Shown piece after piece: positions 1 to 64,000 of a DNA stretch of 64,000 bases. A model generated the notes under the pieces. The model saw only the letters and a list, made by a program, of their open reading frames with translations. It had not been told where the DNA came from and did not search any database. Positions within the stretch are counted from its first letter, which is position 1. Every line of letters starts with the position of its first letter. Origin of the DNA: Anaerolineales bacterium (GTDB lineage Bacteria; Chloroflexota; Anaerolineae; Anaerolineales; Villigracilaceae); contig CP129482.1 of the NCBI GenBank assembly GCA_030583925.1, positions 2,356,001-2,420,000 on the forward strand, in the 5' to 3' direction. The translations under genes were made by a program, and so were the position numbers.

Positions 1-1780
1 CAAGCGGAGCGACCTCGCGCGACGAACCGCAGCCGAAATTGGAATCGGCGACGATGAGATCGCCGCGTTTCATCTTTTTGACGAAGTCCGCGTCGGCGTC
101 TTCCATGCAATACAGGGCGAGTTCGCGCGGGTCGGAGGTGTTGCAGCGCCGCGCAGGGATGATGGCGTCGGTGTCTATGTTTTTGCCGAACCGCCACGCA
201 TGACCGTGAATCCGCACGCGCTCGCGCAGATATTCCTTGTGGACGACGCCCGCGTTGCGCGGCAGCGCGTCGAAGAACAGGACGCGGTCAGGGCGGGCGT
301 AATCGGGCAAATGCGCCGCGGCGAAATCGAGCACATCCTGTTTGGAAAGCGTTGCGTGATTCTCGACCACGATGCAGGCGCAAGTTAACTCGCCGTAGAT
401 CAAATCCGGCGCGCCGACGACCGCCGCATCTCTCACGCCGGGACACGAACGCAAAATCATTTCGACCGCGCCGGGATGGATTTTGAACCCGCCGCGCATG
501 ATGACCTCATCCTTGCGTCCGACGATGCGCGCGGGTCCGTCCGCGTCGATGACCGCAAGATCGCCCGTGCGGAGCCAGCCGTCCTTATCCAAAACTTGAG
601 CCGTTGCTTGCGGGTCGCCCCAATAACCGGTCATGATGTTGTAGCCGCGCGCGCACAACTCGCCCTCTTCGCCGTTCGCAAGCGTCTCGCCGTCCGCGCC
701 GATCACTTTGATCTCGACGCCGTCCAACGGGATGCCGACCGTTTCCGTCGCGGTGATGGGACCGTCATCCAGTTGAGTCATCGTCACGGCGGGCGAGGCT
801 TCGGTGAGACCATAGCCGATGAGCAATTTGAAATCCATCTCCGCGCGCGCCCGGCGGACGAGTTCGCTCGGGCACGGCGCGCCAGCCATAATTCCGGCGC
901 GAAGCGTGGCGCAAGCCGAAGAGTCGAAACCCTTGTGGTTCAATTCCAACGCGAACATGGTCGGCACGCCCGAAAGAATCGTCACGCCCGTTTCCCGAAT
1001 CAGCCGCAGCGCCTCGCTCGGATGGAAATGCGGCATACACACCAACTGCGCGCCCGCCACCGCGCAAGCCAGCAGGATGGCGGTGATGCCGAACGTGTTC
1101 GAGAACGGGACCGTGCCGAGAAAAACATCCTGCGCGCTGCAATCCATCCGTTCCGCCATCGCCGCCGCGTTGCGCGCCATGCCGCCGTGTGTGAGCGTCG
1201 CGCCGCGCGGCTCGCCCGCGCTGCCCAACGAGTGGATGATCGCCGCTGCGTCGCGCGGTTTTGTGATCGCAGGCGGGAGCGCCGCCGTATCTTTCAGCAA
1301 ACTTTCCCACGCCAGGATGCCCCTCTTTTTATCCGACTTCGCATGGGAGACGGAGACGACAAACTCCAATTCTGGGATTTGCTTCCGCATCTCTTCCGCG
1401 ACTTCGAGCTGGTCCACGCCAGCGGCCTCTTTCGCCCCCGAAAACGTGACCAGCGCGCGCGGCTTCGTTTTTGCAAAACGCGCCAGCACATCCGACTGAT
1501 CGCGGCGGACGTTGATCGGCACGAGGATGAGTCCCGCTTTGGCGGCGGCAAAGATCGTGACCACGTGTTCGGGCGTGTTGGGCAAGGTCACCGCGAGGCG
1601 GTCGCCCGGTTGAAGACCGAGGTCGCGCAATCCCGCGGCGAGCGAGCAGGCTTGTAGCTCCACATCCGCGTAGGACCAGCGTTTATCGTCCAACCGCAGA
1701 AAGGTCTGGTTGGGGAAGCGCGTGGCTTGCACGCTCAACAATTCGCCGATGGTTGTGTTGTGAAAGACTTCATAGGTCAT
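1..1780 (-). CDS. Acyl-CoA ligase (AMP-forming) fused in frame to a LeuD-like small subunit domain; truncated by window edge
   Basis: Reading from the ATG at 1778-1780 gives one uninterrupted frame to base 1. Residues 1-521 are an ANL-superfamily acyl-CoA synthetase. The core motif [10 protein letters not shown] (about 321-330), the hinge-side WLRTGD and [11 protein letters not shown] (about 402-431) and a C-terminal lysine in [10 protein letters not shown] are visible. The phosphate-binding loop is atypical ([11 protein letters not shown], about 183-193, instead of TSGTTGxPKG). From residue 522 (GTG, base 217) the frame continues without a stop into an isopropylmalate dehydratase small-subunit-like domain, with [14 protein letters not shown] and [13 protein letters not shown]. 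The large subunit is encoded just upstream, so the fused domain probably completes a LeuCD-type hydro-lyase. The ligase substrate is unknown; an aromatic or dicarboxylic acid is plausible from context. A missed frameshift cannot be excluded, but none is needed. Confidence 0.85.
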
Positions 1781-1798
1781 GGGTTTCTCTTTTTCATG

Positions 1799-1864
1799 TC
1801 ATTGCGAGCCTTCGGCGAAGCAATCTCCTTGCGAGAGGAGACTGCTTCATTCCTCGCAGTGACA
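1799..1864. repeat. Palindromic intergenic repeat (GTCATTGCGAG family)
   Basis: The spacer between the LeuC-like and ligase genes starts GTCATTGCGAGCC and ends CTCGCAGTGAC, so it can fold on itself. Related elements lie at 7172, 8265, 16885, 54406 and 59815. Confidence 0.75.
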
Positions 1865-1869
1865 TCGTT

Positions 1870-3126
1870 TTATAAATCCTCCGGCGAAATGATCCTCCCC
1901 GCGATCGCCGACGCCGCGGCAACGTACGGATTGGCGAGGTACAGTTCGCTGGCAACATGCCCCATGCGCCCGCGGAAGTTGCGGTTGCTGGTGGAGATGC
2001 ACTTCTCGCCCGCCGCCAAAACGCCCATGTGACCGCCGAGGCACGGTCCGCAAGTGGGCGTGCTGACCGAGCAATTGGCTTCGATGAAGATTTCGATCAA
2101 ACCTTCTTTCAACGCATCGAGATACACTTTCTGCGAACCGGGGATGACGACCGCGCGCACGCGCGGATGGATCTGATGCCCTTTGAGAATCTCCGCCGCG
2201 GCGCGCAGGTCTTCGAGGTTGCCGTTGGTGCACATGCCGATGACCGCCTGGTCAATTTCCACGTTCCCCAGTTGCGAAACGGGTTTGACGTTTTCCGGGA
2301 TGAACGGCACAGCGACGAACGGCTCGAATTCGGTCACGTCGAACTCATACACATTTGCATATTCCGCGTCCGGGTCGCTTTGCAGGTACAAACCGTCCTG
2401 CCGCCCGCGCGAGCGGATGTAGGCGCGCGTCATTTCGTCCGCCGCAAACAGACCCGCTTTCGCCCCAGCCTCGATCGCCATGTTCGCCATCGAGAAGCGG
2501 TCGCTCATATCGAGATAGTTCAGCGCCTCACCCGTGAACTCCATGGCTTGATAGCGCGCCCCTTCGACGCCGATGCGCGCGATGGTGTGCAGGATCAAAT
2601 CTTTGCCGCGCACCCACTTCTGCGGTTTGCCGTGATAGACGAACCTGACGCTCTCCGGGACCTTCAACCAGATCTCGCCCAGAGCCATCGCCACCGCCGC
2701 GTCGGTCGAGCCGATGCCGGTGCCGAACGCGCCGATGAAGCCGTGCGTGCAAGTGTGCGAGTCCGCGCCCGCGATCAGATCGCCCGGCACGATCATCCCT
2801 TGTTCGGGCAAAAGGATGTGCTGGATGCCCGCGCGTCCCACATCGTAGAAGCGGACGCCGTGCTCTCGGGAGAACTCGCGGCATTGCTTGACGATCTCCG
2901 CGCTTTTAATATCTTTGGCGGGCGTGAAGTGATCCATCACGAAGACCACTTTCTTCGGGTCGAAGACGCGCGCGCCCTTGATCTTCTCGAACTCTTCGAT
3001 GGCGAGTACGCCCGAAAGTTCGGACGCCATCACCAGATCCACGCGGGCGTTGATGAATTGACCGGGAAATAATTCCCGCTGGTCGCATTTGGCGGCGAGT
3101 ATTTTCTCTGCAAGCGTATGAGCCAT
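1870..3126 (-). CDS. 3-isopropylmalate dehydratase large subunit-like (aconitase family)
   Basis: This 418-residue protein belongs to the aconitase/LeuC family, whose members isomerise 2-alkylmalates through a [4Fe-4S] cluster. GADSHTCTHG, MCTNGNLEDLR and the cluster cysteines in CGPCLGGHMG are visible, and the length suits LeuC or the HacA-type hydro-lyases. The ATG at 3126 is preferred over the one two codons upstream because GAGG sits at a good distance from it. The small subunit appears as the C-terminal domain of the following ligase fusion, and a LeuA-like synthase lies upstream. The three together suggest 2-oxoacid chain elongation or shortening rather than simple leucine synthesis, but the sequence cannot decide the substrate. 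Confidence 0.85.
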   Translation of the reverse strand: MAHTLAEKILAAKCDQRELFPGQFINARVDLVMASELSGVLAIEEFEKIKGARVFDPKKVVFVMDHFTPAKDIKSAEIVKQCREFSREHGVRFYDVGRAGIQHILLPEQGMIVPGDLIAGADSHTCTHGFIGAFGTGIGSTDAAVAMALGEIWLKVPESVRFVYHGKPQKWVRGKDLILHTIARIGVEGARYQAMEFTGEALNYLDMSDRFSMANMAIEAGAKAGLFAADEMTRAYIRSRGRQDGLYLQSDPDAEYANVYEFDVTEFEPFVAVPFIPENVKPVSQLGNVEIDQAVIGMCTNGNLEDLRAAAEILKGHQIHPRVRAVVIPGSQKVYLDALKEGLIEIFIEANCSVSTPTCGPCLGGHMGVLAAGEKCISTSNRNFRGRMGHVASELYLANPYVAAASAIAGRIISPEDL

Positions 3127-3226
3127 GATCATCTACCTCATTCAAATCTCATCCACAGGATTGACGCAAAACCCAAAAAATCAGCCGCGAATGATTTAGA
3201 CTTTATCTGGAATAACGTAATGGATT

Positions 3227-3300
3227 GTCATTTCGAGCGATAGCGAGAAATCTTTGCCTGTTCGAGCCAGATTTCTCCTCGCTCCGCTCGTCGAAATGAC
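3227..3300. repeat. Palindromic intergenic repeat (GTCATTTCGA family)
   Basis: GTCATTTCGAGCG at the left is mirrored by CGTCGAAATGAC at the right, with further pairing inward through AGAAATCT and AGATTTCT. It occupies most of the 295-base gap between the LeuA- and LeuC-like genes; nothing else is recognised there. Confidence 0.8.
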
Positions 3301-3421
3301 AAGTTCAATAAGTGGGAAAATCCTAAATTTCCGATAAAGTCTATTGTCGAGTTCGCGAAAATTCGCGGCAAAGGAGATCTTCTGCGTAAACCCTGATCTA
3401 AACAGACGCGGAGCAGCACGA

Positions 3422-4735
3422 TCACACCCTCGCTTTCACGCGCGAAAGTTCGCGGTCAATTTCATCGTCGGTGATTTCCTGATGGGCGCGCAAACGGCGG
3501 CTCATCACCGTGACGATGCGTTTGACGTCCTCCTCAGACATCAGGCGGTTCGAGCGTTTGGCGACCTCCAAAATTTTCGCAACGATCGGCGCGTCCGCCT
3601 GCAAGCCGCGCCGGTTGAGCAGGAACCGTACGTTATGTTCGCCGGACATGGGCCCGATCTCGATCTCGTGCGCGCGCCCCACCATGCTCGACGGCACGCC
3701 GCAATACACCCGCTCCGCCAGCCAATCGTCGTGCATGCTCAAGGCTTTGGCAATCGCCGCCGCATGGATGCCCGTCGCAGTGCGGAACGCGTCCGCGCCC
3801 ACCACCGGATAATTGAACGGAATCACCGTGCCGCATTTTTCGGCGATCACTTCGCAGTACTCGGGCAGTTTCGTCAGGTCACGCTCCGCCCAACCGAGCA
3901 GGTTCAGGTTGACCAGTAGGAGTTCCATGGGCGTGTTGCCGCTGCGCTCGCCGATGCCCAGCCCGCACGCGTGGACGCGATCCGCGCCCGCTTCGATCGC
4001 CGCCAGCGTATTGGCGATATCGAGTCCCCGGTCGCGGTGACCGTGCCAGTCAATCCCCACTGCGGGATTCACCTCCTCCACGATTCGACGCACGAACGCG
4101 ATCAGCGCGCGGACACCGTGCGGCGTGACATGCCCCACCGTATCGGCGACGCAAATCCGCTTCGCTCCGGACCGTATGGCTGTCGCGTACACCTGACGCA
4201 GAGTCTCAGGGTCGGCGCGCACCGTGTCTTCAGTGACGAACATGACCGGCAGGTTGTGTTTGACCGCGAACGTGACCGCCTCCTCCGTTTGGCGCAGGAG
4301 GAAGTTAATATCCCAGCCCTCCGCGTATTGGCGGATGGGACTCGTGCCGAGGAAGATCAACGCTTCGACTGGGATCCCGGCTTCTTCCGAAACGTCCACG
4401 ATGGGCGCGATATCCGAGATCACAGTACGCGCCGCGCTTTGCGGCTGAATCGCCATCTTCTGGTTGACGATCTCCTTCGCCAGCACAGAGACGTGATATT
4501 TGAACTTCTCCCCCGCGCCGCACAAACCCAAGTCCGCCGCGTCCACTCCCAAGTCAGACATGAGATAGAGCAAATAAACCTTGTCCTGAATCTCAGGGTG
4601 AATCACCGACGGCGATTGCAATCCATCGCGCAGAGTCTCGTCCGCCACCATGACGCGCTTCGTCGGCATGTTGGGCGCTTCGACGAGATTCCAATCGTAG
4701 ATCAGTTCGTGCGTATCGTTTGGATTCGAGGACAT
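3422..4735 (-). CDS. 2-isopropylmalate synthase/homocitrate synthase-like DRE-TIM metallolyase
   Basis: This 437-residue protein has a TIM-barrel HMGL-like domain with the metal/acid motif DETLRDGLQSP (about 32-42), a central HGHRDRGLD carrying metal-binding histidines, and a GIGERSGN loop typical of Claisen-condensing synthases. The family condenses acetyl-CoA with a 2-oxoacid. DGLQSP differs from the usual DGEQSPG, so a non-standard substrate is possible. A good ribosome site (GAAAGGAG) precedes the ATG. It lies between iorB and the LeuC-like gene in the benzoyl-CoA operon. An alkylmalate-type synthase acting on an aromatic or branched 2-oxoacid is the simplest reading; a lyase running in reverse cannot be ruled out. 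Confidence 0.75.
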   Translation of the reverse strand: MSSNPNDTHELIYDWNLVEAPNMPTKRVMVADETLRDGLQSPSVIHPEIQDKVYLLYLMSDLGVDAADLGLCGAGEKFKYHVSVLAKEIVNQKMAIQPQSAARTVISDIAPIVDVSEEAGIPVEALIFLGTSPIRQYAEGWDINFLLRQTEEAVTFAVKHNLPVMFVTEDTVRADPETLRQVYATAIRSGAKRICVADTVGHVTPHGVRALIAFVRRIVEEVNPAVGIDWHGHRDRGLDIANTLAAIEAGADRVHACGLGIGERSGNTPMELLLVNLNLLGWAERDLTKLPEYCEVIAEKCGTVIPFNYPVVGADAFRTATGIHAAAIAKALSMHDDWLAERVYCGVPSSMVGRAHEIEIGPMSGEHNVRFLLNRRGLQADAPIVAKILEVAKRSNRLMSEEDVKRIVTVMSRRLRAHQEITDDEIDRELSRVKARV

Positions 4736-4757
4736 GTTCGCTCCTTTCAGGTACAGG

Positions 4758-4786
4758 GATGAAGGATGAAAGATGAAGGATGAAGA
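4758..4786. repeat. GATGAAGGATGAA microrepeat in spacer
   Basis: Four tandem, slightly varied copies of GATGAA(A/G)GAT lie between the LeuA-like gene and iorB. The same microrepeat recurs inside a coding sequence near 31150-31190. Confidence 0.7.
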
Positions 4787-4807
4787 GTTTGGAGGCTCAA
4801 CCTTGTT

Positions 4808-5410
4808 TCATGCTTCCGCCTTCATCCTTTCCGTCATTTCCTTCGCTCCCGCTTCAAACGCCTGCAAGTTGCCTTCCATATATTTGGCGGGGATGCGGAG
4901 CCTGAGAGTCTTGTCCCACACATCCCGCTCAATGGGCAGGAGGTTCGATAACGCGCCGAGCAAAACGACGTTCGCCATGCGCGCATCGCCGAGGTCGCGC
5001 GCGGTCTGCGAGGCGGGCAGGCTGATCACGCGCAAGCCTTTTGATTTCATGTAGGCGATGGACTCATGCGGATAAAGCGCCTCCGCGTTCAACACGGAGG
5101 CGGGGACAAGTTCATAATCGTTGACGAGAATCGTCCCGTTTTGCGGGTCAACGAAATGGGCGAAGCGCAGCGCCTCCAGTTTTTCCAAGCCGACGACGGC
5201 GTGCGCCTCCCCAGGCGTGACGATCGGCGAGTGAATTTTCTCGCCGAAGCGGACGTGAGTCTCCACACTGCCGCCGCGCTGCGAAACGCCGTGGACTTCG
5301 GTCTGCTTCGTGTCGTATCCCGCGCGGACGGCGGCAAGCGAGGTCAACTCGGCGATGAGCAGAGAGCCTTGCCCGCCCACGCCCGCGAACATCAGGCTGT
5401 AGGTCTTCAT
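4808..5410 (-). CDS. iorB: Indolepyruvate:ferredoxin oxidoreductase, beta (gamma-domain) subunit
   Basis: A 200-residue protein starting MKTYSLMFAGVGGQGS, the glycine-rich opening of 2-oxoacid:ferredoxin oxidoreductase gamma domains. EVHGVSQRGGSVETHVR is also typical of IorB. The ATG at 5410 overlaps the iorA stop by four bases (ATGA), so the pair is translationally coupled. IorAB oxidatively decarboxylates aryl-pyruvates to aryl-acetyl-CoA with ferredoxin reduction in the cytoplasm. Within the benzoyl-CoA operon it may handle phenyl- or indolepyruvate, or mainly provide reduced ferredoxin for benzoyl-CoA reductase. A second pair lies at 33.7-36.3 kb. Confidence 0.88.
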   Translation of the reverse strand: MKTYSLMFAGVGGQGSLLIAELTSLAAVRAGYDTKQTEVHGVSQRGGSVETHVRFGEKIHSPIVTPGEAHAVVGLEKLEALRFAHFVDPQNGTILVNDYELVPASVLNAEALYPHESIAYMKSKGLRVISLPASQTARDLGDARMANVVLLGALSNLLPIERDVWDKTLRLRIPAKYMEGNLQAFEAGAKEMTERMKAEA

Positions 5411-7152
5411 GCAAATTCCTCCGCGAGTTTGATGGCGTCCGTCGGGCAGACTTGCGCGCAGACGGTGCAGGAGGTGCATTCGTTGGCGGCGATGACGGGA
5501 AAATTATTTTCCGTGCGCGTGATGGCGGGGCACCACACTTTGAAACAGGCGTCGCATTGCGTGCACAGGTCTTCGTGAATGAAAAAGGGAATCCGATGCG
5601 AATGTTTGATCTCAGGCAGTTGCTGGCACGGTCCGCGCGCGATGACAACCGAAGGTCCCTTGAAGAAGACCGCGCGGCGGATGACGTTGACGACTTCCTT
5701 GCGATCCCACGTATCCACCACGGCGACGTTTTGTACGCCTGAGGCGCGGCACAACGCTTCGAGGTCCAGTTTGGGCGTTTCCTCTCCCATCGCGTCCTTG
5801 CCCGAAATGGGATTGGGCTGACTGCCCGTCATGCCTGTGGCGGAGTTGTCGAGGATGATGAGCGTGAGGCGGCTCTTGTTGTAGACCGCGTCGATCAGAG
5901 GCGGGATGCCCGCGTGGACGAAAGTCGAATCGCCGATGATGGCGACGGTGTTCTCGTGCCCAGCCTGCTCCAAGCCGACGGCGACGCCGATGCTGGCGCC
6001 CATGCAGAAGGTGGTGTGTTCCGCTTCGTAGGGCGGCAGGGCGCCCATCGTGTAACAGCCGATGTCGCCTGAAACGGTGACTCTCAACTGACGCAGCGCG
6101 GCGAAGACCGTGCGATGTCCGCAACCGATGCAGAACATGGGCGGACGCTGGATGAGTTTGATTCCATCGGTGAACGGCGCGGGCGGGTTGCCCATTCCCA
6201 GCGTCTTTCGCAAACGCGCTGGCGAATATTCGCCGATGACGCCGAAGAGTTCCTTGCCTGTGATGTTTGCGATGCCCGCCGCGCGCATGAACTCCTCGAT
6301 GAACGGCTCGCCTTCTTCGATGACGTAGACCGTTTCATATTTCGAACAGAAGTCGCGCAGGAGGTTCGCAGGCAGTGGATAGGTCATGCCCAAACGCAAA
6401 ACGCCCGCGTTCGGCAGGACTTCCTTGACGTATTGATATGAGATCCCCGAAGTGACCACGCCGATCTTGTGATCCGCGCCCGCCTCGATGCGGTTGAAGG
6501 GACAGGTCTCCGCGTATTCGGCGAGAGCCGTCAGCGTTTTCTCAACTTCGGGCCGGCGAAGCAGGCGATAGATCGGGACAGAGAAGCGTTGGGGGTCGCG
6601 ATTAAATTCCCGCGTCGGCACTTCCTTCCGTTCGCCGACTTCCACCAATCCCTTGTGATGGGCGAGGCGCGTGGTCGTCCGCAGCATGACGGGCGAGTGG
6701 AATTGCTCCGAGAGGTCGAGCCCCGCCATCATGAAGTCGCGGCATTCCTGCGCGTCGCTCGGCTCCAACACAGGGACTTTGGCGACGCGGGCGAGGTAGC
6801 GGTTGTCCTGCTCGTTTTGCGAGGAGTGCATGCCAGGGTCGTCGGCGGAGATGACCACGAAGCCGCCGTTCGTGCCTGAATAGGGGAAGACCATGAACGC
6901 GTCCGCCGCGACGTTGAGACCGACGTGCTTCATCGTGACGAGCGTCCGCAAGCCGCCGATCGCCGCGCCCATGCCCTCCTCGAACGCGACCTTTTCGTTC
7001 GACGTCCAGCGCGGATTCGTTTCGGGATAACGCCTCGCCAGCGTTTCGATGATCTCGGTGCTGGGCGTGCCTGGGTAGCCCGACACAAATTTGACTCCCG
7101 CCTCCCATGCCCCGCGGGCGACGGCTTCATTGCCTAATAAAAATTCTTGCAT
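5407..7152 (-). CDS. iorA: Indolepyruvate:ferredoxin oxidoreductase, alpha subunit
   Basis: This 581-residue subunit has the pyruvate:ferredoxin oxidoreductase N-terminal domain (SGYPGTPSTEI near residue 24), then the IorA-specific FCIGCGHR. The thiamine-diphosphate core follows, with GDIGCYTMGALPP and GDSTFVHAGIPPLIDAV. The C-terminus is an 8-cysteine ferredoxin domain (CTQCDACFKVWCP and CTSCTVCAQVCP). Length and domain order match characterised IorA proteins, which oxidise aryl-pyruvates to aryl-acetyl-CoA. It is followed by coupled iorB. The preceding 248-base spacer holds only repeats, so continued transcription from the amidohydrolase gene is likely but unproven. Confidence 0.92.
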   Translation of the reverse strand: MQEFLLGNEAVARGAWEAGVKFVSGYPGTPSTEIIETLARRYPETNPRWTSNEKVAFEEGMGAAIGGLRTLVTMKHVGLNVAADAFMVFPYSGTNGGFVVISADDPGMHSSQNEQDNRYLARVAKVPVLEPSDAQECRDFMMAGLDLSEQFHSPVMLRTTTRLAHHKGLVEVGERKEVPTREFNRDPQRFSVPIYRLLRRPEVEKTLTALAEYAETCPFNRIEAGADHKIGVVTSGISYQYVKEVLPNAGVLRLGMTYPLPANLLRDFCSKYETVYVIEEGEPFIEEFMRAAGIANITGKELFGVIGEYSPARLRKTLGMGNPPAPFTDGIKLIQRPPMFCIGCGHRTVFAALRQLRVTVSGDIGCYTMGALPPYEAEHTTFCMGASIGVAVGLEQAGHENTVAIIGDSTFVHAGIPPLIDAVYNKSRLTLIILDNSATGMTGSQPNPISGKDAMGEETPKLDLEALCRASGVQNVAVVDTWDRKEVVNVIRRAVFFKGPSVVIARGPCQQLPEIKHSHRIPFFIHEDLCTQCDACFKVWCPAITRTENNFPVIAANECTSCTVCAQVCPTDAIKLAEEFA

Positions 7153-7399
7153 GGCGTCTCCAATTGATTATGTCGTTGCGAGGAGCGCTCTTGCTCTTCG
7201 CGACGAAGCAATCTTCTGGCAGTTGGTAATCACAGATTCGCTGCCGAACCTTGTACCGCGAAGCGCTCAAAGAAAATTTTTATAACCTTGGCGTTCTTGG
7301 CGCGCTTGGCGGTCAAAAAATTTGTCGTGGACGGCAGCAAAGCGTCTCTGGGATAAGCGCAGAGATTCTTCGCCGCTCCGCGGCTCAGAATGACATCAA
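7153..7399. repeat. Spacer with half of a GTCATTGCGAG-type palindrome and a CGC-AAG repeat
   Basis: GTCGTTGCGAGGAGCG with GCGACGAAGCAATC (from 7172) is a degenerate copy of the dispersed palindrome. A stretch around 7258-7320 resembles the other long spacer repeat built on words such as TTGGCGTTCTTGGCG. No ORF with a recognisable product is seen. Confidence 0.5.
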
Positions 7400-8251
7400 C
7401 TACACGTTCAAAATCCTCGCCGCGTTATCGTACAGAATTTTTTGCTTCGTTTCGTCCGAGATCGGCAGCGCGCGGATCGCGGCGACGTTGCGCTTCAGAT
7501 CGGGGTTGCCTGGCCAGTCCGAGCCGTAGACGATTTTGTCCGCCAGCATCTCGAGGCGCGGGAAATAATCCAGCAGGTGTTTGGCGGGCAAGCCCGAGAC
7601 TTCCATGTACACATTCTCATGCCGCCGCGCCATCCAGAACGCCTGCTCGTACCAGAACGGACGCCCCGCATGACACATCAAAATTTTCAGGTTCGGAAAG
7701 TCAATCGCCACATCGTCGAGCAGGAGCGGATCGCCGTATTTGATGCGCGCGCCCGTGAAGACCGACGAGCCCGTATGCACCATCATCGGCATGCCGAGTT
7801 CCTGCACCTTCGAATAAAGCGGATACATGCGCGGATCGTTGGCGTAATGATGCTGGTAGGGCGGATAAACCTTGATGCCTCGAAAATCGTACTCCTTTAC
7901 AAGCCTTTCGAACTCCGCGGGAAGATCGTTGACGATGAATGGGTTGATGCTGGCGAAGGGCAGCACGCGTCCGCGCGGACCTGAGGCTGGGTCGCCGATG
8001 CGGTTGGCTTCCACGCACAGTTGACCGACGTAATCGTTGTCCGCGACGCCTGTGGTGACGGGCGAAACCTCCGCCAGACCGACAGCCACGTCAATATCGT
8101 TCGCCTGAAGATACTCGCGGATTCCCTGTGGGGTGAGGATGGGCTTGAGATAGGCATCGAGGTCTCCTGCATAATTTTCGCGCATCCATTCCATCACGGA
8201 CGGCAGTTCGTGTTCGGGGAGAGAGAGGTGAATGTGGTGGTCTATGATCAT
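7400..8251 (-). CDS. Amidohydrolase family 2 (ACMSD-like TIM barrel) protein
   Basis: This 283-residue protein begins MIIDHHIHL, the N-terminal metal-binding HxH of the amidohydrolase superfamily. It also has MMVHTGSS and LMCHAGRP (each with a histidine) and YGSDWPGNPD near the C-terminus, where the aspartate is usually catalytic. This is the metal-dependent hydrolase/decarboxylase clade that includes aminocarboxymuconate-semialdehyde decarboxylase and resorcylate decarboxylases. Its place after had suggests action on an aromatic or ring-cleavage intermediate, either hydrolysis or decarboxylation. The substrate cannot be deduced, and no homologue is recognised from the classical bzd or bcr operons. 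Confidence 0.75.
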   Translation of the reverse strand: MIIDHHIHLSLPEHELPSVMEWMRENYAGDLDAYLKPILTPQGIREYLQANDIDVAVGLAEVSPVTTGVADNDYVGQLCVEANRIGDPASGPRGRVLPFASINPFIVNDLPAEFERLVKEYDFRGIKVYPPYQHHYANDPRMYPLYSKVQELGMPMMVHTGSSVFTGARIKYGDPLLLDDVAIDFPNLKILMCHAGRPFWYEQAFWMARRHENVYMEVSGLPAKHLLDYFPRLEMLADKIVYGSDWPGNPDLKRNVAAIRALPISDETKQKILYDNAARILNV

Positions 8252-8264
8252 ATTATTATTTTAT

Positions 8265-8345
8265 GTCATTGCGAGGGCGGCGTTCCTTCGCCCGAAGCAA
8301 TCTGCTGGTGAAGCGGAGAGATTGCTTTGCTTCGCTCGCAACGAC
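8265..8345. repeat. Palindromic intergenic repeat (GTCATTGCGAG family)
   Basis: GTCATTGCGAGGGCG at the left pairs with CTCGCAACGAC at the right; GAAGCAATCT and AGATTGCTT pair inside. It fills the spacer between had and the amidohydrolase gene. Confidence 0.8.
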
Positions 8346-8352
8346 ATTCCTC

Positions 8353-9378
8353 TTATGGCACAATCACCGAACGGATTCCTTCGCCTTTGCGCAGCGTATC
8401 GAACGCGGCGTTGACGTCGTCCAGCGGGAACTGCGCGGTGACGAGCTCCTTCACTTTGATTTTTCCTTGTCTTGCCAATTCCAACACGCGCGGATAATCC
8501 ACGGCGCGGCAGCCGAGCGAGCCGACGATCTCCAACTCGCGGTACATCACGCGTCCAATGTCGAGGGTCATCGCTTTGTCGGAATAGCCGACAGCCACGA
8601 ATCGCCCGCCCGCGCGCAGACAGGCAAACGTCTGGGCTTGAGTCGTCGGATTGCCGATCGCCTCAAAGCCGATGTCCGCGCCTCCGCCGCCCGTCAGTTT
8701 GCGGATTTCCTTATCCACGCGCTCGACATTCTGCGCGTTGACCGTCGCCTGCGCGCCGAGTTTCTTCGCCCATTCCAGTTTTGAAGCGACGATGTCCACC
8801 GCGATGACTTTCGCGCCGACCGCCGCCGCGACCTGCACGAGATTCAAACCGATGCCGCCACAGCCGACGACGACCACGTTATCGCCTGGCTTCACCCCTC
8901 CGCGATTGACAACGGCGTGATACGGCGTTGTGACCGCGTCCGCGATGATCGAACTCTCGACGAGCGGAAGTTCGTCGGGCAGGGCGATCACATCCTTGGC
9001 GGGCGCGAGCATGTATTCGGCATAACCGCCGTCCACGTTGTTGCCGAACATCACCATCTTTTCGCAGATGTTCTCGCGTCCCGTGCGGCACATGGCGCAT
9101 TGACCGCACCCATACACCGCGGGGAGCAGGACGCGCGCGCCTTCCTTCCATTGAGTTACGCCCGCGCCCAATCCCGCGACCGTGCCTGAGACTTCGTGTC
9201 CCAGCACGAGCGGCGGCTTCTTGAACGTGGGAACGCCGTGATCAATGTAATGCAGGTCGGTGTGACAGACTCCGCATCCCGCGACATTGATCAACACTTC
9301 GCCCGCGGACGGAGTCGGGGTCGGGATTTCTTCGACGCGCAACGGTTGGTTCGGTTCGTGAAATACAGCCGCTTTCAT
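8353..9378 (-). CDS. had: 6-hydroxycyclohex-1-ene-1-carbonyl-CoA dehydrogenase-like zinc alcohol dehydrogenase
   Basis: A 341-residue medium-chain dehydrogenase. GCGVCHTD and LGHEVSG provide catalytic zinc ligands, [15 protein letters not shown] provides the four structural-zinc cysteines, and [15 protein letters not shown] is the NAD-binding fold. The family is broad. The assignment to Had (BzdX in Azoarcus) rests on co-location with oah, dch and benzoyl-CoA reductase, where this step oxidises the hydroxyl formed by Dch. Its ATG overlaps the thioesterase stop by four bases. Another alcohol dehydrogenase is possible on sequence alone, but the operon makes Had the best call. Confidence 0.8.
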
Positions 9379-9794
9379 CCTTGTTTCTCCAATGCCTGAC
9401 GAAACGATTCGGGGACGCGCGTCTTTTGAAGCGATTTGCGGTCCGCCGTCACAACCGTGATCTCGCCTTTCGCCGTCAGGCGGTTTTCCTTTGATTCGTT
9501 GAAGACCTGAAAATCGAACCGCGCGCTCGACCTGCCGACCTTGCCCGCGCGGCAGTGAATCCGCAGGAGGTCGTCGAAGTATGCGGGCGCATGGTACGAA
9601 GCGTGCGCGTCCACGTAGAGCATGTCAAAGTCCTCTTTCAGCATCCGCGTATAACTGAAACCGATCGCGCGCAGGTATTCGATCAGCGCAACGTCGAAGA
9701 GATTGAGGTACTGCGCGAAGTTGACGTGTCCCTGCGCGTCGGTCTCGTTGAAACGCACCTTGAGCGTGGTTGAAAATGGATAAGGTTCGGTCAT
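9375..9794 (-). CDS. Acyl-CoA thioesterase, 4-hydroxybenzoyl-CoA thioesterase family
   Basis: A 139-residue single hotdog-fold protein. [19 protein letters not shown] (from about residue 16) carries the catalytic aspartate and the GHVN(x)xY pattern of the 4HBT/YbgC family. Coupled to had by a four-base overlap. Such enzymes hydrolyse stalled acyl-CoAs and release CoA. Thioesterases in benzoate operons are thought to relieve CoA trapping, so that is the likely role here. Confidence 0.82.
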
Positions 9795-9900
9795 TGTCTT
9801 TTCTGTACACGGATTTGACGGATTTCACGGAGTTGCGCGGATTTATTTTGAAATTAAAAAATCCGTCTTTTCCGTGTAATCCGTGTACGAATGAATGGTT
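9795..9900. repeat. Palindromic repeat with ACACGGATT ends
   Basis: TACACGGATTTGACGGATTT at the left is mirrored by AATCCGTGTAATCCGTGTA-like sequence at the right, with an AT-rich centre. It lies between the thiolase and thioesterase genes. Confidence 0.7.
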
Positions 9901-11100
9901 TCATCCAGCGCGCACTTCCAACACAATCGCCGCGGCGGTGTCGCCAGCCGCGCAGCCTGTGAACAGCCCGTATCCGCCGCCGAGCAGGACGAGTTCCTCG
10001 ATCAACTCGATGACGAGTCTCATGCCCGTCGGTCCCTGCGGATGACCCCAGATCAGCGACGAACCGTAGTTGTTCATTCCGTCGAGCGGAAGGTTGAACT
10101 CGCGGCTGAGAAAAATATCGTTCACGGCAAAGGGATTGTGCGTCTTAACGGCTTTGATGTCGTTGATGCCCACGCCCGCTTTTGCCAGCGCGCTGCGCGC
10201 GGCGGGAGCGTTTGCCTTGGGCATATATCCTTTTTCAGCGCGTCCTTCGCCGAACGAAAGCAGTTGGATTTCGATCTTTGAATCTTTGCTCAGTTCGCGC
10301 GCCCTCTCCTTCGTGGTGACGATCATGCCCGCGTTGCCGTCGGCGGGAAACGTCTGCGCGCCGTACGTGACCACGCCATCGGGCAGGACGGGCTTGAGTT
10401 TGCCGAGTCCCTCCGCAGTGGATGGAAACACGCCCTCATCGTCCGCGACGGTCGCCACGACTTTCTTTCCCGTGGGATTCACCTCCACAACGGACATATA
10501 CTTTTTATGGAACGCCGCGTCGTCTGCGAGCGCCTGCTGATATTGGGCAAAACGCATCAACGTCACTTCGTGCTGTTCCGCCGTTGTGATACCGCAATCT
10601 TTCGCGGTGTTTTCAGCGGTTTGAATCATCGCGTTACCCACGAACGGATCGCGGTTGAAATTTTCCCAGACCCAGTCTTCCGAGTCGCCGCGCCCGCCAG
10701 GGTTGAGCGGATTCGGATACAACAGGTGAGGTCCGTTCGAGGTGCGGTCCGCCGTCACGCAGAGGATCGAAGCGTCGTCTTCCGTCTCCACTGCCCGCGC
10801 TGCGCTGCCGATCACCCGCGCCGACGTCGCGCAGGCTTGCGAGAAAACGGGACCCGTGATGCCCTCCGCGCCGATCATGCCCGCCAGCCACGGCGCGCCA
10901 TAAAATGAAGCGGGCGCGGGGACGGTCATGCCAAGATAGAGGTTGCTGAAAACTGCGGGCGGGATCTTGCGCGCCTCCAATGCCTTGCGCGTCACCTCCG
11001 CCGCAAATTTGATCGTGTGCAAATTTGCGAAACTTCCCTGCCAGCGCGCGAACGGCGAAGACCAATATCCGCCGTAGGGGATGAACGACTTTGCGAACAT
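9901..11100 (-). CDS. Thiolase family acyl-CoA acetyltransferase
   Basis: This 399-residue protein starts MFAKSFIPYGG at 11100; the reading frame is open further upstream but that part runs into the SDR gene. The nucleophile is in SQACATSARV. HNPFAVND replaces the usual GEAFA motif, WGHPQGPTGMR corresponds to the GHPxGxSGAR loop, and the C-terminal cysteine motif is CAAGDTAA. It should cleave a 3-oxoacyl-CoA with CoA, or condense in reverse. With the SDR and MaoC genes it forms a beta-oxidation module. Candidate substrates are 3-oxopimelyl-CoA from the benzoyl-CoA pathway or a 2-aminobenzoylacetyl-CoA from indoleacetate breakdown. Confidence 0.85.
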   Translation of the reverse strand: MFAKSFIPYGGYWSSPFARWQGSFANLHTIKFAAEVTRKALEARKIPPAVFSNLYLGMTVPAPASFYGAPWLAGMIGAEGITGPVFSQACATSARVIGSAARAVETEDDASILCVTADRTSNGPHLLYPNPLNPGGRGDSEDWVWENFNRDPFVGNAMIQTAENTAKDCGITTAEQHEVTLMRFAQYQQALADDAAFHKKYMSVVEVNPTGKKVVATVADDEGVFPSTAEGLGKLKPVLPDGVVTYGAQTFPADGNAGMIVTTKERARELSKDSKIEIQLLSFGEGRAEKGYMPKANAPAARSALAKAGVGINDIKAVKTHNPFAVNDIFLSREFNLPLDGMNNYGSSLIWGHPQGPTGMRLVIELIEELVLLGGGYGLFTGCAAGDTAAAIVLEVRAG

Positions 11101-11101
11101 C

Positions 11102-11869
11102 CTACGCTCCGACCGTCTGACCGCCGTCCACAAAAATACATTGCCCCGTGATGAACGACGCCTCGTCGCTCGCCAGAAAAGCGTGCACCGCCGCGATCTC
11201 GCACGGATCCGCAAAACGCTTCAACGGGATGCGCTCGATCAGACTCGCCATGATATTTTCGGGGATCGCCGCCGTCATACGCGTCTTCGTCCCGCCTGGC
11301 GCGATGCAATTCACCGCGATGTTGAACCGCGCCAGTTCGAGCGCGAGCGTTTGCGTCAACGCCACCACGCCCGCCTTCGACGCGGCGTAATTCGACTGTC
11401 CCATGTGCCCGATCGCCGCCACCGAAGCCGTGCTGACGATGCGCCCATATTTTTGTTTGATCATTTCCACCGCCGCGATCTGCGCGCACAACCACGAGCC
11501 TTTCAGGTTCACCTCCAGCACCGCGTCCCACTGTTCGTCGGTCATCAATTTGACTTCGCCGTCCTTGACCTTCGTCGTGAGCGCGTCGCGCGTGATGCCC
11601 GCGTTGTTGATCAGGATGTCGAGCCGACCGTGTTCTTTGACGATAGAATCCACGACGCGCTGGACTTCCTCGCGCTTCGTGATGTTCGCCACCTCGCCTC
11701 TTACCTGACCCGCGACCTGCCCCGCCTCTTTGAGCGTTTCCGCCAACCCAGCCTGGTCCAAATCCACCGTGACGACTTTCGCGCCATCCTGCAAAAAGCG
11801 CAGCACGATCGCCCGCCCGATCCCATTCCCGCCGCCCGTGATCAACGCCACTTTGTCTTTGAGTAACAT
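11102..11869 (-). CDS. Short-chain dehydrogenase/reductase (FabG-like, 3-hydroxyacyl-CoA dehydrogenase candidate)
   Basis: This 255-residue protein has the Rossmann motif TGGGNGIG (about 10-17), LINNAGIT, and the catalytic YAASKAG. The ATG at 11869 is preceded by GGAGGG; the longer frame has no such site. The spacing to the thiolase is one base, so the two are probably translated together. It would oxidise a 3-hydroxyacyl-CoA, such as 3-hydroxypimelyl-CoA made by Oah, to the 3-oxo substrate of the thiolase. The family has many other substrates, so the assignment relies on context. Confidence 0.85.
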   Translation of the reverse strand: MLLKDKVALITGGGNGIGRAIVLRFLQDGAKVVTVDLDQAGLAETLKEAGQVAGQVRGEVANITKREEVQRVVDSIVKEHGRLDILINNAGITRDALTTKVKDGEVKLMTDEQWDAVLEVNLKGSWLCAQIAAVEMIKQKYGRIVSTASVAAIGHMGQSNYAASKAGVVALTQTLALELARFNIAVNCIAPGGTKTRMTAAIPENIMASLIERIPLKRFADPCEIAAVHAFLASDEASFITGQCIFVDGGQTVGA

Positions 11870-11898
11870 ACTGCCCTCCGAATTTTCGTGCAACAAAC

Positions 11899-12354
11899 TT
11901 AAGTTTGTTGCACAGCCTTCATCAACAACGTCCACTCCCCCTCGACGACAACTTCACTGCGCTGGTTCTTCACCCGCGCGGCAAACTTCACCACGCCCTT
12001 ATCAGGCTTGGACGTGGGTTTCTTCTCGATCACTTCCATCTCCAGCCGAATTGTGTCCCCGAATTTCACCGCGCCCTTGTAGCGCGTGACCTGCTCCATC
12101 AATGCGATCGTCGTGCCTTCAAAGATGCCCATCCAGTTCGCCATGCCCGTCGCCATCGCAAGGATTAACACGCCGTGCGCGATGCGCTCGCCCACAGGCA
12201 TGGTCTTTGCAAACTCGGCGTCGGTGTGCAACGGGTTGAAATCGCCCGAGAGTCCCGCGAAGTTCGCCACGTCCGCTTCGGTCACCGTCCGCGCCTGCGA
12301 CGGGTACACCGCGCCCATTTCAAATTGATCGTACGTCAGTCCGCGTGATGTCAT
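11899..12354 (-). CDS. MaoC-family (R)-specific enoyl-CoA hydratase
   Basis: This 151-residue protein has a hotdog fold with the MaoC hydratase signature: SGDFNPLHTDAEFAKTM (catalytic D and H) followed by IAHGVLILAMATG. The start at 12354 follows AAAAGGAC. It is placed before the SDR and thiolase, so the three can carry out hydration, oxidation and thiolysis of an enoyl-CoA. The substrate may be 2-aminocinnamoyl-CoA delivered by the indoleacetate operon or a linear enoyl-CoA from the ring-opened acid. Confidence 0.85.
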   Translation of the reverse strand: MTSRGLTYDQFEMGAVYPSQARTVTEADVANFAGLSGDFNPLHTDAEFAKTMPVGERIAHGVLILAMATGMANWMGIFEGTTIALMEQVTRYKGAVKFGDTIRLEMEVIEKKPTSKPDKGVVKFAARVKNQRSEVVVEGEWTLLMKAVQQT

Positions 12355-12361
12355 GGTGTGT

Positions 12362-12446
12362 CCTTTTGCCCTCATCCCCAACCCTTCCCCCGAAGGGGGA
12401 AGGGAGTTCCCTCTCCCTTTGGGAGAGGGTTAGGGTGAGGGCGCGT
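12362..12446. repeat. CCCTCATCCCC palindromic repeat
   Basis: CCCTCATCCCCAACCCTTCC at the left pairs with GGGTTAGGGTGAGGGC at the right, around two smaller hairpins (CCCCCGAAGGGGG and CCCTCTCCCTTTGGGAGAGGG). It lies between dch and the MaoC gene. Confidence 0.8.
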
Positions 12447-12447
12447 G

Positions 12448-13212
12448 TTATTTATGTTTCCAAACCGCCGCGCGTTTTTCCATGAAAGCCGTCAAGCCTT
12501 CGCGCGCGTCTTCGGTCTTCATCAATTCGTCCAGATAGAGCTGTTCGAGTTCCACCGCGGACGAATCCCACGCGCCGAAGCCGAGGTGCAGGGCGCGTTT
12601 GGTCATGGTCAACGCGACGCGGCTGAGGCTGGTGAGTTGCGCGATTTTTACACAAAGCCATTTTTCTAATTCATCGCTCGATACAACTGCATTGACCAGT
12701 CCCATATTCAACGCTTCGCCCGCCGTAAGAACACGACCTGTGAAGAGCATGTCCGCTGCGTTGCGGTAGCCAACCAATTGCGGGAGTCGCATGGCGGCGA
12801 TGGGCGCGATGGCGGCGAGTTGAACTTCGGGCTGTCCGATCTTTGCGGTTTCGGTCATCACGGCGAGGTCGCAACACAAGACGAGTTCGCATCCGCCGCC
12901 GAGGGCGTGACCGTGAACGACGGCGATCGTCGGCGCGGGGAAATTCGCCAGCGCGCGGCAGACGCGGTCGAAGAGCGGAATCATCTCGCCGACGTTATCG
13001 GGCGTGTGATCCGCCACATCCACGCCAGCGGAAAACATCTTCCCTTCGGCTTTGAGGAGGAGGACGCGGATCGAATCGTCACGGGATAACTCCGTCAGCG
13101 CGGACTCGAACTGAGTCAAAGTGGCGATATCCAGCACGTTGAGCGGAGCCCGCTTCAAGGTCAGGAAAGAAGCGCCGTTCTTCGTCTCAAAAGAAACAAA
13201 CGAGTCGGTCAT
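12448..13212 (-). CDS. dch: Cyclohexa-1,5-diene-1-carbonyl-CoA hydratase
   Basis: A 254-residue crotonase-family protein. The start at 13212 overlaps the oah stop by four bases. HALGGGCELVLCCDLAV forms the oxyanion-hole loop, and the GQPEVQLAAIAPIAAMRLPQ stretch corresponds to the region that carries family-specific catalytic residues. Typical crotonases have a glutamate before PE; Dch enzymes differ there. In the benzoyl-CoA pathway it hydrates the dienoyl-CoA formed by benzoyl-CoA reductase. Assignment as Dch (BzdW in Azoarcus) is supported by its partner oah and the reductase genes upstream. Confidence 0.83.
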   Translation of the reverse strand: MTDSFVSFETKNGASFLTLKRAPLNVLDIATLTQFESALTELSRDDSIRVLLLKAEGKMFSAGVDVADHTPDNVGEMIPLFDRVCRALANFPAPTIAVVHGHALGGGCELVLCCDLAVMTETAKIGQPEVQLAAIAPIAAMRLPQLVGYRNAADMLFTGRVLTAGEALNMGLVNAVVSSDELEKWLCVKIAQLTSLSRVALTMTKRALHLGFGAWDSSAVELEQLYLDELMKTEDAREGLTAFMEKRAAVWKHK

Positions 13213-14246
13213 TTCAATTCCGCGCCGCATACACCGCAATGGGTAAATTCTTCGGGCAGGGCTTTCGCGCCGCAGGCGGGGCAATCTTTTTCGTACGCGC
13301 CCCAGATGAACTCGCTGGATTTGCCCTGCGCCGCGCGTTCGCGCAACATGCGGTAACGCGACGGACGTTTTTCGACGAAGGCGGTCATGCCTTCGAGCGG
13401 CTCCCACGAGGTGTAGTGGACGGAGAGCCAGTCGCGCGCGTGACCGATGGTTTGATGCCAGCCGAAATTTTTCCAGAAGTTGACGTTCTCTTTGGTGTAG
13501 CGGATGCACTCGGCAAATTTATCCACGAGTTCCTGCGCGAGCGCGTCCACGGCTTGGTCGAGTTTTTCGAGGCTGATGCTGTAACCGTCCGCGCCTTTTT
13601 GGGCTTTGGCGATCTGCTCGGGCGTGGCACGCTCGATGAACGCGCCGTCTTTCAAAACGGATGGCACGACCTCGTTGACGAGTCCCCACTCGAGGGCTTG
13701 ATAGGAGGGGATGCGGCGGTTCGTCATCAACATGTAGCGGGCGCGGCGATCCCCGACCGTGATCGGCAGCCATTGAGTCGCGCCGCCCGCGGCGACGCTC
13801 CCGACTCCCGTGCCGACCTGTCCAATCCACGCGTGTTCGGCGATGACGGCGAGGTCGCAGGCGAGATTCGATTCGTTGCCGCCGCCAACCGCCATACCGT
13901 TGATGCGCGCGACGACGGGTTTGCCCGTGTTGACGATGCTCTCGATGTACGCGCCGAAGAGGCGCATGTACTTCCAGTAGTCGTGAGGCGCGCGGGTGTA
14001 GCGTTCCTGGTATTCCTTCACGTCGCCGCCCGTGCAGAAGGCTTTGTCGCCCATGCCCGTAAGGACGATGACCGCGACTTCGTCGTCGAACGCGGCTTGG
14101 CGGAACGCGGTCGCCAGTTCTTCGAGCGCGTTGGTACTGTAGGAGTTGTAGACCTGCGGGCGGTTGATGGTGATGCGCGCTACCCAGTTCCCTTTTTCGT
14201 AGAGGATTTCTTTGAAGTCGGTTTTTTGGTTTTTCAGTACGTCCAT
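13209..14246 (-). CDS. oah: 6-oxocyclohex-1-ene-1-carbonyl-CoA hydrolase with a C-terminal zinc-ribbon-like tail
   Basis: This 345-residue crotonase-superfamily protein resembles the Oah/BamA ring-opening hydrolase. Visible matches include YNSYSTNALEE, GDKAFCTGGDVKEY, YMRLFGAYIE and GGATQWLPITVGDRRARYML. Oah adds water and hydrolyses the ring C-C bond of 6-oxocyclohexenoyl-CoA, giving 3-hydroxypimelyl-CoA. It is somewhat shorter than proteobacterial Oah in the middle region. Its last 24 residues hold CPACG and CGVCG, spaced C-x2-C-x11-C-x2-C, which look like a small zinc ribbon and are not a feature I know from Oah. The downstream dch is translationally coupled. Confidence 0.85.
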   Translation of the reverse strand: MDVLKNQKTDFKEILYEKGNWVARITINRPQVYNSYSTNALEELATAFRQAAFDDEVAVIVLTGMGDKAFCTGGDVKEYQERYTRAPHDYWKYMRLFGAYIESIVNTGKPVVARINGMAVGGGNESNLACDLAVIAEHAWIGQVGTGVGSVAAGGATQWLPITVGDRRARYMLMTNRRIPSYQALEWGLVNEVVPSVLKDGAFIERATPEQIAKAQKGADGYSISLEKLDQAVDALAQELVDKFAECIRYTKENVNFWKNFGWHQTIGHARDWLSVHYTSWEPLEGMTAFVEKRPSRYRMLRERAAQGKSSEFIWGAYEKDCPACGAKALPEEFTHCGVCGAELK

Positions 14247-14351
14247 ATTTTTCTCCTCACACGGTTTTCAACAAGCCCTCTCAGGCTGTGCAGGACATGT
14301 TCTCTAACATGTCCTGTTAGCATCGCACCTATCGGCGTTAGAGAGCGCCAA

Positions 14352-15185
14352 TTACGCGGACCCTACCACCTCGTCCACAAATTGATTAGCGGGGGATTCG
14401 AGAATGCCGCGATACTCTTCGAATAATTGCCGCGCTTTGAAACCGACCCAATCGGGGGGAAGCAGAGCGGCGGGCAGGTTCGGGTCGGTGCGCGGAAAGA
14501 ACTGATAATGATGCAACAGCCAGAAGCGGCGGACGAAACTTTCGTCCAAGTCTGGAGGGCGGCGTCCGTTATTTTTGGCGGCGAGATATTCTTTCTCGAA
14601 TTTGGCGATAAATTTTTTATATTGCGAGGCAAGCGCCGACAAATTCCAGCAACGGCGGACAAGTTCTTGATCTTCGGAGGGTCCTATGTGGATGCCGGAA
14701 AAAATCTCGACGTGATCTTGCATATTCAATTCGTTGCACAAGGCGAGGATTTCGGTCTTGCGGTTATGGGGCGAGATCCACATGTTCGGCGCGAGTTGAC
14801 CGAAACCGAACCACGGTAGGCGCGTACGGAAAGCGTGGCGCAGACTGCGCTTCTTCTCCGGCAGGGAGAAAACGACGATCTGCCACATCCCATCCCATTC
14901 GGCGAGCGGCGGCTCGAAGATGCGTTTGCCGCCTTGCGAAAGTAACGACCAGCCGCGCGGCGTGAGCGAATATTGGCTACGCCTCCCCTCTTTGCGCGTG
15001 GCGAGCCAGCCCTTGCGCGACATGCGCGAGAGCGCGAGTCGCGCGGCGCGTTCGCCCACATCGAGTCGGTCGAGGAGGGCGAGCAGGCTTCCTGTCCAGA
15101 TGGAACCGCCGCGCGGGAGGATGAATTCGCCGAAGAGGGTGAAGATCAGAAATTGAGTTCGAACGGATGGGGTAGTTGGGGACAT
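14352..15185 (-). CDS. PaaX-family transcriptional regulator
   Basis: This 277-residue protein has an N-terminal winged helix (LFGEFILPRGGSIWTGSLLALLDRLDVGERAARLALSRM region, about 17-55) and the PaaX middle and C-terminal pattern (WDGMWQIVVFSLPEKKRSLRH and LVRRCWNLSALA). In phenylacetate degradation PaaX represses its operon until an aryl-CoA is bound. Here it is embedded between the benzoyl-CoA reductase genes and oah in the same orientation, so it is a likely self-regulated aryl-CoA-responsive repressor. The paired half-sites at 19461-19507 and 39071-39111 are its best candidate operators, which is an inference. The 104-base spacer after it holds a repeat with AGGACATGTT and AACATGTCCT. 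Confidence 0.85.
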   Translation of the reverse strand: MSPTTPSVRTQFLIFTLFGEFILPRGGSIWTGSLLALLDRLDVGERAARLALSRMSRKGWLATRKEGRRSQYSLTPRGWSLLSQGGKRIFEPPLAEWDGMWQIVVFSLPEKKRSLRHAFRTRLPWFGFGQLAPNMWISPHNRKTEILALCNELNMQDHVEIFSGIHIGPSEDQELVRRCWNLSALASQYKKFIAKFEKEYLAAKNNGRRPPDLDESFVRRFWLLHHYQFFPRTDPNLPAALLPPDWVGFKARQLFEEYRGILESPANQFVDEVVGSA

Positions 15186-15215
15186 GGCAGCGGGTTTCCT
15201 AAACTCTTATGAAAT

Positions 15216-15235
15216 CGCAGGCTTAAGCGCCTGCG
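15216..15235 (-). other. Short GC-rich hairpin at the end of bzdQ
   Basis: CGCAGGC and GCCTGCG form a 7-bp stem at the bzdQ stop. There is no U-run after it, so it is more likely an attenuator or mRNA stabiliser than a strong terminator. Confidence 0.4.
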
Positions 15236-16050
15236 ACTGTCTGTTGCCCTTCACGTTGAAGTTTTTCAAAACGACGCCGTCCGAGGATCGCTGCGCCGAG
15301 GGCGGTGACATATTGAACCAGATCGCCCTCCGCCACGTTGACGTCCGTTTTGATCTGTTCGCGCACAACATGGCTCATGGATTCAAAACGCAAAATGCCG
15401 CCGATGAGCGTGAACTCGGGATTCATACCCACGCGTTTGAGGAGTTGCACCGAGCGCGCCACCAGCGAAACGATAGAGCCGTACATGATGTCCGACGGCG
15501 ACATGCCTTGCGAGAGGTGGTTGATGACCTCCGATTCGGCGAAGACCGCGCAGACGCCGGAGATGGGGACTGCCGTTTTGGAAACCGCCGCGAGCGCGCC
15601 GATCTCTTCGATCTTGTAGCCCATGTAACGCGCGGTCTTTTCGAGGAAGGCGCCCGTGCCCGCCGCGCATTTGTCGTTGAGACGGAAGGATTTGACCTTG
15701 CCTTCCTCCGTGAGTTGGATGGCTTTCATCGTCTGCCCGCCGACATCGAGGATGGTGCGGGTCTTGGGGAAGAGGAACGCCGCGCCACGTGCGCTGGCGT
15801 TGATGTCGGTCACGTTCACGTCGCGGAAGCCAACCAGATGACGACCGAAGCCAGTGGTGACGAGGTAGGATGAATCGGCTTCATTCAGTCCCGCGAGTTC
15901 AAGCGCGTTGTTGTATGCCTTGCGCGCGGCTTCTTCGAGACGGAAGCCCGTGTTGACCATGGCACGCGCGACGATCTCATTGTCGTCGCCTAAAATGACT
16001 GCTTTGGTGTAGGTGGAGCCGACGTCAATGCCGGTGGTGTAAGCGCTCAT
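15223..16050 (-). CDS. bzdQ: Benzoyl-CoA reductase ATPase subunit, BzdQ-like
   Basis: A 275-residue BadF/BadG/BcrA/BcrD ATPase. [13 protein letters not shown] opens the ASKHA nucleotide fold. NDKCAAGTG (C128) and [12 protein letters not shown] (C167) carry the two cysteines which, paired with those of the partner ATPase, hold the [4Fe-4S] cluster that passes energised electrons to the reductase subunits. The second phosphate motif reads [10 protein letters not shown] instead of the usual DxGGQDTK. Both ATPase subunits are short, as in the Azoarcus Bzd enzyme and unlike Thauera BcrA, and the order N-O-P-Q is the same as in bzd. The start overlaps the bzdP stop by four bases. P and Q are named by order only. 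Confidence 0.87.
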
Positions 16051-16862
16051 GCGGTCTCCTTTTCTTCGACAGGGACGCGTCCCGCCAGGATGTGATCGAG
16101 CGCGAAGAGCGCCGCGCCCAACGCGCCCATATAATGCGAATCTTCGCTGACGTTCAGCTTGGTCTTCAACGCGCCTTCGAGGGCTTTGATCATCCCTGCG
16201 TTGCGCGTGACACCGCCGGTGAAGGTGACTTCATCTTCGATGCCCACGCGTCTGAGCAACGCGGTCGAACGGGAGGCGATGGAAAGATGCACGCCCCACA
16301 AAATATCTTCGATCTTTTTGCCTTTGCCCAGCCACGACAGCACTTCGGATTCGGCGAAGACCGTGCAAGTGGTGCTAATCTTGACCGGTCTTTCGGCTTT
16401 CATCGCCACGTTGCCCAGATCGCCCAGCGGAATATCCAACGCCGCGGCCGCCGCGCCGAGGAAACGCCCGGTTCCCGCCGCGCATTTATCGTTCATGCAG
16501 AAGTCGAGCACTTCGCCCTTTGGGCTGACGCGGATGGCTTTGGTGTCCTGCCCGCCCATATCCAGCACAGTCTTTGTGCCGGGGAACATCTGCGCCGCGC
16601 CGCGTGCGTGACAGGAGATCTCCGTCACCTGCGTGTTGCCGAACGTGACGCGGTAACGACCATAGCCGGTGCCGATCACATATTCAACTTCCTCTTCGCG
16701 GATGCCGCTGGTCTTGAGCGCTTCGGCGAAGGCGTTCTCCGCCGCGAGAACGACGTTCGCGCCGGTGTCGATCAGCGCGCGTCCGACGATCTCCCTTGTT
16801 TCATTGACGATGACCGCTTTGGTTTGCGTCGAGCCTACGTCAACGCCTGCCGCGTATGCCAT
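16047..16862 (-). CDS. bzdP: Benzoyl-CoA reductase ATPase subunit, BzdP-like
   Basis: A 271-residue ASKHA ATPase starting [13 protein letters not shown]. It has the full [10 protein letters not shown] motif, NDKCAAGTG (C127) and [12 protein letters not shown] (C166). It should hydrolyse ATP with BzdQ and pass electrons from reduced ferredoxin to the BzdNO catalytic pair for two-electron reduction of the aromatic ring. Activators of 2-hydroxyacyl-CoA dehydratases are related but work as homodimers. Two different adjacent ATPase genes point to a benzoyl-CoA reductase-type heterodimer. Confidence 0.88.
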
Positions 16863-16884
16863 ATATGCCTCCAGTTGTCAGTTT

Positions 16885-16960
16885 GTCATTGCGAGACGAT
16901 ATTCTTCCGTCGAAGCAATCTCCAGCTTGTTACGAGAAGACTGCTTCGCTCGCAGCGACA
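16885..16960. repeat. Palindromic intergenic repeat (GTCATTGCGAG family)
   Basis: GTCATTGCGAGACG at the left and CGCTCGCAGCGAC at the right frame GAAGCAATCTC and AGACTGCTTCG. It lies between bzdO and bzdP. Confidence 0.8.
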
Positions 16961-16963
16961 CAT

Positions 16964-18259
16964 TTATGAACTTATCTTTGCCATCTCGCGCCGCGACGCC
17001 AGCCCTTCGAAGAAAGCGTCGGCGCGGTTCTTCATCTGCGCTTCGGAAACGACGCGCTTGTCCATCATGTCCGATTCGATGAACAGGCTGGGCACATCGG
17101 TCGCCGCCATCATCGCCCGCCGCCCGTCGGCGAGACCCGTCGAAACCGTGCGGCACGATTTGATCGGGTGATAGACCACGCCGTCCAGGTCGTAATTCTT
17201 CACCCAGTCAATCACGACGCGGTCCTGGTGGAACATGTTGTCCATCGCCTCGCGCACGCTGATCAGGAATCCCTCCGCCAAACTTTCGATGGGACGGTTC
17301 ACGTCGTATTCGTAGCCCATACTGCCGCCGCCGGAAGCGAAGTTCAAATATGTGGAATGGACGAAGTTGCCGCCCCACTCCGTGAACATCTCGCTGAAGC
17401 GGCGGAAGATCGGGTAGCACGGCACGCCGACGAAGCCGAGACGGTATTTCTCCACGATCTGCGTGCCGATGCCGTGCGCGGCTTTGTATTCCATCTCTTC
17501 CACAAGGTTCTTGAAGAACGTACTGCCCTTTTCGGTGCCGCGCAAATTGTTCGAGACGCCGAGGTAGACCGTGCCGTCCGTCACCGCGTTGAAGAGGGAT
17601 GGCTTGCTCTTGTTCAACTCCAGCACGCGCTTCCAGCCGGTGTTCATGTCGTTGGCATACTTCAATGTTTCGCGCAGGCGGTCAATGTCGAATTTTTTAC
17701 CGGAGACCTTTTCGCAAAGCGGAATCAATTCACGGATCTGCGCCTCGACGTATTTGCGGTCGCGCTCGAAATCGGCGCTGCCCGGCTGGAACTGTCCGCC
17801 CGCCTGCCGCGTGGCTGGCACGTCGATGACGAATAGAGGCGTGCCATACATCCGCTCCCAGATCTCCGCCCATTTAATGTAGGTGTTGCAGGCGTTGGTC
17901 ATCACCGCGATCGCGGGCTTGGGAATCCTGCCCATCGGGTGATCGCCGCCGCGCAATTGCACAGCCATATCCGCTTTGACGTAGCCGCAGATATCGGGCG
18001 AGTAGCCGTAATCTTCGGCTTCGGCGAGATATTTATCCGCCACGCGCCGCACGGCAGTTTGAAGCGAGGTGATCTCCGGCAGTACCAGCGGAAAATCGAA
18101 CACATGCAACAACTCCGCCATACTGCCCATCACGAAGACATACGCCGCGCCTTCGCCTCGTTTGGCATGTTCCGCCAAACCATCGAACCACTCGCGGAAA
18201 AGATCCGCCCCTTCCTTGTTGCCGCGTCCTACGAATTCATCTGCTGTTATTTCGGTCAT
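16964..18259 (-). CDS. bzdO: Benzoyl-CoA reductase catalytic subunit, BzdO-like
   Basis: This 431-residue protein is of the 2-hydroxyglutaryl-CoA dehydratase D-component/benzoyl-CoA reductase family. Likely cluster-ligand cysteines are in SPDICGYVK, MTNACNTYIKW, VGVPCYPIF and HPIKSCRTVS. The length matches BzdO/BcrB. Together with BzdN it binds the aryl-CoA and iron-sulfur clusters and reduces the ring at very low potential. Nine bases separate it from bzdN. A 2-hydroxyacyl-CoA dehydratase cannot be excluded from the family alone, but oah, dch and had in the same operon strongly favour benzoyl-CoA or 2-aminobenzoyl-CoA. Confidence 0.88.
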   Translation of the reverse strand: MTEITADEFVGRGNKEGADLFREWFDGLAEHAKRGEGAAYVFVMGSMAELLHVFDFPLVLPEITSLQTAVRRVADKYLAEAEDYGYSPDICGYVKADMAVQLRGGDHPMGRIPKPAIAVMTNACNTYIKWAEIWERMYGTPLFVIDVPATRQAGGQFQPGSADFERDRKYVEAQIRELIPLCEKVSGKKFDIDRLRETLKYANDMNTGWKRVLELNKSKPSLFNAVTDGTVYLGVSNNLRGTEKGSTFFKNLVEEMEYKAAHGIGTQIVEKYRLGFVGVPCYPIFRRFSEMFTEWGGNFVHSTYLNFASGGGSMGYEYDVNRPIESLAEGFLISVREAMDNMFHQDRVVIDWVKNYDLDGVVYHPIKSCRTVSTGLADGRRAMMAATDVPSLFIESDMMDKRVVSEAQMKNRADAFFEGLASRREMAKISS

Positions 18260-18267
18260 GGGTCACC

Positions 18268-19434
18268 TCAACTAAAGATCAAATTCTCCGTGAAGGTTTC
18301 CAACTGGATTTCCATGCTGTCGAAGGAAGTCATGTTCTCTTCGAACTCACCCACAAAATACGGGATGCCCTTTTCGTCGAGCGCTTTGGTGTACGTCACC
18401 TGGTCTTCAAGTCCAGGCTCGCACATCTTCGCGGCGGTGATGATCGCCGCCTCCGCGCCTGAGTCCGCGATGCGCTGTAACAGCATCTTCTCCTTCGGCT
18501 TGCGCGCGTCGTGCTGAACGGGGCTGTAACTCGATTTTTCCAAATACGCGTCCGCCATGTTCATCAACAGATCGCCCTCCAGCGGAACATCTTCGAGAAT
18601 CCAGCGCAAGCCGATGAGCAGGTCATCGTCCACGATGTAGCAGGATTGGGAGATCGCGCGGATCAGATCAAGCGGAGGCTGTTCGCAGAATCCACCCTCG
18701 AAGACGACCCGAATCTTATCCTGACGTTTGGCTGGTCGCGCTTCGATCAGCGGAATCGCCGTTTTGAGCAGTTCGTTGTGCTCCTCGCGCAGAATCATCC
18801 CGCCGACAGTCATCAGCAGATACGCCTCGAAACCCGTGACGAGCCAGGGCTGTTTGCGTTTGATCTCGTACAACTGACGCAACAGGCGGCGGTTTTCGTT
18901 GTACACGATGAGGGAGTTTCTCAACGCCTCATCCGTGACCTTGGTCCCCGTCACCGCTTCGATGTCGCCCTTCACCCGTTCATACTCGCCGCACAGATAT
19001 TCCGCCGAGGCTTTCGAGTTCGCGTTTTGCGGCAGGTACAAAATCTGGCACGGATACGAATAGTTGCGCCCCCAGACCGCCGCTAAATTCCGCGCCGCGT
19101 CGCAGATGGGATGGGTGACGAACATATCCAATTCGACGCGGTTGCTGAGGACGAGTTCGAGCGAGGTTTTGAGGATCGAGCAAAGATAGGAGCCGAAGCG
19201 TGAGTCGGAGTGTGTCGGCTCGACGGGCGCGCCGCGCATCTTGAGCGGCAACATCCCCGCCGCGTGGGCGATCTCTTCGGGAAAGTACACTTGGAAATGC
19301 CCCAGCACCTTGCCCCCGTTTTCGCGCCAGCGTTTCACTGTCGGGAAGTCGGCGTTCTCCGCCAGTTCGCGGCACTCCGCGAAGATCCCCTCCAACGACT
19401 GGTTCTGCCATGTTCCGAATAGGTGGTTGGTCAT
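18268..19434 (-). CDS. bzdN: Benzoyl-CoA reductase catalytic subunit, BzdN-like
   Basis: This 388-residue partner of BzdO belongs to the same HgdB/BcrC family. Cysteines appear in GSYLCSILKTS, THPICDAARN and SYPCQILYLPQ. It is the first gene of the operon, with a GGAGG ribosome site, and its promoter and operator lie 30-100 bases upstream. The N-terminal stretch QSLEGIFAECRELAENADFP reappears, decayed, in the remnant at 38750-39028. Length fits BzdN (about 380). Order and sizes point to the Azoarcus (Bzd) class of ATP-dependent benzoyl-CoA reductase. The dedicated ferredoxin gene usually found nearby is not seen in this window. Confidence 0.87.
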   Translation of the reverse strand: MTNHLFGTWQNQSLEGIFAECRELAENADFPTVKRWRENGGKVLGHFQVYFPEEIAHAAGMLPLKMRGAPVEPTHSDSRFGSYLCSILKTSLELVLSNRVELDMFVTHPICDAARNLAAVWGRNYSYPCQILYLPQNANSKASAEYLCGEYERVKGDIEAVTGTKVTDEALRNSLIVYNENRRLLRQLYEIKRKQPWLVTGFEAYLLMTVGGMILREEHNELLKTAIPLIEARPAKRQDKIRVVFEGGFCEQPPLDLIRAISQSCYIVDDDLLIGLRWILEDVPLEGDLLMNMADAYLEKSSYSPVQHDARKPKEKMLLQRIADSGAEAAIITAAKMCEPGLEDQVTYTKALDEKGIPYFVGEFEENMTSFDSMEIQLETFTENLIFS

Positions 19435-19460
19435 ACAAAACCTCCAGCCGAGATGGTCGA

Positions 19461-19507
19461 AATATATCTCATTATTTCAACACATCGTAACGAAAGTGAG
19501 ATATATT
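19461..19507 (-). promoter_or_regulatory. Operator-like inverted repeat of the benzoyl-CoA operon
   Basis: Two perfect 11-bp arms, AATATATCTCA (19461-19471) and TGAGATATATT (19497-19507), lie immediately downstream of the -10 box and cover the expected start of transcription. The cores TCTCA and TGAGA are exactly 30 bp apart, about three helical turns. An identical geometry occurs at 39071-39111. The position suits repression; the PaaX-like protein is the candidate binder by inference. Confidence 0.75.
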
Positions 19508-19508
19508 C

Positions 19509-19536
19509 AGTATACTCCTCTTTCTGGAATTGTCAA
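19509..19536 (-). promoter_or_regulatory. Sigma70-type promoter of the benzoyl-CoA operon
   Basis: On the minus strand TTGACA (19536-19531) and TATACT (19514-19509) are separated by 16 bases. It lies about 75-100 bases upstream of the bzdN start and in the spacer after the last gene of the neighbouring operon. Confidence 0.75.
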
Positions 19537-19595
19537 CACAGAAAAGAAAACTTTAAGGGTCAGGGCTACTGCGTAGGGCGTGTTCCTAACGCTCC

Positions 19596-21254
19596 TTACG
19601 CGTGAGCGCCGTAATCCTCCTCCGCTTTTTTCTGCGATACCCTGCCCGCGCGGACATCTTCGGCAAGCGCGTCGCGGTCACGCTCGGAGGGAGGACCGTA
19701 GCCCCCGCCGCCTGCCGCGTCCATGACGACCACATCGCCTGGGTTGAGTTTGGTCAAGCCATAGGGATTCCCGTCCTTGCCATTGACGAGAAATTTTGCG
19801 CGCGAGCCCGCCTGCCCGCCAGCCAGTCCGTCGGGGGGGAGGCGAAAGCGTCCCGCCTGGATGCCCAGGTTGACGGGAGTCTGAGGCGCATGGTCGCCAG
19901 CGGGTACGCGGATGACGGTGCGAGTCCCCAGCCCGCCGCGAAATTTTCCCGCGCCGCCCGAATCCATCAGAAGTTCGCGGCGTTCGACAATGAGCGGCGT
20001 GTCGCTTTCGAGAATCTCGGCGGGAGTGTTCGCGCCGTTGGCGGGGAAGATGAAACTGTTTTCGCCGTCGCGCCGAACGCTCGCGCCCATGCCGCCACCG
20101 CGAATGACGACCGCGTGCCAGGGGCGACCGTCGTTGCGCGTTCCGTAGAAAACGTTCATCGTGGCGGGCGTGCCACCGCTCCCCGCGATGACGCGATGCG
20201 GCAAGGCTTGAGCCAAGGCGCGATAGATGATCTCGGTCATGAAGTGACCGATCTGCATCCGCGCCGCGACCGCGGCTGGGAAACGACAATTGACCACCGT
20301 GCCTTCGGGCGCGTTGAGGCGGATGACGGCGACGCTCCCGTGGTTGTTGGGAAGGTCGGGATCGAAAATGCTTTTGATTGCCATGTGGACGTAGGCGAAA
20401 GTGAAGTTGAAAACAACGTTGCCGCCCCAGTTGACCTGCGGCGAAGAACCCGTGAGGTCAACGGAGATGTCGCTGTCTTTGATTTCGACCGCCGCCTTGA
20501 TGACGATATCCTTCTGCCCCTCCACTTGTTCGATGACGCCTTCGGCGCGGTAGATGCCGTCGGGAACCTGGGCGATGGCAGAGCGCATACTTTTTTCACT
20601 GCGGGAGATGATTTCGTTTGCGAGATCGTCCAGATTGTCGAGTTGGTATTCGGTCAACATGCGCTGAACCTGCGCCGCGCAGACGTGGTTCGCCGCGATC
20701 TGCGAACGGATGTCGCCGATGACATTCTCAGGCGTGCGGACGTTCCAGTGAATCATGTCCATGACCGCCTGATTAAGTTCGCCTGCCGCGTAGAGTTTCA
20801 CCAGCGGAATGAACAGTCCCTCTTCAAAGACATCGTGGTTATCAGACGCGACGCGCCCGCCGATATCCGAGTGATGCAGGACGCAGGCGGTAAACGCCAC
20901 CAGTTGGTCTTTGTGGAAGATCGGGCTGAAGACGCAAATATCGTTGAGGTGTCCTGCCAGCGCCCACGGATCGTTGGTGATGAAGACGTCGCCTGGCTTG
21001 AAATGATCCGCTGGCAATTTCCTGACCAGATTTTGAATGCCCAACGCCATCGCGCCCGATTGACCTGGCGTGGCAAGCGTCCCCTGCGCCAGTTCGCGCC
21101 CGTGACGGTCGGTGAACATGCAGGTGTAATCGTGCGCGTCGCGCAACAGGCTGGAGAAGGCGGTGCGCGCTACGGCGGCGTCGGCTTCATCCACGATGGA
21201 GATGAGTCTCCGCCAGAGGATTTCGAGCGTGATGGGGTCGAAGGTTTGGGTCAT
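19596..21254 (-). CDS. Hydantoinase B/oxoprolinase family subunit (HyuB-like)
   Basis: This 552-residue protein starts FDPITLEILWRRLISIVDEAD, typical of HyuB/N-methylhydantoinase B and acetone carboxylase-type subunits. HHSDIGGR and the late GGAGKFRGGLGT and DAAGGGGYGPP motifs are also present. With HyuA it forms an ATP-dependent amide-ring hydrolase. In the indoleacetate pathway of Azoarcus/Aromatoleum a hydantoinase-like enzyme opens the lactam ring of 2-oxoindole-acetate, and the gene context supports the same role here. It is the last gene of the operon; the bzdN promoter follows within 60 bases. Confidence 0.85.
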   Translation of the reverse strand: MTQTFDPITLEILWRRLISIVDEADAAVARTAFSSLLRDAHDYTCMFTDRHGRELAQGTLATPGQSGAMALGIQNLVRKLPADHFKPGDVFITNDPWALAGHLNDICVFSPIFHKDQLVAFTACVLHHSDIGGRVASDNHDVFEEGLFIPLVKLYAAGELNQAVMDMIHWNVRTPENVIGDIRSQIAANHVCAAQVQRMLTEYQLDNLDDLANEIISRSEKSMRSAIAQVPDGIYRAEGVIEQVEGQKDIVIKAAVEIKDSDISVDLTGSSPQVNWGGNVVFNFTFAYVHMAIKSIFDPDLPNNHGSVAVIRLNAPEGTVVNCRFPAAVAARMQIGHFMTEIIYRALAQALPHRVIAGSGGTPATMNVFYGTRNDGRPWHAVVIRGGGMGASVRRDGENSFIFPANGANTPAEILESDTPLIVERRELLMDSGGAGKFRGGLGTRTVIRVPAGDHAPQTPVNLGIQAGRFRLPPDGLAGGQAGSRAKFLVNGKDGNPYGLTKLNPGDVVVMDAAGGGGYGPPSERDRDALAEDVRAGRVSQKKAEEDYGAHA

Positions 21255-21275
21255 GAGTTATTCCGTGAATCTAGC

Positions 21276-21322
21276 GTACGGCAAGATTTATCTTGCCCGC
21301 TGGGTACAAAGTAAACTTTGCG
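21276..21322. repeat. GGCAAGATTTATCTTGCC hairpin repeat
   Basis: The spacer between hyuA and hyuB holds a perfect GGCAAGA-TTTA-TCTTGCC hairpin and an adjacent CAAAGTAAACTTTG. The same family recurs at 28483 and 58173. Confidence 0.7.
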
Positions 21323-21332
21323 GCGCTGAAAA

Positions 21333-23411
21333 TTACTCCGTCGGCATTTCCATCCAGAGGAATCCGTACTGATCAACCGAGACCGCCGCGTCTTCGCCGA
21401 CGATGATGGTTGACTCGCGTTCTTCGATGATGGCGGGACCGGGAAACGCCGCGCCGGGATATAACTTGTAACGGTCATACACGGTGAACGGGATGAAATC
21501 CTTTGCAATACCGGAGAATGCCAACCGCTCGCCTTTGACGGCTTGCTTGACGTCTCCTTTGCGCGGCTCCAGTTTTTGCAGTTTCAACGGATGCGCCGGC
21601 AGGCTGGCACGGACTCGGAAGTTGACAAACTCAACCGGGATTTCGGGATACGTCCTTCCATATAATCGTTCATAATTTTGGTCGAACTGGCGGCGCAGGT
21701 CGGCTGGGTTGAGGGTGGGAAAAGGCTCGCCGGGCAGAAGCAGGTTCGTCTCCGAGCCTTGACCGGTGAAGCGCGCATCCACCGAACGGGCGAAGGAAAT
21801 CTCATCTGTCGCGCCAGCCGTCCGCAACGTGCGTTCGCCTTCCGCTTCCATCGAACGAAAGATGGATTCGATCTCGTCGAAGTCCGCGCCCAACAACGGC
21901 GCTTTGTGGCTGCGGACCAGATCGAAGGCGCGGGGGGCGGTGAAAAATCCCATGGCGGAACCGACCCCGGCGTTGGGAGGCACGATCACCCGCGGCGCGC
22001 CGAGTTTGCGAGCCAAGCCATACGCGTGGACGGGTCCCGCTCCGCCGAACGCGGCGATCGTCGTCACTTTGGGGTTGCCGCCGCGTTCCGCGATGTGCGT
22101 CTTCGCCGCCGCCGCCATCGTTTCATTGATCAGGTCGTGGATGCCCCAAAGCGCCTGAATGTACGAAACGCCCAGCGGCTGGGCGATCTGTTCCTCCACG
22201 CCGCGCCGCGCCGCATCGAGATTCAGTTTCATTTCGCCGCCCAGAAAATATTTGGCATCGAGATAGCCCAATAGCAGATCCGTATCGGTGACGGTGGGCT
22301 GTTTTCCGCCGCGCCCATAACAGATGGGACCCGGCTCCGCGCCCGAACTTTCGGGACCGACTTGCAATGTGCCAAGCCGACTGACGTGGGCAATGCTCCC
22401 GCCGCCCGCGCCGATCTCCATCAGATCCACGACCGGGACTTGAATCGTCAGCCCACTGCCTTTCATGAAGCGCTGAACTCTGCCAACCTCAAACGTGGGA
22501 ACAACTCCCGCCACGCCACTTTGAATCAAGCAGGATTTGGCGGTGGTGCCGCCCATGTCGAAGCAGAACATCTCAGGCAAATTGAAGAGGCGGCTGAAAT
22601 ATTCGCCCGCGATCACCGCCGCCGTCGGACCCGATTCGATGATGCGCACGGGAAATTCCGCCGCCGTTTCAACCGAGGTGACTCCGCCGCTCGACAGCAT
22701 GATGAACAATTGTCCGCCGAAGCCGAGCGAACTCAAACGCTTCGAAAGTTTTCGCAGATAACTTTCCGTCAGCGGTTTGACGTAGGCGTTGGCGACGGTC
22801 GTGCTGGCGCGTTCGTATTCACGAATCTGCGGCAGGACTTCATACGATGTGGAGATGGAAACTTCAGGGAATTCTTTGGCGATGATTTGCTTGACCGCCA
22901 ACTCATGCGCGGGGTTTTCAAACGAGTTGAGCAAACAGACGGCAATGGATTTGACGCCTTCCTTTTTCAAGGCGTGAACGGTTTCTGTCGCCTGATTCAC
23001 ATCCAACGGTTTCAACACGCTTCCGTCGGCGCGCATCCGTTCGCTGACTTCCATCCGCAAAGGGCGCGGCACAAGCGGTTTTGGAAATTCGGCGAACACA
23101 TCGTACGGAGCATAACGCGTCTCTCGCCCAAGTTCCAGCACGTCGCGGAATCCGTCTGTCGTGATCAAGCCCGTCCGCGCGCCTTTGCGTTCGATGATGG
23201 CGTTGATGACCAGCGTCGTGCCGTGAATCACTTCTTTCATTTTTTGCGCCAGCTCGGGCACGCGCTTGGCTAATGCCTGCACACCCTCCTCCACCGCGTC
23301 GGACGGGTCGCCGGGCGTGGTGAGGCATTTATACACTTTGATCTCGCCGGTTTCATCGTCGAGCAGTACAAAGTCGGTGAACGTCCCGCCGATGTCGCAA
23401 CCAAGCCGCAT
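21333..23411 (-). CDS. ATP-dependent hydantoinase/oxoprolinase A subunit (HyuA-like)
   Basis: This 692-residue protein has the N-terminal ATPase motif LGCDIGGTFTDFVLLD, HGTTLVINAIIERKGARTG, and the central FDMGGTTAKSCLI and GAGGGSIA motifs of the hydantoinase A/oxoprolinase family. The start at 23411 follows GGAGAATGT. It couples ATP hydrolysis to lactam or imide opening together with HyuB, encoded next. In context the probable substrate is 2-oxoindole-3-acetate (or its CoA ester), giving 2-aminophenylsuccinate. Related enzymes act on hydantoins, 5-oxoproline or acetone, so the substrate is inferred from the operon. Confidence 0.87.
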   Translation of the reverse strand: MRLGCDIGGTFTDFVLLDDETGEIKVYKCLTTPGDPSDAVEEGVQALAKRVPELAQKMKEVIHGTTLVINAIIERKGARTGLITTDGFRDVLELGRETRYAPYDVFAEFPKPLVPRPLRMEVSERMRADGSVLKPLDVNQATETVHALKKEGVKSIAVCLLNSFENPAHELAVKQIIAKEFPEVSISTSYEVLPQIREYERASTTVANAYVKPLTESYLRKLSKRLSSLGFGGQLFIMLSSGGVTSVETAAEFPVRIIESGPTAAVIAGEYFSRLFNLPEMFCFDMGGTTAKSCLIQSGVAGVVPTFEVGRVQRFMKGSGLTIQVPVVDLMEIGAGGGSIAHVSRLGTLQVGPESSGAEPGPICYGRGGKQPTVTDTDLLLGYLDAKYFLGGEMKLNLDAARRGVEEQIAQPLGVSYIQALWGIHDLINETMAAAAKTHIAERGGNPKVTTIAAFGGAGPVHAYGLARKLGAPRVIVPPNAGVGSAMGFFTAPRAFDLVRSHKAPLLGADFDEIESIFRSMEAEGERTLRTAGATDEISFARSVDARFTGQGSETNLLLPGEPFPTLNPADLRRQFDQNYERLYGRTYPEIPVEFVNFRVRASLPAHPLKLQKLEPRKGDVKQAVKGERLAFSGIAKDFIPFTVYDRYKLYPGAAFPGPAIIEERESTIIVGEDAAVSVDQYGFLWMEMPTE

Positions 23412-23552
23412 ACATTCTCCTGATTCCAAAAAACTAAACACGAAGTACACAAAGGTTTTAAAAGAATTTCCTTCGTGACCTCACCTGCACTGCACCAAAC
23501 GCAGTGCGGTGCAAGTGTTGTGTCCTTTGTGTTTGAATCACTTTGCAGGTCA

Positions 23553-25154
23553 TCACAACTTTACCTGCTCCGCATACTCACCGAAGACTTCTTTCAGCGT
23601 TTTGGTGATCTCGCCGATCGTCGCATACGCGCGCACCGCCTCGATCAAAGCAGGCATCGTGTTTTGACCGTCCTTTGCGGCAACGCGCACTTTCTCCAAA
23701 GCGGACTGAACCGCGTCCGCGTCGCGCCCCGCGACCACCTCCGCCGTGCGACGAATCGACTCCTCCGCCTGTTTCGGGTCGTAGGAATGCAACGCCACGT
23801 CGCGGCTTTCCTCTTCCATGCGAAAACGGTTCACCCCGACCTTCGGGATGGACCCGTCCTGGACGCCTCTTTCAAACCGATACGCCTGCCGCGCCACCTC
23901 GCCTTGGACGATTCCCGCGCTGACGGCTTCCACGATTCCGCCCCACTCTTCGTCCACGCGTTTGATTTCGGCGGCGATGCGTTTTTCGAATTCGCTCGTC
24001 AGGCTCTCGACGTAATACGAACCGCCGAGCGGATCCACCGTATCGCCGATGCCCATCTCTTCTATTAATATCTGCATCGTGCGGAGCGAGATCAACGCGG
24101 CTTTTTCGGTGGGGATGGTGTATGCCTCATCGTAACTGCACAACGCCATCGTCTGCGTGCCGGAGAGGGCGGAGATCAACGCGTAGTACGCGCCGCGCAC
24201 GATGTTGTTTTCGGGCTGTTCGATGGTCAAGCCGCCTCCGCCTCCGCCCGCGATCATCTTCATCATCATCGTGCTGGGACTCTGCGCGCCGAACTCGTCT
24301 TTCATGATCCGCGCCCACAACCGCCGCGCCGCGCGGAACTTGGCGATCTGCTCGAAGAAGTTACCGTAAATATCGAGGTTGAACGAGATCTGTCCCGCAA
24401 AATCGTCTATGCCCAGACCGCGCTCCAATCCGCGCTTGATATATTCCTTGGCGATGGCATAGGCGTAGGCGATCTCCTGCACGGGATGCGCGCCCGATTC
24501 GCGGATGTGATAGCCGCACACCGAAACGGGATAATACTTCGGCGCATGGCGCGCGCAAAATTCGATCGTGTCGCCGATCAAGCGGACGGCTGGCTCGACG
24601 GGGAAAATCCACGCGCCGCGCCCGATATATTCTTTGAGAATGTCGTTCTGCGCGGTGCCGCGCACTTGATTCAACGGGACGCCCTGCTTTTCGGCGACGA
24701 CAAAATACATCGCCATGATCGGCGCCGCGACCGCGTTGATGGTGAGCGAAACGCTGATCTGGTCGAGGGGAATGCCCGCGAAAGCGACTTCCATGTCTGC
24801 CAGTGTGTCCACCGCCATGCCCACGCGTCCCACCTCCCCTTCCGCCAGCGGATCGCCGGAGTCCAATCCCATTTGAGTCGGGAGGTCGAACGCGACGTTG
24901 AGGGCGTTCTGTCCGTTCTCGATCAGGAATTTGAAGCGCTGGTTGGTTTCATGCGGCATTCCAAACCCGGCGTATTGACGCATGGTGAACGGTCGCTGAC
25001 GATACATGAACGGATGGATGCCGCGCGTGAACGGAAATTCGCCCGGCTTGCCGATATCGTGGTCGAGGTCAATAGCGCCCAAATCTTCCGGTCCGTACAC
25101 GGGTTTGACCGGGATGCCGGATTCCAAAACCACTTCTCGAATTTTGTCTGCCAT
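23553..25154 (-). CDS. B12-dependent acyl-CoA mutase, large (substrate-binding) subunit
   Basis: A 533-residue methylmalonyl-CoA mutase-type TIM barrel lacking the cobalamin domain. Signatures include RQYAGFGMPHETNQRF, FDLPTQMGLDS, RGTAQNDILKEYI and CGYHIRESGAHPVQEIAY. The start at 25154 (MADKIREV) is favoured by homologue-like length. The B12 subunit is encoded just upstream, so the enzyme is a two-component mutase of the archaeal/Icm style. In the indoleacetate pathway such a mutase turns (2-aminophenyl)succinyl-CoA into (2-aminobenzyl)malonyl-CoA. An ordinary methylmalonyl- or isobutyryl-CoA mutase is the alternative; the operon favours the aryl substrate. Confidence 0.85.
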   Translation of the reverse strand: MADKIREVVLESGIPVKPVYGPEDLGAIDLDHDIGKPGEFPFTRGIHPFMYRQRPFTMRQYAGFGMPHETNQRFKFLIENGQNALNVAFDLPTQMGLDSGDPLAEGEVGRVGMAVDTLADMEVAFAGIPLDQISVSLTINAVAAPIMAMYFVVAEKQGVPLNQVRGTAQNDILKEYIGRGAWIFPVEPAVRLIGDTIEFCARHAPKYYPVSVCGYHIRESGAHPVQEIAYAYAIAKEYIKRGLERGLGIDDFAGQISFNLDIYGNFFEQIAKFRAARRLWARIMKDEFGAQSPSTMMMKMIAGGGGGGLTIEQPENNIVRGAYYALISALSGTQTMALCSYDEAYTIPTEKAALISLRTMQILIEEMGIGDTVDPLGGSYYVESLTSEFEKRIAAEIKRVDEEWGGIVEAVSAGIVQGEVARQAYRFERGVQDGSIPKVGVNRFRMEEESRDVALHSYDPKQAEESIRRTAEVVAGRDADAVQSALEKVRVAAKDGQNTMPALIEAVRAYATIGEITKTLKEVFGEYAEQVKL

Positions 25155-25187
25155 TACATGCTCCTGTAAATAATCGCCTCTGTACAT

Positions 25188-25277
25188 GTCATGCTGAGCC
25201 GCGGAGCAGCGAAGCATCTCTATGCCGTCTTAGAGACCCTTCGGTCGTGGCGCGAGGCGCCACTCCCTCAGGGTGAC
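25188..25277. repeat. Palindromic intergenic repeat (GTCATGCTGAG ends)
   Basis: GTCATGCTGAGCC at the left and CCTCAGGGTGAC at the right frame an internal hairpin with TCGTGGCGCGAGGCGCCACT. It lies between the two mutase subunit genes. Confidence 0.65.
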
Positions 25278-25288
25278 ATAATTGATGA

Positions 25289-25699
25289 TCACATTTGTTT
25301 TTCCGCGACATTACTTTGGATAAACGCGACGATCTCCTCGAACCGGCTGCTGCTGGGAAACACACCCGCCACGCCGAGAGACTTCAACGCGGGAATATCC
25401 TGTTCGGGGATGTTGCCGCCAACGACGACAAGTTTGTCGTCCATGCCTGCCTCGCGGAGTTGGTTCATCAGCTTTTTCGCAATCGGCAAATGCGCGCCCG
25501 AAAGGATGGACAAGCCGATGACGTTCACATCCTCCTGCAGCGCGGTCTCGACGATTTTTTCGACGGTTTGGTGCAAGCCGGGATAGATGACCTCGAAGCC
25601 CGCGTCGCGCAAGGCGAGCGTCACCAGCCGCGCGCCGCGGTCGTGACCGTCCAGTCCGGGCTTGGCGATCAGAACTCGAATGATGGGTTTGTGTGGCAT
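25289..25699 (-). CDS. B12-dependent acyl-CoA mutase, small (cobalamin-binding) subunit
   Basis: This 136-residue protein starts VLIAKPGLDGHDRGARLV, containing the DxHxxG motif whose histidine replaces the lower ligand of cobalamin. GLSILSGAH and VVVGGNIPEQD follow, typical of MutB C-terminal and IcmB domains. It pairs with the large subunit at 23553-25154. The start (ATG at 25699) follows AAGGAAACAAC. Confidence 0.9.
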   Translation of the reverse strand: MPHKPIIRVLIAKPGLDGHDRGARLVTLALRDAGFEVIYPGLHQTVEKIVETALQEDVNVIGLSILSGAHLPIAKKLMNQLREAGMDDKLVVVGGNIPEQDIPALKSLGVAGVFPSSSRFEEIVAFIQSNVAEKQM

Positions 25700-25714
25700 G
25701 TGTTGTTTCCTTCT

Positions 25715-25915
25715 TGCGTAGGGGGTGCGCTCTCTAGCGCACCCGTGTAAAGCGTACCCATCGGACGTTCCACCTGCCCTGGTACCCCGCAAAGCGGGGT
25801 GGTGCCAGGGGAGAACGTCCGCTCAAACTTCAAGATCAGACCACGGAGTCACAGAGACACTGAGAAAAAACAAGTATAAAACTCCGCGACTCCGTGTCTC
25901 AGTGGTTCAAAGCGG
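25715..25915. repeat. Long spacer with two palindromic repeats
   Basis: The 311-base gap between the acyl-CoA dehydrogenase and mutase genes holds GGGTGCGCTCTCTAGCGCACCC, then a hairpin around TACCCCGCAAAGCGGGGTGGT flanked by GACGTTC and GAACGTC. After that comes ACCACGGAGTCACAGAGACAC mirrored by GTGTCTCAGTGGT. No gene is seen. Confidence 0.7.
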
Positions 25916-26010
25916 ATCGCTCTGTTTAATTGTTAATCCGCAAAACCTTGCCTGAGAATCGCAAAATGAATTTCTCTGGCACTGCCCACCAGGGCAAGTG
26001 TGCGGTACGG

Positions 26011-27168
26011 CTACGCTCGTTTTGATTCCGGCGCGCCCATCGCCTTCGAGATGACGTTGCGCAACACCTCCGAGGTGCCGCCGCCGTATAAAAGGAAGCG
26101 GGCATCGCGATAGTAGCGCTGGGCGTCGTATTCCATCGCGAAGCCATAACTGCCGTGGATGCGCGTACATTCATCCGCGATGAAATTCGCAACCTCAGTG
26201 GAAAACAGTTTTGCCATCGAAGCGAGTTTGACATCCTTGCGCCCCGCGTCGATATCCCGCGCGGCTTGATAGACCAGTGCGCGTGCCGCCTCGAGCCGCG
26301 TGCCCATCTCCGCGATCTTGTGCGAGATGGCTTGATAATTCGCAATCGCCTGCCCGGATTGAACCCGTTCGTTGGCATATTTGATGGAGGACTTCAACGC
26401 CGCCTCGCCCAGACCCAACGCCAGCGCGCCGGTCATCACGCGGATCTGGCACAGGATGTCGCCCAGATTCTTGAAGCCTGTGCCTTGTTTGCCGAGCATG
26501 TTCTCGTCTGGGACTTGCACACGCTCCAGAATCAACTCGGAGGTTTCCGACGCGCGCACGCCCATCTTCTCGATCTTGCGTCCCACGCGGACTCCCGCGC
26601 GTTCCTTCTCGACGAGGAAAAAGTCAATTCCTTTGAAGCCAGCCTCGGGGTCCGTTTTTGCGGCGACGGTGAAGAAGTCTGCCACGGTGGCGGAGGTGAT
26701 CCACATCTTGCGTCCCGTGATCTCCCAGCCGTCATTCGTTTTGACCGCGCGCGTCGTGATGCCGCCGAGGTCGGAGCCGAAGTCCGGTTCGGTCATCGCG
26801 ATCGTCCCGATCTTCTCGCCTTTCAGCGCAGGAATCAGTAGGCGTTGACGGTGATCGTCTGTGCCGAAGCGGAAGACCAGGTCGGTGCCCATCAAAGTTT
26901 GCATGGCGACCGCCGCCCCCAGCGACAGCGAACCGCGCGCGATCTCTTCCATCATCAGGCAATAGGTGAGGAAGTCCGCGTCCATGCCGCCGACCGACTC
27001 GGGATAACGCAATGCAAAATAACCGTTCGCGCCGCAACGTTGGAACAGCGCGCGGGGAAACTCGCCTTTTTCATCCATCTCCTGCGCGGCAGGGACGACT
27101 TCCTTATCCACAAAACTGCGGACGGAGTCGCGGAATAGTTTTTGTTCTTCGGTCAGGATCATGTCCAT
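26011..27168 (-). CDS. Acyl-CoA dehydrogenase family flavoprotein
   Basis: This 385-residue protein has the usual three-domain layout, with AMTEPDFGSDLGGITT (FAD/substrate loop), WITSATVADFFTVAAKTD and RIHGSYGFAMEYDAQRYYRDAR. Where the medium-chain enzymes have the catalytic glutamate in YEGT, this sequence reads LYGGGTSEV (residues 360-368), so the base is missing or elsewhere. In the indoleacetate pathway a decarboxylating benzylmalonyl-CoA dehydrogenase of this family acts after the mutase, giving a cinnamoyl-CoA. Position right before the mutase genes supports that role, but the reaction is not provable from sequence. A second in-frame ATG lies two codons downstream of the chosen start. 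Confidence 0.85.
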   Translation of the reverse strand: MDMILTEEQKLFRDSVRSFVDKEVVPAAQEMDEKGEFPRALFQRCGANGYFALRYPESVGGMDADFLTYCLMMEEIARGSLSLGAAVAMQTLMGTDLVFRFGTDDHRQRLLIPALKGEKIGTIAMTEPDFGSDLGGITTRAVKTNDGWEITGRKMWITSATVADFFTVAAKTDPEAGFKGIDFFLVEKERAGVRVGRKIEKMGVRASETSELILERVQVPDENMLGKQGTGFKNLGDILCQIRVMTGALALGLGEAALKSSIKYANERVQSGQAIANYQAISHKIAEMGTRLEAARALVYQAARDIDAGRKDVKLASMAKLFSTEVANFIADECTRIHGSYGFAMEYDAQRYYRDARFLLYGGGTSEVLRNVISKAMGAPESKRA

Positions 27169-27279
27169 GATTTTTCAGTTCGCTAGAAAGTTGTTGCGTT
27201 GGTCGAGTAGGTGACGGCGGTCAATGAGTCTTTGCAATCTGACTCGGCTTCCGTCGCCGTATCGAGACCAACGATGTTT

Positions 27280-28473
27280 TCAAATAACGCCTCTCGCTTG
27301 TAACTCGCTTGCATCGCAACCCAACGCGCCGAACACGCTTGCGTTATGTTCGCCCAAGCGCGGAGGGAAATTCATCGTCAACTTTTTTTCTTGCAGGTGC
27401 GCCGGGATAACCGCCGGGGGAGAAATGACGATCTCGATTCCCGAATGCGGGTCGCGCGCCTTCACCAGCGAATCCGCGATCAACGGGTCGGCGCAGACCT
27501 CCGCGACACGATTGACGCTGGAAACAGGCACGCCGATCGTTTTGCACATGGATGTGATCTTCAGCGTGGAAAAATTTTTCATGACGACGTTCAACCGCCG
27601 ATTCAATTCCTGCGCGTCCGCGATGCGCCCGGCGTTGTGCTTGTATTTTTCATCGGCGAGCGATTCGAATCCCGCTTGTTGAGTCAACGCCTCCCACTGA
27701 CGGTCGTTGCCCACCGCCAGATAGACGAACCCATCCGCTGTGGCATAGACCGACACCGGTGCGAAGAATTGATGTGTGTTTCCGTGGCGCGTCGTCTTCA
27801 CGTCGAAACTGCGCGCCAGCATGACCGGCGAAACCATCCACGAGACGGCAGATTGGAACATCGAAATCTCGAGCCGCGCACCTTCGCCGGTGACCGCGCG
27901 GTGATACAGCGCCTTCATCACCAGACCGTACGCGTGTTCGCCCGCGCCCAAATCCACCATTGGCAAGCCGAAGACCGTCGGGTCGCCGTCGGGTTCGCCG
28001 GTCAGTTCCATGAAACCGGCGCGCGCTTGCAGGATGGGATCGTACGCCGCTTCGTTGCTTGACGGTCCGAAGCCGGTGATGCCGACCCAGATCAGATCAG
28101 GCTTGATGGCGTTCAAAGTTTGGTAGTCAATCCCCAACTTCCGATAAGAATCGGGTCGTTGATTCGTAGCGAAGATGTCCACCGGCGTTTCCCGAATCAG
28201 ACGATGCAATAACGCCTGCCCTTCGTGATCCAAAAGATTCAACGTGATGGATTCCTTTCCCAAATTATTGGGGAGGAAATACGCGTTCATCCCGGACTCG
28301 AAGCCGCCCGCGTCGGGCAAGACTTGCGGACCGACCCAGCGGTTCGGGTCGCCGCGCGGAGGCGCCTCGAGGCGGATGACGCGCAGCCCATCCATTGCCA
28401 GTTTCAAGGTCATGAACGGAAGCGTCGTCGCCTGTTCGAGCGAGAGGACGGTGAGGGAACGGAAGTGGTTCAT
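27280..28473 (-). CDS. Class III CoA-transferase (CaiB/BaiF family)
   Basis: This 397-residue protein has the family III features: an N-terminal Rossmann-like half (VLSLEQATTLPFMTLKLAMDG, RLEAPPRGDP), GITGFGPSS, and MVDLGAGEHAYGLVMKAL with an aspartate in the place of the catalytic one. The start is set at 28473 because upstream in-frame sequence is shadow of the epimerase. A phenylsuccinyl-CoA transferase of this family takes part in anaerobic auxin metabolism in Aromatoleum; here it would activate 2-aminophenylsuccinate, possibly using indoleacetyl-CoA made by IorAB as donor. That donor is an inference. Confidence 0.83.
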   Translation of the reverse strand: MNHFRSLTVLSLEQATTLPFMTLKLAMDGLRVIRLEAPPRGDPNRWVGPQVLPDAGGFESGMNAYFLPNNLGKESITLNLLDHEGQALLHRLIRETPVDIFATNQRPDSYRKLGIDYQTLNAIKPDLIWVGITGFGPSSNEAAYDPILQARAGFMELTGEPDGDPTVFGLPMVDLGAGEHAYGLVMKALYHRAVTGEGARLEISMFQSAVSWMVSPVMLARSFDVKTTRHGNTHQFFAPVSVYATADGFVYLAVGNDRQWEALTQQAGFESLADEKYKHNAGRIADAQELNRRLNVVMKNFSTLKITSMCKTIGVPVSSVNRVAEVCADPLIADSLVKARDPHSGIEIVISPPAVIPAHLQEKKLTMNFPPRLGEHNASVFGALGCDASELQARGVI

Positions 28474-28482
28474 GGAATCAGT

Positions 28483-28532
28483 AGCGCAACATTCATGTTG
28501 CGGCACTAACCCGCAAGATAAATCTTGCGGTA
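28483..28532. repeat. CCGCAAGATAAATCTTGCGG hairpin repeat
   Basis: CGCAACATTCATGTTGCG and CCGCAAGATAAATCTTGCGG are two adjacent perfect hairpins between the CoA-transferase and epimerase genes. Related copies lie at 21276 and 58173. Confidence 0.75.
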
Positions 28533-28970
28533 CTAGCTCGCCGCCGGCTTTTTCTCCGCAAGATGGATGAGGACGCCGAACGAATCTTTCGGATGCACAA
28601 ACGCCTCGCGCCAGACCTTGCCTTCGAATGTGACGCCGGGCGCGTAGGTATGACGGTAGGCGATGCGCCCGCCGCGCCGTTCCAATTCCGCGATGGCTGC
28701 GTCGAGGTCGTCCACTTCGTAAGTGATGTGATGCACGCCCGGTCCGCCGTTGTGTTTGAGGAATTTCGCCACCGGGCTGTCGTCGCGCGTGGGTTCGAGC
28801 AGTTCCATCAGGCTCTCGCCGACCTCGAAGGGACGGTAGCGGATGCCCATGTCTTCGATGTTCTCCTCGTCGTGGAACTTCGCGCCGAACCACTCCTCGA
28901 AAAATTTCCGCGCGGCTTCCAGGTCCGGCACCGCCAGCGCGACCCGCTCGATGCGTTTGATATACGTCAC
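28533..28970 (-). CDS. Methylmalonyl-CoA epimerase-like VOC protein
   Basis: This 145-residue vicinal-oxygen-chelate protein has the epimerase pattern: RVALAVPDLEAARKFFEEWFG at the N-terminus, GVHHITYEVDDLDAAI in the middle and ELLEP and LIHLAE glutamate-bearing strands. It starts with GTG (28970), which overlaps the aminotransferase stop as GTGA. In this operon it would invert the configuration of a substituted malonyl-CoA made by the B12 mutase, which the known mutase-dependent pathways require. Confidence 0.85.
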   Translation of the reverse strand: MTYIKRIERVALAVPDLEAARKFFEEWFGAKFHDEENIEDMGIRYRPFEVGESLMELLEPTRDDSPVAKFLKHNGGPGVHHITYEVDDLDAAIAELERRGGRIAYRHTYAPGVTFEGKVWREAFVHPKDSFGVLIHLAEKKPAAS

Positions 28971-30088
28971 GCGGTCACTCCTTCCGTTTCCAAAATGGAT
29001 TTGAGCGCGCGCACGAACGCTTCGTTCTCATCGGGCGCGCCGACGCTCACGCGGAGGGCGTTCTTCATCCCGAACGTGGTCAATTCGCGGACGATGAACC
29101 CGCGTTGCAATAAAAGTTCCGTCAGCCGCGCCGCGCCGAGGGGCGGTTCCACGATCGTCACAAAATTCGCCTGGCTGTGAATGGCGAACAGGTCCAACTC
29201 GTCGAACGCGGATTCAAAGTACGCGCGCCCTGCCAAAACCGTCTGACGCTGGTTTTGGCTGAACTCGTCGTCGTCCATGCTGGCAGACGCGGCGGCGAGA
29301 GCGATGTCGCTGGTGTTGAACGGCAACAGCGCGTGACGCACATATCCGGCGATCTCGGCGGGCGCGATCATGTAGCCCACGCGCAGGTTTGCCAGCCCCG
29401 AGGCTTTTGAGAAACTACGCAAGACGATCACGTTGCGACCCTCGCGGACGTAACTCAGGCTGTCGGGATAATTCGCGTCGGCGACGTAGTCGTAATACGA
29501 TTCGTCCAACAATACGACCACATGGTCGGGGACTTCGCGCATGAAACGCGCCAGATCGTTTTGTGCGATGATCTTGCCAGTGGGGTTGTTCGGCGAACAC
29601 AGGAAAACGATGCGGGTGTCGTCGTCAATTTGGCTTAAGATTCCGGCGAGATCAAAGTCGAAGGTTGGAGTCAGGCTGACGGTCCGGCATGAACCGCCGT
29701 ACGCAGAGGTCAGGATGTGATACATCGGAAAGGTCGCCGTCGCCATCACGTTGTTGCCGCCGTCGAAGGTGAACGCCTGCGTCACCATGCGGATCACGTC
29801 CGTGGCGCCGTTGCCGACGACAAAATTTTCCTCGCTGAGATCGGGCGCAAGACGCTCCGCCAGTTTGCGGCGCAGGTTCGCATCCGCCACGCCGGGATAA
29901 CGATGCGCCTGCCCCAGCGTTTCCAACGCGGCTTGCACCGCCAGCGGCGACGGTCCGATCGGGCTTTCGTTCGACGCCAGTTTGACGACCCGCTCCAGCC
30001 CGTATTTTTCCTGAATCTCCTCAATGGCTCTGCCCGCCACGTAGACTGGGGTATTTTGCAGGTTGGGATTGAATCGAGGTCGCTTCAT
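28967..30088 (-). CDS. HisC-like aminotransferase (aromatic amino acid candidate)
   Basis: A 373-residue class I/II PLP aminotransferase of the histidinol-phosphate/aromatic branch. SNESPIGPSP is near the start, CSPNNPTG follows, LDESYYDYV contains the cofactor-contacting residues, and LRSFSKASGLANLRVGY carries the Schiff-base lysine. HisC-type enzymes often transaminate tryptophan and phenylalanine. In this operon, with IorAB and the indoleacetate genes, conversion of tryptophan to indolepyruvate is the likely role. It directly abuts the molybdenum subunit gene with no spacing. A true HisC role cannot be excluded, but no other his gene is nearby. Confidence 0.82.
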   Translation of the reverse strand: MKRPRFNPNLQNTPVYVAGRAIEEIQEKYGLERVVKLASNESPIGPSPLAVQAALETLGQAHRYPGVADANLRRKLAERLAPDLSEENFVVGNGATDVIRMVTQAFTFDGGNNVMATATFPMYHILTSAYGGSCRTVSLTPTFDFDLAGILSQIDDDTRIVFLCSPNNPTGKIIAQNDLARFMREVPDHVVVLLDESYYDYVADANYPDSLSYVREGRNVIVLRSFSKASGLANLRVGYMIAPAEIAGYVRHALLPFNTSDIALAAASASMDDDEFSQNQRQTVLAGRAYFESAFDELDLFAIHSQANFVTIVEPPLGAARLTELLLQRGFIVRELTTFGMKNALRVSVGAPDENEAFVRALKSILETEGVTA

Positions 30089-32437
30089 TTACAAAGTCTC
30101 CTTCGCCTTTTCATCCAGCGCCGCCAGCACGCGCTCAGGCGTCATCGGAACTTGAGTCATCCGCACGCCGACCGCGTCGTAGATGGCGTTCGCGATCGCG
30201 GCGGCAGTTGGCGTGCCGCCCATCTCGCCGACTCCCTTTGCGCCGAACGGTCCGCCGGGGTCGTCGGTCTCGATGATGAACGTTTCGATGGCGGGCATAT
30301 CCGCCGCCGTGAACAAGCGATAATCGAGCAGGTCTGGGTTCAACACTTTGCCGTCCTTCACGATCAACTCCTCCGTCAGCGCGTATCCCAGCCCCATCTG
30401 CGCGCCGCCTTCGATCTGCCCCTCCACCGCCATCGGATTGATCGCGTGCCCCACGTCGTTCGCGCACGCCAATCGCAACACGCGCACCTTGCCCGTTTCG
30501 GTGTCCACTTCCACTTCAGCCATCTGCGCGCCAAAGCCATACGCCGCCGAAATATTTCCTTTGTACGTATCCTTGTCCACAAGTTTTGTCGGCGGGTCAT
30601 ACCAGCCTTCGCCGAGGATGACTTTTCCGCCCTCACGAAAATGACGCCGCCGCGCGACCTGTTCAATTGGGATGGACTTCCCCGGTTCATCCCGGACGTA
30701 CACCTGCCCCTCCCTCGTCAGCAGACTCGCCGCCTCAACCTTGAGCGCCTCCGCCGCTGTCTCGAGGATCTGGTTGCGCGCGTCGAGAGCCGCAAGATGC
30801 GCGGCATTGCCCGCGATGAACGTCGTCCGGCTGGCATGGACTCCCACATCCCAGGGCTTGATGTCCGTGTCGCTGTTCAATACCGTCACATCTTCTATTT
30901 TTACGCCCAGCGCCTGCGCGACGATCTGCGCCAGGACAGTCTCCGAACCTTGACCGATCTCCGTCGAGCCGGTGATCAACGTGACATGTCCAAAGTCGTC
31001 CACTTTGACCGTCGCGCCGCAACCGTCACTGCGATAAATGCGCGCCCCGCCGCCCACATTCAGCGTGGACGCAAACCCGATGCCGCGTTTGATGTGTGAA
31101 GACTTGCCCTGAGCAAAGTCGAAGGGATGACGGACGGCGTTTACATTCGTCCTTCCTTCATCCTTCATCCTTTCTCCTTCATCCTTTCCCTTCGCGCTAT
31201 CCGCGCTCGCCGCGACCGCTTCCAAACATTCCCTCAGCCCGCACGAGGTGATGATCAGTCCCTGCGGCGTTTCGGTGTTGGGGAGGTTCGCGTTGAGGAT
31301 GCGGAAGTCAACCGGGTCCATCTTCAATTCTTCGGCGAGCCGATCCATCATCGTTTCGATGAAAAACGTGGACTGCGGATTGCCGTAGCCGCGCATCGCG
31401 CCCGTGATCAAATTGTTGGTGTAAACGCAATCCGCGACGAAGCGCGCGTGCGGGACTTGATACAACGAGGCGGTGGTCTCCATCATCACCAGCGGCGTGA
31501 CCGTGCCCCACGAGATGTACGCGCCCACGTCCAACACGCACGAAACATCCCTGAACGTCAGCGTCCCATCCGACTTTGCCCCCGCGCGTACGGTCACTTC
31601 TGCGGGTTGGCGCGCGGGACCTGCGATAAATTCCTCCTCGCGTGAAAACACCAGGCGCACGGGTTGTCCCGTCTTGCGCGACATCAACGCCGCGATCGGT
31701 TCGTACGGATAAATATCCAGTCCGCGCCCGAACGCGCCGCCCACCGCCGTCTGAATGATGCGGACGTTGCTCCCCGGAATCCCCAACGCCTCCGAGAGGT
31801 CGCGCTGTAACAGGAATGGGATCTGCGTCGTGCTCCACAACGTGAGACGGTCGCGGTGATCGAATTGCGCGACGACGACGCTGGTCTCCATGCAGACATG
31901 CGAAACGTACGGGAGCAAATACTTCGCCTCGACCACCACATCCGACTCGCGCTCGCCCTGCGACAGGTCGCCGTGCGAATAGTTGTAACGCTGGAACAAG
32001 TTCGAGCCGCGTTCGGGGTGGATCAACGGCGCGCCTTCCAGCAACGCTTCACGCGGCGAGAAGATATTCGGCAGGAGTTCGTAATCCACTTCGATGAGCG
32101 CCAACGCCTCCTCGGCAATGTCGGGATCGGTCGCCACCACGCCCGCAATTTCATCGCGCAGACTGCGCGCAATTTCCTTGAACGGACGGTTGTCCTTGCC
32201 GTAGCCGAATTGATGCGACGGGTTGTCTTTGGGCGTCAGCACGCATTTGACGCCGCGCAGTTTTTCGGCGCGGGAGGCATCCAGCCGTGTGATTTTTGCG
32301 TGCGGATAACGCGAATACAAAATGCGCCCGTGCAACATCCCCGGCAAACGGACATCATGCCCGTAGGTCGTCTTGCCCGCCGCTTTGCTGGGCGCGTCGA
32401 GTTTCGGCACGCGTTGACCGATGAGCGTGTTATTCAT
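30089..32437 (-). CDS. Molybdenum hydroxylase large subunit (xanthine oxidase family)
   Basis: A 782-residue molybdopterin-binding subunit. TAVGGAFGRGLDIYPYE and GAMRGYGNPQSTFFIE contact the cofactor, and FGAKGVGEMGG carries the catalytic glutamate (E738). With the FeS and FAD subunits upstream it forms an alpha-beta-gamma hydroxylase that inserts water-derived oxygen. In Azoarcus/Aromatoleum an enzyme of this family starts anaerobic indoleacetate breakdown by hydroxylating C2. Residues of roughly 413-447 are a low-complexity insertion made by intergenic repeat sequence (see 31097-31190). It may be tolerated in a surface loop. 4-Hydroxybenzoyl-CoA reductase and xanthine dehydrogenase are the alternatives. 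Confidence 0.87.
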   Translation of the reverse strand: MNNTLIGQRVPKLDAPSKAAGKTTYGHDVRLPGMLHGRILYSRYPHAKITRLDASRAEKLRGVKCVLTPKDNPSHQFGYGKDNRPFKEIARSLRDEIAGVVATDPDIAEEALALIEVDYELLPNIFSPREALLEGAPLIHPERGSNLFQRYNYSHGDLSQGERESDVVVEAKYLLPYVSHVCMETSVVVAQFDHRDRLTLWSTTQIPFLLQRDLSEALGIPGSNVRIIQTAVGGAFGRGLDIYPYEPIAALMSRKTGQPVRLVFSREEEFIAGPARQPAEVTVRAGAKSDGTLTFRDVSCVLDVGAYISWGTVTPLVMMETTASLYQVPHARFVADCVYTNNLITGAMRGYGNPQSTFFIETMMDRLAEELKMDPVDFRILNANLPNTETPQGLIITSCGLRECLEAVAASADSAKGKDEGERMKDEGRTNVNAVRHPFDFAQGKSSHIKRGIGFASTLNVGGGARIYRSDGCGATVKVDDFGHVTLITGSTEIGQGSETVLAQIVAQALGVKIEDVTVLNSDTDIKPWDVGVHASRTTFIAGNAAHLAALDARNQILETAAEALKVEAASLLTREGQVYVRDEPGKSIPIEQVARRRHFREGGKVILGEGWYDPPTKLVDKDTYKGNISAAYGFGAQMAEVEVDTETGKVRVLRLACANDVGHAINPMAVEGQIEGGAQMGLGYALTEELIVKDGKVLNPDLLDYRLFTAADMPAIETFIIETDDPGGPFGAKGVGEMGGTPTAAAIANAIYDAVGVRMTQVPMTPERVLAALDEKAKETL
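31097..31190 (-). repeat. Intergenic-type repeat inserted in frame in the molybdenum subunit gene
   Basis: This stretch contains CCCTGAGCAAAGTCGAAGGG and then tandem TTCATCCTT units, the same microrepeat as in the spacer at 4758-4786 (opposite strand). It is translated as residues rich in K, D, E and G followed by HPFDFAQGKSSH. The frame stays open on both sides. Confidence 0.75.
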
Positions 32438-32900
32438 GCGCCTCTCCCGCCGCGCTCATCACCGCCTCGATGATCTTTGCGTAGCCCGTACAACGGCAAA
32501 GGTTTCCCGCCAGCCACGCGCGCGCTTCGTCTTCCGTCGGGTTGGGGTTTTCATCCAGCAACGCTTTGATGTTCATCACAAAGCCCGGCGTGCAAAAGCC
32601 GCATTGGATGCCGCCCTTCTCGACCAACGCCTTTTGAATCGGGTGGAGTTGACCCACTTGCGCGACGCCCTCAACCGTCAAAATCTCCGCGCCGTTCCAA
32701 TCTGCCGCCAGCATCATGCACGAAGTCATCGGCTGACCGTCCACGATGACAGTGCACGCGCCGCAATCGCCCGAGTCGCAGCCGCGATGCGCGCCCATGA
32801 GTCCGAGTTCGTTGCGCAGCGCGTCCAACAGCGTACGTCGCGCGTCAATGTAAAGTTCGTGCGCGTCGCCGTTGACCGTGAGTGTGATGAGCGTTTTCAT
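32430..32900 (-). CDS. Molybdenum hydroxylase small subunit with two [2Fe-2S] clusters
   Basis: This 156-residue protein has the plant-type ferredoxin cluster GCDSGDCGACTV followed by a four-helix domain with CGFCTPG and CRCTGY, the standard arrangement of xanthine oxidase family small subunits. The start at 32900 overlaps the FAD-subunit stop by four bases, and its end overlaps the large subunit start by eight. It passes electrons from the molybdenum site to FAD. Confidence 0.92.
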   Translation of the reverse strand: MKTLITLTVNGDAHELYIDARRTLLDALRNELGLMGAHRGCDSGDCGACTVIVDGQPMTSCMMLAADWNGAEILTVEGVAQVGQLHPIQKALVEKGGIQCGFCTPGFVMNIKALLDENPNPTEDEARAWLAGNLCRCTGYAKIIEAVMSAAGEAHE

Positions 32901-33742
32901 AATGTCGCTTCGATGCCTCTGCGAACCAGAACTTCGACCATGCGTTTGCGATACCACGCCGCGCCGCGCACGTCGCTGATGGGCGAACAGGATTCGGCGG
33001 AAGCCTGCGCGGCTTTTTGGATTCGCTCCACGCTGAGGGGTTGTCCTTCCAAAATTTCTTCGCCGCTTCTTACCCGAAGTGGAGTTGGCGCGACCGCCCC
33101 CAGCACGATGCGCGCCTGCTGGCATTGACTCCCCTGTTTGTGAATCCGCACTGCCGCGCCGACGATGGCAATGTCCATGAAGGCGCGCGGCGAATGTTTG
33201 AGGTAAACCGTTTTCCCTTGCGGCGGAGGGACGACGATCTCTTTGAGTAATTCGCCGCGCTGTAGGACGGTCTTGCCGGGACCCGTGAAGAAATCGGCGA
33301 GGGGCAGGCGTCGCTCGCCGGAAAGGCTGACGATGGCGACTTCCGCGTCCAGGGCGATGAGAGGCGGGGCGAGGTCTGCCGAAGGCGCGGCGTTGCAGAG
33401 ATTTCCTCCCAGCGTGGCGAGACTGCGAATCTGTTCCGAAGCCATGACTCCAGCCGCGAGGGCGAGGACCGGGTAAAGGTCCCGGATTTGAGGCGAGCGG
33501 GTTAAGTCCCGCAGTGTGGTCAACGCGCCGAGGCGCAGTCCTGAATTTGAGTCGAGTGAAATCCCGCGCAGATCGGGGATGCGTTTGAGGTTGACGACGG
33601 CGCGCGGTTTGGCGAACCCGCCCTTCATCCGCAGTAAAAGGTCGGTGCCGCCCGCGATGACCGCCGCGCTGCCGTTGCGCTCAACCAACAGGGATAGAGC
33701 CTCGGGTAAACTCGAAGGGGTGAAATGTTCGAATGGATTCAT
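32897..33742 (-). CDS. Molybdenum hydroxylase FAD-binding medium subunit
   Basis: A 281-residue CoxM/XdhB-type flavoprotein. AVIAGGTDLLLRMKGG and LATLGGNLCNAAPSADL are the two pyrophosphate-binding motifs, followed by the CO-dehydrogenase flavoprotein C-terminal domain (RIVLGAVAPTPLR). It is the first of three tightly packed hydroxylase genes and starts seven bases after iorB. No extra FeS insertion typical of 4-hydroxybenzoyl-CoA reductase beta subunit is evident, which argues mildly against that enzyme. Confidence 0.9.
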   Translation of the reverse strand: MNPFEHFTPSSLPEALSLLVERNGSAAVIAGGTDLLLRMKGGFAKPRAVVNLKRIPDLRGISLDSNSGLRLGALTTLRDLTRSPQIRDLYPVLALAAGVMASEQIRSLATLGGNLCNAAPSADLAPPLIALDAEVAIVSLSGERRLPLADFFTGPGKTVLQRGELLKEIVVPPPQGKTVYLKHSPRAFMDIAIVGAAVRIHKQGSQCQQARIVLGAVAPTPLRVRSGEEILEGQPLSVERIQKAAQASAESCSPISDVRGAAWYRKRMVEVLVRRGIEATL

Positions 33743-33748
33743 GAACGG

Positions 33749-34363
33749 TTACCGGGAATTTTCCGGGAGGGGTTGGGAGTCTTCGATCTTTTTCTTCCCT
33801 GCCTGAAAGCCCGCCGCCAACGCTTTGAGGTTTCCTTCCGCCCTTTTACCGGCAATTTGTTTGATGGTCGCTTGCAAGTCTTCGAGCGGGAGGTTCAATC
33901 CGTCGTACGCGCAGACAAACCCAGCCATGACGATGTTCGCGGTTTCGGGCGAACCCAATTCGACGGCGATGGCGCTGGCTGGGAAATGCAACGTGCGGAT
34001 GTTCAGCCGTTCGAGGTGCGGAAGCAGATCGGGATGCAACTCTTCATTGGAACTGACAAAGACCGTTCCGCCGCGCCGCACGAAGTCCAAATTTTGCATG
34101 GCTTCGTTGGCGTCGAGGGCGATCAACACATCTGCAGAGCCGCGCTGGATGAGCGGCGCTTCATTGCCGCCGATCTTGAGGTGCGAGATGACCGATCCGC
34201 CGCGCTGACTCATGCCGTGCGTTTCGGATACGACGACGGGGTAGCCGAGGTTGACGGCGGTCTGCGATAACAGCCGCGTGAGGAAGACAATGCCCTGTCC
34301 GCCGATGCCGGTGATGACGATCTTGTGTTCTTCGCAAAATGAATTTTGCGGCACTGTTGTCAT
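33749..34363 (-). CDS. iorB: Indolepyruvate:ferredoxin oxidoreductase beta subunit, second copy
   Basis: A 204-residue gamma-domain protein with ITGIGGQGIVFLTRLL and ETHGMSQRGGSVISHL. It starts inside the stop of iorA (ATGA). Together they convert indolepyruvate to indoleacetyl-CoA with CO2 release and ferredoxin reduction. The copy lies in the operon with the aminotransferase and the molybdenum hydroxylase, so indolepyruvate is the probable substrate. Confidence 0.9.
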   Translation of the reverse strand: MTTVPQNSFCEEHKIVITGIGGQGIVFLTRLLSQTAVNLGYPVVVSETHGMSQRGGSVISHLKIGGNEAPLIQRGSADVLIALDANEAMQNLDFVRRGGTVFVSSNEELHPDLLPHLERLNIRTLHFPASAIAVELGSPETANIVMAGFVCAYDGLNLPLEDLQATIKQIAGKRAEGNLKALAAGFQAGKKKIEDSQPLPENSR

Positions 34364-36255
34364 GGAACCATCTCCGCAAGTTTGGGCACGATGAAGCCTT
34401 TGTAGCAGGCGTCAATGCATTGACCGCAGTCTATGCAGAGTTTGTAGTCAATGTCCACGTGACTGCCATCGGCGCGCAGGACGAGCGCAGGACATTCGAA
34501 GGCTTCGGTGCAGAAGCGGCAACCGTCGCATTCGTCCGTGACGACGACGGGGATTGGATGCTCAAGGATGGGATCGTTATCGTACAAAACGCACGGTCGG
34601 TCGGCGATGATGACCGCCACGCCGCCGTCCGCGGCTTGCGTGTGAGCCTGCGCTTCGTTCAGGATCGCGGTGAAATCCTCCTGCTCGTACGGGTCGGTCA
34701 CTTTGACATATTCGACTCCGCAAGCGCGGACGAGATCGGGGATGGAAACTTTGCGCGGCGCTTCCGAACCGTCTGCCAGATAATCGTTGGCGGGCGTCGG
34801 CTGAAAACCGGTCATCGCGGTAGTGTGGTTGTCGAGGATCAACAAGACAAAGCGCGCGCCGGTGTGGACGGCGTTGATCAACGGCGGAATGCCCGAATGC
34901 AGGAAAGTCGAATCGCCGATGGTGGCGATGACGGCACGGTCGTCGCCGACGAGCCGGTTGGCTTGGAAGAATCCGTTCGCCATGGTGATCGAAGCGCCCA
35001 TGTCCACGAAGGTATCCACAGCACGCAGGTTCGTTCCCAGTGTGTAACAGCCGATGTCGCCAGGGTAAATGGCGCGCGGACCGAAATTCTGTTTCATGGC
35101 GTAGAACGCGGAACGATGTGAACAGCCCGGGCACAAACGCGGTCGCCGCGCCGGCAGGGACAGTTTTTTGATCGCCGCGCTCAAGTCCGCATCTTCGGGC
35201 GAGGGGTTCACTTGAATCCCCACCCCCGATAACGATTTGCTCAACACGGAGAACATCACTTCGGGGGTCAATTCACCGGAGTTGGGCACACTGCCGTCGA
35301 GCCGTCCGCGGACGCGTTGTCGATTCGGGATTTGAAGTTCGATGCACGTGTCCGGTTCCTCGAGGACGATCACGGTCGTGAAGCGGGCGGAGAAGGCTTC
35401 GATCAAATTTACGGGCAGAGGATAGGGCGTGCCGATCTTCAACATCGGGACGCGGACGCCCAGTTCGAGCAGGGCTTGCCGCGCCGTGTGGAACGCGACG
35501 CCGGAGGCGATGATGCCCACCTCGCCGCCGTGGTCTTCGTTCACGATGTAGTTGTATTTCGAGTTGGCAAACTCGGCGGCAATCTCGATCAATTTTTGAT
35601 TGAGTTCCGTGTGGAGTTTGTAGCGCAGTTTCGGCGTGGCGGTCCAGTGGGCTGGGTCCTTTTGGAATTTTGGCGAAACAGGCTTCCCGTCGGAAGAAGA
35701 AGCGGGAGCGTCGGCGCTGGGGCTGACGGCGTGACAGAGGCGCGTCGTGGGACGCAGGATGACGGGAATCTTGAACCGTTCCGAAAGGGCGAACGCGTCG
35801 GCGATCATCTCCCGCGCTTCGGCTGGAGTGGACGGGTCGAATACGGGGACTTTGGCGGTGAGCGCTAGCAGGCGCGAATCCTGTTCGGTTTGGGAGGAGT
35901 GCGGTCCCGGGTCGTCGGCGGGGATGACGATAAACCCGCCCTTGACGCCGGTGTACGCGGCGCTAAAAAGCGGGTCGGAGGCGACGTTCAAGCCCACCTG
36001 TTTCATCGCCACAGCAGCGCGCAGTCCGGTCCACGCGGCGGCGAGCGCGACCTCGAACGCCACCTTTTCATTGACCGACCATTCGGCGTAGAGGTCTTTG
36101 TCGAGCGCTTTTTTATATTTGATGATTCCCGCCAGAATTTCAGAGCTTGGCGTGCCGGGGTAGGCGGTCGCCACGCGGCAACCCTGTTCCACAAGCCCTA
36201 ATGCGATTGCGTCGTTACCGGTTAAGAGTTGAGTACTCATGGGCGTTTCACTCAT
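34360..36255 (-). CDS. iorA: Indolepyruvate:ferredoxin oxidoreductase alpha subunit, second copy
   Basis: About 631 residues; the start is uncertain among ATGs at 36264, 36255 and 36240, and 36255 is chosen because it overlaps the upstream stop. ATAYPGTPSSEIL, RLCPGCSHRSAF, GDIGCYTLGT and GDSTFLHSGIPPLINAV mark the IorA thiamine-diphosphate enzyme. The C-terminal ferredoxin domain carries CDGCRFC and CIDCGQCIDAC. It is longer than the copy at 5.4-7.2 kb, mostly from an extra loop near residues 175-190. Position between the serine kinase-like gene and the hydroxylase genes fits tryptophan or indole catabolism. Confidence 0.9.
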   Translation of the reverse strand: MSETPMSTQLLTGNDAIALGLVEQGCRVATAYPGTPSSEILAGIIKYKKALDKDLYAEWSVNEKVAFEVALAAAWTGLRAAVAMKQVGLNVASDPLFSAAYTGVKGGFIVIPADDPGPHSSQTEQDSRLLALTAKVPVFDPSTPAEAREMIADAFALSERFKIPVILRPTTRLCHAVSPSADAPASSSDGKPVSPKFQKDPAHWTATPKLRYKLHTELNQKLIEIAAEFANSKYNYIVNEDHGGEVGIIASGVAFHTARQALLELGVRVPMLKIGTPYPLPVNLIEAFSARFTTVIVLEEPDTCIELQIPNRQRVRGRLDGSVPNSGELTPEVMFSVLSKSLSGVGIQVNPSPEDADLSAAIKKLSLPARRPRLCPGCSHRSAFYAMKQNFGPRAIYPGDIGCYTLGTNLRAVDTFVDMGASITMANGFFQANRLVGDDRAVIATIGDSTFLHSGIPPLINAVHTGARFVLLILDNHTTAMTGFQPTPANDYLADGSEAPRKVSIPDLVRACGVEYVKVTDPYEQEDFTAILNEAQAHTQAADGGVAVIIADRPCVLYDNDPILEHPIPVVVTDECDGCRFCTEAFECPALVLRADGSHVDIDYKLCIDCGQCIDACYKGFIVPKLAEMVP

Positions 36256-37081
36256 CAAAGACAAAGACCGGTTCCTGATATAACCGGATCTTGTTCGCCT
36301 TCAGCCGCTGGCGGACGTTTTCATCCAGCCATGCGTTCTTTTCCTCCAGCGGCGCAGAATCTTTGAATTTTTCCAACGGAACGTTGACCCCCAATGCGCG
36401 CCCGGGGATGAGATGCCGAGTCACCCCCATCGGAATTTTGCTCCCGTTGAGGGCGATCTCGACCACATCCGTCGGCGTGTACACGGGAAAGGCGATGACC
36501 GCCGAGAAGCCGGGATATTCCTTGAGAAGCGGCGGAATGTTGACGCTTGCCGTGCGATGAACCTCCGCTTTCCCCCGATAGACAGAAACCAACTGGCAAA
36601 GCAAATCCGCTTTGTTGCAAATATCGCCTTCACACAAGACCGCGAACTGCGAACCGTTGCGCATGATGATGCACGCCTCGATGTCACGGTCGTTCAAACG
36701 CTGGAGGGCGGTTGTGTCGTCCATCCGTTGCAGGGTGAACTTTTCGATGTCCGCAATATCCGCCAATAATTTATCGGGCGGCAAACCAACGATCACATGG
36801 TTCCAAACGCTGAGATCCACCGTCTCCCGGTCGTAATCCACGATCTGAACAAGGATGTCGCGGAAGCCCATGGACGCGAACGCCGAGACGCGCGTCGCCC
36901 CGTCCAGCACGATGTATTTGGATCGGAACTCTGTCACGATCGGGGGGTTGCGCAGGAACCCGTCGCGCGTGAGAGAAATCTCGATCCGCTTCACACGGTT
37001 GGGATCGTCTTCCTCGTGTAATAGCAATTTCTCGAGCGGCACAAAACGCAGGCGGATTTCAGACGGTTCGAGGGTACGCAT
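36248..37081 (-). CDS. ParB/sulfiredoxin-fold free serine kinase-like protein (SerK/SbnI type)
   Basis: A 277-residue protein with a ParB/Srx-like N-terminal domain. LLLHEEDDPNR (19-29) and VLDGATRVSAF (58-68) match the pattern of SerK and SbnI, which phosphorylate free L-serine; the glutamate after LH is catalytic in those proteins. SVWNHVI corresponds to a conserved W-x-H. There is no helix-turn-helix DNA-binding region as in chromosome-partitioning ParB. It lies directly after trpB2. Since some TrpB2 enzymes use O-phosphoserine, the pair suggests serine phosphorylation followed by condensation with indole. This is an inference from family and neighbourhood. Confidence 0.7.
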   Translation of the reverse strand: MRTLEPSEIRLRFVPLEKLLLHEEDDPNRVKRIEISLTRDGFLRNPPIVTEFRSKYIVLDGATRVSAFASMGFRDILVQIVDYDRETVDLSVWNHVIVGLPPDKLLADIADIEKFTLQRMDDTTALQRLNDRDIEACIIMRNGSQFAVLCEGDICNKADLLCQLVSVYRGKAEVHRTASVNIPPLLKEYPGFSAVIAFPVYTPTDVVEIALNGSKIPMGVTRHLIPGRALGVNVPLEKFKDSAPLEEKNAWLDENVRQRLKANKIRLYQEPVFVFDE

Positions 37082-37114
37082 GGAACGCCAATCCTCATTA
37101 CTTTGATTCCTGAA

Positions 37115-37152
37115 TGTTCATTCCTCCAGCGCAAGGGCTGGAGGAATGAACA
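37115..37152 (-). other. Strong intercistronic hairpin between trpB2 and the serine kinase-like gene
   Basis: TGTTCATTCCTCCAGC and GCTGGAGGAATGAACA form a perfect 16-bp stem with a six-base loop. No U-tract follows on the minus strand. The right arm holds GGAGGAATG, a ribosome-site-plus-ATG that opens only a seven-codon frame. Confidence 0.8.
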
Positions 37153-37166
37153 AGGGCTATCCTCTG

Positions 37167-38549
37167 TTACAGAGCAACTTGCGGCAACTCCTTCATGGAT
37201 TCGGCAACCTTTTCGGCAGGATACTCGAAGCGCTGGAGGTTTCCTTTAATATATTCATCGTACGCGCCCAAATCGAATAGTCCGTGACCTGAAAGATTGA
37301 AGGCGATCACCTTCTTGACGCCTTCCTCTTTGCATTTGACCGCCTCGTTGATCGCGGCGCGAATAGCATGAGACGATTCAGGCGCCGGGATGATTCCCTC
37401 CGCCTTGGCGAACATCGCCGCCCCCTCGAAGGTATCCAGTTGATCCAAGGCGACCGCTTGAATGTGTCCACTGTCCACCAGCGCCGAAACATGAGGCGCC
37501 ATACCGTGATAGCGCAAGCCTCCGGCATGAATCCCCTCTGGGACGAAGTTGTGTCCGAGCGTGTGCATCTTGACGATGGGCGCCATCCGCGCAGTATCGC
37601 CATAGTCGAAGGCATACGTCCCTTTGGTGAGAGTCGGGCAAGCAGTCGGCTCAACGGCGATGACTTTGGTCTTCTGTCCTTCAGTAAGGTTCTTGTGGAT
37701 GAAGGGGAAAGCAAATCCGGCAAAGTTGCTCCCGCCGCCAACGCAACCGATGACCATGTCCGGGTATTCCCCCGCCATGTCGAATTGCTTGATGGCTTCC
37801 AAGCCGATAACGGTTTGGTGCATGAGCACCGGGCCAAGCACGGAGCCGAGGGAGTATTTATATTTGCCGTTGGAGGTAACCGCCGCTTCCACTGCCTCTG
37901 AAATCGCAATTCCCAGCGAGCCGAGGCTATCGGGGTTCTCGGCTAACACTTTCTGCCCATATTGGGTTTTATTCGAAGGGCTGGGGGTGACGGTCGCGCC
38001 AAAATTCTCCATGACAATGCGGCGATACGGCTTCTGGTTGTAAGAAATCTTCACCATGTACACATGGCATTCCAAACCGAAGAAGTTGCACGCCATAGAC
38101 ATCGCCGATCCCCACTGACCGGCGCCGGTCTCAGTAGTAAAGCCTTTGACGCCTTCCTCTTTCGCGTAAAATGCCTGCGCGATGGCTGTGTTCGGCTTGT
38201 GCGAGCCGACAGGCGAAACCCCTTCATATTTGTAGTAAATGTGGGCTGGCGTGTCGAGCGCCTTCTCCAATCGCCTGGCGCGATAAAGAGGCGACGGACG
38301 CCAAAGCCTGTAGATTTCACGAACCGGCTCGGGGATTTCGATCCAGCGATCCATGCTCACGGCTTCCATGATAAATTTCATTGGAAACAGGACTGCTAGA
38401 AAATCAGGCGTCACCGGCTCCTGAGTGCCGGGATGCAAGACCGCGTTCCACGCGGTCTTGGCGGGGTCAACCGGCATGTCCGGATTGATGTTGTACCAAG
38501 CCTTTGGCATATCGGCTTCGGTTAGTACATATTTATATTGATCGCTCAT
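37167..38549 (-). CDS. trpB: Tryptophan synthase beta chain-like protein, TrpB2 type
   Basis: A 460-residue fold-type II PLP enzyme. VGSHKPNTA carries the Schiff-base lysine (K118), [12 protein letters not shown] the catalytic glutamate (E140), and [12 protein letters not shown] the phosphate-binding glycine loop. The length and the long N-terminal extension are those of TrpB2, which works without TrpA on free indole. No trpA is nearby and the neighbours are catabolic, so the gene may capture indole as tryptophan for breakdown. It is the first intact gene after the 39.1 kb promoter. Confidence 0.87.
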
Positions 38550-38749
38550 GGCTGCTCCTCACTTTGTTGAATTTGAATGTTACGTACGTGATTTTTCGGT
38601 TCATTTATCATCCATAACGCTTCTCCTGTCTGCTTTCAAGAGGCATTTTCAACAACCACGTTGCAGTAAGGTTTGGGTAATGGGCAAAGGATTCGATCGA
38701 GCATCCAGCGGCGAGCGGCTGGACACGAGCGAAACGCGGCTTCAGAGAA

Positions 38750-39028
38750 TCACGCTGCTCTTGCCCTGACTGGCAAACAACAATCTGCCCGACTCCAAAA
38801 TGAAGCCTGTAATTTATTAAAATTATGGATAAGCGATCTGGATATTGACGGCTGACTCAAAACGCTTCCCGCCGCGCGGACGGTTGCTTCTGAAATGGGA
38901 ACTTGTATCCCTGCCTTGCCCCAACGTTTGGCCCATGGAAAATCAGTGTGTCCAGCCAATTCCCTATATTTCGCGATGACACCTTGCACTGATTGATCCC
39001 GCCGCTTATCGCACGAACATAAAGCCAT
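38750..39028 (-). pseudogene. Decayed N-terminal remnant of a bzdN-like gene
   Basis: The start has GGGAGG before ATG and then QSVQGVIAKYRELAGHTDFP-AKRW, which matches BzdN QSLEGIFAECRELAENADFP-VKRW at 14 of 25 aligned positions, and a shortened stretch ending in AAGSVL where BzdN has AAGMLP. After about 60 residues similarity ends, and the frame stops at residue 92, while BzdN has 388. Its upstream region has the same promoter and operator as bzdN. It is best read as the remnant of a duplicated reductase subunit gene. A functional short leader peptide is less likely. Confidence 0.7.
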
Positions 39029-39070
39029 GCAGAACCTCCCGAAGCGACCAAATTTCATCGTCTCAAAAAT

Positions 39071-39111
39071 ATATCTCACTTTTGTTTCAGTCCGTTATTG
39101 AAGTGAGATAT
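39071..39111 (-). promoter_or_regulatory. Operator-like inverted repeat of the indole operon
   Basis: ATATCTCACTT (39071-39081) and AAGTGAGATAT (39101-39111) are perfect 11-bp arms. The TCTCA and TGAGA cores are 30 bp apart and 12 bp from the -10 box, exactly as at 19461-19507, although the sequence between the arms differs. Confidence 0.78.
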
Positions 39112-39115
39112 GTTG

Positions 39116-39143
39116 AGTATAATGTATTCTTAGGATTTGTCAA
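39116..39143 (-). promoter_or_regulatory. Sigma70-type promoter of the indole operon
   Basis: On the minus strand TTGACA (39143-39138) and TATACT (39121-39116) are separated by 16 bases, as in the promoter at 19509-19536. It reads toward the bzdN remnant and trpB2. Confidence 0.75.
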
Positions 39144-39292
39144 CTTAAAGTTCAATACAGATTCATCAACTCGAAGTTGGCGCGCCGCACAAAATTCGAT
39201 GTCAGCGCTTCAGTTCCATCTGCGCGTACTTCTCTCCAGTGCGACGGCTCACAAAGATTAATAAGCCCGCCCGCTTGCCCCATTCCGGATGT

Positions 39293-39298
39293 TATAAT
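39293..39298 (+). promoter_or_regulatory. Possible -10 box for the sensor kinase gene
   Basis: A perfect TATAAT lies 19 bases before the ATG. No good -35 box is found, and no ribosome site precedes the ATG, so a nearly leaderless transcript is possible. The rest of the 39144-39316 spacer shows nothing clear. Confidence 0.35.
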
Positions 39299-39316
39299 GG
39301 AAAAAACTCTCTTACG

Positions 39317-41233
39317 ATGATCCAGCGACTTCAGACTCGGTTTGTTGTTCTTTTTGTCGCCTTTGCATCACTTGTGGCGATCTCTGTCGGTATTACATAT
39401 TGGGGATTACAGACTCAGCAACAGGACGCGTTGGTGATCAATCTGGCAGGGCGTCAGCGCATGTTGGTTCAGCAGATGACGCGGCTGGCGCTTCAAGCGC
39501 AAAATGGGGATGAAACCGCGCTTGTTCCATTACAAGAATCGGAGATAATTTTCAACAGGACTTTATCCGCTTTACGCGAGGGAGGCGACGCGCCGTATCT
39601 GGCAGAGAGCGTAGTTACCCTTCCAGCCACGCGGGATGCGCAGACTCTTGCCGCGCTTAGCGAGTTGAACACCGCTTGGACTCAATATCGCTCCACATTG
39701 GACGCGGCGGTTTCTTCCGCAACCGATTCCGCTTCGTTGCAATCTACTCTTGAAGCGCAATCCAGCAACCTGATGCAAAAGGCGGATGCAGTGGTACATC
39801 TATATGAAGCGACGGCGACCGCCAAGGTAAATCGTCTGCGGGTTATTCAAGTTATATTTTTGGCTTGCGCCTTGGGATTGTTAGCCGTCGGCGCGTGGAT
39901 TACGCGTCACGCGCTGCTGAAACCGCTCCACGAGTTGGGGATGGCGGCAAAACGTTTGGGCGAGAACGATCTCGCTACGGCGGTGCAGGTCGAAGGTCCA
40001 GAGGAGATGCGGGCGTTGTCGCAAGCGTTCGACGAGATGCGCGTCCGTCTCCGCGCGGCGCAGAACGAACTCATCCAATGGAATGTGACGCTCGAGCAGC
40101 GCGTCGCTCAACGCACGCAGGAACTCGAAACGCTCAACGAGGTCAGCCGTGAAATTTCTTCGCGCCTCGATGTCCAACAAGTGCTGAACTCGGTCACTGA
40201 AAAAGCGCGGGCTTTGCTCGGCGGCGAAGTGGCGTCTCTGTGCCTTGTGGACAACAACCAGCATTGGCTGAAACTTCAAGCGTTGAGCGGACCGCAACGC
40301 GCAATCGTTGGAGATACCATGCCTGTCCACGCGGATTTCACCGACGCTATATTGGAAAGCGATCAGGCAATGATCTGCGGTATAGGCAACTGCCGCGGCG
40401 GATGCCGTATGTTATCTGAGGAGTATCGCGCCAGCCATCTCGCCGCGCCGTTGCGGGTTGGCAACCGCATCATCGGCGCGTTGTGCGTGGGAAGCCCGGC
40501 GCAAAATCAATTTGTCAGCGAGTCGGCAGACATGCTGACCAAACTGGCAAACGTCGCCGCGATCGCGCTGGAAAACGCACGCCTCTTCGCGCAAGCCGAA
40601 CGCATGGCAACCTTCGAAGAACGTCGCCGCGTGGCGGCGGAAATGCACGACGGGCTTGGTCAAACGCTCAGTTATCTTGGCTTGATGACCGACCAAGTGG
40701 TGGACTTCCTTGCCAATGGCGAGAAGGGCGCCGCACTGGAGCGTTTGAAAAAGACGCGTGAAACGATCGGCAAAGCCACCAGCGATGTGCGCCGCGCTAT
40801 CAACAGCCTGATGGAAGAGATGGATGTAGACAGGGATCTATGGACGCGCCTGCGCAACACATCGGAAGAAATCGCTTCACAACATGACTTGGAGTTGGTC
40901 TGCCATTTGGACGCCGACTCGCAGCCTGAGTGTTCTCCGCAGACCGCCGAGCAGGTACACACCATCGTCCGTGAAGCGCTGGTCAACACCGCGCATCATG
41001 CGAACGCAACGCGAGTGAGCGTGAAAGCCGGCGGCAATAACGGAAATTATTTTGTGACCGTCGAAGACGACGGGCAAGGATTCGATCTGTCTCAACCGGC
41101 GCCGGGCGGACATTTCGGGTTGCAGATCATGCAGGCGCGCGCAAAGCACATCGGCGGGGAGGTCAGCCTCCAGTCTGAGCCGGGAAGCGGAACTCGCGTC
41201 ACATTGACATGGCAGGCCCAGGAGGCGAACTAA
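39317..41233 (+). CDS. NarX-like membrane sensor histidine kinase
   Basis: A 638-residue kinase. TM1 lies at about 9-29, a periplasmic domain of the NarX/PilJ N-terminal type has NLAGRQRMLVQQMTRLAL, and TM2 is near 195-215. A HAMP domain, a coiled linker and a GAF-like domain follow. The HisKA_3 dimerisation motif RRVAAEMHDGLGQTL carries H444, and a HATPase domain has VEDDGQGFDL. The GAF region has CGIGNCRGGC (C354, C359, C363), which could bind metal or FeS. The start at 39317 is chosen because upstream residues lack homology and TM1 follows directly. It probably senses nitrate or redox state and controls the nar operons through the adjacent regulator. Confidence 0.85.
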   Translation: MIQRLQTRFVVLFVAFASLVAISVGITYWGLQTQQQDALVINLAGRQRMLVQQMTRLALQAQNGDETALVPLQESEIIFNRTLSALREGGDAPYLAESVVTLPATRDAQTLAALSELNTAWTQYRSTLDAAVSSATDSASLQSTLEAQSSNLMQKADAVVHLYEATATAKVNRLRVIQVIFLACALGLLAVGAWITRHALLKPLHELGMAAKRLGENDLATAVQVEGPEEMRALSQAFDEMRVRLRAAQNELIQWNVTLEQRVAQRTQELETLNEVSREISSRLDVQQVLNSVTEKARALLGGEVASLCLVDNNQHWLKLQALSGPQRAIVGDTMPVHADFTDAILESDQAMICGIGNCRGGCRMLSEEYRASHLAAPLRVGNRIIGALCVGSPAQNQFVSESADMLTKLANVAAIALENARLFAQAERMATFEERRRVAAEMHDGLGQTLSYLGLMTDQVVDFLANGEKGAALERLKKTRETIGKATSDVRRAINSLMEEMDVDRDLWTRLRNTSEEIASQHDLELVCHLDADSQPECSPQTAEQVHTIVREALVNTAHHANATRVSVKAGGNNGNYFVTVEDDGQGFDLSQPAPGGHFGLQIMQARAKHIGGEVSLQSEPGSGTRVTLTWQAQEAN

Positions 41234-41237
41234 CAAA

Positions 41238-41888
41238 ATGGAACGAGCCCGTATTTTGCTGGCAGATGATCATGCCCTCTTCCGCGAGGGCTTAGCGGGC
41301 ATCATCGGCTCCCAAGCCGATATGCAAGTAATCGGTGAAGCCAACGATGGCTTGGAAGCCTTCGTCAAAGCGCAGGAATTGAAGCCTGATTTAATTTTGA
41401 TGGATGTGCAAATGCCTAGCATGAATGGGCTGGAAGCGACACGCCAAATCAAGCAAGTTCTGCCAGAGACGATCATCGTGATGCTGACGATCCGCTCGGA
41501 CGACGACATGCTCTATGAAGCGTTGAAAAATGGGGCGCAGGGATATTTGCTGAAAGATATTCAGTCGCAATATATGTTGGAGATGTTGCGCGGGGCGCTG
41601 CGAGGCGAAGCCGCCATATCTCCGAATCTGGCGGGACGCGTCCTTGCGGAGTTTCGACGGTTGAGCCAAGGCGTGATCTCTGAGAAGGACGATGACAACG
41701 GCTTGACAGAACGCGAACAACAAGTCTTATTGCAAGCATCCAAAGGCGCGACGGACAAGGAAATCGCGGCTTCGTTGAATATCAGCCTAAACACGGTCAA
41801 GACTCATATTCGCAATATTCTGTCGAAACTTCACGTCCGCACGAGACGCGAGGCAACGAAGACGGCGAAGGCGAAGGGGATGTTGTAA
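41238..41888 (+). CDS. NarL/FixJ-family response regulator
   Basis: A 216-residue regulator with an N-terminal receiver (LLADDHALFREGL acidic pocket, phospho-acceptor D56 in LILMDVQMPSMNG) and a C-terminal LuxR-type helix-turn-helix (LTEREQQVLLQASKG, NISLNTVKTHIRNILSKL). It starts four bases after the kinase stop, so the two form a cognate pair. The nar genes downstream are the likely targets. Confidence 0.92.
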   Translation: MERARILLADDHALFREGLAGIIGSQADMQVIGEANDGLEAFVKAQELKPDLILMDVQMPSMNGLEATRQIKQVLPETIIVMLTIRSDDDMLYEALKNGAQGYLLKDIQSQYMLEMLRGALRGEAAISPNLAGRVLAEFRRLSQGVISEKDDDNGLTEREQQVLLQASKGATDKEIAASLNISLNTVKTHIRNILSKLHVRTRREATKTAKAKGML

Positions 41889-42028
41889 CTCGTCTTCCAC
41901 GAATTCAATCCGGAAAGAATAACACGATATTTCAATGCCATGACATCCTTTAGGGTTATTTTCAAATCGTCGCTCAAATCTATACTCATTTGACCTCTTC
42001 AGGGTTGCTGTTGAGTAGAGCGAATTTA

Positions 42029-42040
42029 AAGAACTAATTC
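42029..42040. promoter_or_regulatory. AGAA-N4-TTCT element before nar operon 1
   Basis: AAGAACTAATTCTTT here reads AGAACTAATTCT, a palindromic word that recurs at 53006-53017 upstream of the second nar operon. Both lie 100-130 bases before the small receiver-like gene. Confidence 0.4.
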
Positions 42041-42046
42041 TTTTCA

Positions 42047-42078
42047 AAAAAAGAGTGATTTTAAAATCACTCTTTTTT
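42047..42078. terminator. Rho-independent terminator, bidirectional
   Basis: AAAAAAGAGTGATTTT and AAAATCACTCTTTTTT form a perfect 16-bp palindrome ending in six T. It sits after the response regulator gene and ends its transcript before nar operon 1. Confidence 0.8.
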
Positions 42079-42141
42079 CATTCCAAAGGCGGGATGAGGG
42101 AGGATGGGATTACGCGGCTAATTCCAGTATCCTAGCGGCAT

Positions 42142-42546
42142 ATGTTGAGCGAATCGGATATCCGTATGACAAAACCGCGCGTTCTGTTGATCTGTTCCCA
42201 ATACCTCTTTGGCGAAAGCATGGAGAGGATTCTGCGCGCGGAAACGACAATCGAAATGGTCGGTCCGTGGAGTTTGAGCCAGCAAGACCTGCCTCAACGC
42301 CTGTTGGAAGCGCAACCCTCTGTGGTTGTCATCGCCGACGAGAACATGCAGAGCAAGGCGGCGGCTGAGTTGACGAAAACTATTATCGAGCAATTCCCAG
42401 ATCTTTCGGTGATCCGCACCGGCTTGAGCGAGAACACGCTTCGGGTTGTCTCGACGCATACTTTTCCTGCGCGAGGAGATAACCTGCTTGAAACGATCCG
42501 TGGCTGCGTCAGCCCGACTCAAACAAACGGAGCCGATCTTTCATAA
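42142..42546 (+). CDS. Small receiver-like protein at the head of nar operon 1
   Basis: A 134-residue protein (126 if the ATG at 42166 is used) with a receiver-like alternation of strands and helices: RVLLICSQYLFGESMERIL, PSVVVIADEN, ETIRG. It lacks the acidic pair normally found after strand 1, and an alanine sits where the phospho-acceptor aspartate would be, followed by D. It is paralogous to 53145-53528, which also heads a nar operon, with shared LFGESMER, GPW, RTGL and PARG-LLETIR. I know no named family. A regulatory or assembly role linked to Nar is an inference from its repeated position. Confidence 0.7.
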   Translation: MLSESDIRMTKPRVLLICSQYLFGESMERILRAETTIEMVGPWSLSQQDLPQRLLEAQPSVVVIADENMQSKAAAELTKTIIEQFPDLSVIRTGLSENTLRVVSTHTFPARGDNLLETIRGCVSPTQTNGADLS

Positions 42547-42564
42547 TCAGGAGTTCATAAACCC

Positions 42565-43140
42565 ATGATTCGTAGAAATTCAAAAACAAGACGACTATTT
42601 CACTTGTTCACTCTGATTTTTGCATTCTTGTTTTCAAGTTGCGCTCCCGGGACTGGAATAAATCCCGCCCAGCCGGTTTCGGCAGATGCAATCACCAAAG
42701 GAAACATCGAACACGGGCGGGATTTGTTTATGGGCTATGCTCATTTTGAGAATCAAGGTCCGCCGTGTATGGGCTGTCATAACGTAGGCAACAACGGGAT
42801 TCTGGGCGGCGGCGCTTTAGGACCCGACCTGACCAATGTGTCCGATGAAATAACTCAAACCAGCATGGTTTCGATCCTTTCAAATTTCGGATCGGAAACC
42901 TCGCCCATCATGGAGCCAATCTATACCGCGCATCCGCTGACAGTCAGCGAACAAGCAGACTTAATCGCTTTTATGAATGCTTCCGCCGGGGAGCCTGAGA
43001 AGGATAAAGAACTGATCGTGTTGGGAATCAGCATCCTCGCCACCGTCGGCGCGGCGATCGTACTGGGGTTTGTGTACCGCAACCGACTGCGAAGGATTCG
43101 CAGAGCGATGGTGGAAGAAGCGCAAAAGGAGTTATTATGA
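42565..43140 (+). CDS. Membrane-anchored monohaem cytochrome c, NarC-like
   Basis: A 191-residue protein with a lipoprotein-type signal ([11 protein letters not shown]), one haem-binding CMGCH (68-72) and a C-terminal transmembrane segment (about 150-170) followed by a basic tail. Methionines in PIMEP may ligate haem. It lies directly before narG and overlaps it by four bases. In Thermus a c-type cytochrome (NarC) encoded before narG is part of the nitrate reductase complex; a similar electron-transfer role is likely here. Confidence 0.82.
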
Positions 43141-46100
43141 GCAATTGGATTCAAGAGATTTCAAACCCGCAAGCCCGTCAGTGGGAAGAGTTCTACCGCA
43201 ATCGCTGGCAACACGACCGCGTGGTACGAAGCACGCACGGCGTGAACTGCACAGGCAGTTGTTCGTGGATGATCTACGTCAAAGACGGCATCGTCACCTG
43301 GGAATTGCAGGCGTTGGATTATCCCGTCTTCAACGCCAACATCCCGCCGTATGAGCCGCGCGGCTGTCAGCGTGGGATTTCGTTCTCGTGGTATCAGTAC
43401 AGCCCGATCCGCTTGAAGTATCCATACATGCGCGGCGTGTTGATGGACATGTACCGCAAAGCCAAAGAGACGCACAAAGACCCCGTCGAAGCGTGGACAG
43501 CCGTCATCGAGGATGAAGCGGCGCGCAAGACCTTCCATCAGGCGCGCGGCAAAGGCGGCTTCCGCCGCGTGACGTGGGATGAGACGCTGGAGATCATCGC
43601 TGCGTCCACCATCTACACCATCAAAAAATACGGACCCGATCGCATCGTCGGCTTTTCGCCGATTCCCGCCATGTCCATGTTGAGTTATGCGGCTGGGAGT
43701 CGACTCATGCAAATGCTGGGCGGCGTGAGCATGAGCTTTTACGATTGGTACAGCGACCTGCCGCCTGCCAGTCCCGAAGTGTGGGGCGAACAGACCGACG
43801 TCGCCGAGAGCGCCGATTGGTACAACTCCAAGTTCATCGCCGCGGTCGGATCGAACATGAGCATGACACGCACGCCCGACGTGCATTTCGCCGCCGAAGC
43901 GCGTCACAATGGTACCAAGCTGGTGGTCTTCGCGCCCGATTTCAATCAGGTTGCCAAGTATGCCGATTGGTGGGTTCCCGTCAACGCGGGACAGGACGGC
44001 GCGTTCTGGATGGCGGTCAATCACGTCATCATGCAGGAGTTCCACTACAAGAATCCGACACCCTACTTTTTAGATTATCTGCGCCAATATTCCGATGCGC
44101 CGTTTTTGGTGGAACTCAACAACGTGGATGGCAAATACGTGCCAGGGCGCATGATCCGAGCTGCACAAGTGGAACGCACCAAAGACGTGGAAAACGGCGA
44201 GTGGAAATTTTTGGTGTGGGATGAGATCAGCGCCGCGCCGCGTATGCCGCAGGGCAGTCTCGGATTCCGCTGGCAGGAGAAAAAAGGTCAATGGAATCTG
44301 GAGCCGAAAGACGGTCTGGATGGAAGCGAGATTCGTCCGCAGTTAACTTTCTTCGGCGATTCAACCGAACAGTTATCCGTATCCTTTGCGGAGTTCGGCG
44401 AAGGCAAATCGTTCCAGCGCAACATCCCCGTGCGGTATATCGAAACCGCGAACGGCAAAGTTGCCGTGGCGACCATCTACGATCTGTTGATGGCGCAATA
44501 CGGCGTGGGACGCGGACTCGCAGGCGATTATCCCGCCAGTTATGACGATGAAAATTTTTCGTACACGCCCGCCTGGCAGGAACGCTACACAGGCATCGAC
44601 CGCCAGACTGTGATCCAATTTGCGCGCGAGTGGGCGACGACCGCGCTCAAGACCGAAGGCAAATGCACGGTCATCATCGGCGCGGGCGTCAATCATTGGT
44701 ATCACAACAACCTCATCTATCGCGCTTGCATCAGCGCCCTCGTGTTGACGGGTTGCGTGGGACGCAACGGCGGCGGATTGAATCATTACGTCGGTCAGGA
44801 AAAACTGGCTCCGATGGCGCCGTGGGCTTCGATCGCTTTTGCATTGGATTGGCAGAAGCCGCCGCGCCAAATGAACTCGCCTTCCTTCCATTATGTGAAC
44901 AGCGATCAATGGCGATACGAACGCCTCTTTACGGAACCTCAACCTGTCTCGCGACCTGAGACCGAATCTCATCGCGACATGGCGCAAGAACACACGCTCG
45001 ACGCGAATATCCGCGCCGTGCGCATGGGATGGCTTCCGTCGTATCCACAATTCAACGTCAGCTCGCTGGAGATCGTCAAAAAGGCGGAGCAGGCTGGGGC
45101 GAAGTCGGACGCGGAGATCAAGCAGTGGATCGTGAATCAATTGAAGTCGGGCGAACTGAAGTTCGCGGTACAGGATCCCGATGCTCCTGAAAATTGGCCC
45201 CGTTTGTGGTTCATCTGGCGCGGCAACGCGCTCAATGCCAGCGCCAAAGGACAGGAATATTTCTTCAAGCATTATCTCGGCACGCACAATCAAGTCATTT
45301 CAGAGGAAGCGGACAAGAGTCAGTTCAAAGAAGTGACCTATCGAGATGAAGCGCCCGAAGGCAAGTTCGACTTGATCGTAGATGTCAACTTCCGCATGGA
45401 TACCTCGGCGTTGTATTCGGATATCGTCCTGCCGACCGCAAGTTGGTATGAGAAGGACGATTTGAATACCACCGACATGCACTCGTTCATTCATCCGCTT
45501 TCTGCAGCGGTGCCGCCCTCGTGGGAATCAAAAACCGACTGGGATATTTTCAAGATCATCGCAGGCAGAATCAGCGAACTGGCGAAGAAACATTTGCCTG
45601 AGCCCGTGCGCGACCTGGTCGCCATGCCGCTTCAACACGATACGCCCGCCGAGATGGCGCAGCCGCACATCCGCGATTGGGGTAAGGGCGAGTGCGAACC
45701 CATCCCTGGCGTGACCATGCCGAACTTCGTCCTGACCGAGCGTGATTACGTCAACTTGGGCAAACGCTTCATTTCGCTCGGACCCAACATCCAAAAAGAA
45801 GGGCTTGCCATTCATGGGATGCACTGGAAGGCGGACGACTTCTATCAGGAATTGCTGGATACCAAACCGACGACGACATGGAATGAGAAAACCTATCCTT
45901 CCATTGAAGTTGCGCGCGACGCGGCGAACGTCATCTTGCATCTCGCTCCCGAAACGAACGGCGAGGTGGCGTACCGCGCCTTCCAAGCCGAAGAAGAACG
46001 TATGGGACTCAAACTAACCGACCTTGCCGAAGATACCCGCGCCTCACGCGTGACCTTCAACGACCTGACGCAACAGCCGCGCCGCCTGCTCAACAGTCCC

Positions 46101-46772
46101 ATTTGGAGCGGCATCGTCAGTGACGGGCGCCCGTATTCAGCGTATTGCCTGAACGTGGAACGACTCGTCCCCTGGCGCACGTTGACGGGCAGGCAACACT
46201 TCTATCTCGACCATGAAGGCTACCTCGCGCACGGCGAGCACCTCCCCACGTACAAACCACGCCCAGATGTGCAAGCGTTCGGCGATTTAGATAAGAGTCA
46301 CATAGAAGGCAAGACGGTCCAATTGAATTACCTCACGCCGCACGCCAAATGGCACATCCACTCGAACTACTTCGACAACGATCGTATGCTCACCCTCTCA
46401 CGCGGACTCGAACCGCTCTGGATCAGCGAGAAAGACGCGAAAGAGATCGGCATCGTGGATAACGATTGGGTGGAGGCGTACAACGATCACGGCGTGACCG
46501 TCACCCGCGCCATTGTCAGCGCACGCATCCCGCCTGGGATCTGCATCATCTATCATGCTCCCGAACGAACCGTGAGCGTGCCAAAATCTCCGATGCGCGG
46601 CAACAAACGCGCCGGCGGACACAACAGTCCCACGCGCATCCACCTCAAGCCTTCGCTGATGGTCGGCGGCTATGGACAGTTCACCTACGGCTTCAACTAC
46701 TGGGGTCCGACGGGCGTCAACCGCGATACATTTTTATTGGTGCGCAAGTTGCCGGGCAAGCCTGAGTTTTAG
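43137..46772 (+). CDS. narG: Respiratory nitrate reductase alpha subunit (molybdenum), copy 1
   Basis: A 1211-residue molybdopterin enzyme. H34, C38, C42 and C77 follow the H-x3-C-x3-C-x34-C pattern of the NarG FS0 cluster. [15 protein letters not shown] holds D221, which aligns with the molybdenum-ligating aspartate. The [22 protein letters not shown] start is typical of NarG, and there is no twin-arginine signal, so the active site should face the cytoplasm. Nitrite oxidoreductases of the Nitrobacter type are homologous, so the in vivo direction is inferred from the catabolic context. The copy at 54.5 kb has the same architecture. Confidence 0.95.
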
Positions 46773-46870
46773 GTCACAGGAAAACGCAGCCACAGAGCGC
46801 GCAGAGAACGCGGAGTTTTAAAAGATTTTTCTCAATGATCTCGGTGTTCTCTGCGGCAAAAGAAAAGGAT
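46773..46870. repeat. Spacer repeat between narG and narH
   Basis: ACAGAGCGCGCAGAGAACGCGGAG at the left is loosely mirrored by GTGTTCTCTGCGGC at the right. It resembles the other long spacer repeats near 25840 and 49610. No gene is seen. Confidence 0.55.
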
Positions 46871-46877
46871 AAATATT

Positions 46878-48380
46878 ATGAAAGTTCGATCACAGGTTTC
46901 AATGGTCTTTCATCTCGATAAATGTATCGGCTGTCATACGTGCAGTATCGCCTGTAAAAACATCTGGACGGACCGCCCCGGCGCCGAATATATGTGGTGG
47001 AACAATGTGGAGACGAAGCCGGGCGTCGGCTTCCCGACGCAATGGGAAGATCAGGAAAAATATCACGGCGGCTGGGAACTCAACGACAAGCCAAGAAATC
47101 CTGAACTCAAATTGAAACTGCAAAACCGTTTACAAACTTTCGCCAACCTGTTCTCCAACCCCGCCATGCCCACCATGGATGATTATTACGAACCGTGGAC
47201 ATATAACTATAACGACCTATTCAATTCTCCGCTCGGACCCGACCAGCCAACCGCGCGCCCCATCTCGCGCGTGGATGGTCAACCCATGGAGATCGAATCA
47301 GGTCCCAACTGGGACGACGATCTTGGCGGCTCCAATATTTACGCGGCGAATGATCCGTTACTTGCCAACATGACTCCTGAAGAGAAGCAACGCCTCTTTT
47401 CCGTCGAGCAGCTTTTTTACTTCTACATGCCGCGTATTTGCAATCACTGTCTCAATGCGGCTTGCGGCGCGGCGTGTCCATCGGGCGCAATTTACAAACG
47501 CGCCGAAGACGGCGTGGTGTTGATCAATCAAGACAAGTGCCGCGCTTGGCGCATGTGCGTTTCGGCTTGCCCGTACAAGAAAACTTATTACAACTGGTCA
47601 ACGGGTAAATCGGAAAAATGTATCCTGTGCTATCCACGCCTCGAAACGGGACAAGCCCCCGCTTGCTTCCACTCGTGCGTTGGGCGCATCCGTTATCTCG
47701 GCGTTTTGCTGTATGACGCCGATCAGATTCCCGACGCGCTCAAAGTGCCAGATGAACAACTCGTCGAGCGTCAGCGGGAGATGATCCTCGATCCCTTCGA
47801 CCCCGAAGTTGTCGCGGCTGCGAAAGAAAGCGGCGTCCCTGACGGCGTGATCACCGCCGCGCAAAACTCGCCCGTCTATCGTTATGTGAAGGAATGGGAA
47901 TTGGCTCTGCCCCTGCACGCGGAATATCGCACATTGCCGATGTTGTTCTATGTGCCGCCACTTCTCCCCGTCCTTAATGCGACTCAGCCCAGCGGAACAC
48001 AACGCGTGGAAACCGATTTGTTCAGTTCATTGGAAAATGCGCGCGTGCCGGTCCGTTACATGTCACGCACGCTAGCCGCTGGCAACGACGAACTCGTCAT
48101 CAAGTCCTATCAAAAGATGATCGCTGTCCGCATCTACAAGCGCGCTGAAACCGTTGGCGATGTGACCGCTGAAGACGCCGCCGCCGCCCTCGCCAAAGCA
48201 AACATGACCGCCGAAGAAGCGGAAGCCATCTACAAGTTGACCTCCATCCCAACGTATCAAGAACGCTTTGTCATCCCGCCCTACAGCCGCGAAGGCGATA
48301 TCGAAGAGGTGTACGATCCGCAACAACGCAAAGCCGAGACGGGTTTCGGAAAACGCCAGGGTCCGCAGAGAGGTTTGTAA
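46878..48380 (+). CDS. narH: Respiratory nitrate reductase beta subunit (iron-sulfur), copy 1
   Basis: A 500-residue electron-transfer subunit. Cysteine groups CIGCHTCSIACKN, CNHCLNAACGAACP, CRAWRMCVSACP and CILCYPR with CFHSCVG bind three [4Fe-4S] clusters and one [3Fe-4S] cluster; the tryptophan in CRAW marks the [3Fe-4S] site as in NarH. It carries electrons from NarI to NarG on the cytoplasmic face. Confidence 0.95.
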   Translation: MKVRSQVSMVFHLDKCIGCHTCSIACKNIWTDRPGAEYMWWNNVETKPGVGFPTQWEDQEKYHGGWELNDKPRNPELKLKLQNRLQTFANLFSNPAMPTMDDYYEPWTYNYNDLFNSPLGPDQPTARPISRVDGQPMEIESGPNWDDDLGGSNIYAANDPLLANMTPEEKQRLFSVEQLFYFYMPRICNHCLNAACGAACPSGAIYKRAEDGVVLINQDKCRAWRMCVSACPYKKTYYNWSTGKSEKCILCYPRLETGQAPACFHSCVGRIRYLGVLLYDADQIPDALKVPDEQLVERQREMILDPFDPEVVAAAKESGVPDGVITAAQNSPVYRYVKEWELALPLHAEYRTLPMLFYVPPLLPVLNATQPSGTQRVETDLFSSLENARVPVRYMSRTLAAGNDELVIKSYQKMIAVRIYKRAETVGDVTAEDAAAALAKANMTAEEAEAIYKLTSIPTYQERFVIPPYSREGDIEEVYDPQQRKAETGFGKRQGPQRGL

Positions 48381-48382
48381 CT

Positions 48383-48937
48383 ATGTCCAAAGATTCAACT
48401 TCCATCTTGTTGAGTTTGTTCGCTGACCTGTTGGAATATCCATCTGCGCAAACAAAAGAACAGGCTTGCGAATGTTTGGAACAACTTCAATCCATTCACC
48501 CTGAAGCCGCTGACTTGATGGAAAGATTCACCCGCGCCTTCGATCAACTCTCCCTCGACCGAATGCAGGAACTGTTCACCGCCACTTTTGATATGCAACC
48601 CGTTTGCTATCCGTATGTCGGTTTTCACTTATACGGTGAGAGTTATAAGCGCGGCGCGTTCATGGCGCAACTCAACGAAGCTTATCGCGGATTCAATTAC
48701 TCCGCCGAGCAGGAACTGCCAGACAATTTGTCAGTGATATTGCGTTTCGTCGGCTTGGACGCGGCCAACCGTCAGAGTGAATTTTGTGAAGCGTTGCTAA
48801 AAGATGGAGTCCAGCCTGCGTTGGAAAAAATGCTCAAGGTGTTCGGGGAAGAGTCGCAGAATCCGTACTTCGGGCTTTTATCAGCGCTTGAACTGTTCCT
48901 CGTTCGCATGTCTGAAAAGGAGTTGACCCATGCTTGA
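48383..48937 (+). CDS. narJ: Nitrate reductase molybdenum cofactor assembly chaperone, copy 1
   Basis: A 184-residue all-helical TorD/NarJ-family chaperone. YPYVGFHLYGESYKRGAFMAQL is the conserved central segment, and LPDNLSVILRF follows. It starts two bases after narH and overlaps narI by eight. It would hold NarG for cofactor insertion before membrane docking. Confidence 0.9.
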   Translation: MSKDSTSILLSLFADLLEYPSAQTKEQACECLEQLQSIHPEAADLMERFTRAFDQLSLDRMQELFTATFDMQPVCYPYVGFHLYGESYKRGAFMAQLNEAYRGFNYSAEQELPDNLSVILRFVGLDAANRQSEFCEALLKDGVQPALEKMLKVFGEESQNPYFGLLSALELFLVRMSEKELTHA

Positions 48938-49604
48938 GATCATGCTCTTCGTCGTATTTCCATACGTGGCGCTTGCCGTCGGAATCGTCGGGACGATCTA
49001 TCGTTACTTGACCAATCAATATTCCTTCACCACATTGTCTTCGCAGTTTCTTGAAAACGAACTTCAGTTTTGGGGTTCCACGCTCTGGCACTATGGCATC
49101 CTGCCAACCACGTTCATTCATCTGGCAGGTTTTACCATCCCTAGGGTCATGCACGCTCTTCACAGTACACCTGAGACTCTGTATCTCTCCGAAATAGCGG
49201 GGAAGATCTTAGGCATCATGTCGCTGGTCGGAGCGGGAATTTTGATCATTCGCCGGCTATCTTTTTCAAAAATCCGCGCCGTAACCTCACCTGTGGACTG
49301 GGTTATATTGTTTCTGTTATTTGCGCAGGTGTTCTTTGGGCTTGTCCTCGCCTTTGCGTACCGCTGGGGCGCTGTATGGTTCATTCACACCGCGACACCG
49401 TGGATGGTATCGCTGGCTGTGTTCCAACCTGCGCCGCAATTTGTCACAGCCTTACCGTTAGCGCATAAAGTCCATTTTCTCACCGGCTTCCTATTGTTTG
49501 CGCTCATGCCGTTCAGCAGGTTAGTGCATATCGCGACCTTCCCATTCTCGTACGCGTGGCGGCGTTTCCAATTGGTGATCTGGACTCGGCGAAAAGTTGC
49601 ATAA
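48930..49604 (+). CDS. narI: Nitrate reductase gamma subunit (cytochrome b), copy 1
   Basis: A 224-residue membrane protein with five predicted helices. Histidines in STLWHYGILPTTFIH and in LAHKVHFLTGFLLF are likely ligands for the two b haems. It anchors NarGH and takes electrons from quinol or from the associated cytochrome c. Confidence 0.9.
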   Translation: MLEIMLFVVFPYVALAVGIVGTIYRYLTNQYSFTTLSSQFLENELQFWGSTLWHYGILPTTFIHLAGFTIPRVMHALHSTPETLYLSEIAGKILGIMSLVGAGILIIRRLSFSKIRAVTSPVDWVILFLLFAQVFFGLVLAFAYRWGAVWFIHTATPWMVSLAVFQPAPQFVTALPLAHKVHFLTGFLLFALMPFSRLVHIATFPFSYAWRRFQLVIWTRRKVA

Positions 49605-49609
49605 GGATT

Positions 49610-49692
49610 ATTTGAACCGCAAAGCCCGCGAAGAATGCAAAGGAAACCATTTTATTTCTTAGCGAACTTTGCGTCTTTCGCGGTTAATAGCC
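49610..49692. repeat. AACCGCAAAGCCCGCGAAG palindromic repeat
   Basis: GAACCGCAAAGCCCGCGAAGA at the left is mirrored by TTTGCGTCTTTCGCGGTT at the right with an AT-rich centre. Similar sequence occurs at 60565-60690. Confidence 0.7.
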
Positions 49693-49731
49693 TCGCGATG
49701 GCTTTTCAGGCGCTTTCATAGGAGAACCTCC

Positions 49732-50775
49732 ATGTGGGAAAAAGTTCAAAACGGCATTCGCGACCTTCCGCCCGCCTATTTTGCATTGGTCATGGCGACC
49801 GGCATTGTCTCCATTGCGGCAAAACTGGAAGATCTGCCGCAGATTGCATGGACGCTGTTCATCGCCAACGTTGTATTCTACGCGGTTTTATGGGCGCTGA
49901 CCCTCGCCCGCCTATTTCGCAACTTTCCGAGAGTGATCGCAGACCTAACCAGCCACGAGCGCGGACATGGATTCTTCACAATGGTCGCGGGGACTTCCGT
50001 GTTGGGCAGGCAGTTCCACACCATCGCGGATCATCCCGATATTGCCGCGATTCTCTGGTTAGTGAGTCTTGGTCTATGGTGCGTTCTGATGTACACCTTC
50101 ATCACAGCCGTCACCGTGCGCGAGACCAAGCCATCCTTTGAAAGCGGATTGAGCGGCGGCTGGCTTTTGCTGGTGGTCTCCACTCAATCTATTTCTGTGA
50201 CGGGAGCAAGCCTTGTGGATTATTTTGGGGCATGGGCTGAAACGCTTCTTTTCCTAACCTTATCCATGTTCCTGCTTGGATTCATGCTCTACATCCTCGT
50301 CATTTGTCTGATCTTTTATCGCTTCACCTTCTACAAATTCCTACCCGAAGAATTATCCCCACCCTATTGGATCAATATGGGCGCGATGGCGATCACCACG
50401 CTGGCAGGTTCTATCCTAATCCTGGATGCGAATCGATGGAAAATCGTCGCCGATACACTGCCCTTCCTCAAAGGCATTACCCTGCTCTTTTGGGCGACCG
50501 CTACTTGGTGGATTCCACTACTCATCATTCTCGGCTTTTGGAGGCACGGTTACAAACGCTTTCCCATTAAATACGATCCCGCTTATTGGGGTTTGGTCTT
50601 TCCCCTCGGCATGTACACTGTTTGCACTTTTCAACTTGCCAAAGCGCTCGAACTTGATTTTCTGTTCATTGTCCCGCAATATTTTATTTACGTCGCGCTC
50701 TTTGCATGGACGGTGACCGTCATTGGGTTGATACGCCGTTTATTGTCGGCTTTCTTGAAGACAGAAAAGCGGTAG
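49732..50775 (+). CDS. TDT-family (tellurite resistance/dicarboxylate, SLAC1-like) transporter
   Basis: A 347-residue protein with about ten hydrophobic helices. It starts with [22 protein letters not shown], the usual TehA/SLAC1 family opening, and has [12 protein letters not shown]. The ATG at 49732 follows GGAGAACCTCC. SLAC1-type proteins conduct anions including nitrate, so a role in nitrate or nitrite movement is attractive next to narGHJI. Dicarboxylate or sulfite export is also possible for the family. Confidence 0.8.
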
Positions 50776-50953
50776 ATCGCAGGTTTCGCCTTCAGAGAAA
50801 AGTATAGATTTGCCTCCCGAAGGCAGGTAAACGAATCCTAGAATCATAGATTTGCTGAAAAAATAAAAGGATTGGGGGAAGTTATCTCTAACCCGAACGC
50901 ATTGCTCGTTGAGGCGTTTTTTTGAGGAGGCGTTGAAGTGAAAACAAACGGCT

Positions 50954-51355
50954 TTATGCCGCTCCATGCGGCTTGATGCGCCGCCACGAGCCGAAGATAA
51001 ACAAAACCCACGCGATGACTTCCATGATGCGCCCGGTGATGAGCGCCACAGGAAACCAAAACTGAAACGCGGCGAACAATATCCCAGCGTTGAGGAAGAC
51101 GAAAGAAAACCAGACCAGTCTCTCCGGTCCGCGTGATTCGCCGCGGCTAAAGCGCGGAATGATCCAAAACGCGACGCCCATCGCCAGTTGAATCAGCCAA
51201 CCGACTAAAAGAAATTCGGTGTGAAGCGGAAAGAGATTCCAAATAGGCGCGTAGAAAGGGATTCCCTTTTCAGCAAGGATCAATGCGCCGAAGAAAAGCC
51301 CTAGCGTCAAATAAATAAAAGAAGCGCGCACCAGCCAGACACTTAATCGCGGCAT
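50954..51355 (-). CDS. Small four-helix membrane protein, paralogue A
   Basis: This 133-residue protein has four transmembrane helices. The second contains LHTEFLLVGWLIQLAMGVAF followed by WIIPRFSRGESRGPERL, which resembles short segments of haem-copper oxidase subunit I-like proteins (histidine before a GW-Q-GV-FW motif). The gene at 51488-51886 is a clear paralogue. No named function is recognised. Linkage to nar genes and to an NnrS-like protein suggests a role in nitrogen-oxide respiration or stress. Confidence 0.65.
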   Translation of the reverse strand: MPRLSVWLVRASFIYLTLGLFFGALILAEKGIPFYAPIWNLFPLHTEFLLVGWLIQLAMGVAFWIIPRFSRGESRGPERLVWFSFVFLNAGILFAAFQFWFPVALITGRIMEVIAWVLFIFGSWRRIKPHGAA

Positions 51356-51487
51356 CTGATTACCTTACACTTTCAAAATCGGGGCGCTGATGAACGCAGA
51401 AAACGCCGATATTCTTCTTTTTTTATCAGCGGAATTAACGTTTTTCAGAGTCCAAAAAGGATTTTGCAAGATGGGCAGTCGCGGCAT

Positions 51488-51886
51488 TTATCTTTCCTTG
51501 ACGCGCCCCCAACTATTGATCACAAACAATAAGCCCGATGCGAATTGAAGGATCGCAGAAAGGACAAGCACCCACGCGCTGAATGTGTTGGCGCGTGTCG
51601 CTTGCATCGGCTCGGCAATCCCCCGCACGAGTAGACCGAGGTTGAGCAGGACGTACGTCCACCAGCCGAGCGTTTCGTTGCCGCGCGGCTTCTCTGTGGA
51701 ATATTTTGGAAACATCCAAAAGATCACGCCGAAGATGAGTTGCGTGAGCCAGCCAAAAACTAATAGATGAATATAAACGGGAAAGAATCCGTTGGTTATG
51801 CCAAACGCTAAAAGAATGCCAAGCGTTAACGCAAGCGCAAGACAAATCATCCCTGTTTTGATAAACACGCGTGTAAGCAACGGCAT
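51488..51886 (-). CDS. Small four-helix membrane protein, paralogue B
   Basis: This 132-residue, four-helix protein has YIHLLVFGWLTQLIFGVIFW followed by MFPKYSTEKPRGNETL, matching paralogue A in spacing and sequence. One base separates it from the 368-residue gene upstream, so they are co-transcribed. The conserved histidine and the W/P-rich loop may contact haem or metal, but this is speculative. Confidence 0.65.
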   Translation of the reverse strand: MPLLTRVFIKTGMICLALALTLGILLAFGITNGFFPVYIHLLVFGWLTQLIFGVIFWMFPKYSTEKPRGNETLGWWTYVLLNLGLLVRGIAEPMQATRANTFSAWVLVLSAILQFASGLLFVINSWGRVKER

Positions 51887-51887
51887 G

Positions 51888-52964
51888 TTATTTACCCGCG
51901 ATGCTTTTGCGAACGGAATATATCGTCATGCCCATAAAAAATAAAATAGCGACTTCATTTAGCAATCCTCCCCACATGCGTAGGCTGTGTTGATTTACAT
52001 AATCGGCGATCACGCGCAGCGCCAAGGAAGCGTGAAGCAAAATCAGTTGGACATAAAATGCGGGTTGGAAATTAATTGGCACACCCAAAACAGCGGGGAA
52101 GATGATAGGCGCGTGACCAAAGATCATCGAGATGACGAAGCCGATAAATACGACGTGCAGAACCGCGTCGTATCTCGGACCTGCGGCCTGCGCGCCAAAG
52201 ATCAGGTTTAGTCCGCCGCCGACGCCGAGCCACACAAACCCGAGCGCGAGACACCAGGCAATATAGCGCGTGAGCGGAAGCGCGTGATTCAAATTACGCC
52301 ACGCAATATCGTTGCGAAGAGACCAAAGCGAAATAAAAACCAAAGCAACGCCAACGGCTCGTGTCCCAAATTGGATATTGAACAGGGAGGTAAATGTGCC
52401 GATCAAGAAGATCAAGACGATGATTCCAAACAGGGTCTGTTGCTGACGCGATGGACGCAAGACACGGCTTAGTTCTAACCGCTCGCCGGTGATAGTCAAA
52501 ACTAAAAATGCCTGCCAGAAAAAAACGATTTGAAAAATTTGCCAGCCGAACAGCCAAAGGATATTGCCGATAAACCAAATGACCATGCCAAATAACATAG
52601 TGAAGGTATGTAGCGCTGGTTCGCGACGCGTCATCACAGACAAGATCCCAATTCCGCCGAGGCTGGCGAGGGTGAGGAGAACCGGTCCAAGAGGCAGAGA
52701 CGGAATCAAGAGGGTGAGTAAGCCTCCCAGTCCCGCGAGAAGCGGAGGGAAGTACATCCACTTTTGTTTGATGGCAACGGCGCGTTCGAGCGTGATGAGA
52801 GTCCCTAAGAATCCGGAAACCATCAACGGACCATGCGCGAGCGCGAGAGTCGGTGTGAGCGCGGGCAACTGCCAGCCGAGGCGCATCAATCCTGCCCAGA
52901 GTGCGAAGAGCAAGGCAAGAATCGAGAGAAATAAAAATGGAATTGGAAAACGATTGGGTTTCAT
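51888..52964 (-). CDS. Polytopic membrane protein, NnrS-like
   Basis: A 358-residue protein with about ten to twelve helices. LALAHGPLMVSGFLGTLITLERAVA and HVVFIGFVISMIFGHAPIIFP each carry histidines in the way NnrS-type haem-copper membrane proteins do. The start at 52964 (MKPNRFPIPF) or ten codons upstream cannot be settled; neither has a good ribosome site. NnrS proteins protect against nitric oxide and its metal-nitrosyl products, which fits a position between two nitrate reductase operons. The identification is tentative. Confidence 0.6.
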   Translation of the reverse strand: MKPNRFPIPFLFLSILALLFALWAGLMRLGWQLPALTPTLALAHGPLMVSGFLGTLITLERAVAIKQKWMYFPPLLAGLGGLLTLLIPSLPLGPVLLTLASLGGIGILSVMTRREPALHTFTMLFGMVIWFIGNILWLFGWQIFQIVFFWQAFLVLTITGERLELSRVLRPSRQQQTLFGIIVLIFLIGTFTSLFNIQFGTRAVGVALVFISLWSLRNDIAWRNLNHALPLTRYIAWCLALGFVWLGVGGGLNLIFGAQAAGPRYDAVLHVVFIGFVISMIFGHAPIIFPAVLGVPINFQPAFYVQLILLHASLALRVIADYVNQHSLRMWGGLLNEVAILFFMGMTIYSVRKSIAGK

Positions 52965-53005
52965 ATCGTCATTGTACTGCAAGAGGCAGATCATAGAACA
53001 AATTA

Positions 53006-53017
53006 AGAACTAATTCT
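53006..53017. promoter_or_regulatory. AGAA-N4-TTCT element before nar operon 2
   Basis: AGAACTAATTCT, identical to the word at 42029-42040, lies between the divergent NnrS-like and receiver-like genes. The sequence after it (GAAAAGAGT to ATCATTCTTTTTTCA) is a degenerate copy of the terminator region at 42047-42078. Confidence 0.4.
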
Positions 53018-53144
53018 CCTGAAAAGAGTCCGGAAATTGCTAAATCATTCTTTTTTCACTCGCAATGAAGTAGAGAGAGGGATTTGAAATTCGGACATTT
53101 TTCGGTAACTTTGACAGTGAATTGCTCCACATGGGACTCAGGTT

Positions 53145-53528
53145 ATGTCATTAGCCCATCGCGTCGTATTAATTTGCTCCAACCGTCTCTTTGGCGAGAG
53201 CATGGAAAGAGTCTTGCGCGCCGGCGAGGTGGAGTTGATCGGTCCATGGGATTTGAGCGAGGATATCTGCGCGCGTATCGGGGAAGTTCAACCCAATGTT
53301 GTGGTGGTCGCAGACGAAGACGCGCGCGGCGAAGAAAGCGCCCGCCTCACCACAGCGATCATGGAGCAATACCCTGAATTGCCCGTCGTCCGAACGGGAC
53401 TGACCGAGAACGTAGTGCGGGTACATTCGACATACATCCTACCTGCGCGCGGCGCGGATTTACTCGAAACCATCCGAAACCTACCCGTCACACCGGTGGG
53501 GAAACCATCCGACAAGAGGAGCAAATAA
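53145..53528 (+). CDS. Small receiver-like protein at the head of nar operon 2
   Basis: A 127-residue paralogue of 42142-42546. RVVLICSNRLFGESMERVLRAGE, GPWDLSED, NVVVVADEDA, PVVRTGLTENVVRVHST and PARGADLLETIRN align along the full length. The usual receiver acidic pocket is absent after strand 1, although an acidic DED cluster follows strand 3. It starts the second nar operon, four bases before the diheme cytochrome gene. The function is unknown. Confidence 0.7.
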   Translation: MSLAHRVVLICSNRLFGESMERVLRAGEVELIGPWDLSEDICARIGEVQPNVVVVADEDARGEESARLTTAIMEQYPELPVVRTGLTENVVRVHSTYILPARGADLLETIRNLPVTPVGKPSDKRSK

Positions 53529-53531
53529 GCA

Positions 53532-54395
53532 ATGAGCGAAAACAAAAAGCCTGTCTCCATGCTCAGGCAGTTTTTCTTGCCAATAATGCTGGGGATGGCG
53601 TTAATTTTCACTGCGACCACGTTCAGCGTCGCGTTTGCCAAACCCTCCGCGCAAATAGACGGTGAGGCGCTGTTTACAACGAAGGGCTGTAATGCTTGTC
53701 ACACGATCGGCGGCGGCAAATTGGTGGGACCCGACCTGCAAGGCGTAACCGAACTCCGCACGAATGAGTGGTTGACCAGATGGCTGACCGCGCCCGATCA
53801 AATGTTGAAAACCGACCCGGATGCGATGGCGCTGCTCGCGGAATACAACAACATCCCCATGCCCAACTTGGGATTGAAACCCGAAGAGATCGCTGCATTG
53901 ATTACATATCTGGGTGGCGACGCGACGATAAGCGGCGCAACTGTCGAACTCCCCGCGGGGGACGCGACGAGCGGCAAAGCATATTTCGTGGGCGACAAAC
54001 GATTTGAAAATGGCGGCCCACACTGCATTTCGTGTCATAGCGTGGCGGGAATCGGTTCCCTCGGCGGCGGAAATTTGGGTCCCGATTTGACGACCAGCGG
54101 CTTCGTTCAATCGGACGTGGCGTTTGCCTCGTTCATGGGCGCGCCGTCCACGCAGACGATGGGCGCGATCTGGGCGAACACCCCGCTGACCCCGCAGGAG
54201 CAAGCCGATCTGTACGCATTCTTGAGCAGAGCCGCAGTGACCAAACGCGAACCGAGCGCGTTACTGCAAATTGCCCTGCTAGCCATTGCAGGCGCGGCGG
54301 CATTGATCGCATTGGCTCAAGTTTATTGGGGTAAGCGCTTGAGAGGCGTGCGAAAGCCGATGATCGAGCAGACGCTGGCGGCGAGGAAGAAATAA
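53532..54395 (+). CDS. Membrane-anchored dihaem cytochrome c, NarC-like
   Basis: A 287-residue protein with an N-terminal membrane segment/signal (about 15-36), two haem motifs CNACH (53-57) and CISCH (166-170) and a C-terminal transmembrane helix (about 245-268). Its second domain matches the single-haem domain of 42565-43140 ([20 protein letters not shown] versus [19 protein letters not shown]). It probably takes electrons from the bc-type complex to the NarGHI of this operon, like NarC in Thermus. Confidence 0.85.
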
Positions 54396-54405
54396 TATTT
54401 CTATC

Positions 54406-54484
54406 GTCATTGCGAGCAAAGCGAAGCAATCTCCTTCATAAAGATAGAGATTGCTTCGGCGGAAGAACACCGCCTCGCAATGAC
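54406..54484. repeat. Palindromic intergenic repeat (GTCATTGCGAG family)
   Basis: GTCATTGCGAGCAAAGCG at the left and CGCCTCGCAATGAC at the right frame GAAGCAATCTC and GAGATTGCTTC. It lies between the cytochrome gene and narG copy 2. Confidence 0.85.
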
Positions 54485-54511
54485 AGAGGCACACACACGG
54501 AGGCATCGAAC

Positions 54512-57500
54512 ATGAGTTGGATTCAGGATTTGATCAACCCGCAAGCCCGTCAGTGGGAGGAGTTCTATCGCAACCGCTGGCAACACGACAACATCATCCG
54601 CAGTACGCACGGAGTCAACTGCACGGGCGGTTGTTCGTGGCAGGTCTATGTAAAGGACGGCATCATCACTTGGGAAATGCAACAAACGGATTATCCGCTG
54701 TTGCAAGATGGGCTTCCGCCTTACGAACCGCGCGGTTGTCAGCGCGGGATTTCCGCGTCGTGGTACGTCTACAGCCCGATCCGCGTCAAATATCCGTATG
54801 CGCGCGGCGTGCTGTTGGATTTCTGGCGCGAGGCGCGATTCAAACTGGGTCCCGTCGAGGCGTGGGCGTCCATCGTCGAGGATGAAGCGAAGCGGGAGCG
54901 CATCCAGAAGGCGCGCGGCAAAGGCGGATTCCGCCGCACGAATTGGGATGAAGTGTTGGAAATCGTCGCCGCCGCGAGCCTCTACACCGCGAAGAAACAC
55001 GGTCCCGACCGCGTGTTCGGCTTTTCGCCCATCCCCGCGATGTCGTTCCTTTCGTATGGGGCTGGCTCACGCTTCCTGCAACTCTTTGGCGGCGTGAACA
55101 TGAGTTTCTACGATTGGTATGCCGACCTGCCGAATGCTTTTCCTGAAATTTGGGGCGACCAGACCGACGTGTGCGAATCGGCGGACTGGTACAACAGCAA
55201 GTACATCATCTCGATGGGCTCGAACCTGAACATGACACGCACGCCCGACGTACATTTCATCTCTGAGGCGCGGCACGAAGGCGCGAAGTTCGTCGTCATC
55301 GCGCCAGACTTTTCGCAGGTGGCAAAATATTCCGATTGGTGGATTCCCGTCAAAGCGGGGCAGGATACGGCGATCTGGATGGCGGTCAACCACGTCATCA
55401 TCAAGGAATATTACGCGGATCGGCAAGTCCCCTACTTCGTCAATTACCTGAAAGAAAACACCGATATGCCGTTCTTGATCGAACTTGAAAAGGACGGCGA
55501 CGGTTACAAGGCGGGACGTTACATCCGCGCCAACACCGTGAAGCGCTACAAGGATGTGGAGAACGGCGAATGGAAATTCCTGGTGTACGACGCGCAGGCA
55601 AAAGCGACGCGTATGCCCAAAGGCGCCATTGGCGACCGCTGGAGCAAAGAAAAAGGCAAGTGGAATATCAAGATGGAAGATGGGCTGGATAACCAACCCA
55701 TCGAACCGACGCTGTCATTCCTCGGTTCGCAGGATGAAACGGTGAACGTCGCGTTCTATGAATTTGCCGAGAAGACGACCGCCATGCGCGGCATCCCCGC
55801 GAAATGGATCGAGACCGAAGGCGGAAAGAAACTCGTCACGACCGTGTTCGATCTGGTCGCGGCGCAATTCGGCGTGAGCCGCGGCTTGCCTGGCGATTAT
55901 CCGAAGAGTTACGATGAAGTCGGCGCGTACACGCCCGCCTGGCAGGAATCGTACACGGGCATCGGGCGCGATACGATCATCCGCCTGGCGCGTGAGTTTG
56001 CGTCCAATGCCGAAGCGACGAACGGCAAATCCATGATCATCGTCGGCGCGAGCGTCAATCACTGGTACAACAATAATCTGGCTTATCGCGCGCCGATCTA
56101 CGCGCTGATCCTGTGCGGCTGTTGCGGAGTGAACGGCGGCGGCATGAACCATTACGTCGGTCAGGAAAAACTGTCGCTGGTCGCGCCGTGGACGAGCCTC
56201 GCCTTCGCGCTCGATTGGCAGAAACCGCCGCGCCAGCAGCAATCTCCCACGTGGCATTACGTCAACAGCGACCAATGGCGTTACGAAGGCGACTTCACCG
56301 ATTACGCGCCCATCCCGCCCAAAACCAAATGGGCGAAGGGTCACGCGATGGACATGGAAGCGAAAGCGGTGCGCATGGGCTGGATGCCCTACTTCCCGCA
56401 GTTCAAAACCAATTCGCTCGATCTCGTTGGTCAGGCTGAAACCGACGGAGCGAAAACCCCGGAAGATATTTCAAAGTGGACGGCGAAACAGATCAAAGAC
56501 GGGGGACTTGAATTCGCGGTGGAAGATCCCGACGCGCCTGAAAACTGGCCCCGCGTCTGGATCATCTGGCGCGGCAACGCCATCCAATCCAGCGCGAAAG
56601 GACACGAGTTCTTCCTACGCCACTATCTCGGCACACACGATAACATCATCGCCGAAGAACACGCCAAAGGCAAGGTCAAGACCGTCAAGTTCCGTGAGCC
56701 AGCCCCGCGCGGCAAAATGGATCTGGTGGTGGACCTCAACTTCCGCATGGACTCGTCGGCGCTGTATTCGGATATCGTCCTGCCCGCCGCGTTCTGGTAC
56801 GAGAAAAACGATCTCAACACCACCGACTTGCACTCCTTCGTTCATCCGCTGGGGCAGGCTGTGCCGCCCGTCTGGGAATCGAAGACCGACTGGGAGATCT
56901 TCAAAGCCTTCTCGAAGAAAGTCAGCGAACTTTCAGCGGACGTGTTCCCCGAACCCGTCAAAGATCTGGTGATGACTCCGCTGGCGCACGATACACCCGA
57001 CGAACTTTCGCAACCTGATGTGCTGGATTGGCGCGCGGGCGAATGTGATCCCATCCCAGGCAAGACCATGCCGCACTTCCGCGTGGTCGAGCGCGATTAC
57101 GCCAACCTGTACAACAAATTCATCTCGCTCGGACCAAGACTCCGCACCGACGGCATCAGCGGCAATGGCGTGCATATCCCCGTGGCGGAGTTTTACGACG
57201 AGTTGTTGAAGAATCCCGTCGGCGGCTCGCCCGACCCACGTCACATGCGATGCGTGGAATGGGGCGGGAACAAATACCCGTCGGTGGAAGACGCGCTCGA
57301 CGCGGCGAACGTTTTGTTATTCCTCGCACCCGAAACGAACGGAGAAGTTTCCTATCAGGCGTTCAAGCATGAAGAAGAAAGGGTCGGAATGCCGCTCGCC
57401 GATTTGGCGGAGGATGTGCGCGGCGTGCGCATGACGTTCTTCGATCTCACCCGACAAGTGAGGCGGACTCTCATCAGCCCGTGCTGGTCGGGCATGGTCA

Positions 57501-58168
57501 ACGACGGACGCGCCTATTCCGCATGGTGCATGAGCGTGGAGCGACGCGTCCCCTGGCGCACGCTCACGGGTCGTCAGCATTTCTACATTGACCACCCGCA
57601 TTACATGGACTTCGGCGAAAACCTGCCGACGTTCAAGCCCAAACTGGTGGCGAAGCCAGGCGATTGGAAGAAGATCGGCGACATCGTGAAAAGCACGGTG
57701 GACGATAAGAGCCTGATCCTCAACTACATCACGCCGCACGGCAAGTGGAACATCCACTCGACGTACAAGGACAACCACCGCATGTTGACTCTCTCGCGCG
57801 GCATGGACCCCGTCTGGCTGAACGACAAGGAAGCCGAAAGCGTGGGCATCGTGGATAACGACTGGGTCGAAGTCCACAACGACAACGGCGTGGTGGTGAC
57901 GCGCGCGGCGGTCAGCGCCCGCGTCCAACCTGGGACGTGCCTGTACTATCACGCGGTCGAGCGCACGGTTTACATCCCCAAGTCGCAGGTGAGAGGCGGC
58001 AAACGCGCAGGCGGGCACAACAGCTTGACGCGTACGCGCATCAACCCGATTCAACTCGCAGGCGGCTACGCCCAATTCACCTATGCCTTCAATTATTGGG
58101 GACCCATCGGCGTGTTCACGCGTGATACATATTGCGTCGTGCGGAAGATGGAAAAGTTGGAGTGGTAA
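54512..58168 (+). CDS. narG: Respiratory nitrate reductase alpha subunit (molybdenum), copy 2
   Basis: A 1218-residue NarG; the start at 54512 (ATG after ACGGAGG) is chosen because the upstream frame is repeat sequence. H33, C37, C41 and C76 bind the FS0 cluster, and [15 protein letters not shown] holds the molybdenum-ligand aspartate (D219). It has no twin-arginine signal. Overall it is collinear with copy 1 but differs in many positions and in a slightly longer C-terminal third (extra residues near [10 protein letters not shown]), so the duplication is not recent. Confidence 0.95.
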
Positions 58169-58172
58169 ACAG

Positions 58173-58272
58173 ACCAGTACCGCAAAATTCATTTTGCGTA
58201 AAGGCAAGATAAAGCTTGCTGTACGGCAAAATCCATTTTACACAAAACGCAAGATAAATCTTGCGGTACTAC
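58173..58272. repeat. Array of GCAAGATAAATCTTGC-type hairpin repeats
   Basis: CCGCAAAATTCATTTTGCG, GCAAGATAAAGCTTGC, GGCAAAATCCATTTTAC and CGCAAGATAAATCTTGCGG follow one another between narG and narH copy 2, each a small hairpin. Confidence 0.8.
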
Positions 58273-58287
58273 ACAAAGGAGAACATC

Positions 58288-59805
58288 ATGGATATTCGCT
58301 CACACGTTTCAATGGTCTTCCATCTTGATAAGTGCATCGGCTGTCATACGTGCAGTGTGGCTTGCAAGAATATCTGGACCGACCGCAAAGGCACCGAGTA
58401 CATGTGGTGGAACAACGTCGAGACCAAGCCTGGCACGGGCTACCCCACGCAGTGGGAAGATCAGGATAAATACAAAGGCGGTTGGGAACGGGAAGAGGAT
58501 GGAAAAATTCATCTCCGCCTTCACGGTCGCAAGAAAGGGTTGAGCAACATTTTCTACAACCCCGCCCTGCCCACAATTGACGATTACTACGAACCCTGGA
58601 CGTACGATTACGAGAATCTCTTCAACGCGCCCGAAGGAGACGACCAACCCACCGCCCGCGCCGTCTCGATGATCACAGGCAAGCCGATGGATACCATCGA
58701 AGCGGGTCCCAACTGGGACGACGACCTCGGCGGTTCTCCGCTCTACGCCCGCAACGACGTCAACCTCGACGAACTCACCGAAGACGAGCGCGAGCAACTC
58801 AACGAACTCGAACGCGTCGTCTTCTTCTACCTGCCGCGCATCTGCAATCACTGCCTCAACCCTGGCTGTGTCGCGGCGTGCCCCGCAGGCGCCATCTACA
58901 AACGCGGCGAAGACGGCATCGTGCTGATCTCACAGGAAAAATGCCGCGCCTGGCGCATGTGCATTTCGGGCTGCCCCTACAAGAAAACCTACTTCAACTG
59001 GTCTTCGGGCAAATCGGAAAAATGCATCCTGTGCTTCCCGCGCCTCGAATCGGGACAGCCCCCCGCCTGCTTCCACTCCTGCGTTGGACGCATCCGCTAT
59101 TTGGGAGTCCTGCTCTACGATGCGGACTTGATCGAAAAAGCCGCTTCTGTCTCGGACGGGGAACTGGTCGCCGCCCAACGGGAGATGATTCAAGACCCGT
59201 TCGACCCCGAGGTCATCAAGTCCGCCAAAGCCAACGGCATCTCCGATGCGATGATCGCCGCCGCGCAAAATTCGCCCGTGTACAAGTTCGTCAAGAAATG
59301 GCAGATCGCGCTCCCGCTTCACGCCGAATTCCGCACCCTGCCCATGCTCTACTACGTTCCGCCCATGCTGCCCGTCCTCGCCAAGACCAAAGACGGCACC
59401 TACGACGTGGAAGGACTCAATAACGAAGGCTTGCCCGCCATGCTCAGTTCGTTGGAGAAGGCGCGTATGCCCATCAAATACATGGCGAGTTTGTTCTCGG
59501 CGGGCAACGTCAAAGAAGTGGAAGACGTGTACCGTAAATTGATCGCCGTGCGCATCTTCAAGCGCGCCCAAAAGGTCAAAGATTATCAACAAGCCGAAGT
59601 GGACGCGGCGCTGGCGCAGGGCAACACCAACGCCGAAGAAGTGGAAGCCATCTTCCGCCTCACCTCGCTCCCGACGTACGAAGAACGCTTCGTCGTCCCG
59701 CCGCTCGGGCGTGAAGGCGCCGTCGAAGCCTGGGAGAATCCGCTCGAACGTAAGCGCGAAGCGGGCTTTGGCGTCCGCAACCAGATCGCGAAGAGGAAAT
59801 TTTAG
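58288..59805 (+). CDS. narH: Respiratory nitrate reductase beta subunit (iron-sulfur), copy 2
   Basis: A 505-residue NarH. CIGCHTCSVACKN, CNHCLNPGCVAACP, CRAWRMCISGCP and CILCFPR with CFHSCVG bind the four clusters, and the CRAW tryptophan again marks [3Fe-4S]. The start at 58288 follows AAAGGAG. It is collinear with copy 1. Confidence 0.95.
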   Translation: MDIRSHVSMVFHLDKCIGCHTCSVACKNIWTDRKGTEYMWWNNVETKPGTGYPTQWEDQDKYKGGWEREEDGKIHLRLHGRKKGLSNIFYNPALPTIDDYYEPWTYDYENLFNAPEGDDQPTARAVSMITGKPMDTIEAGPNWDDDLGGSPLYARNDVNLDELTEDEREQLNELERVVFFYLPRICNHCLNPGCVAACPAGAIYKRGEDGIVLISQEKCRAWRMCISGCPYKKTYFNWSSGKSEKCILCFPRLESGQPPACFHSCVGRIRYLGVLLYDADLIEKAASVSDGELVAAQREMIQDPFDPEVIKSAKANGISDAMIAAAQNSPVYKFVKKWQIALPLHAEFRTLPMLYYVPPMLPVLAKTKDGTYDVEGLNNEGLPAMLSSLEKARMPIKYMASLFSAGNVKEVEDVYRKLIAVRIFKRAQKVKDYQQAEVDAALAQGNTNAEEVEAIFRLTSLPTYEERFVVPPLGREGAVEAWENPLERKREAGFGVRNQIAKRKF

Positions 59806-59814
59806 TGAACAAAT

Positions 59815-59911
59815 GTCATTGCGAGACGCTGGTCGAGTAGAGCGAGTGTACTTCTCGCTCGTATCGAGACTAGCGTCGAAGCAATCCCCGCGCAACAGGA
59901 GATTGCTTCTC
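59815..59911. repeat. Palindromic intergenic repeat (GTCATTGCGAG family, extended centre)
   Basis: GTCATTGCGAGACGCT at the left and AGCGTCGAAGCAAT to the right enclose a second hairpin, GGTCGAGTAGAGCGAGTGT with CTCGCTCGTATCGAG. It lies between narH and narJ copy 2. Confidence 0.65.
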
Positions 59912-59945
59912 ATAGACACGCAATGGCATGAATGGAGACTCATTG

Positions 59946-60560
59946 ATGTATACCGAAACCGAAATGCGAGACCTTTACCGATGTTTTGCCCAAATCCTGG
60001 AATATCCCGCAGGCGCAACGCTTCAAGCCGCGCTCAAAGCGCAAGAATTTTTACTGGATGAAAATCCGCAAGCCGCCGCGCAGATCAAGGAATTTCACGA
60101 TTACGCCGCCGCGCTCCCGCCTGGACGACTCGAGGAGGTGTACACGGGCACGTTCGACCTCGACGCGGCTTGTCATCCGTACATTGGGTATCACCTCTTC
60201 GGCGAGACCTACAAACGCAGCGCCTTCCTCGTCGAGTTGAAACAACGCTACGCCGCCGAGGGCTTCGTATTTTCCCAAACCGAACTGCCCGACCACTTTG
60301 CGATCATCCTGCATTTTCTCGCCGTCACGCGCGACGACACGCAAGCGCAGGAGATCGCCCGCGACGCGTTGCTCCCCGTGTTGGATCGCATGACTGGGCG
60401 CGCCAAATCCGCAGGCTTCGATCAGGACGAGAACGCCGAAGCGCCTCACGCTGAAGAAGAATCTGAAAAGCGCACGCAATTTCACGGCGTGTTGGAGGCG
60501 TTGCGCTCCGTCTTGCAATTTCAACTTCAAACCTTAGACGTATTGGAGCCTTCCGCCTGA
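59946..60560 (+). CDS. narJ: Nitrate reductase assembly chaperone, copy 2
   Basis: A 204-residue NarJ-family protein with CHPYIGYHLFGETYKRSAFLVEL and LPDHFAIILHFLA. The ATG at 59946 is preceded by GGAG at eight bases and is preferred over an ATG six codons upstream. It has an acidic insertion (DENAEAPHAEEESEK) near the C-terminus that copy 1 lacks. Confidence 0.88.
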   Translation: MYTETEMRDLYRCFAQILEYPAGATLQAALKAQEFLLDENPQAAAQIKEFHDYAAALPPGRLEEVYTGTFDLDAACHPYIGYHLFGETYKRSAFLVELKQRYAAEGFVFSQTELPDHFAIILHFLAVTRDDTQAQEIARDALLPVLDRMTGRAKSAGFDQDENAEAPHAEEESEKRTQFHGVLEALRSVLQFQLQTLDVLEPSA

Positions 60561-60564
60561 AAAA

Positions 60565-60690
60565 TTAACCGCGAAGAATCGCAAAGGTCGCCAAGCCTGA
60601 ATCGATTTTAGCGAAACAGCATTCGCGACCTTCGCTTTGAAAGAAATATTTTTTCTTTGCGTTCTTCGCGCGCTTTGCGGTTCAAAAGAA
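60565..60690. repeat. Spacer repeat with AACCGCGAAGAATCGC words
   Basis: ACCGCGAAGAATCGCAAAGG at the left and TTCTTCGCGCGCTTTGCGGTT at the right are inverted relative to each other; related to the repeat at 49610. No gene is seen. Confidence 0.65.
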
Positions 60691-60703
60691 AAAGGAGCAA
60701 ACC

Positions 60704-61375
60704 ATGTTTGATAACGCCCTCTTCATCGGCTTTCCCTACGCGGCGGTCGCCATCGCGGTGGTCGTCGCCATCTATCGCTTCTGGTTCGACCCGTTCTCGG
60801 TTTCCAGTCAATCGTCGCAATTCCTTGAAAACCGTAAATTGTTCTTTGGCTCGGTGCCGTGGCATTACGGCGTGATCATCATCCTGCTGGGGCACATCAC
60901 CGCCTTGATGTTTCCTGGCGTGTGGGGCTTGTTCACCGCCAACCAAACCCGCTTGTATGTTCTCGAAATCACAGGGCTGGCGTTGGCGCTGATGACGACC
61001 GTCGGCATCCTAATCCTGATCTACCGCCGCTTCACCGACGCGCGCGCACAATCGGTCACTTCGCCGTATGATTGGATTTTGTTGTTCTTCCTCTTCCTGC
61101 AAGTCGCGCTTGGATTTTGGGCGGCATATTACTATCGCTGGGGGTCGGACTGGTACCTGCATACCGCTGTGCCGTGGCTGCTCTCGCTTCTCAAATTTCA
61201 ACCCGATATCACCTACGTCACCGCCCTGCCGTTCTGGGTCAGGTTCCATTTCCTCAACGGCTTTATCATCATCCTGCTCCTGCCGTTCACGCGCCTCATG
61301 CATGTGCTGGTCTTTCCCATTTCCTATTTGTGGCGCGAGCATCAAGTCGTCATTTGGAACAAAGCGCGGCATTAA
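60704..61375 (+). CDS. narI: Nitrate reductase gamma subunit (cytochrome b), copy 2
   Basis: A 223-residue NarI with five helices. Histidines in VPWHYGVIIILLGH and in WVRFHFLNGFIIILL suit the two b haems. It is collinear with copy 1. Five bases separate it from the hemerythrin-like gene. Confidence 0.9.
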   Translation: MFDNALFIGFPYAAVAIAVVVAIYRFWFDPFSVSSQSSQFLENRKLFFGSVPWHYGVIIILLGHITALMFPGVWGLFTANQTRLYVLEITGLALALMTTVGILILIYRRFTDARAQSVTSPYDWILLFFLFLQVALGFWAAYYYRWGSDWYLHTAVPWLLSLLKFQPDITYVTALPFWVRFHFLNGFIIILLLPFTRLMHVLVFPISYLWREHQVVIWNKARH

Positions 61376-61380
61376 ACGCC

Positions 61381-61833
61381 ATGCTGATCACCGACGCGCT
61401 CCTTGGCGAACACGGCGTGTTTCACTTCATGTTGGCGCGCATCGAGCAATCGCTTTCCGCGCTCGACGCGCTTCCCGCCGACGCTTCGCTTTCTGCGCTC
61501 CAGCAACGAATCGTACTCTTTGCCTCCACCCTCGAATCCCATGCTTCCATTGAAGACGAATTACTCTTCAACGCCCTCGAACCCCATCTTGGCATTCAAG
61601 GCGGTCCCCTAACGGTGATGCGTATCGAACACGACCAGATCACCGACCTGCTTGGCAAGATCGAATCAGCCAGCGACCTCGCCTCCGCCCGCGCCCTCAC
61701 CGCGCAGATGATTCAGGTCACGCGCGGTCACTTCCAAAAGGAGGAACAGGCGCTCTTCCGCATGGCGCGTCAGTTTCTAAGCGAAGACGAACTTGAGTCG
61801 CTCGGCATGAGATGGTCACAGCGACGCGTGTAG
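61381..61833 (+). CDS. Hemerythrin-like HHE-domain protein
   Basis: This 150-residue helical protein has the ligand pattern EHGVFHFMLARIE, LESHASIEDELLF, MRIEHDQI and HFQKEEQALF, spaced as in bacterial hemerythrin/HHE (DUF442-neighbour, YtfE-like) proteins with a di-iron site. The frame upstream of 61381 is out of phase with narI and ignored. It is the last gene of nar operon 2. Such proteins handle oxygen, nitric oxide or iron-sulfur repair, all relevant to nitrate respiration. Confidence 0.82.
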   Translation: MLITDALLGEHGVFHFMLARIEQSLSALDALPADASLSALQQRIVLFASTLESHASIEDELLFNALEPHLGIQGGPLTVMRIEHDQITDLLGKIESASDLASARALTAQMIQVTRGHFQKEEQALFRMARQFLSEDELESLGMRWSQRRV

Positions 61834-62046
61834 TTGGTTGTTCTGTAAGTCCCGCTTCCGGCAACGGCGCTTATTCGGAGTATTTTCAGCGTTGTCGTAG
61901 CCTGATCGATCATGAACGCGTCGGTCAGGCAAGATCGCATCATTGCAAACCGTTTCGGAATCGTCGCTCTGTGGCTGGCAGGGCGATTGGATCGATTATT
62001 CAATAGACAAAGAAACTCTTCGCTCGTTCGACATGAGGAGTTCGAT

Positions 62047-62925
62047 ATGAATGATCCAATACGGAAGAAAAAACCATGGATGGAGACTGCATTTTTTTAC
62101 GCGATCTGCCTCCCATTGGTTTTCATGTTCTTTTTATGGGCATGCGATCCCTCCCCTACAGGGCAACCTCTCAGCGCTTCTTCAATTGAGCATTCATTCG
62201 ATGCAACGCCTACGACCACACCTCAATATATAATCTTCCGCGACGATTTCAACGATCCACTGGACTCTGCCTGGGGGTGGGAAAATGAAGATGTGTCGCG
62301 TTACCGGGTGACCCAAGACGGCTGGCTGAAGATCACCGGCGGGAACAAAAGCGTGTTGAACGGCGGAAAACAATCAAACCTTTTGTGGATCGCCTTGCCG
62401 GGAGGACGTTTTGAAATATTGATCCATTTGAAGGCAGAGCCATTATTCGATTATCAGCGAGCAGGCGTGCTTCTTTATCAGGATGCGGATCATTACGTAA
62501 ACCTGAGCCGGGGTTATTGCCTGCAATGCTTGCTGGGCGGCAATGGAATTTTTCTGGAATATAGTATCAACGACCAACATGGAAGATACGCCACAGCCGC
62601 CACTGCCAGCGACCTGTATCTTATGCTCACTGTTGAAAAGGGAGCGATCAGCGCTTTCTTTGCCGTCGAAGGAGACCAATGGCAGTATATCGCTAGCCTT
62701 AAGAGCGACATTCCTTTTGAACGCGCCGCCTTGAGCGTAACGAACGACACCGCATGGAACAATGGTTACGATCTCGTCGGTATGTTCGATTATTTCGAGA
62801 TCCGGAGTCCGACTCAAATCGCGCCAACGCCCACACCCGGTTTATTTCAGCAAGCGTCATCGAAGATGGAAAAATTCAAGCCAAATAAAAAGAGAGCCCC
62901 TCGTTTGAAGGCGGCGGAATCATGA
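62047..62925 (+). CDS. Putative lipoprotein with a concanavalin/DUF1349-like beta-sandwich domain
   Basis: A 292-residue protein. GAGGAGTTCGAT precedes the ATG. A hydrophobic segment ends in FMFFLWACDPS, a lipobox-like site. The exported part has FRDDFNDPLDSAWGWENED followed by alternating strands (GWLKITGG, RAGVLLYQDADHYVNLSRGY), typical of carbohydrate-binding-like beta sandwiches. A proline/threonine linker and a basic tail end the protein. The function is unknown. The preceding 61834-62046 stretch shows no gene. Confidence 0.65.
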   Translation: MNDPIRKKKPWMETAFFYAICLPLVFMFFLWACDPSPTGQPLSASSIEHSFDATPTTTPQYIIFRDDFNDPLDSAWGWENEDVSRYRVTQDGWLKITGGNKSVLNGGKQSNLLWIALPGGRFEILIHLKAEPLFDYQRAGVLLYQDADHYVNLSRGYCLQCLLGGNGIFLEYSINDQHGRYATAATASDLYLMLTVEKGAISAFFAVEGDQWQYIASLKSDIPFERAALSVTNDTAWNNGYDLVGMFDYFEIRSPTQIAPTPTPGLFQQASSKMEKFKPNKKRAPRLKAAES

Positions 62926-63019
62926 AAGAGGCGCATAGCATCGCTCCCGTCGCGCTGACGCGCCGCATCTTCCCTATCTAGACATCAAAACCGAATTTCA
63001 GAATATAAAGGAGTTAATC

Positions 63020-64000
63020 ATGAATGAAAAACCTCGCTCGCCATTCACGCAAAGAGCGTTCAGTTTATTTATTTTGATCGCCTTCCTTCTTGCATGTGGT
63101 CTCCCCAAAGGGACTCCCAGCCCTACGTCTTCGGTTGAGACTGCACAAAACATCCTCGTCTCGCTGACCGACCCTCTGGATGGCGAGGCGTACCCCATCA
63201 GCGCGGAACTGTCCGTGCGCGGCGAGGCGATCTCCGATCATGCCATCGCGCGCATGGAATTGTGGGCGGATGGCGAGTTGTACGAAACATACGCCGCGCC
63301 TGAAGATGGACTGGGATTGCTCGTCCATTATTGGGACTGGTCGCCGACGACGCTCGGCTCGCACACGTTGATGGTACGCGCCTATAACGCGCAGGGACAG
63401 TCTGCGATATCCAATGTTACTCGCATCAAAGGGATCGAAGACCCTGGCTATGTGGTGATTACACAAGCGGAGGAGGGAGATACGGTGGCGAATATCGCTG
63501 AACGGTATGGAGCCATCGTTGAGGAAGTCGCGCGCCACAATCCAGATTTACAGGAAACCGCCTCGCTTACGGCTGGCACGGAAGTGATCGTCCCCATCGG
63601 CGCGCCAGCAATCGTTATGGAGCCGTCGGCAGGCGCGAAGGCGTTGATGAAATTCGGTCAGTGGTCGGGAGGAATAATGAGCGGCGACGCTTCGGTTGCG
63701 CCTCCCACATTGACGGTAACAGGGCAGGGATGTACGGCGGCTCTTTCCATTGGCGACGCCTCAGACAATGAGCGCGGTTTCAACATCTATCGCCTCGACC
63801 CTGACACGATGTCTTTTTCACAATTGACCTCCCTCCCATCTCATGAAGGGACGGGCGGTCTTTCGTATCAGGATGCAAATCTATATGGCTTGTATCATTA
63901 CTATGTGACCGCATACGACGGCGACGGGGAATCAGCCAGTAATCTTGTGAGCGTCAAAATCGCCGACGCAAATTGCGCGGGTGAACCCGCGCCGATCGAA
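63020..64000 (+). CDS. Putative surface lipoprotein with Ig-like, LysM-like and fibronectin-like domains; truncated by window edge
   Basis: The frame is open from the ATG at 63020 (AAAGGAGTT upstream) to the last base, 327 residues so far. The signal ends in IAFLLACGLPKG, a lipobox. An Ig-like domain (LVSLTDPLDGEAYPI to RAYNAQGQSAISN) follows, then a LysM-like segment (EEGDTVANIAERYGAIVEEV-NP), then a fibronectin-like region (NERGFNIYRLD to YVTAYDGDGESASNLVSV). It is probably a cell-surface or cell-wall-binding protein. The remainder lies outside the window. Confidence 0.75.
   Translation, partial: MNEKPRSPFTQRAFSLFILIAFLLACGLPKGTPSPTSSVETAQNILVSLTDPLDGEAYPISAELSVRGEAISDHAIARMELWADGELYETYAAPEDGLGLLVHYWDWSPTTLGSHTLMVRAYNAQGQSAISNVTRIKGIEDPGYVVITQAEEGDTVANIAERYGAIVEEVARHNPDLQETASLTAGTEVIVPIGAPAIVMEPSAGAKALMKFGQWSGGIMSGDASVAPPTLTVTGQGCTAALSIGDASDNERGFNIYRLDPDTMSFSQLTSLPSHEGTGGLSYQDANLYGLYHYYVTAYDGDGESASNLVSVKIADANCAGEPAPIE

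What the first reader, a model, noticed from the sequence alone, without database searches (positions are those of the whole stretch)
38750..39028. Decayed bzdN copy under the second promoter
The first about 60 codons after the second operator resemble the N-terminus of BzdN (for example RELA, DFP and KRW in register), including the ribosome site position, then similarity stops. It shows how the indole operon may have acquired its promoter: by duplication of the start of the benzoyl-CoA reductase operon, followed by loss of the structural gene. The roughly 560-base leader could still matter for regulation.
Basis: seen in the sequence. Interest (0 to 1): 0.65.

Follow-up and report, generated by a model that had tools for sequence, protein, structure and literature searches.

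The report
Captured promoter with decayed reductase-gene start
In a Chloroflexota bacterium and eight related genomes, a 19-kb operon that looks like an indole-degradation operon starts behind a copied promoter that still carries a crumbling piece of the benzoyl-CoA-reductase-like gene it came from, so the act of borrowing a promoter is still visible, and the crumbled piece seems to be kept readable by ribosomes.

Summary
Behind the second of only two copies of the operator in the 3.97-Mb genome, the minus-strand leader of the trpB2 operon contains promoter, operator, ribosome site, start codon and about 62 codons homologous to the reductase gene at 18268-19434 (BLASTP E=1e-9; DNA score above all 1000 shuffles). 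That gene is closer to BcrC than to BzdN. The same relic, decayed to different degrees, stands before trpB2 in eight related genomes; the least decayed (G114) covers about 120 codons. No genome examined has an intact gene in this spot, but two other families have an intact reductase cassette just upstream of trpB2. Codon-position counts show drift without coding constraint, so it is a pseudogene fragment. A simple local duplication of the present operon is not supported: window-type relics group with bcrC of another genus (AU p=0.013-0.016 against the neighbouring gene's clade). Unexpectedly, ribosome site and start codon stay nearly invariant in 8 of 9 leaders and the frame stays free of stops (0 seen, 6-10 expected) although the peptide drifts. 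Most likely a promoter-capture scar whose leader is still translated for its own sake, perhaps to avoid polarity over the long operon. No expression data exist.

The parts
39116..39143 (-). sigma-70-type promoter: TTGACA (39143-39138), 16-nt spacer, TATACT (39121-39116)
   Evidence: 11 of 12 consensus; -35 to -10 block 24 of 33 columns invariant in six genomes
39071..39111 (-). operator: ATATCTCACTT-N19-AAGTGAGATAT; covers the expected transcription start and the first bases of the transcript
   Evidence: only two such sites in the 3.97-Mb genome; both 10-nt arms invariant in six leaders while 5 of 21 spacer columns are
39026..39039 (-). ribosome binding site GGAGGTTCTGC and ATG, inherited from the reductase gene
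   Evidence: 12 of 14 columns invariant in eight leaders, 0 of 15 just upstream, 22 of 111 downstream in the seven alignable ones
38750..39028 (-). leader ORF, 92 aa; first about 62 codons (39028 to about 38861) are the bcrC relic, with an in-frame 18-nt deletion after codon 41; the rest has no match
38601..38615 (-). mini-ORF ATGGATGATAAATGA (MDDK stop) with AGGAG (38627-38623), 66 nt before trpB2
   Evidence: ribosome site plus ATGGAT present before trpB2 in all nine relic-bearing genomes
37167..38549 (-). trpB2 (TrpB-like PLP enzyme), first full gene behind the captured promoter
   Evidence: TIGR01415, PRK12391 above cut-off
18268..19434 (-). intact bcrC-like reductase subunit gene, the paralogue to which the relic is compared
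19464..19504 (-). first operator, at the bcrC promoter
14352..15185 (-). PaaX-like regulator gene, candidate repressor for both operators (inferred)
   Evidence: TIGR02277, 233 bits, cut-off 264.55; for presence across genomes

Best explanation
The trpB2 operon is transcribed from a promoter-operator that arrived as a copy of the 5' end of a bcrC-like gene (promoter, operator, ribosome site and at least about 120 codons). The rest of that gene was lost or never copied and the remainder decays differently in each species. Shown by sequence: homology, shared promoter and operator, presence in nine genomes, loss of coding constraint, relationship to bcrC of another genus. Inferred: one repressor (probably the PaaX-like protein) acts on both operators, so that the upper pathway and the reductase are induced together; and the relic ORF is still translated, not for its peptide but because ribosomes on the leader prevent polarity (for example Rho-dependent termination) over a 500-nt leader ahead of about 19 kb of operon.
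For: Relic. Same relic before trpB2 in G017, G013, G012, G001, G110, G114, G392, G394. G114 leader: 79% over 341 nt to G104 bcrC, E=2e-82. Only two operators in the genome; in 200 relatives the promoter-operator lay before bcrC or trpB2, with scattered unrelated chance-like hits. Relic-relic differences are spread over codon positions (15,11,15; 10,6,8) whereas bcrC-bcrC are not (2,2,13). Relics fall with g9-type bcrC; placing them outside all f1 bcrC is rejected, p=0.001-0.007. Ribosome site and start kept (Fisher p=2e-6); zero in-frame stops in codons 2-41 of six relics, 6.1-9.7 expected, P at most about 0.01 for three roots and three branch scalings; the other two frames hold 7 and 6 stops.
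Against: G394 has lost ribosome site and start codon. The stop-codon and ribosome-site tests were devised after seeing the data, rest on short sequences and on estimated branch lengths. No transcript, repressor binding or translation data. trpB2 of the window and of G114 differ more at four-fold sites (K=1.17) than their relics do (0.44), so a single old capture inherited with trpB2 and neutral since then does not fit well; monophyly of all relics is also rejected (p=0.0125 and 0.0325). How the copy crossed between genera is unknown.
Confidence: 0.72

Rival explanations
1. Deletion scar: an intact reductase cassette once stood directly upstream of trpB2 and was deleted from bcrC codon about 120 to just before trpB2, while another cassette copy took its present place downstream.
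For: In G121 and G184 (other families) an intact cassette bcrC-bcrB-activase-activase lies just upstream of trpB2, with 544 nt between or with paaX in between. The relic belongs to another bcrC lineage than the present gene, as expected of an older resident cassette.
Against: No trace of bcrB, the activases or paaX in any leader, only bcrC 5' sequence. In those families the gene b13209 precedes bcrC, so the promoter order differs.
Confidence: 0.3
2. Repeated copying: gene conversion between the bcrC promoter region and the trpB2 leader (about 19 kb apart, same direction) refreshes promoter, operator and the first codons, so relics in different lineages have different ages.
For: Monophyly of relics rejected (p=0.0125, 0.0325); in G114 codons 2-41 look coding-like against b_G115 (2,1,11 differences) while codons 61-100 do not (11,7,11 of 40 each); G392 and G394 relics are nearest to each other and to bcrC of G394.
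Against: In the window and G017 the relic is not closest to the genome's own bcrC. Short alignments and unequal decay can mislead the tests.
Confidence: 0.3
3. The leader ORF encodes a functional small protein or regulatory peptide.
For: Ribosome site, start and open frame are retained.
Against: Peptides of 58-101 aa share almost nothing beyond the relic; changes are even over codon positions, also between close relatives (G012-G013 10,6,8); frames shift; absent in G394.
Confidence: 0.04
4. The relic is neutral debris; retention of ribosome site and open frame is luck or recency.
For: G394 lost the start; G110 and G394 have shortened leaders; tests are post hoc.
Against: Fisher p=2e-6 for the ribosome site; P at most about 0.01 for openness.
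Confidence: 0.3

Closest known systems
Promoter capture in the Cit+ Escherichia coli line (rnk-citG duplication; PMC5918244)
   Same: A downstream gene comes under a borrowed promoter, and a truncated ORF from the donor gene stays between promoter and gene (there a truncated rnk-citG fusion ORF before citT).
   Different: Here the event is old and natural, the donor is a catabolic gene of the same predicted pathway so the operator came along, and decay can be followed across nine species.
iaa operon for anaerobic indoleacetate degradation, Aromatoleum aromaticum (PMC8360864)
   Same: Likely shared pathway logic: CoA transferase, mutase, acyl-CoA dehydrogenase, feeding benzoyl-CoA-type reduction.
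   Different: The window operon starts with trpB2 and indolepyruvate oxidoreductase genes and shares its promoter with a reductase operon; no biochemical evidence here.
Benzoyl-CoA reductase BcrC/BzdN subunit family
   Same: The relic is its N-terminus.
   Different: Relic lacks all codons past about 62 (window) and cannot be an enzyme.

Membership tests
bcrC-type benzoyl-CoA reductase subunit (source gene 18268-19434) | NCBIfam equivalog TIGR02263 above curated cut-off | tested here: not met
   267.2 bits against 421.15; best of all models but below cut-off
bzdN-type subunit (source gene) | NCBIfam equivalog TIGR03190 above curated cut-off | tested here: not met
   110.3 bits against 453.8
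pseudogene fragment of bcrC | homology beyond chance to an intact gene | tested here: met
pseudogene fragment of bcrC | truncation or frameshifts | tested here: met
   ends at codon about 62 here; frameshifts in G114 and G017
pseudogene fragment of bcrC | no protein-level constraint | tested here: met
   even codon-position differences; dN/dS about 0.4-1.2 against about 0.1-0.2 in bcrC where dS is finite
promoter capture by copying a gene's 5' end | promoter, operator and ribosome site homologous to those of the donor gene | tested here: met
promoter capture by copying a gene's 5' end | captured promoter drives the downstream operon | not testable with these tools
   needs RNA data
PaaX regulon | PaaX-like protein binds the operator | not testable with these tools
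   paaX lies in the cluster and is present in nine relatives with the operator, absent from G001 (relic and variant operator) and G137

The most novel reading that the evidence does not exclude
A pseudogene start has become a translation-dependent, sequence-independent leader: selection keeps the ribosome site, the start codon and absence of stops, but no peptide, so that ribosomes protect the start of a long operon; and the two promoters of the pathway are kept alike by gene conversion.
Probability: 0.3. Interest if true: 0.65.

Novelty: new member of a known kind. Interest (0 to 1): 0.42.

Why it matters
It is a natural series of promoter capture, frozen at nine stages of decay, with donor gene, operator and recipient operon all identifiable. 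It shows how two operons of one predicted pathway can come under one operator, and it makes testable whether a dead reading frame can be kept open only because its translation shields a long transcript.

Tried and rejected
1) Local duplication of the present bcrC start: disfavoured (AU p=0.013-0.016; 0.054 in the smaller set). 2) Relic older than all f1 bcrC: rejected (p=0.001-0.007). 3) Conserved small protein: rejected by codon-position counts. 4) Attenuator in the leader: terminator-like hairpins before T runs occur 150-185 nt before trpB2 in G013, G012, G110 and weakly G017, but none was found in the window by the terminator scan, and shuffles give similar numbers overall. 5) Relic in G137 (another family, same promoter type): a match to the ribosome-site region was no better than many shuffles (22 of 500 or worse); inconclusive. 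6) Remnants of bcrB, activases or paaX in the leaders: none. 7) First operator pattern had the wrong spacing and found nothing, corrected.

Full report
Setting. The window lies in a 3.97-Mb, single-contig genome whose closest relatives carry Anaerolineales (Chloroflexota) names. On the minus strand an operon runs from trpB2 (37167-38549) through an SbnI/SerK-like gene, indolepyruvate oxidoreductase subunits, a three-subunit molybdenum hydroxylase, an aminotransferase, a CoA transferase, an acyl-CoA dehydrogenase, a mutase and hydantoinase-like subunits to a reductase operon bcrC-bcrB-activase-activase-paaX (14352-19434). The set resembles a pathway from indole through indoleacetyl-CoA to benzoyl-CoA-type reduction, like the iaa operon of Aromatoleum; this is inference from gene content.

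Observation. The leader of trpB2 holds TTGACA-16-TATACT, an operator with perfect arms, GGAGG and ATG, then codons that match bcrC. Protein: 41% over 51 aa, E=1e-9. DNA: score above all 1000 dinucleotide shuffles. Homology ends near codon 62, after an in-frame 18-nt deletion. Only two such operators exist in the genome, one per operon.

Relatives. The same promoter, operator and relic stand before trpB2 in G017, G013, G012, G001 (same genus), G110, G114, G392 and G394 (genus g9). Decay differs: G114 keeps about 120 codons with frameshifts, G017 about 60, the window about 62, G012, G013 and G001 about 41, G392 about 45, G394 codons 8 to about 46 without ribosome site or start, G110 only traces. 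What lies upstream of the promoter differs between the genomes inspected. G001 has the relic but no detectable bcrC and no paaX (draft genome). No genome examined has an intact reductase gene between this promoter and trpB2, but G121 and G184 have an intact cassette just upstream of trpB2. G226 and G137, in other families, have a similar promoter before both bcrC and trpB2, with no demonstrable relic, so the sharing of this promoter type may be older than the relics seen here.

Descent. The window relic is 66-71% identical to bcrC of G115, G104 and G394 but 55-57% to its own bcrC. AU tests reject trees with the g1 relics inside the g1-type bcrC clade (p=0.013, 0.016; 0.054 in the smaller set) and with relics outside all bcrC of family f1 (p=0.001-0.007), and accept relics among g9-type bcrC; monophyly of all relics is rejected too (p=0.0125, 0.0325). 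The promoter and ribosome-site details agree with the g9 type (TTGACAAATC, GGAGGTTCTGC, about 114 nt from -35 to start), though some may be ancestral states. Hence the source was a relative of the g9-type gene, either an older cassette that once stood here or one acquired from another genus, and copying may have happened more than once.

Coding or not. Between relics, differences are even over codon positions (window-G017 15,11,15; G013-G012 10,6,8), unlike intact bcrC (G104-G115 2,2,13). The peptide is therefore not conserved. Yet GGAGGTTCTGC-ATG is nearly invariant (12 of 14 columns in eight genomes) between variable flanks (0 of 15 upstream, 22 of 111 downstream in the seven alignable leaders; Fisher p=2e-6). 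In six relics codons 2-41 contain no in-frame stop; simulation of neutral decay expects 6.1-9.7 in total and gives all six open with P from below 0.001 to 0.011 depending on root and branch scaling; the other frames contain 7 and 6 stops. The ORFs are 58-101 aa and always end before trpB2. These tests were made after seeing the data.

Mechanism. Shown: copied promoter, operator and 5' gene piece, then decay. Inferred: the shared operator puts both operons under one repressor, plausibly the PaaX-like protein of the cluster; the operator covers the start of the transcript, which fits repression. Inferred with less confidence: translation of the leader is selected because a long untranslated leader would expose the operon to polarity; G394 seems to have solved this by shortening the leader (353 nt from -35 to trpB2 against 599 in the window). 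The nearest documented parallel is the rnk-citG duplication in E. coli, where a truncated fusion ORF lies between captured promoter and citT.

Verdict. Known kind of event, unusually well documented by relatives, with one open and testable twist.

Noticed in passing
38601-38627 (-): A mini-ORF (MDDK stop; MDEQ, MDYMDK, MDDIDK in relatives; 15 codons in G392) with its own ribosome site sits 66 nt before trpB2 in all nine relic-bearing genomes; G226 and G121 also have a ribosome site with a very short ORF there, and other families a ribosome-site-like motif without a start.
   Followed up: partly
36248-38549 (-): trpB2 is next to an SbnI/SerK-like gene (possible serine kinase); with O-phosphoserine this could make tryptophan from indole as the entry step of indole degradation.
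   Followed up: no
L070/L071 (G017) against window 14352-38549: Between window and G017 most of the operon (sbnI to act2) is 96-99% identical in protein, apart from iorB 86% and xdhC 87%, but trpB2 is 93% and paaX 85%, and the leader strongly diverged: a mosaic suggesting recombination within the operon.
   Followed up: no
L059 about 8840-9470, L060 about 9084-9628, L085, L086, L087, L089, L080: In other families a conserved small ORF of about 100 codons (ending ...CADCRLVICRQFVTLYTR...) lies just before trpB2, usually after paaX.
   Followed up: no
L078 (G115), L088 (G183), L137, L138, L139: Other trpB2 copies have T-box-like leaders (GGGTGGCACCACGG followed by a terminator), apparently biosynthetic.
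   Followed up: no
L066 (G104), L067 (G115): bcrC follows a leader-like promoter directly, without hyuB or the trpB2 operon upstream; could be the product of recombination between the two direct copies of the promoter region.
   Followed up: no
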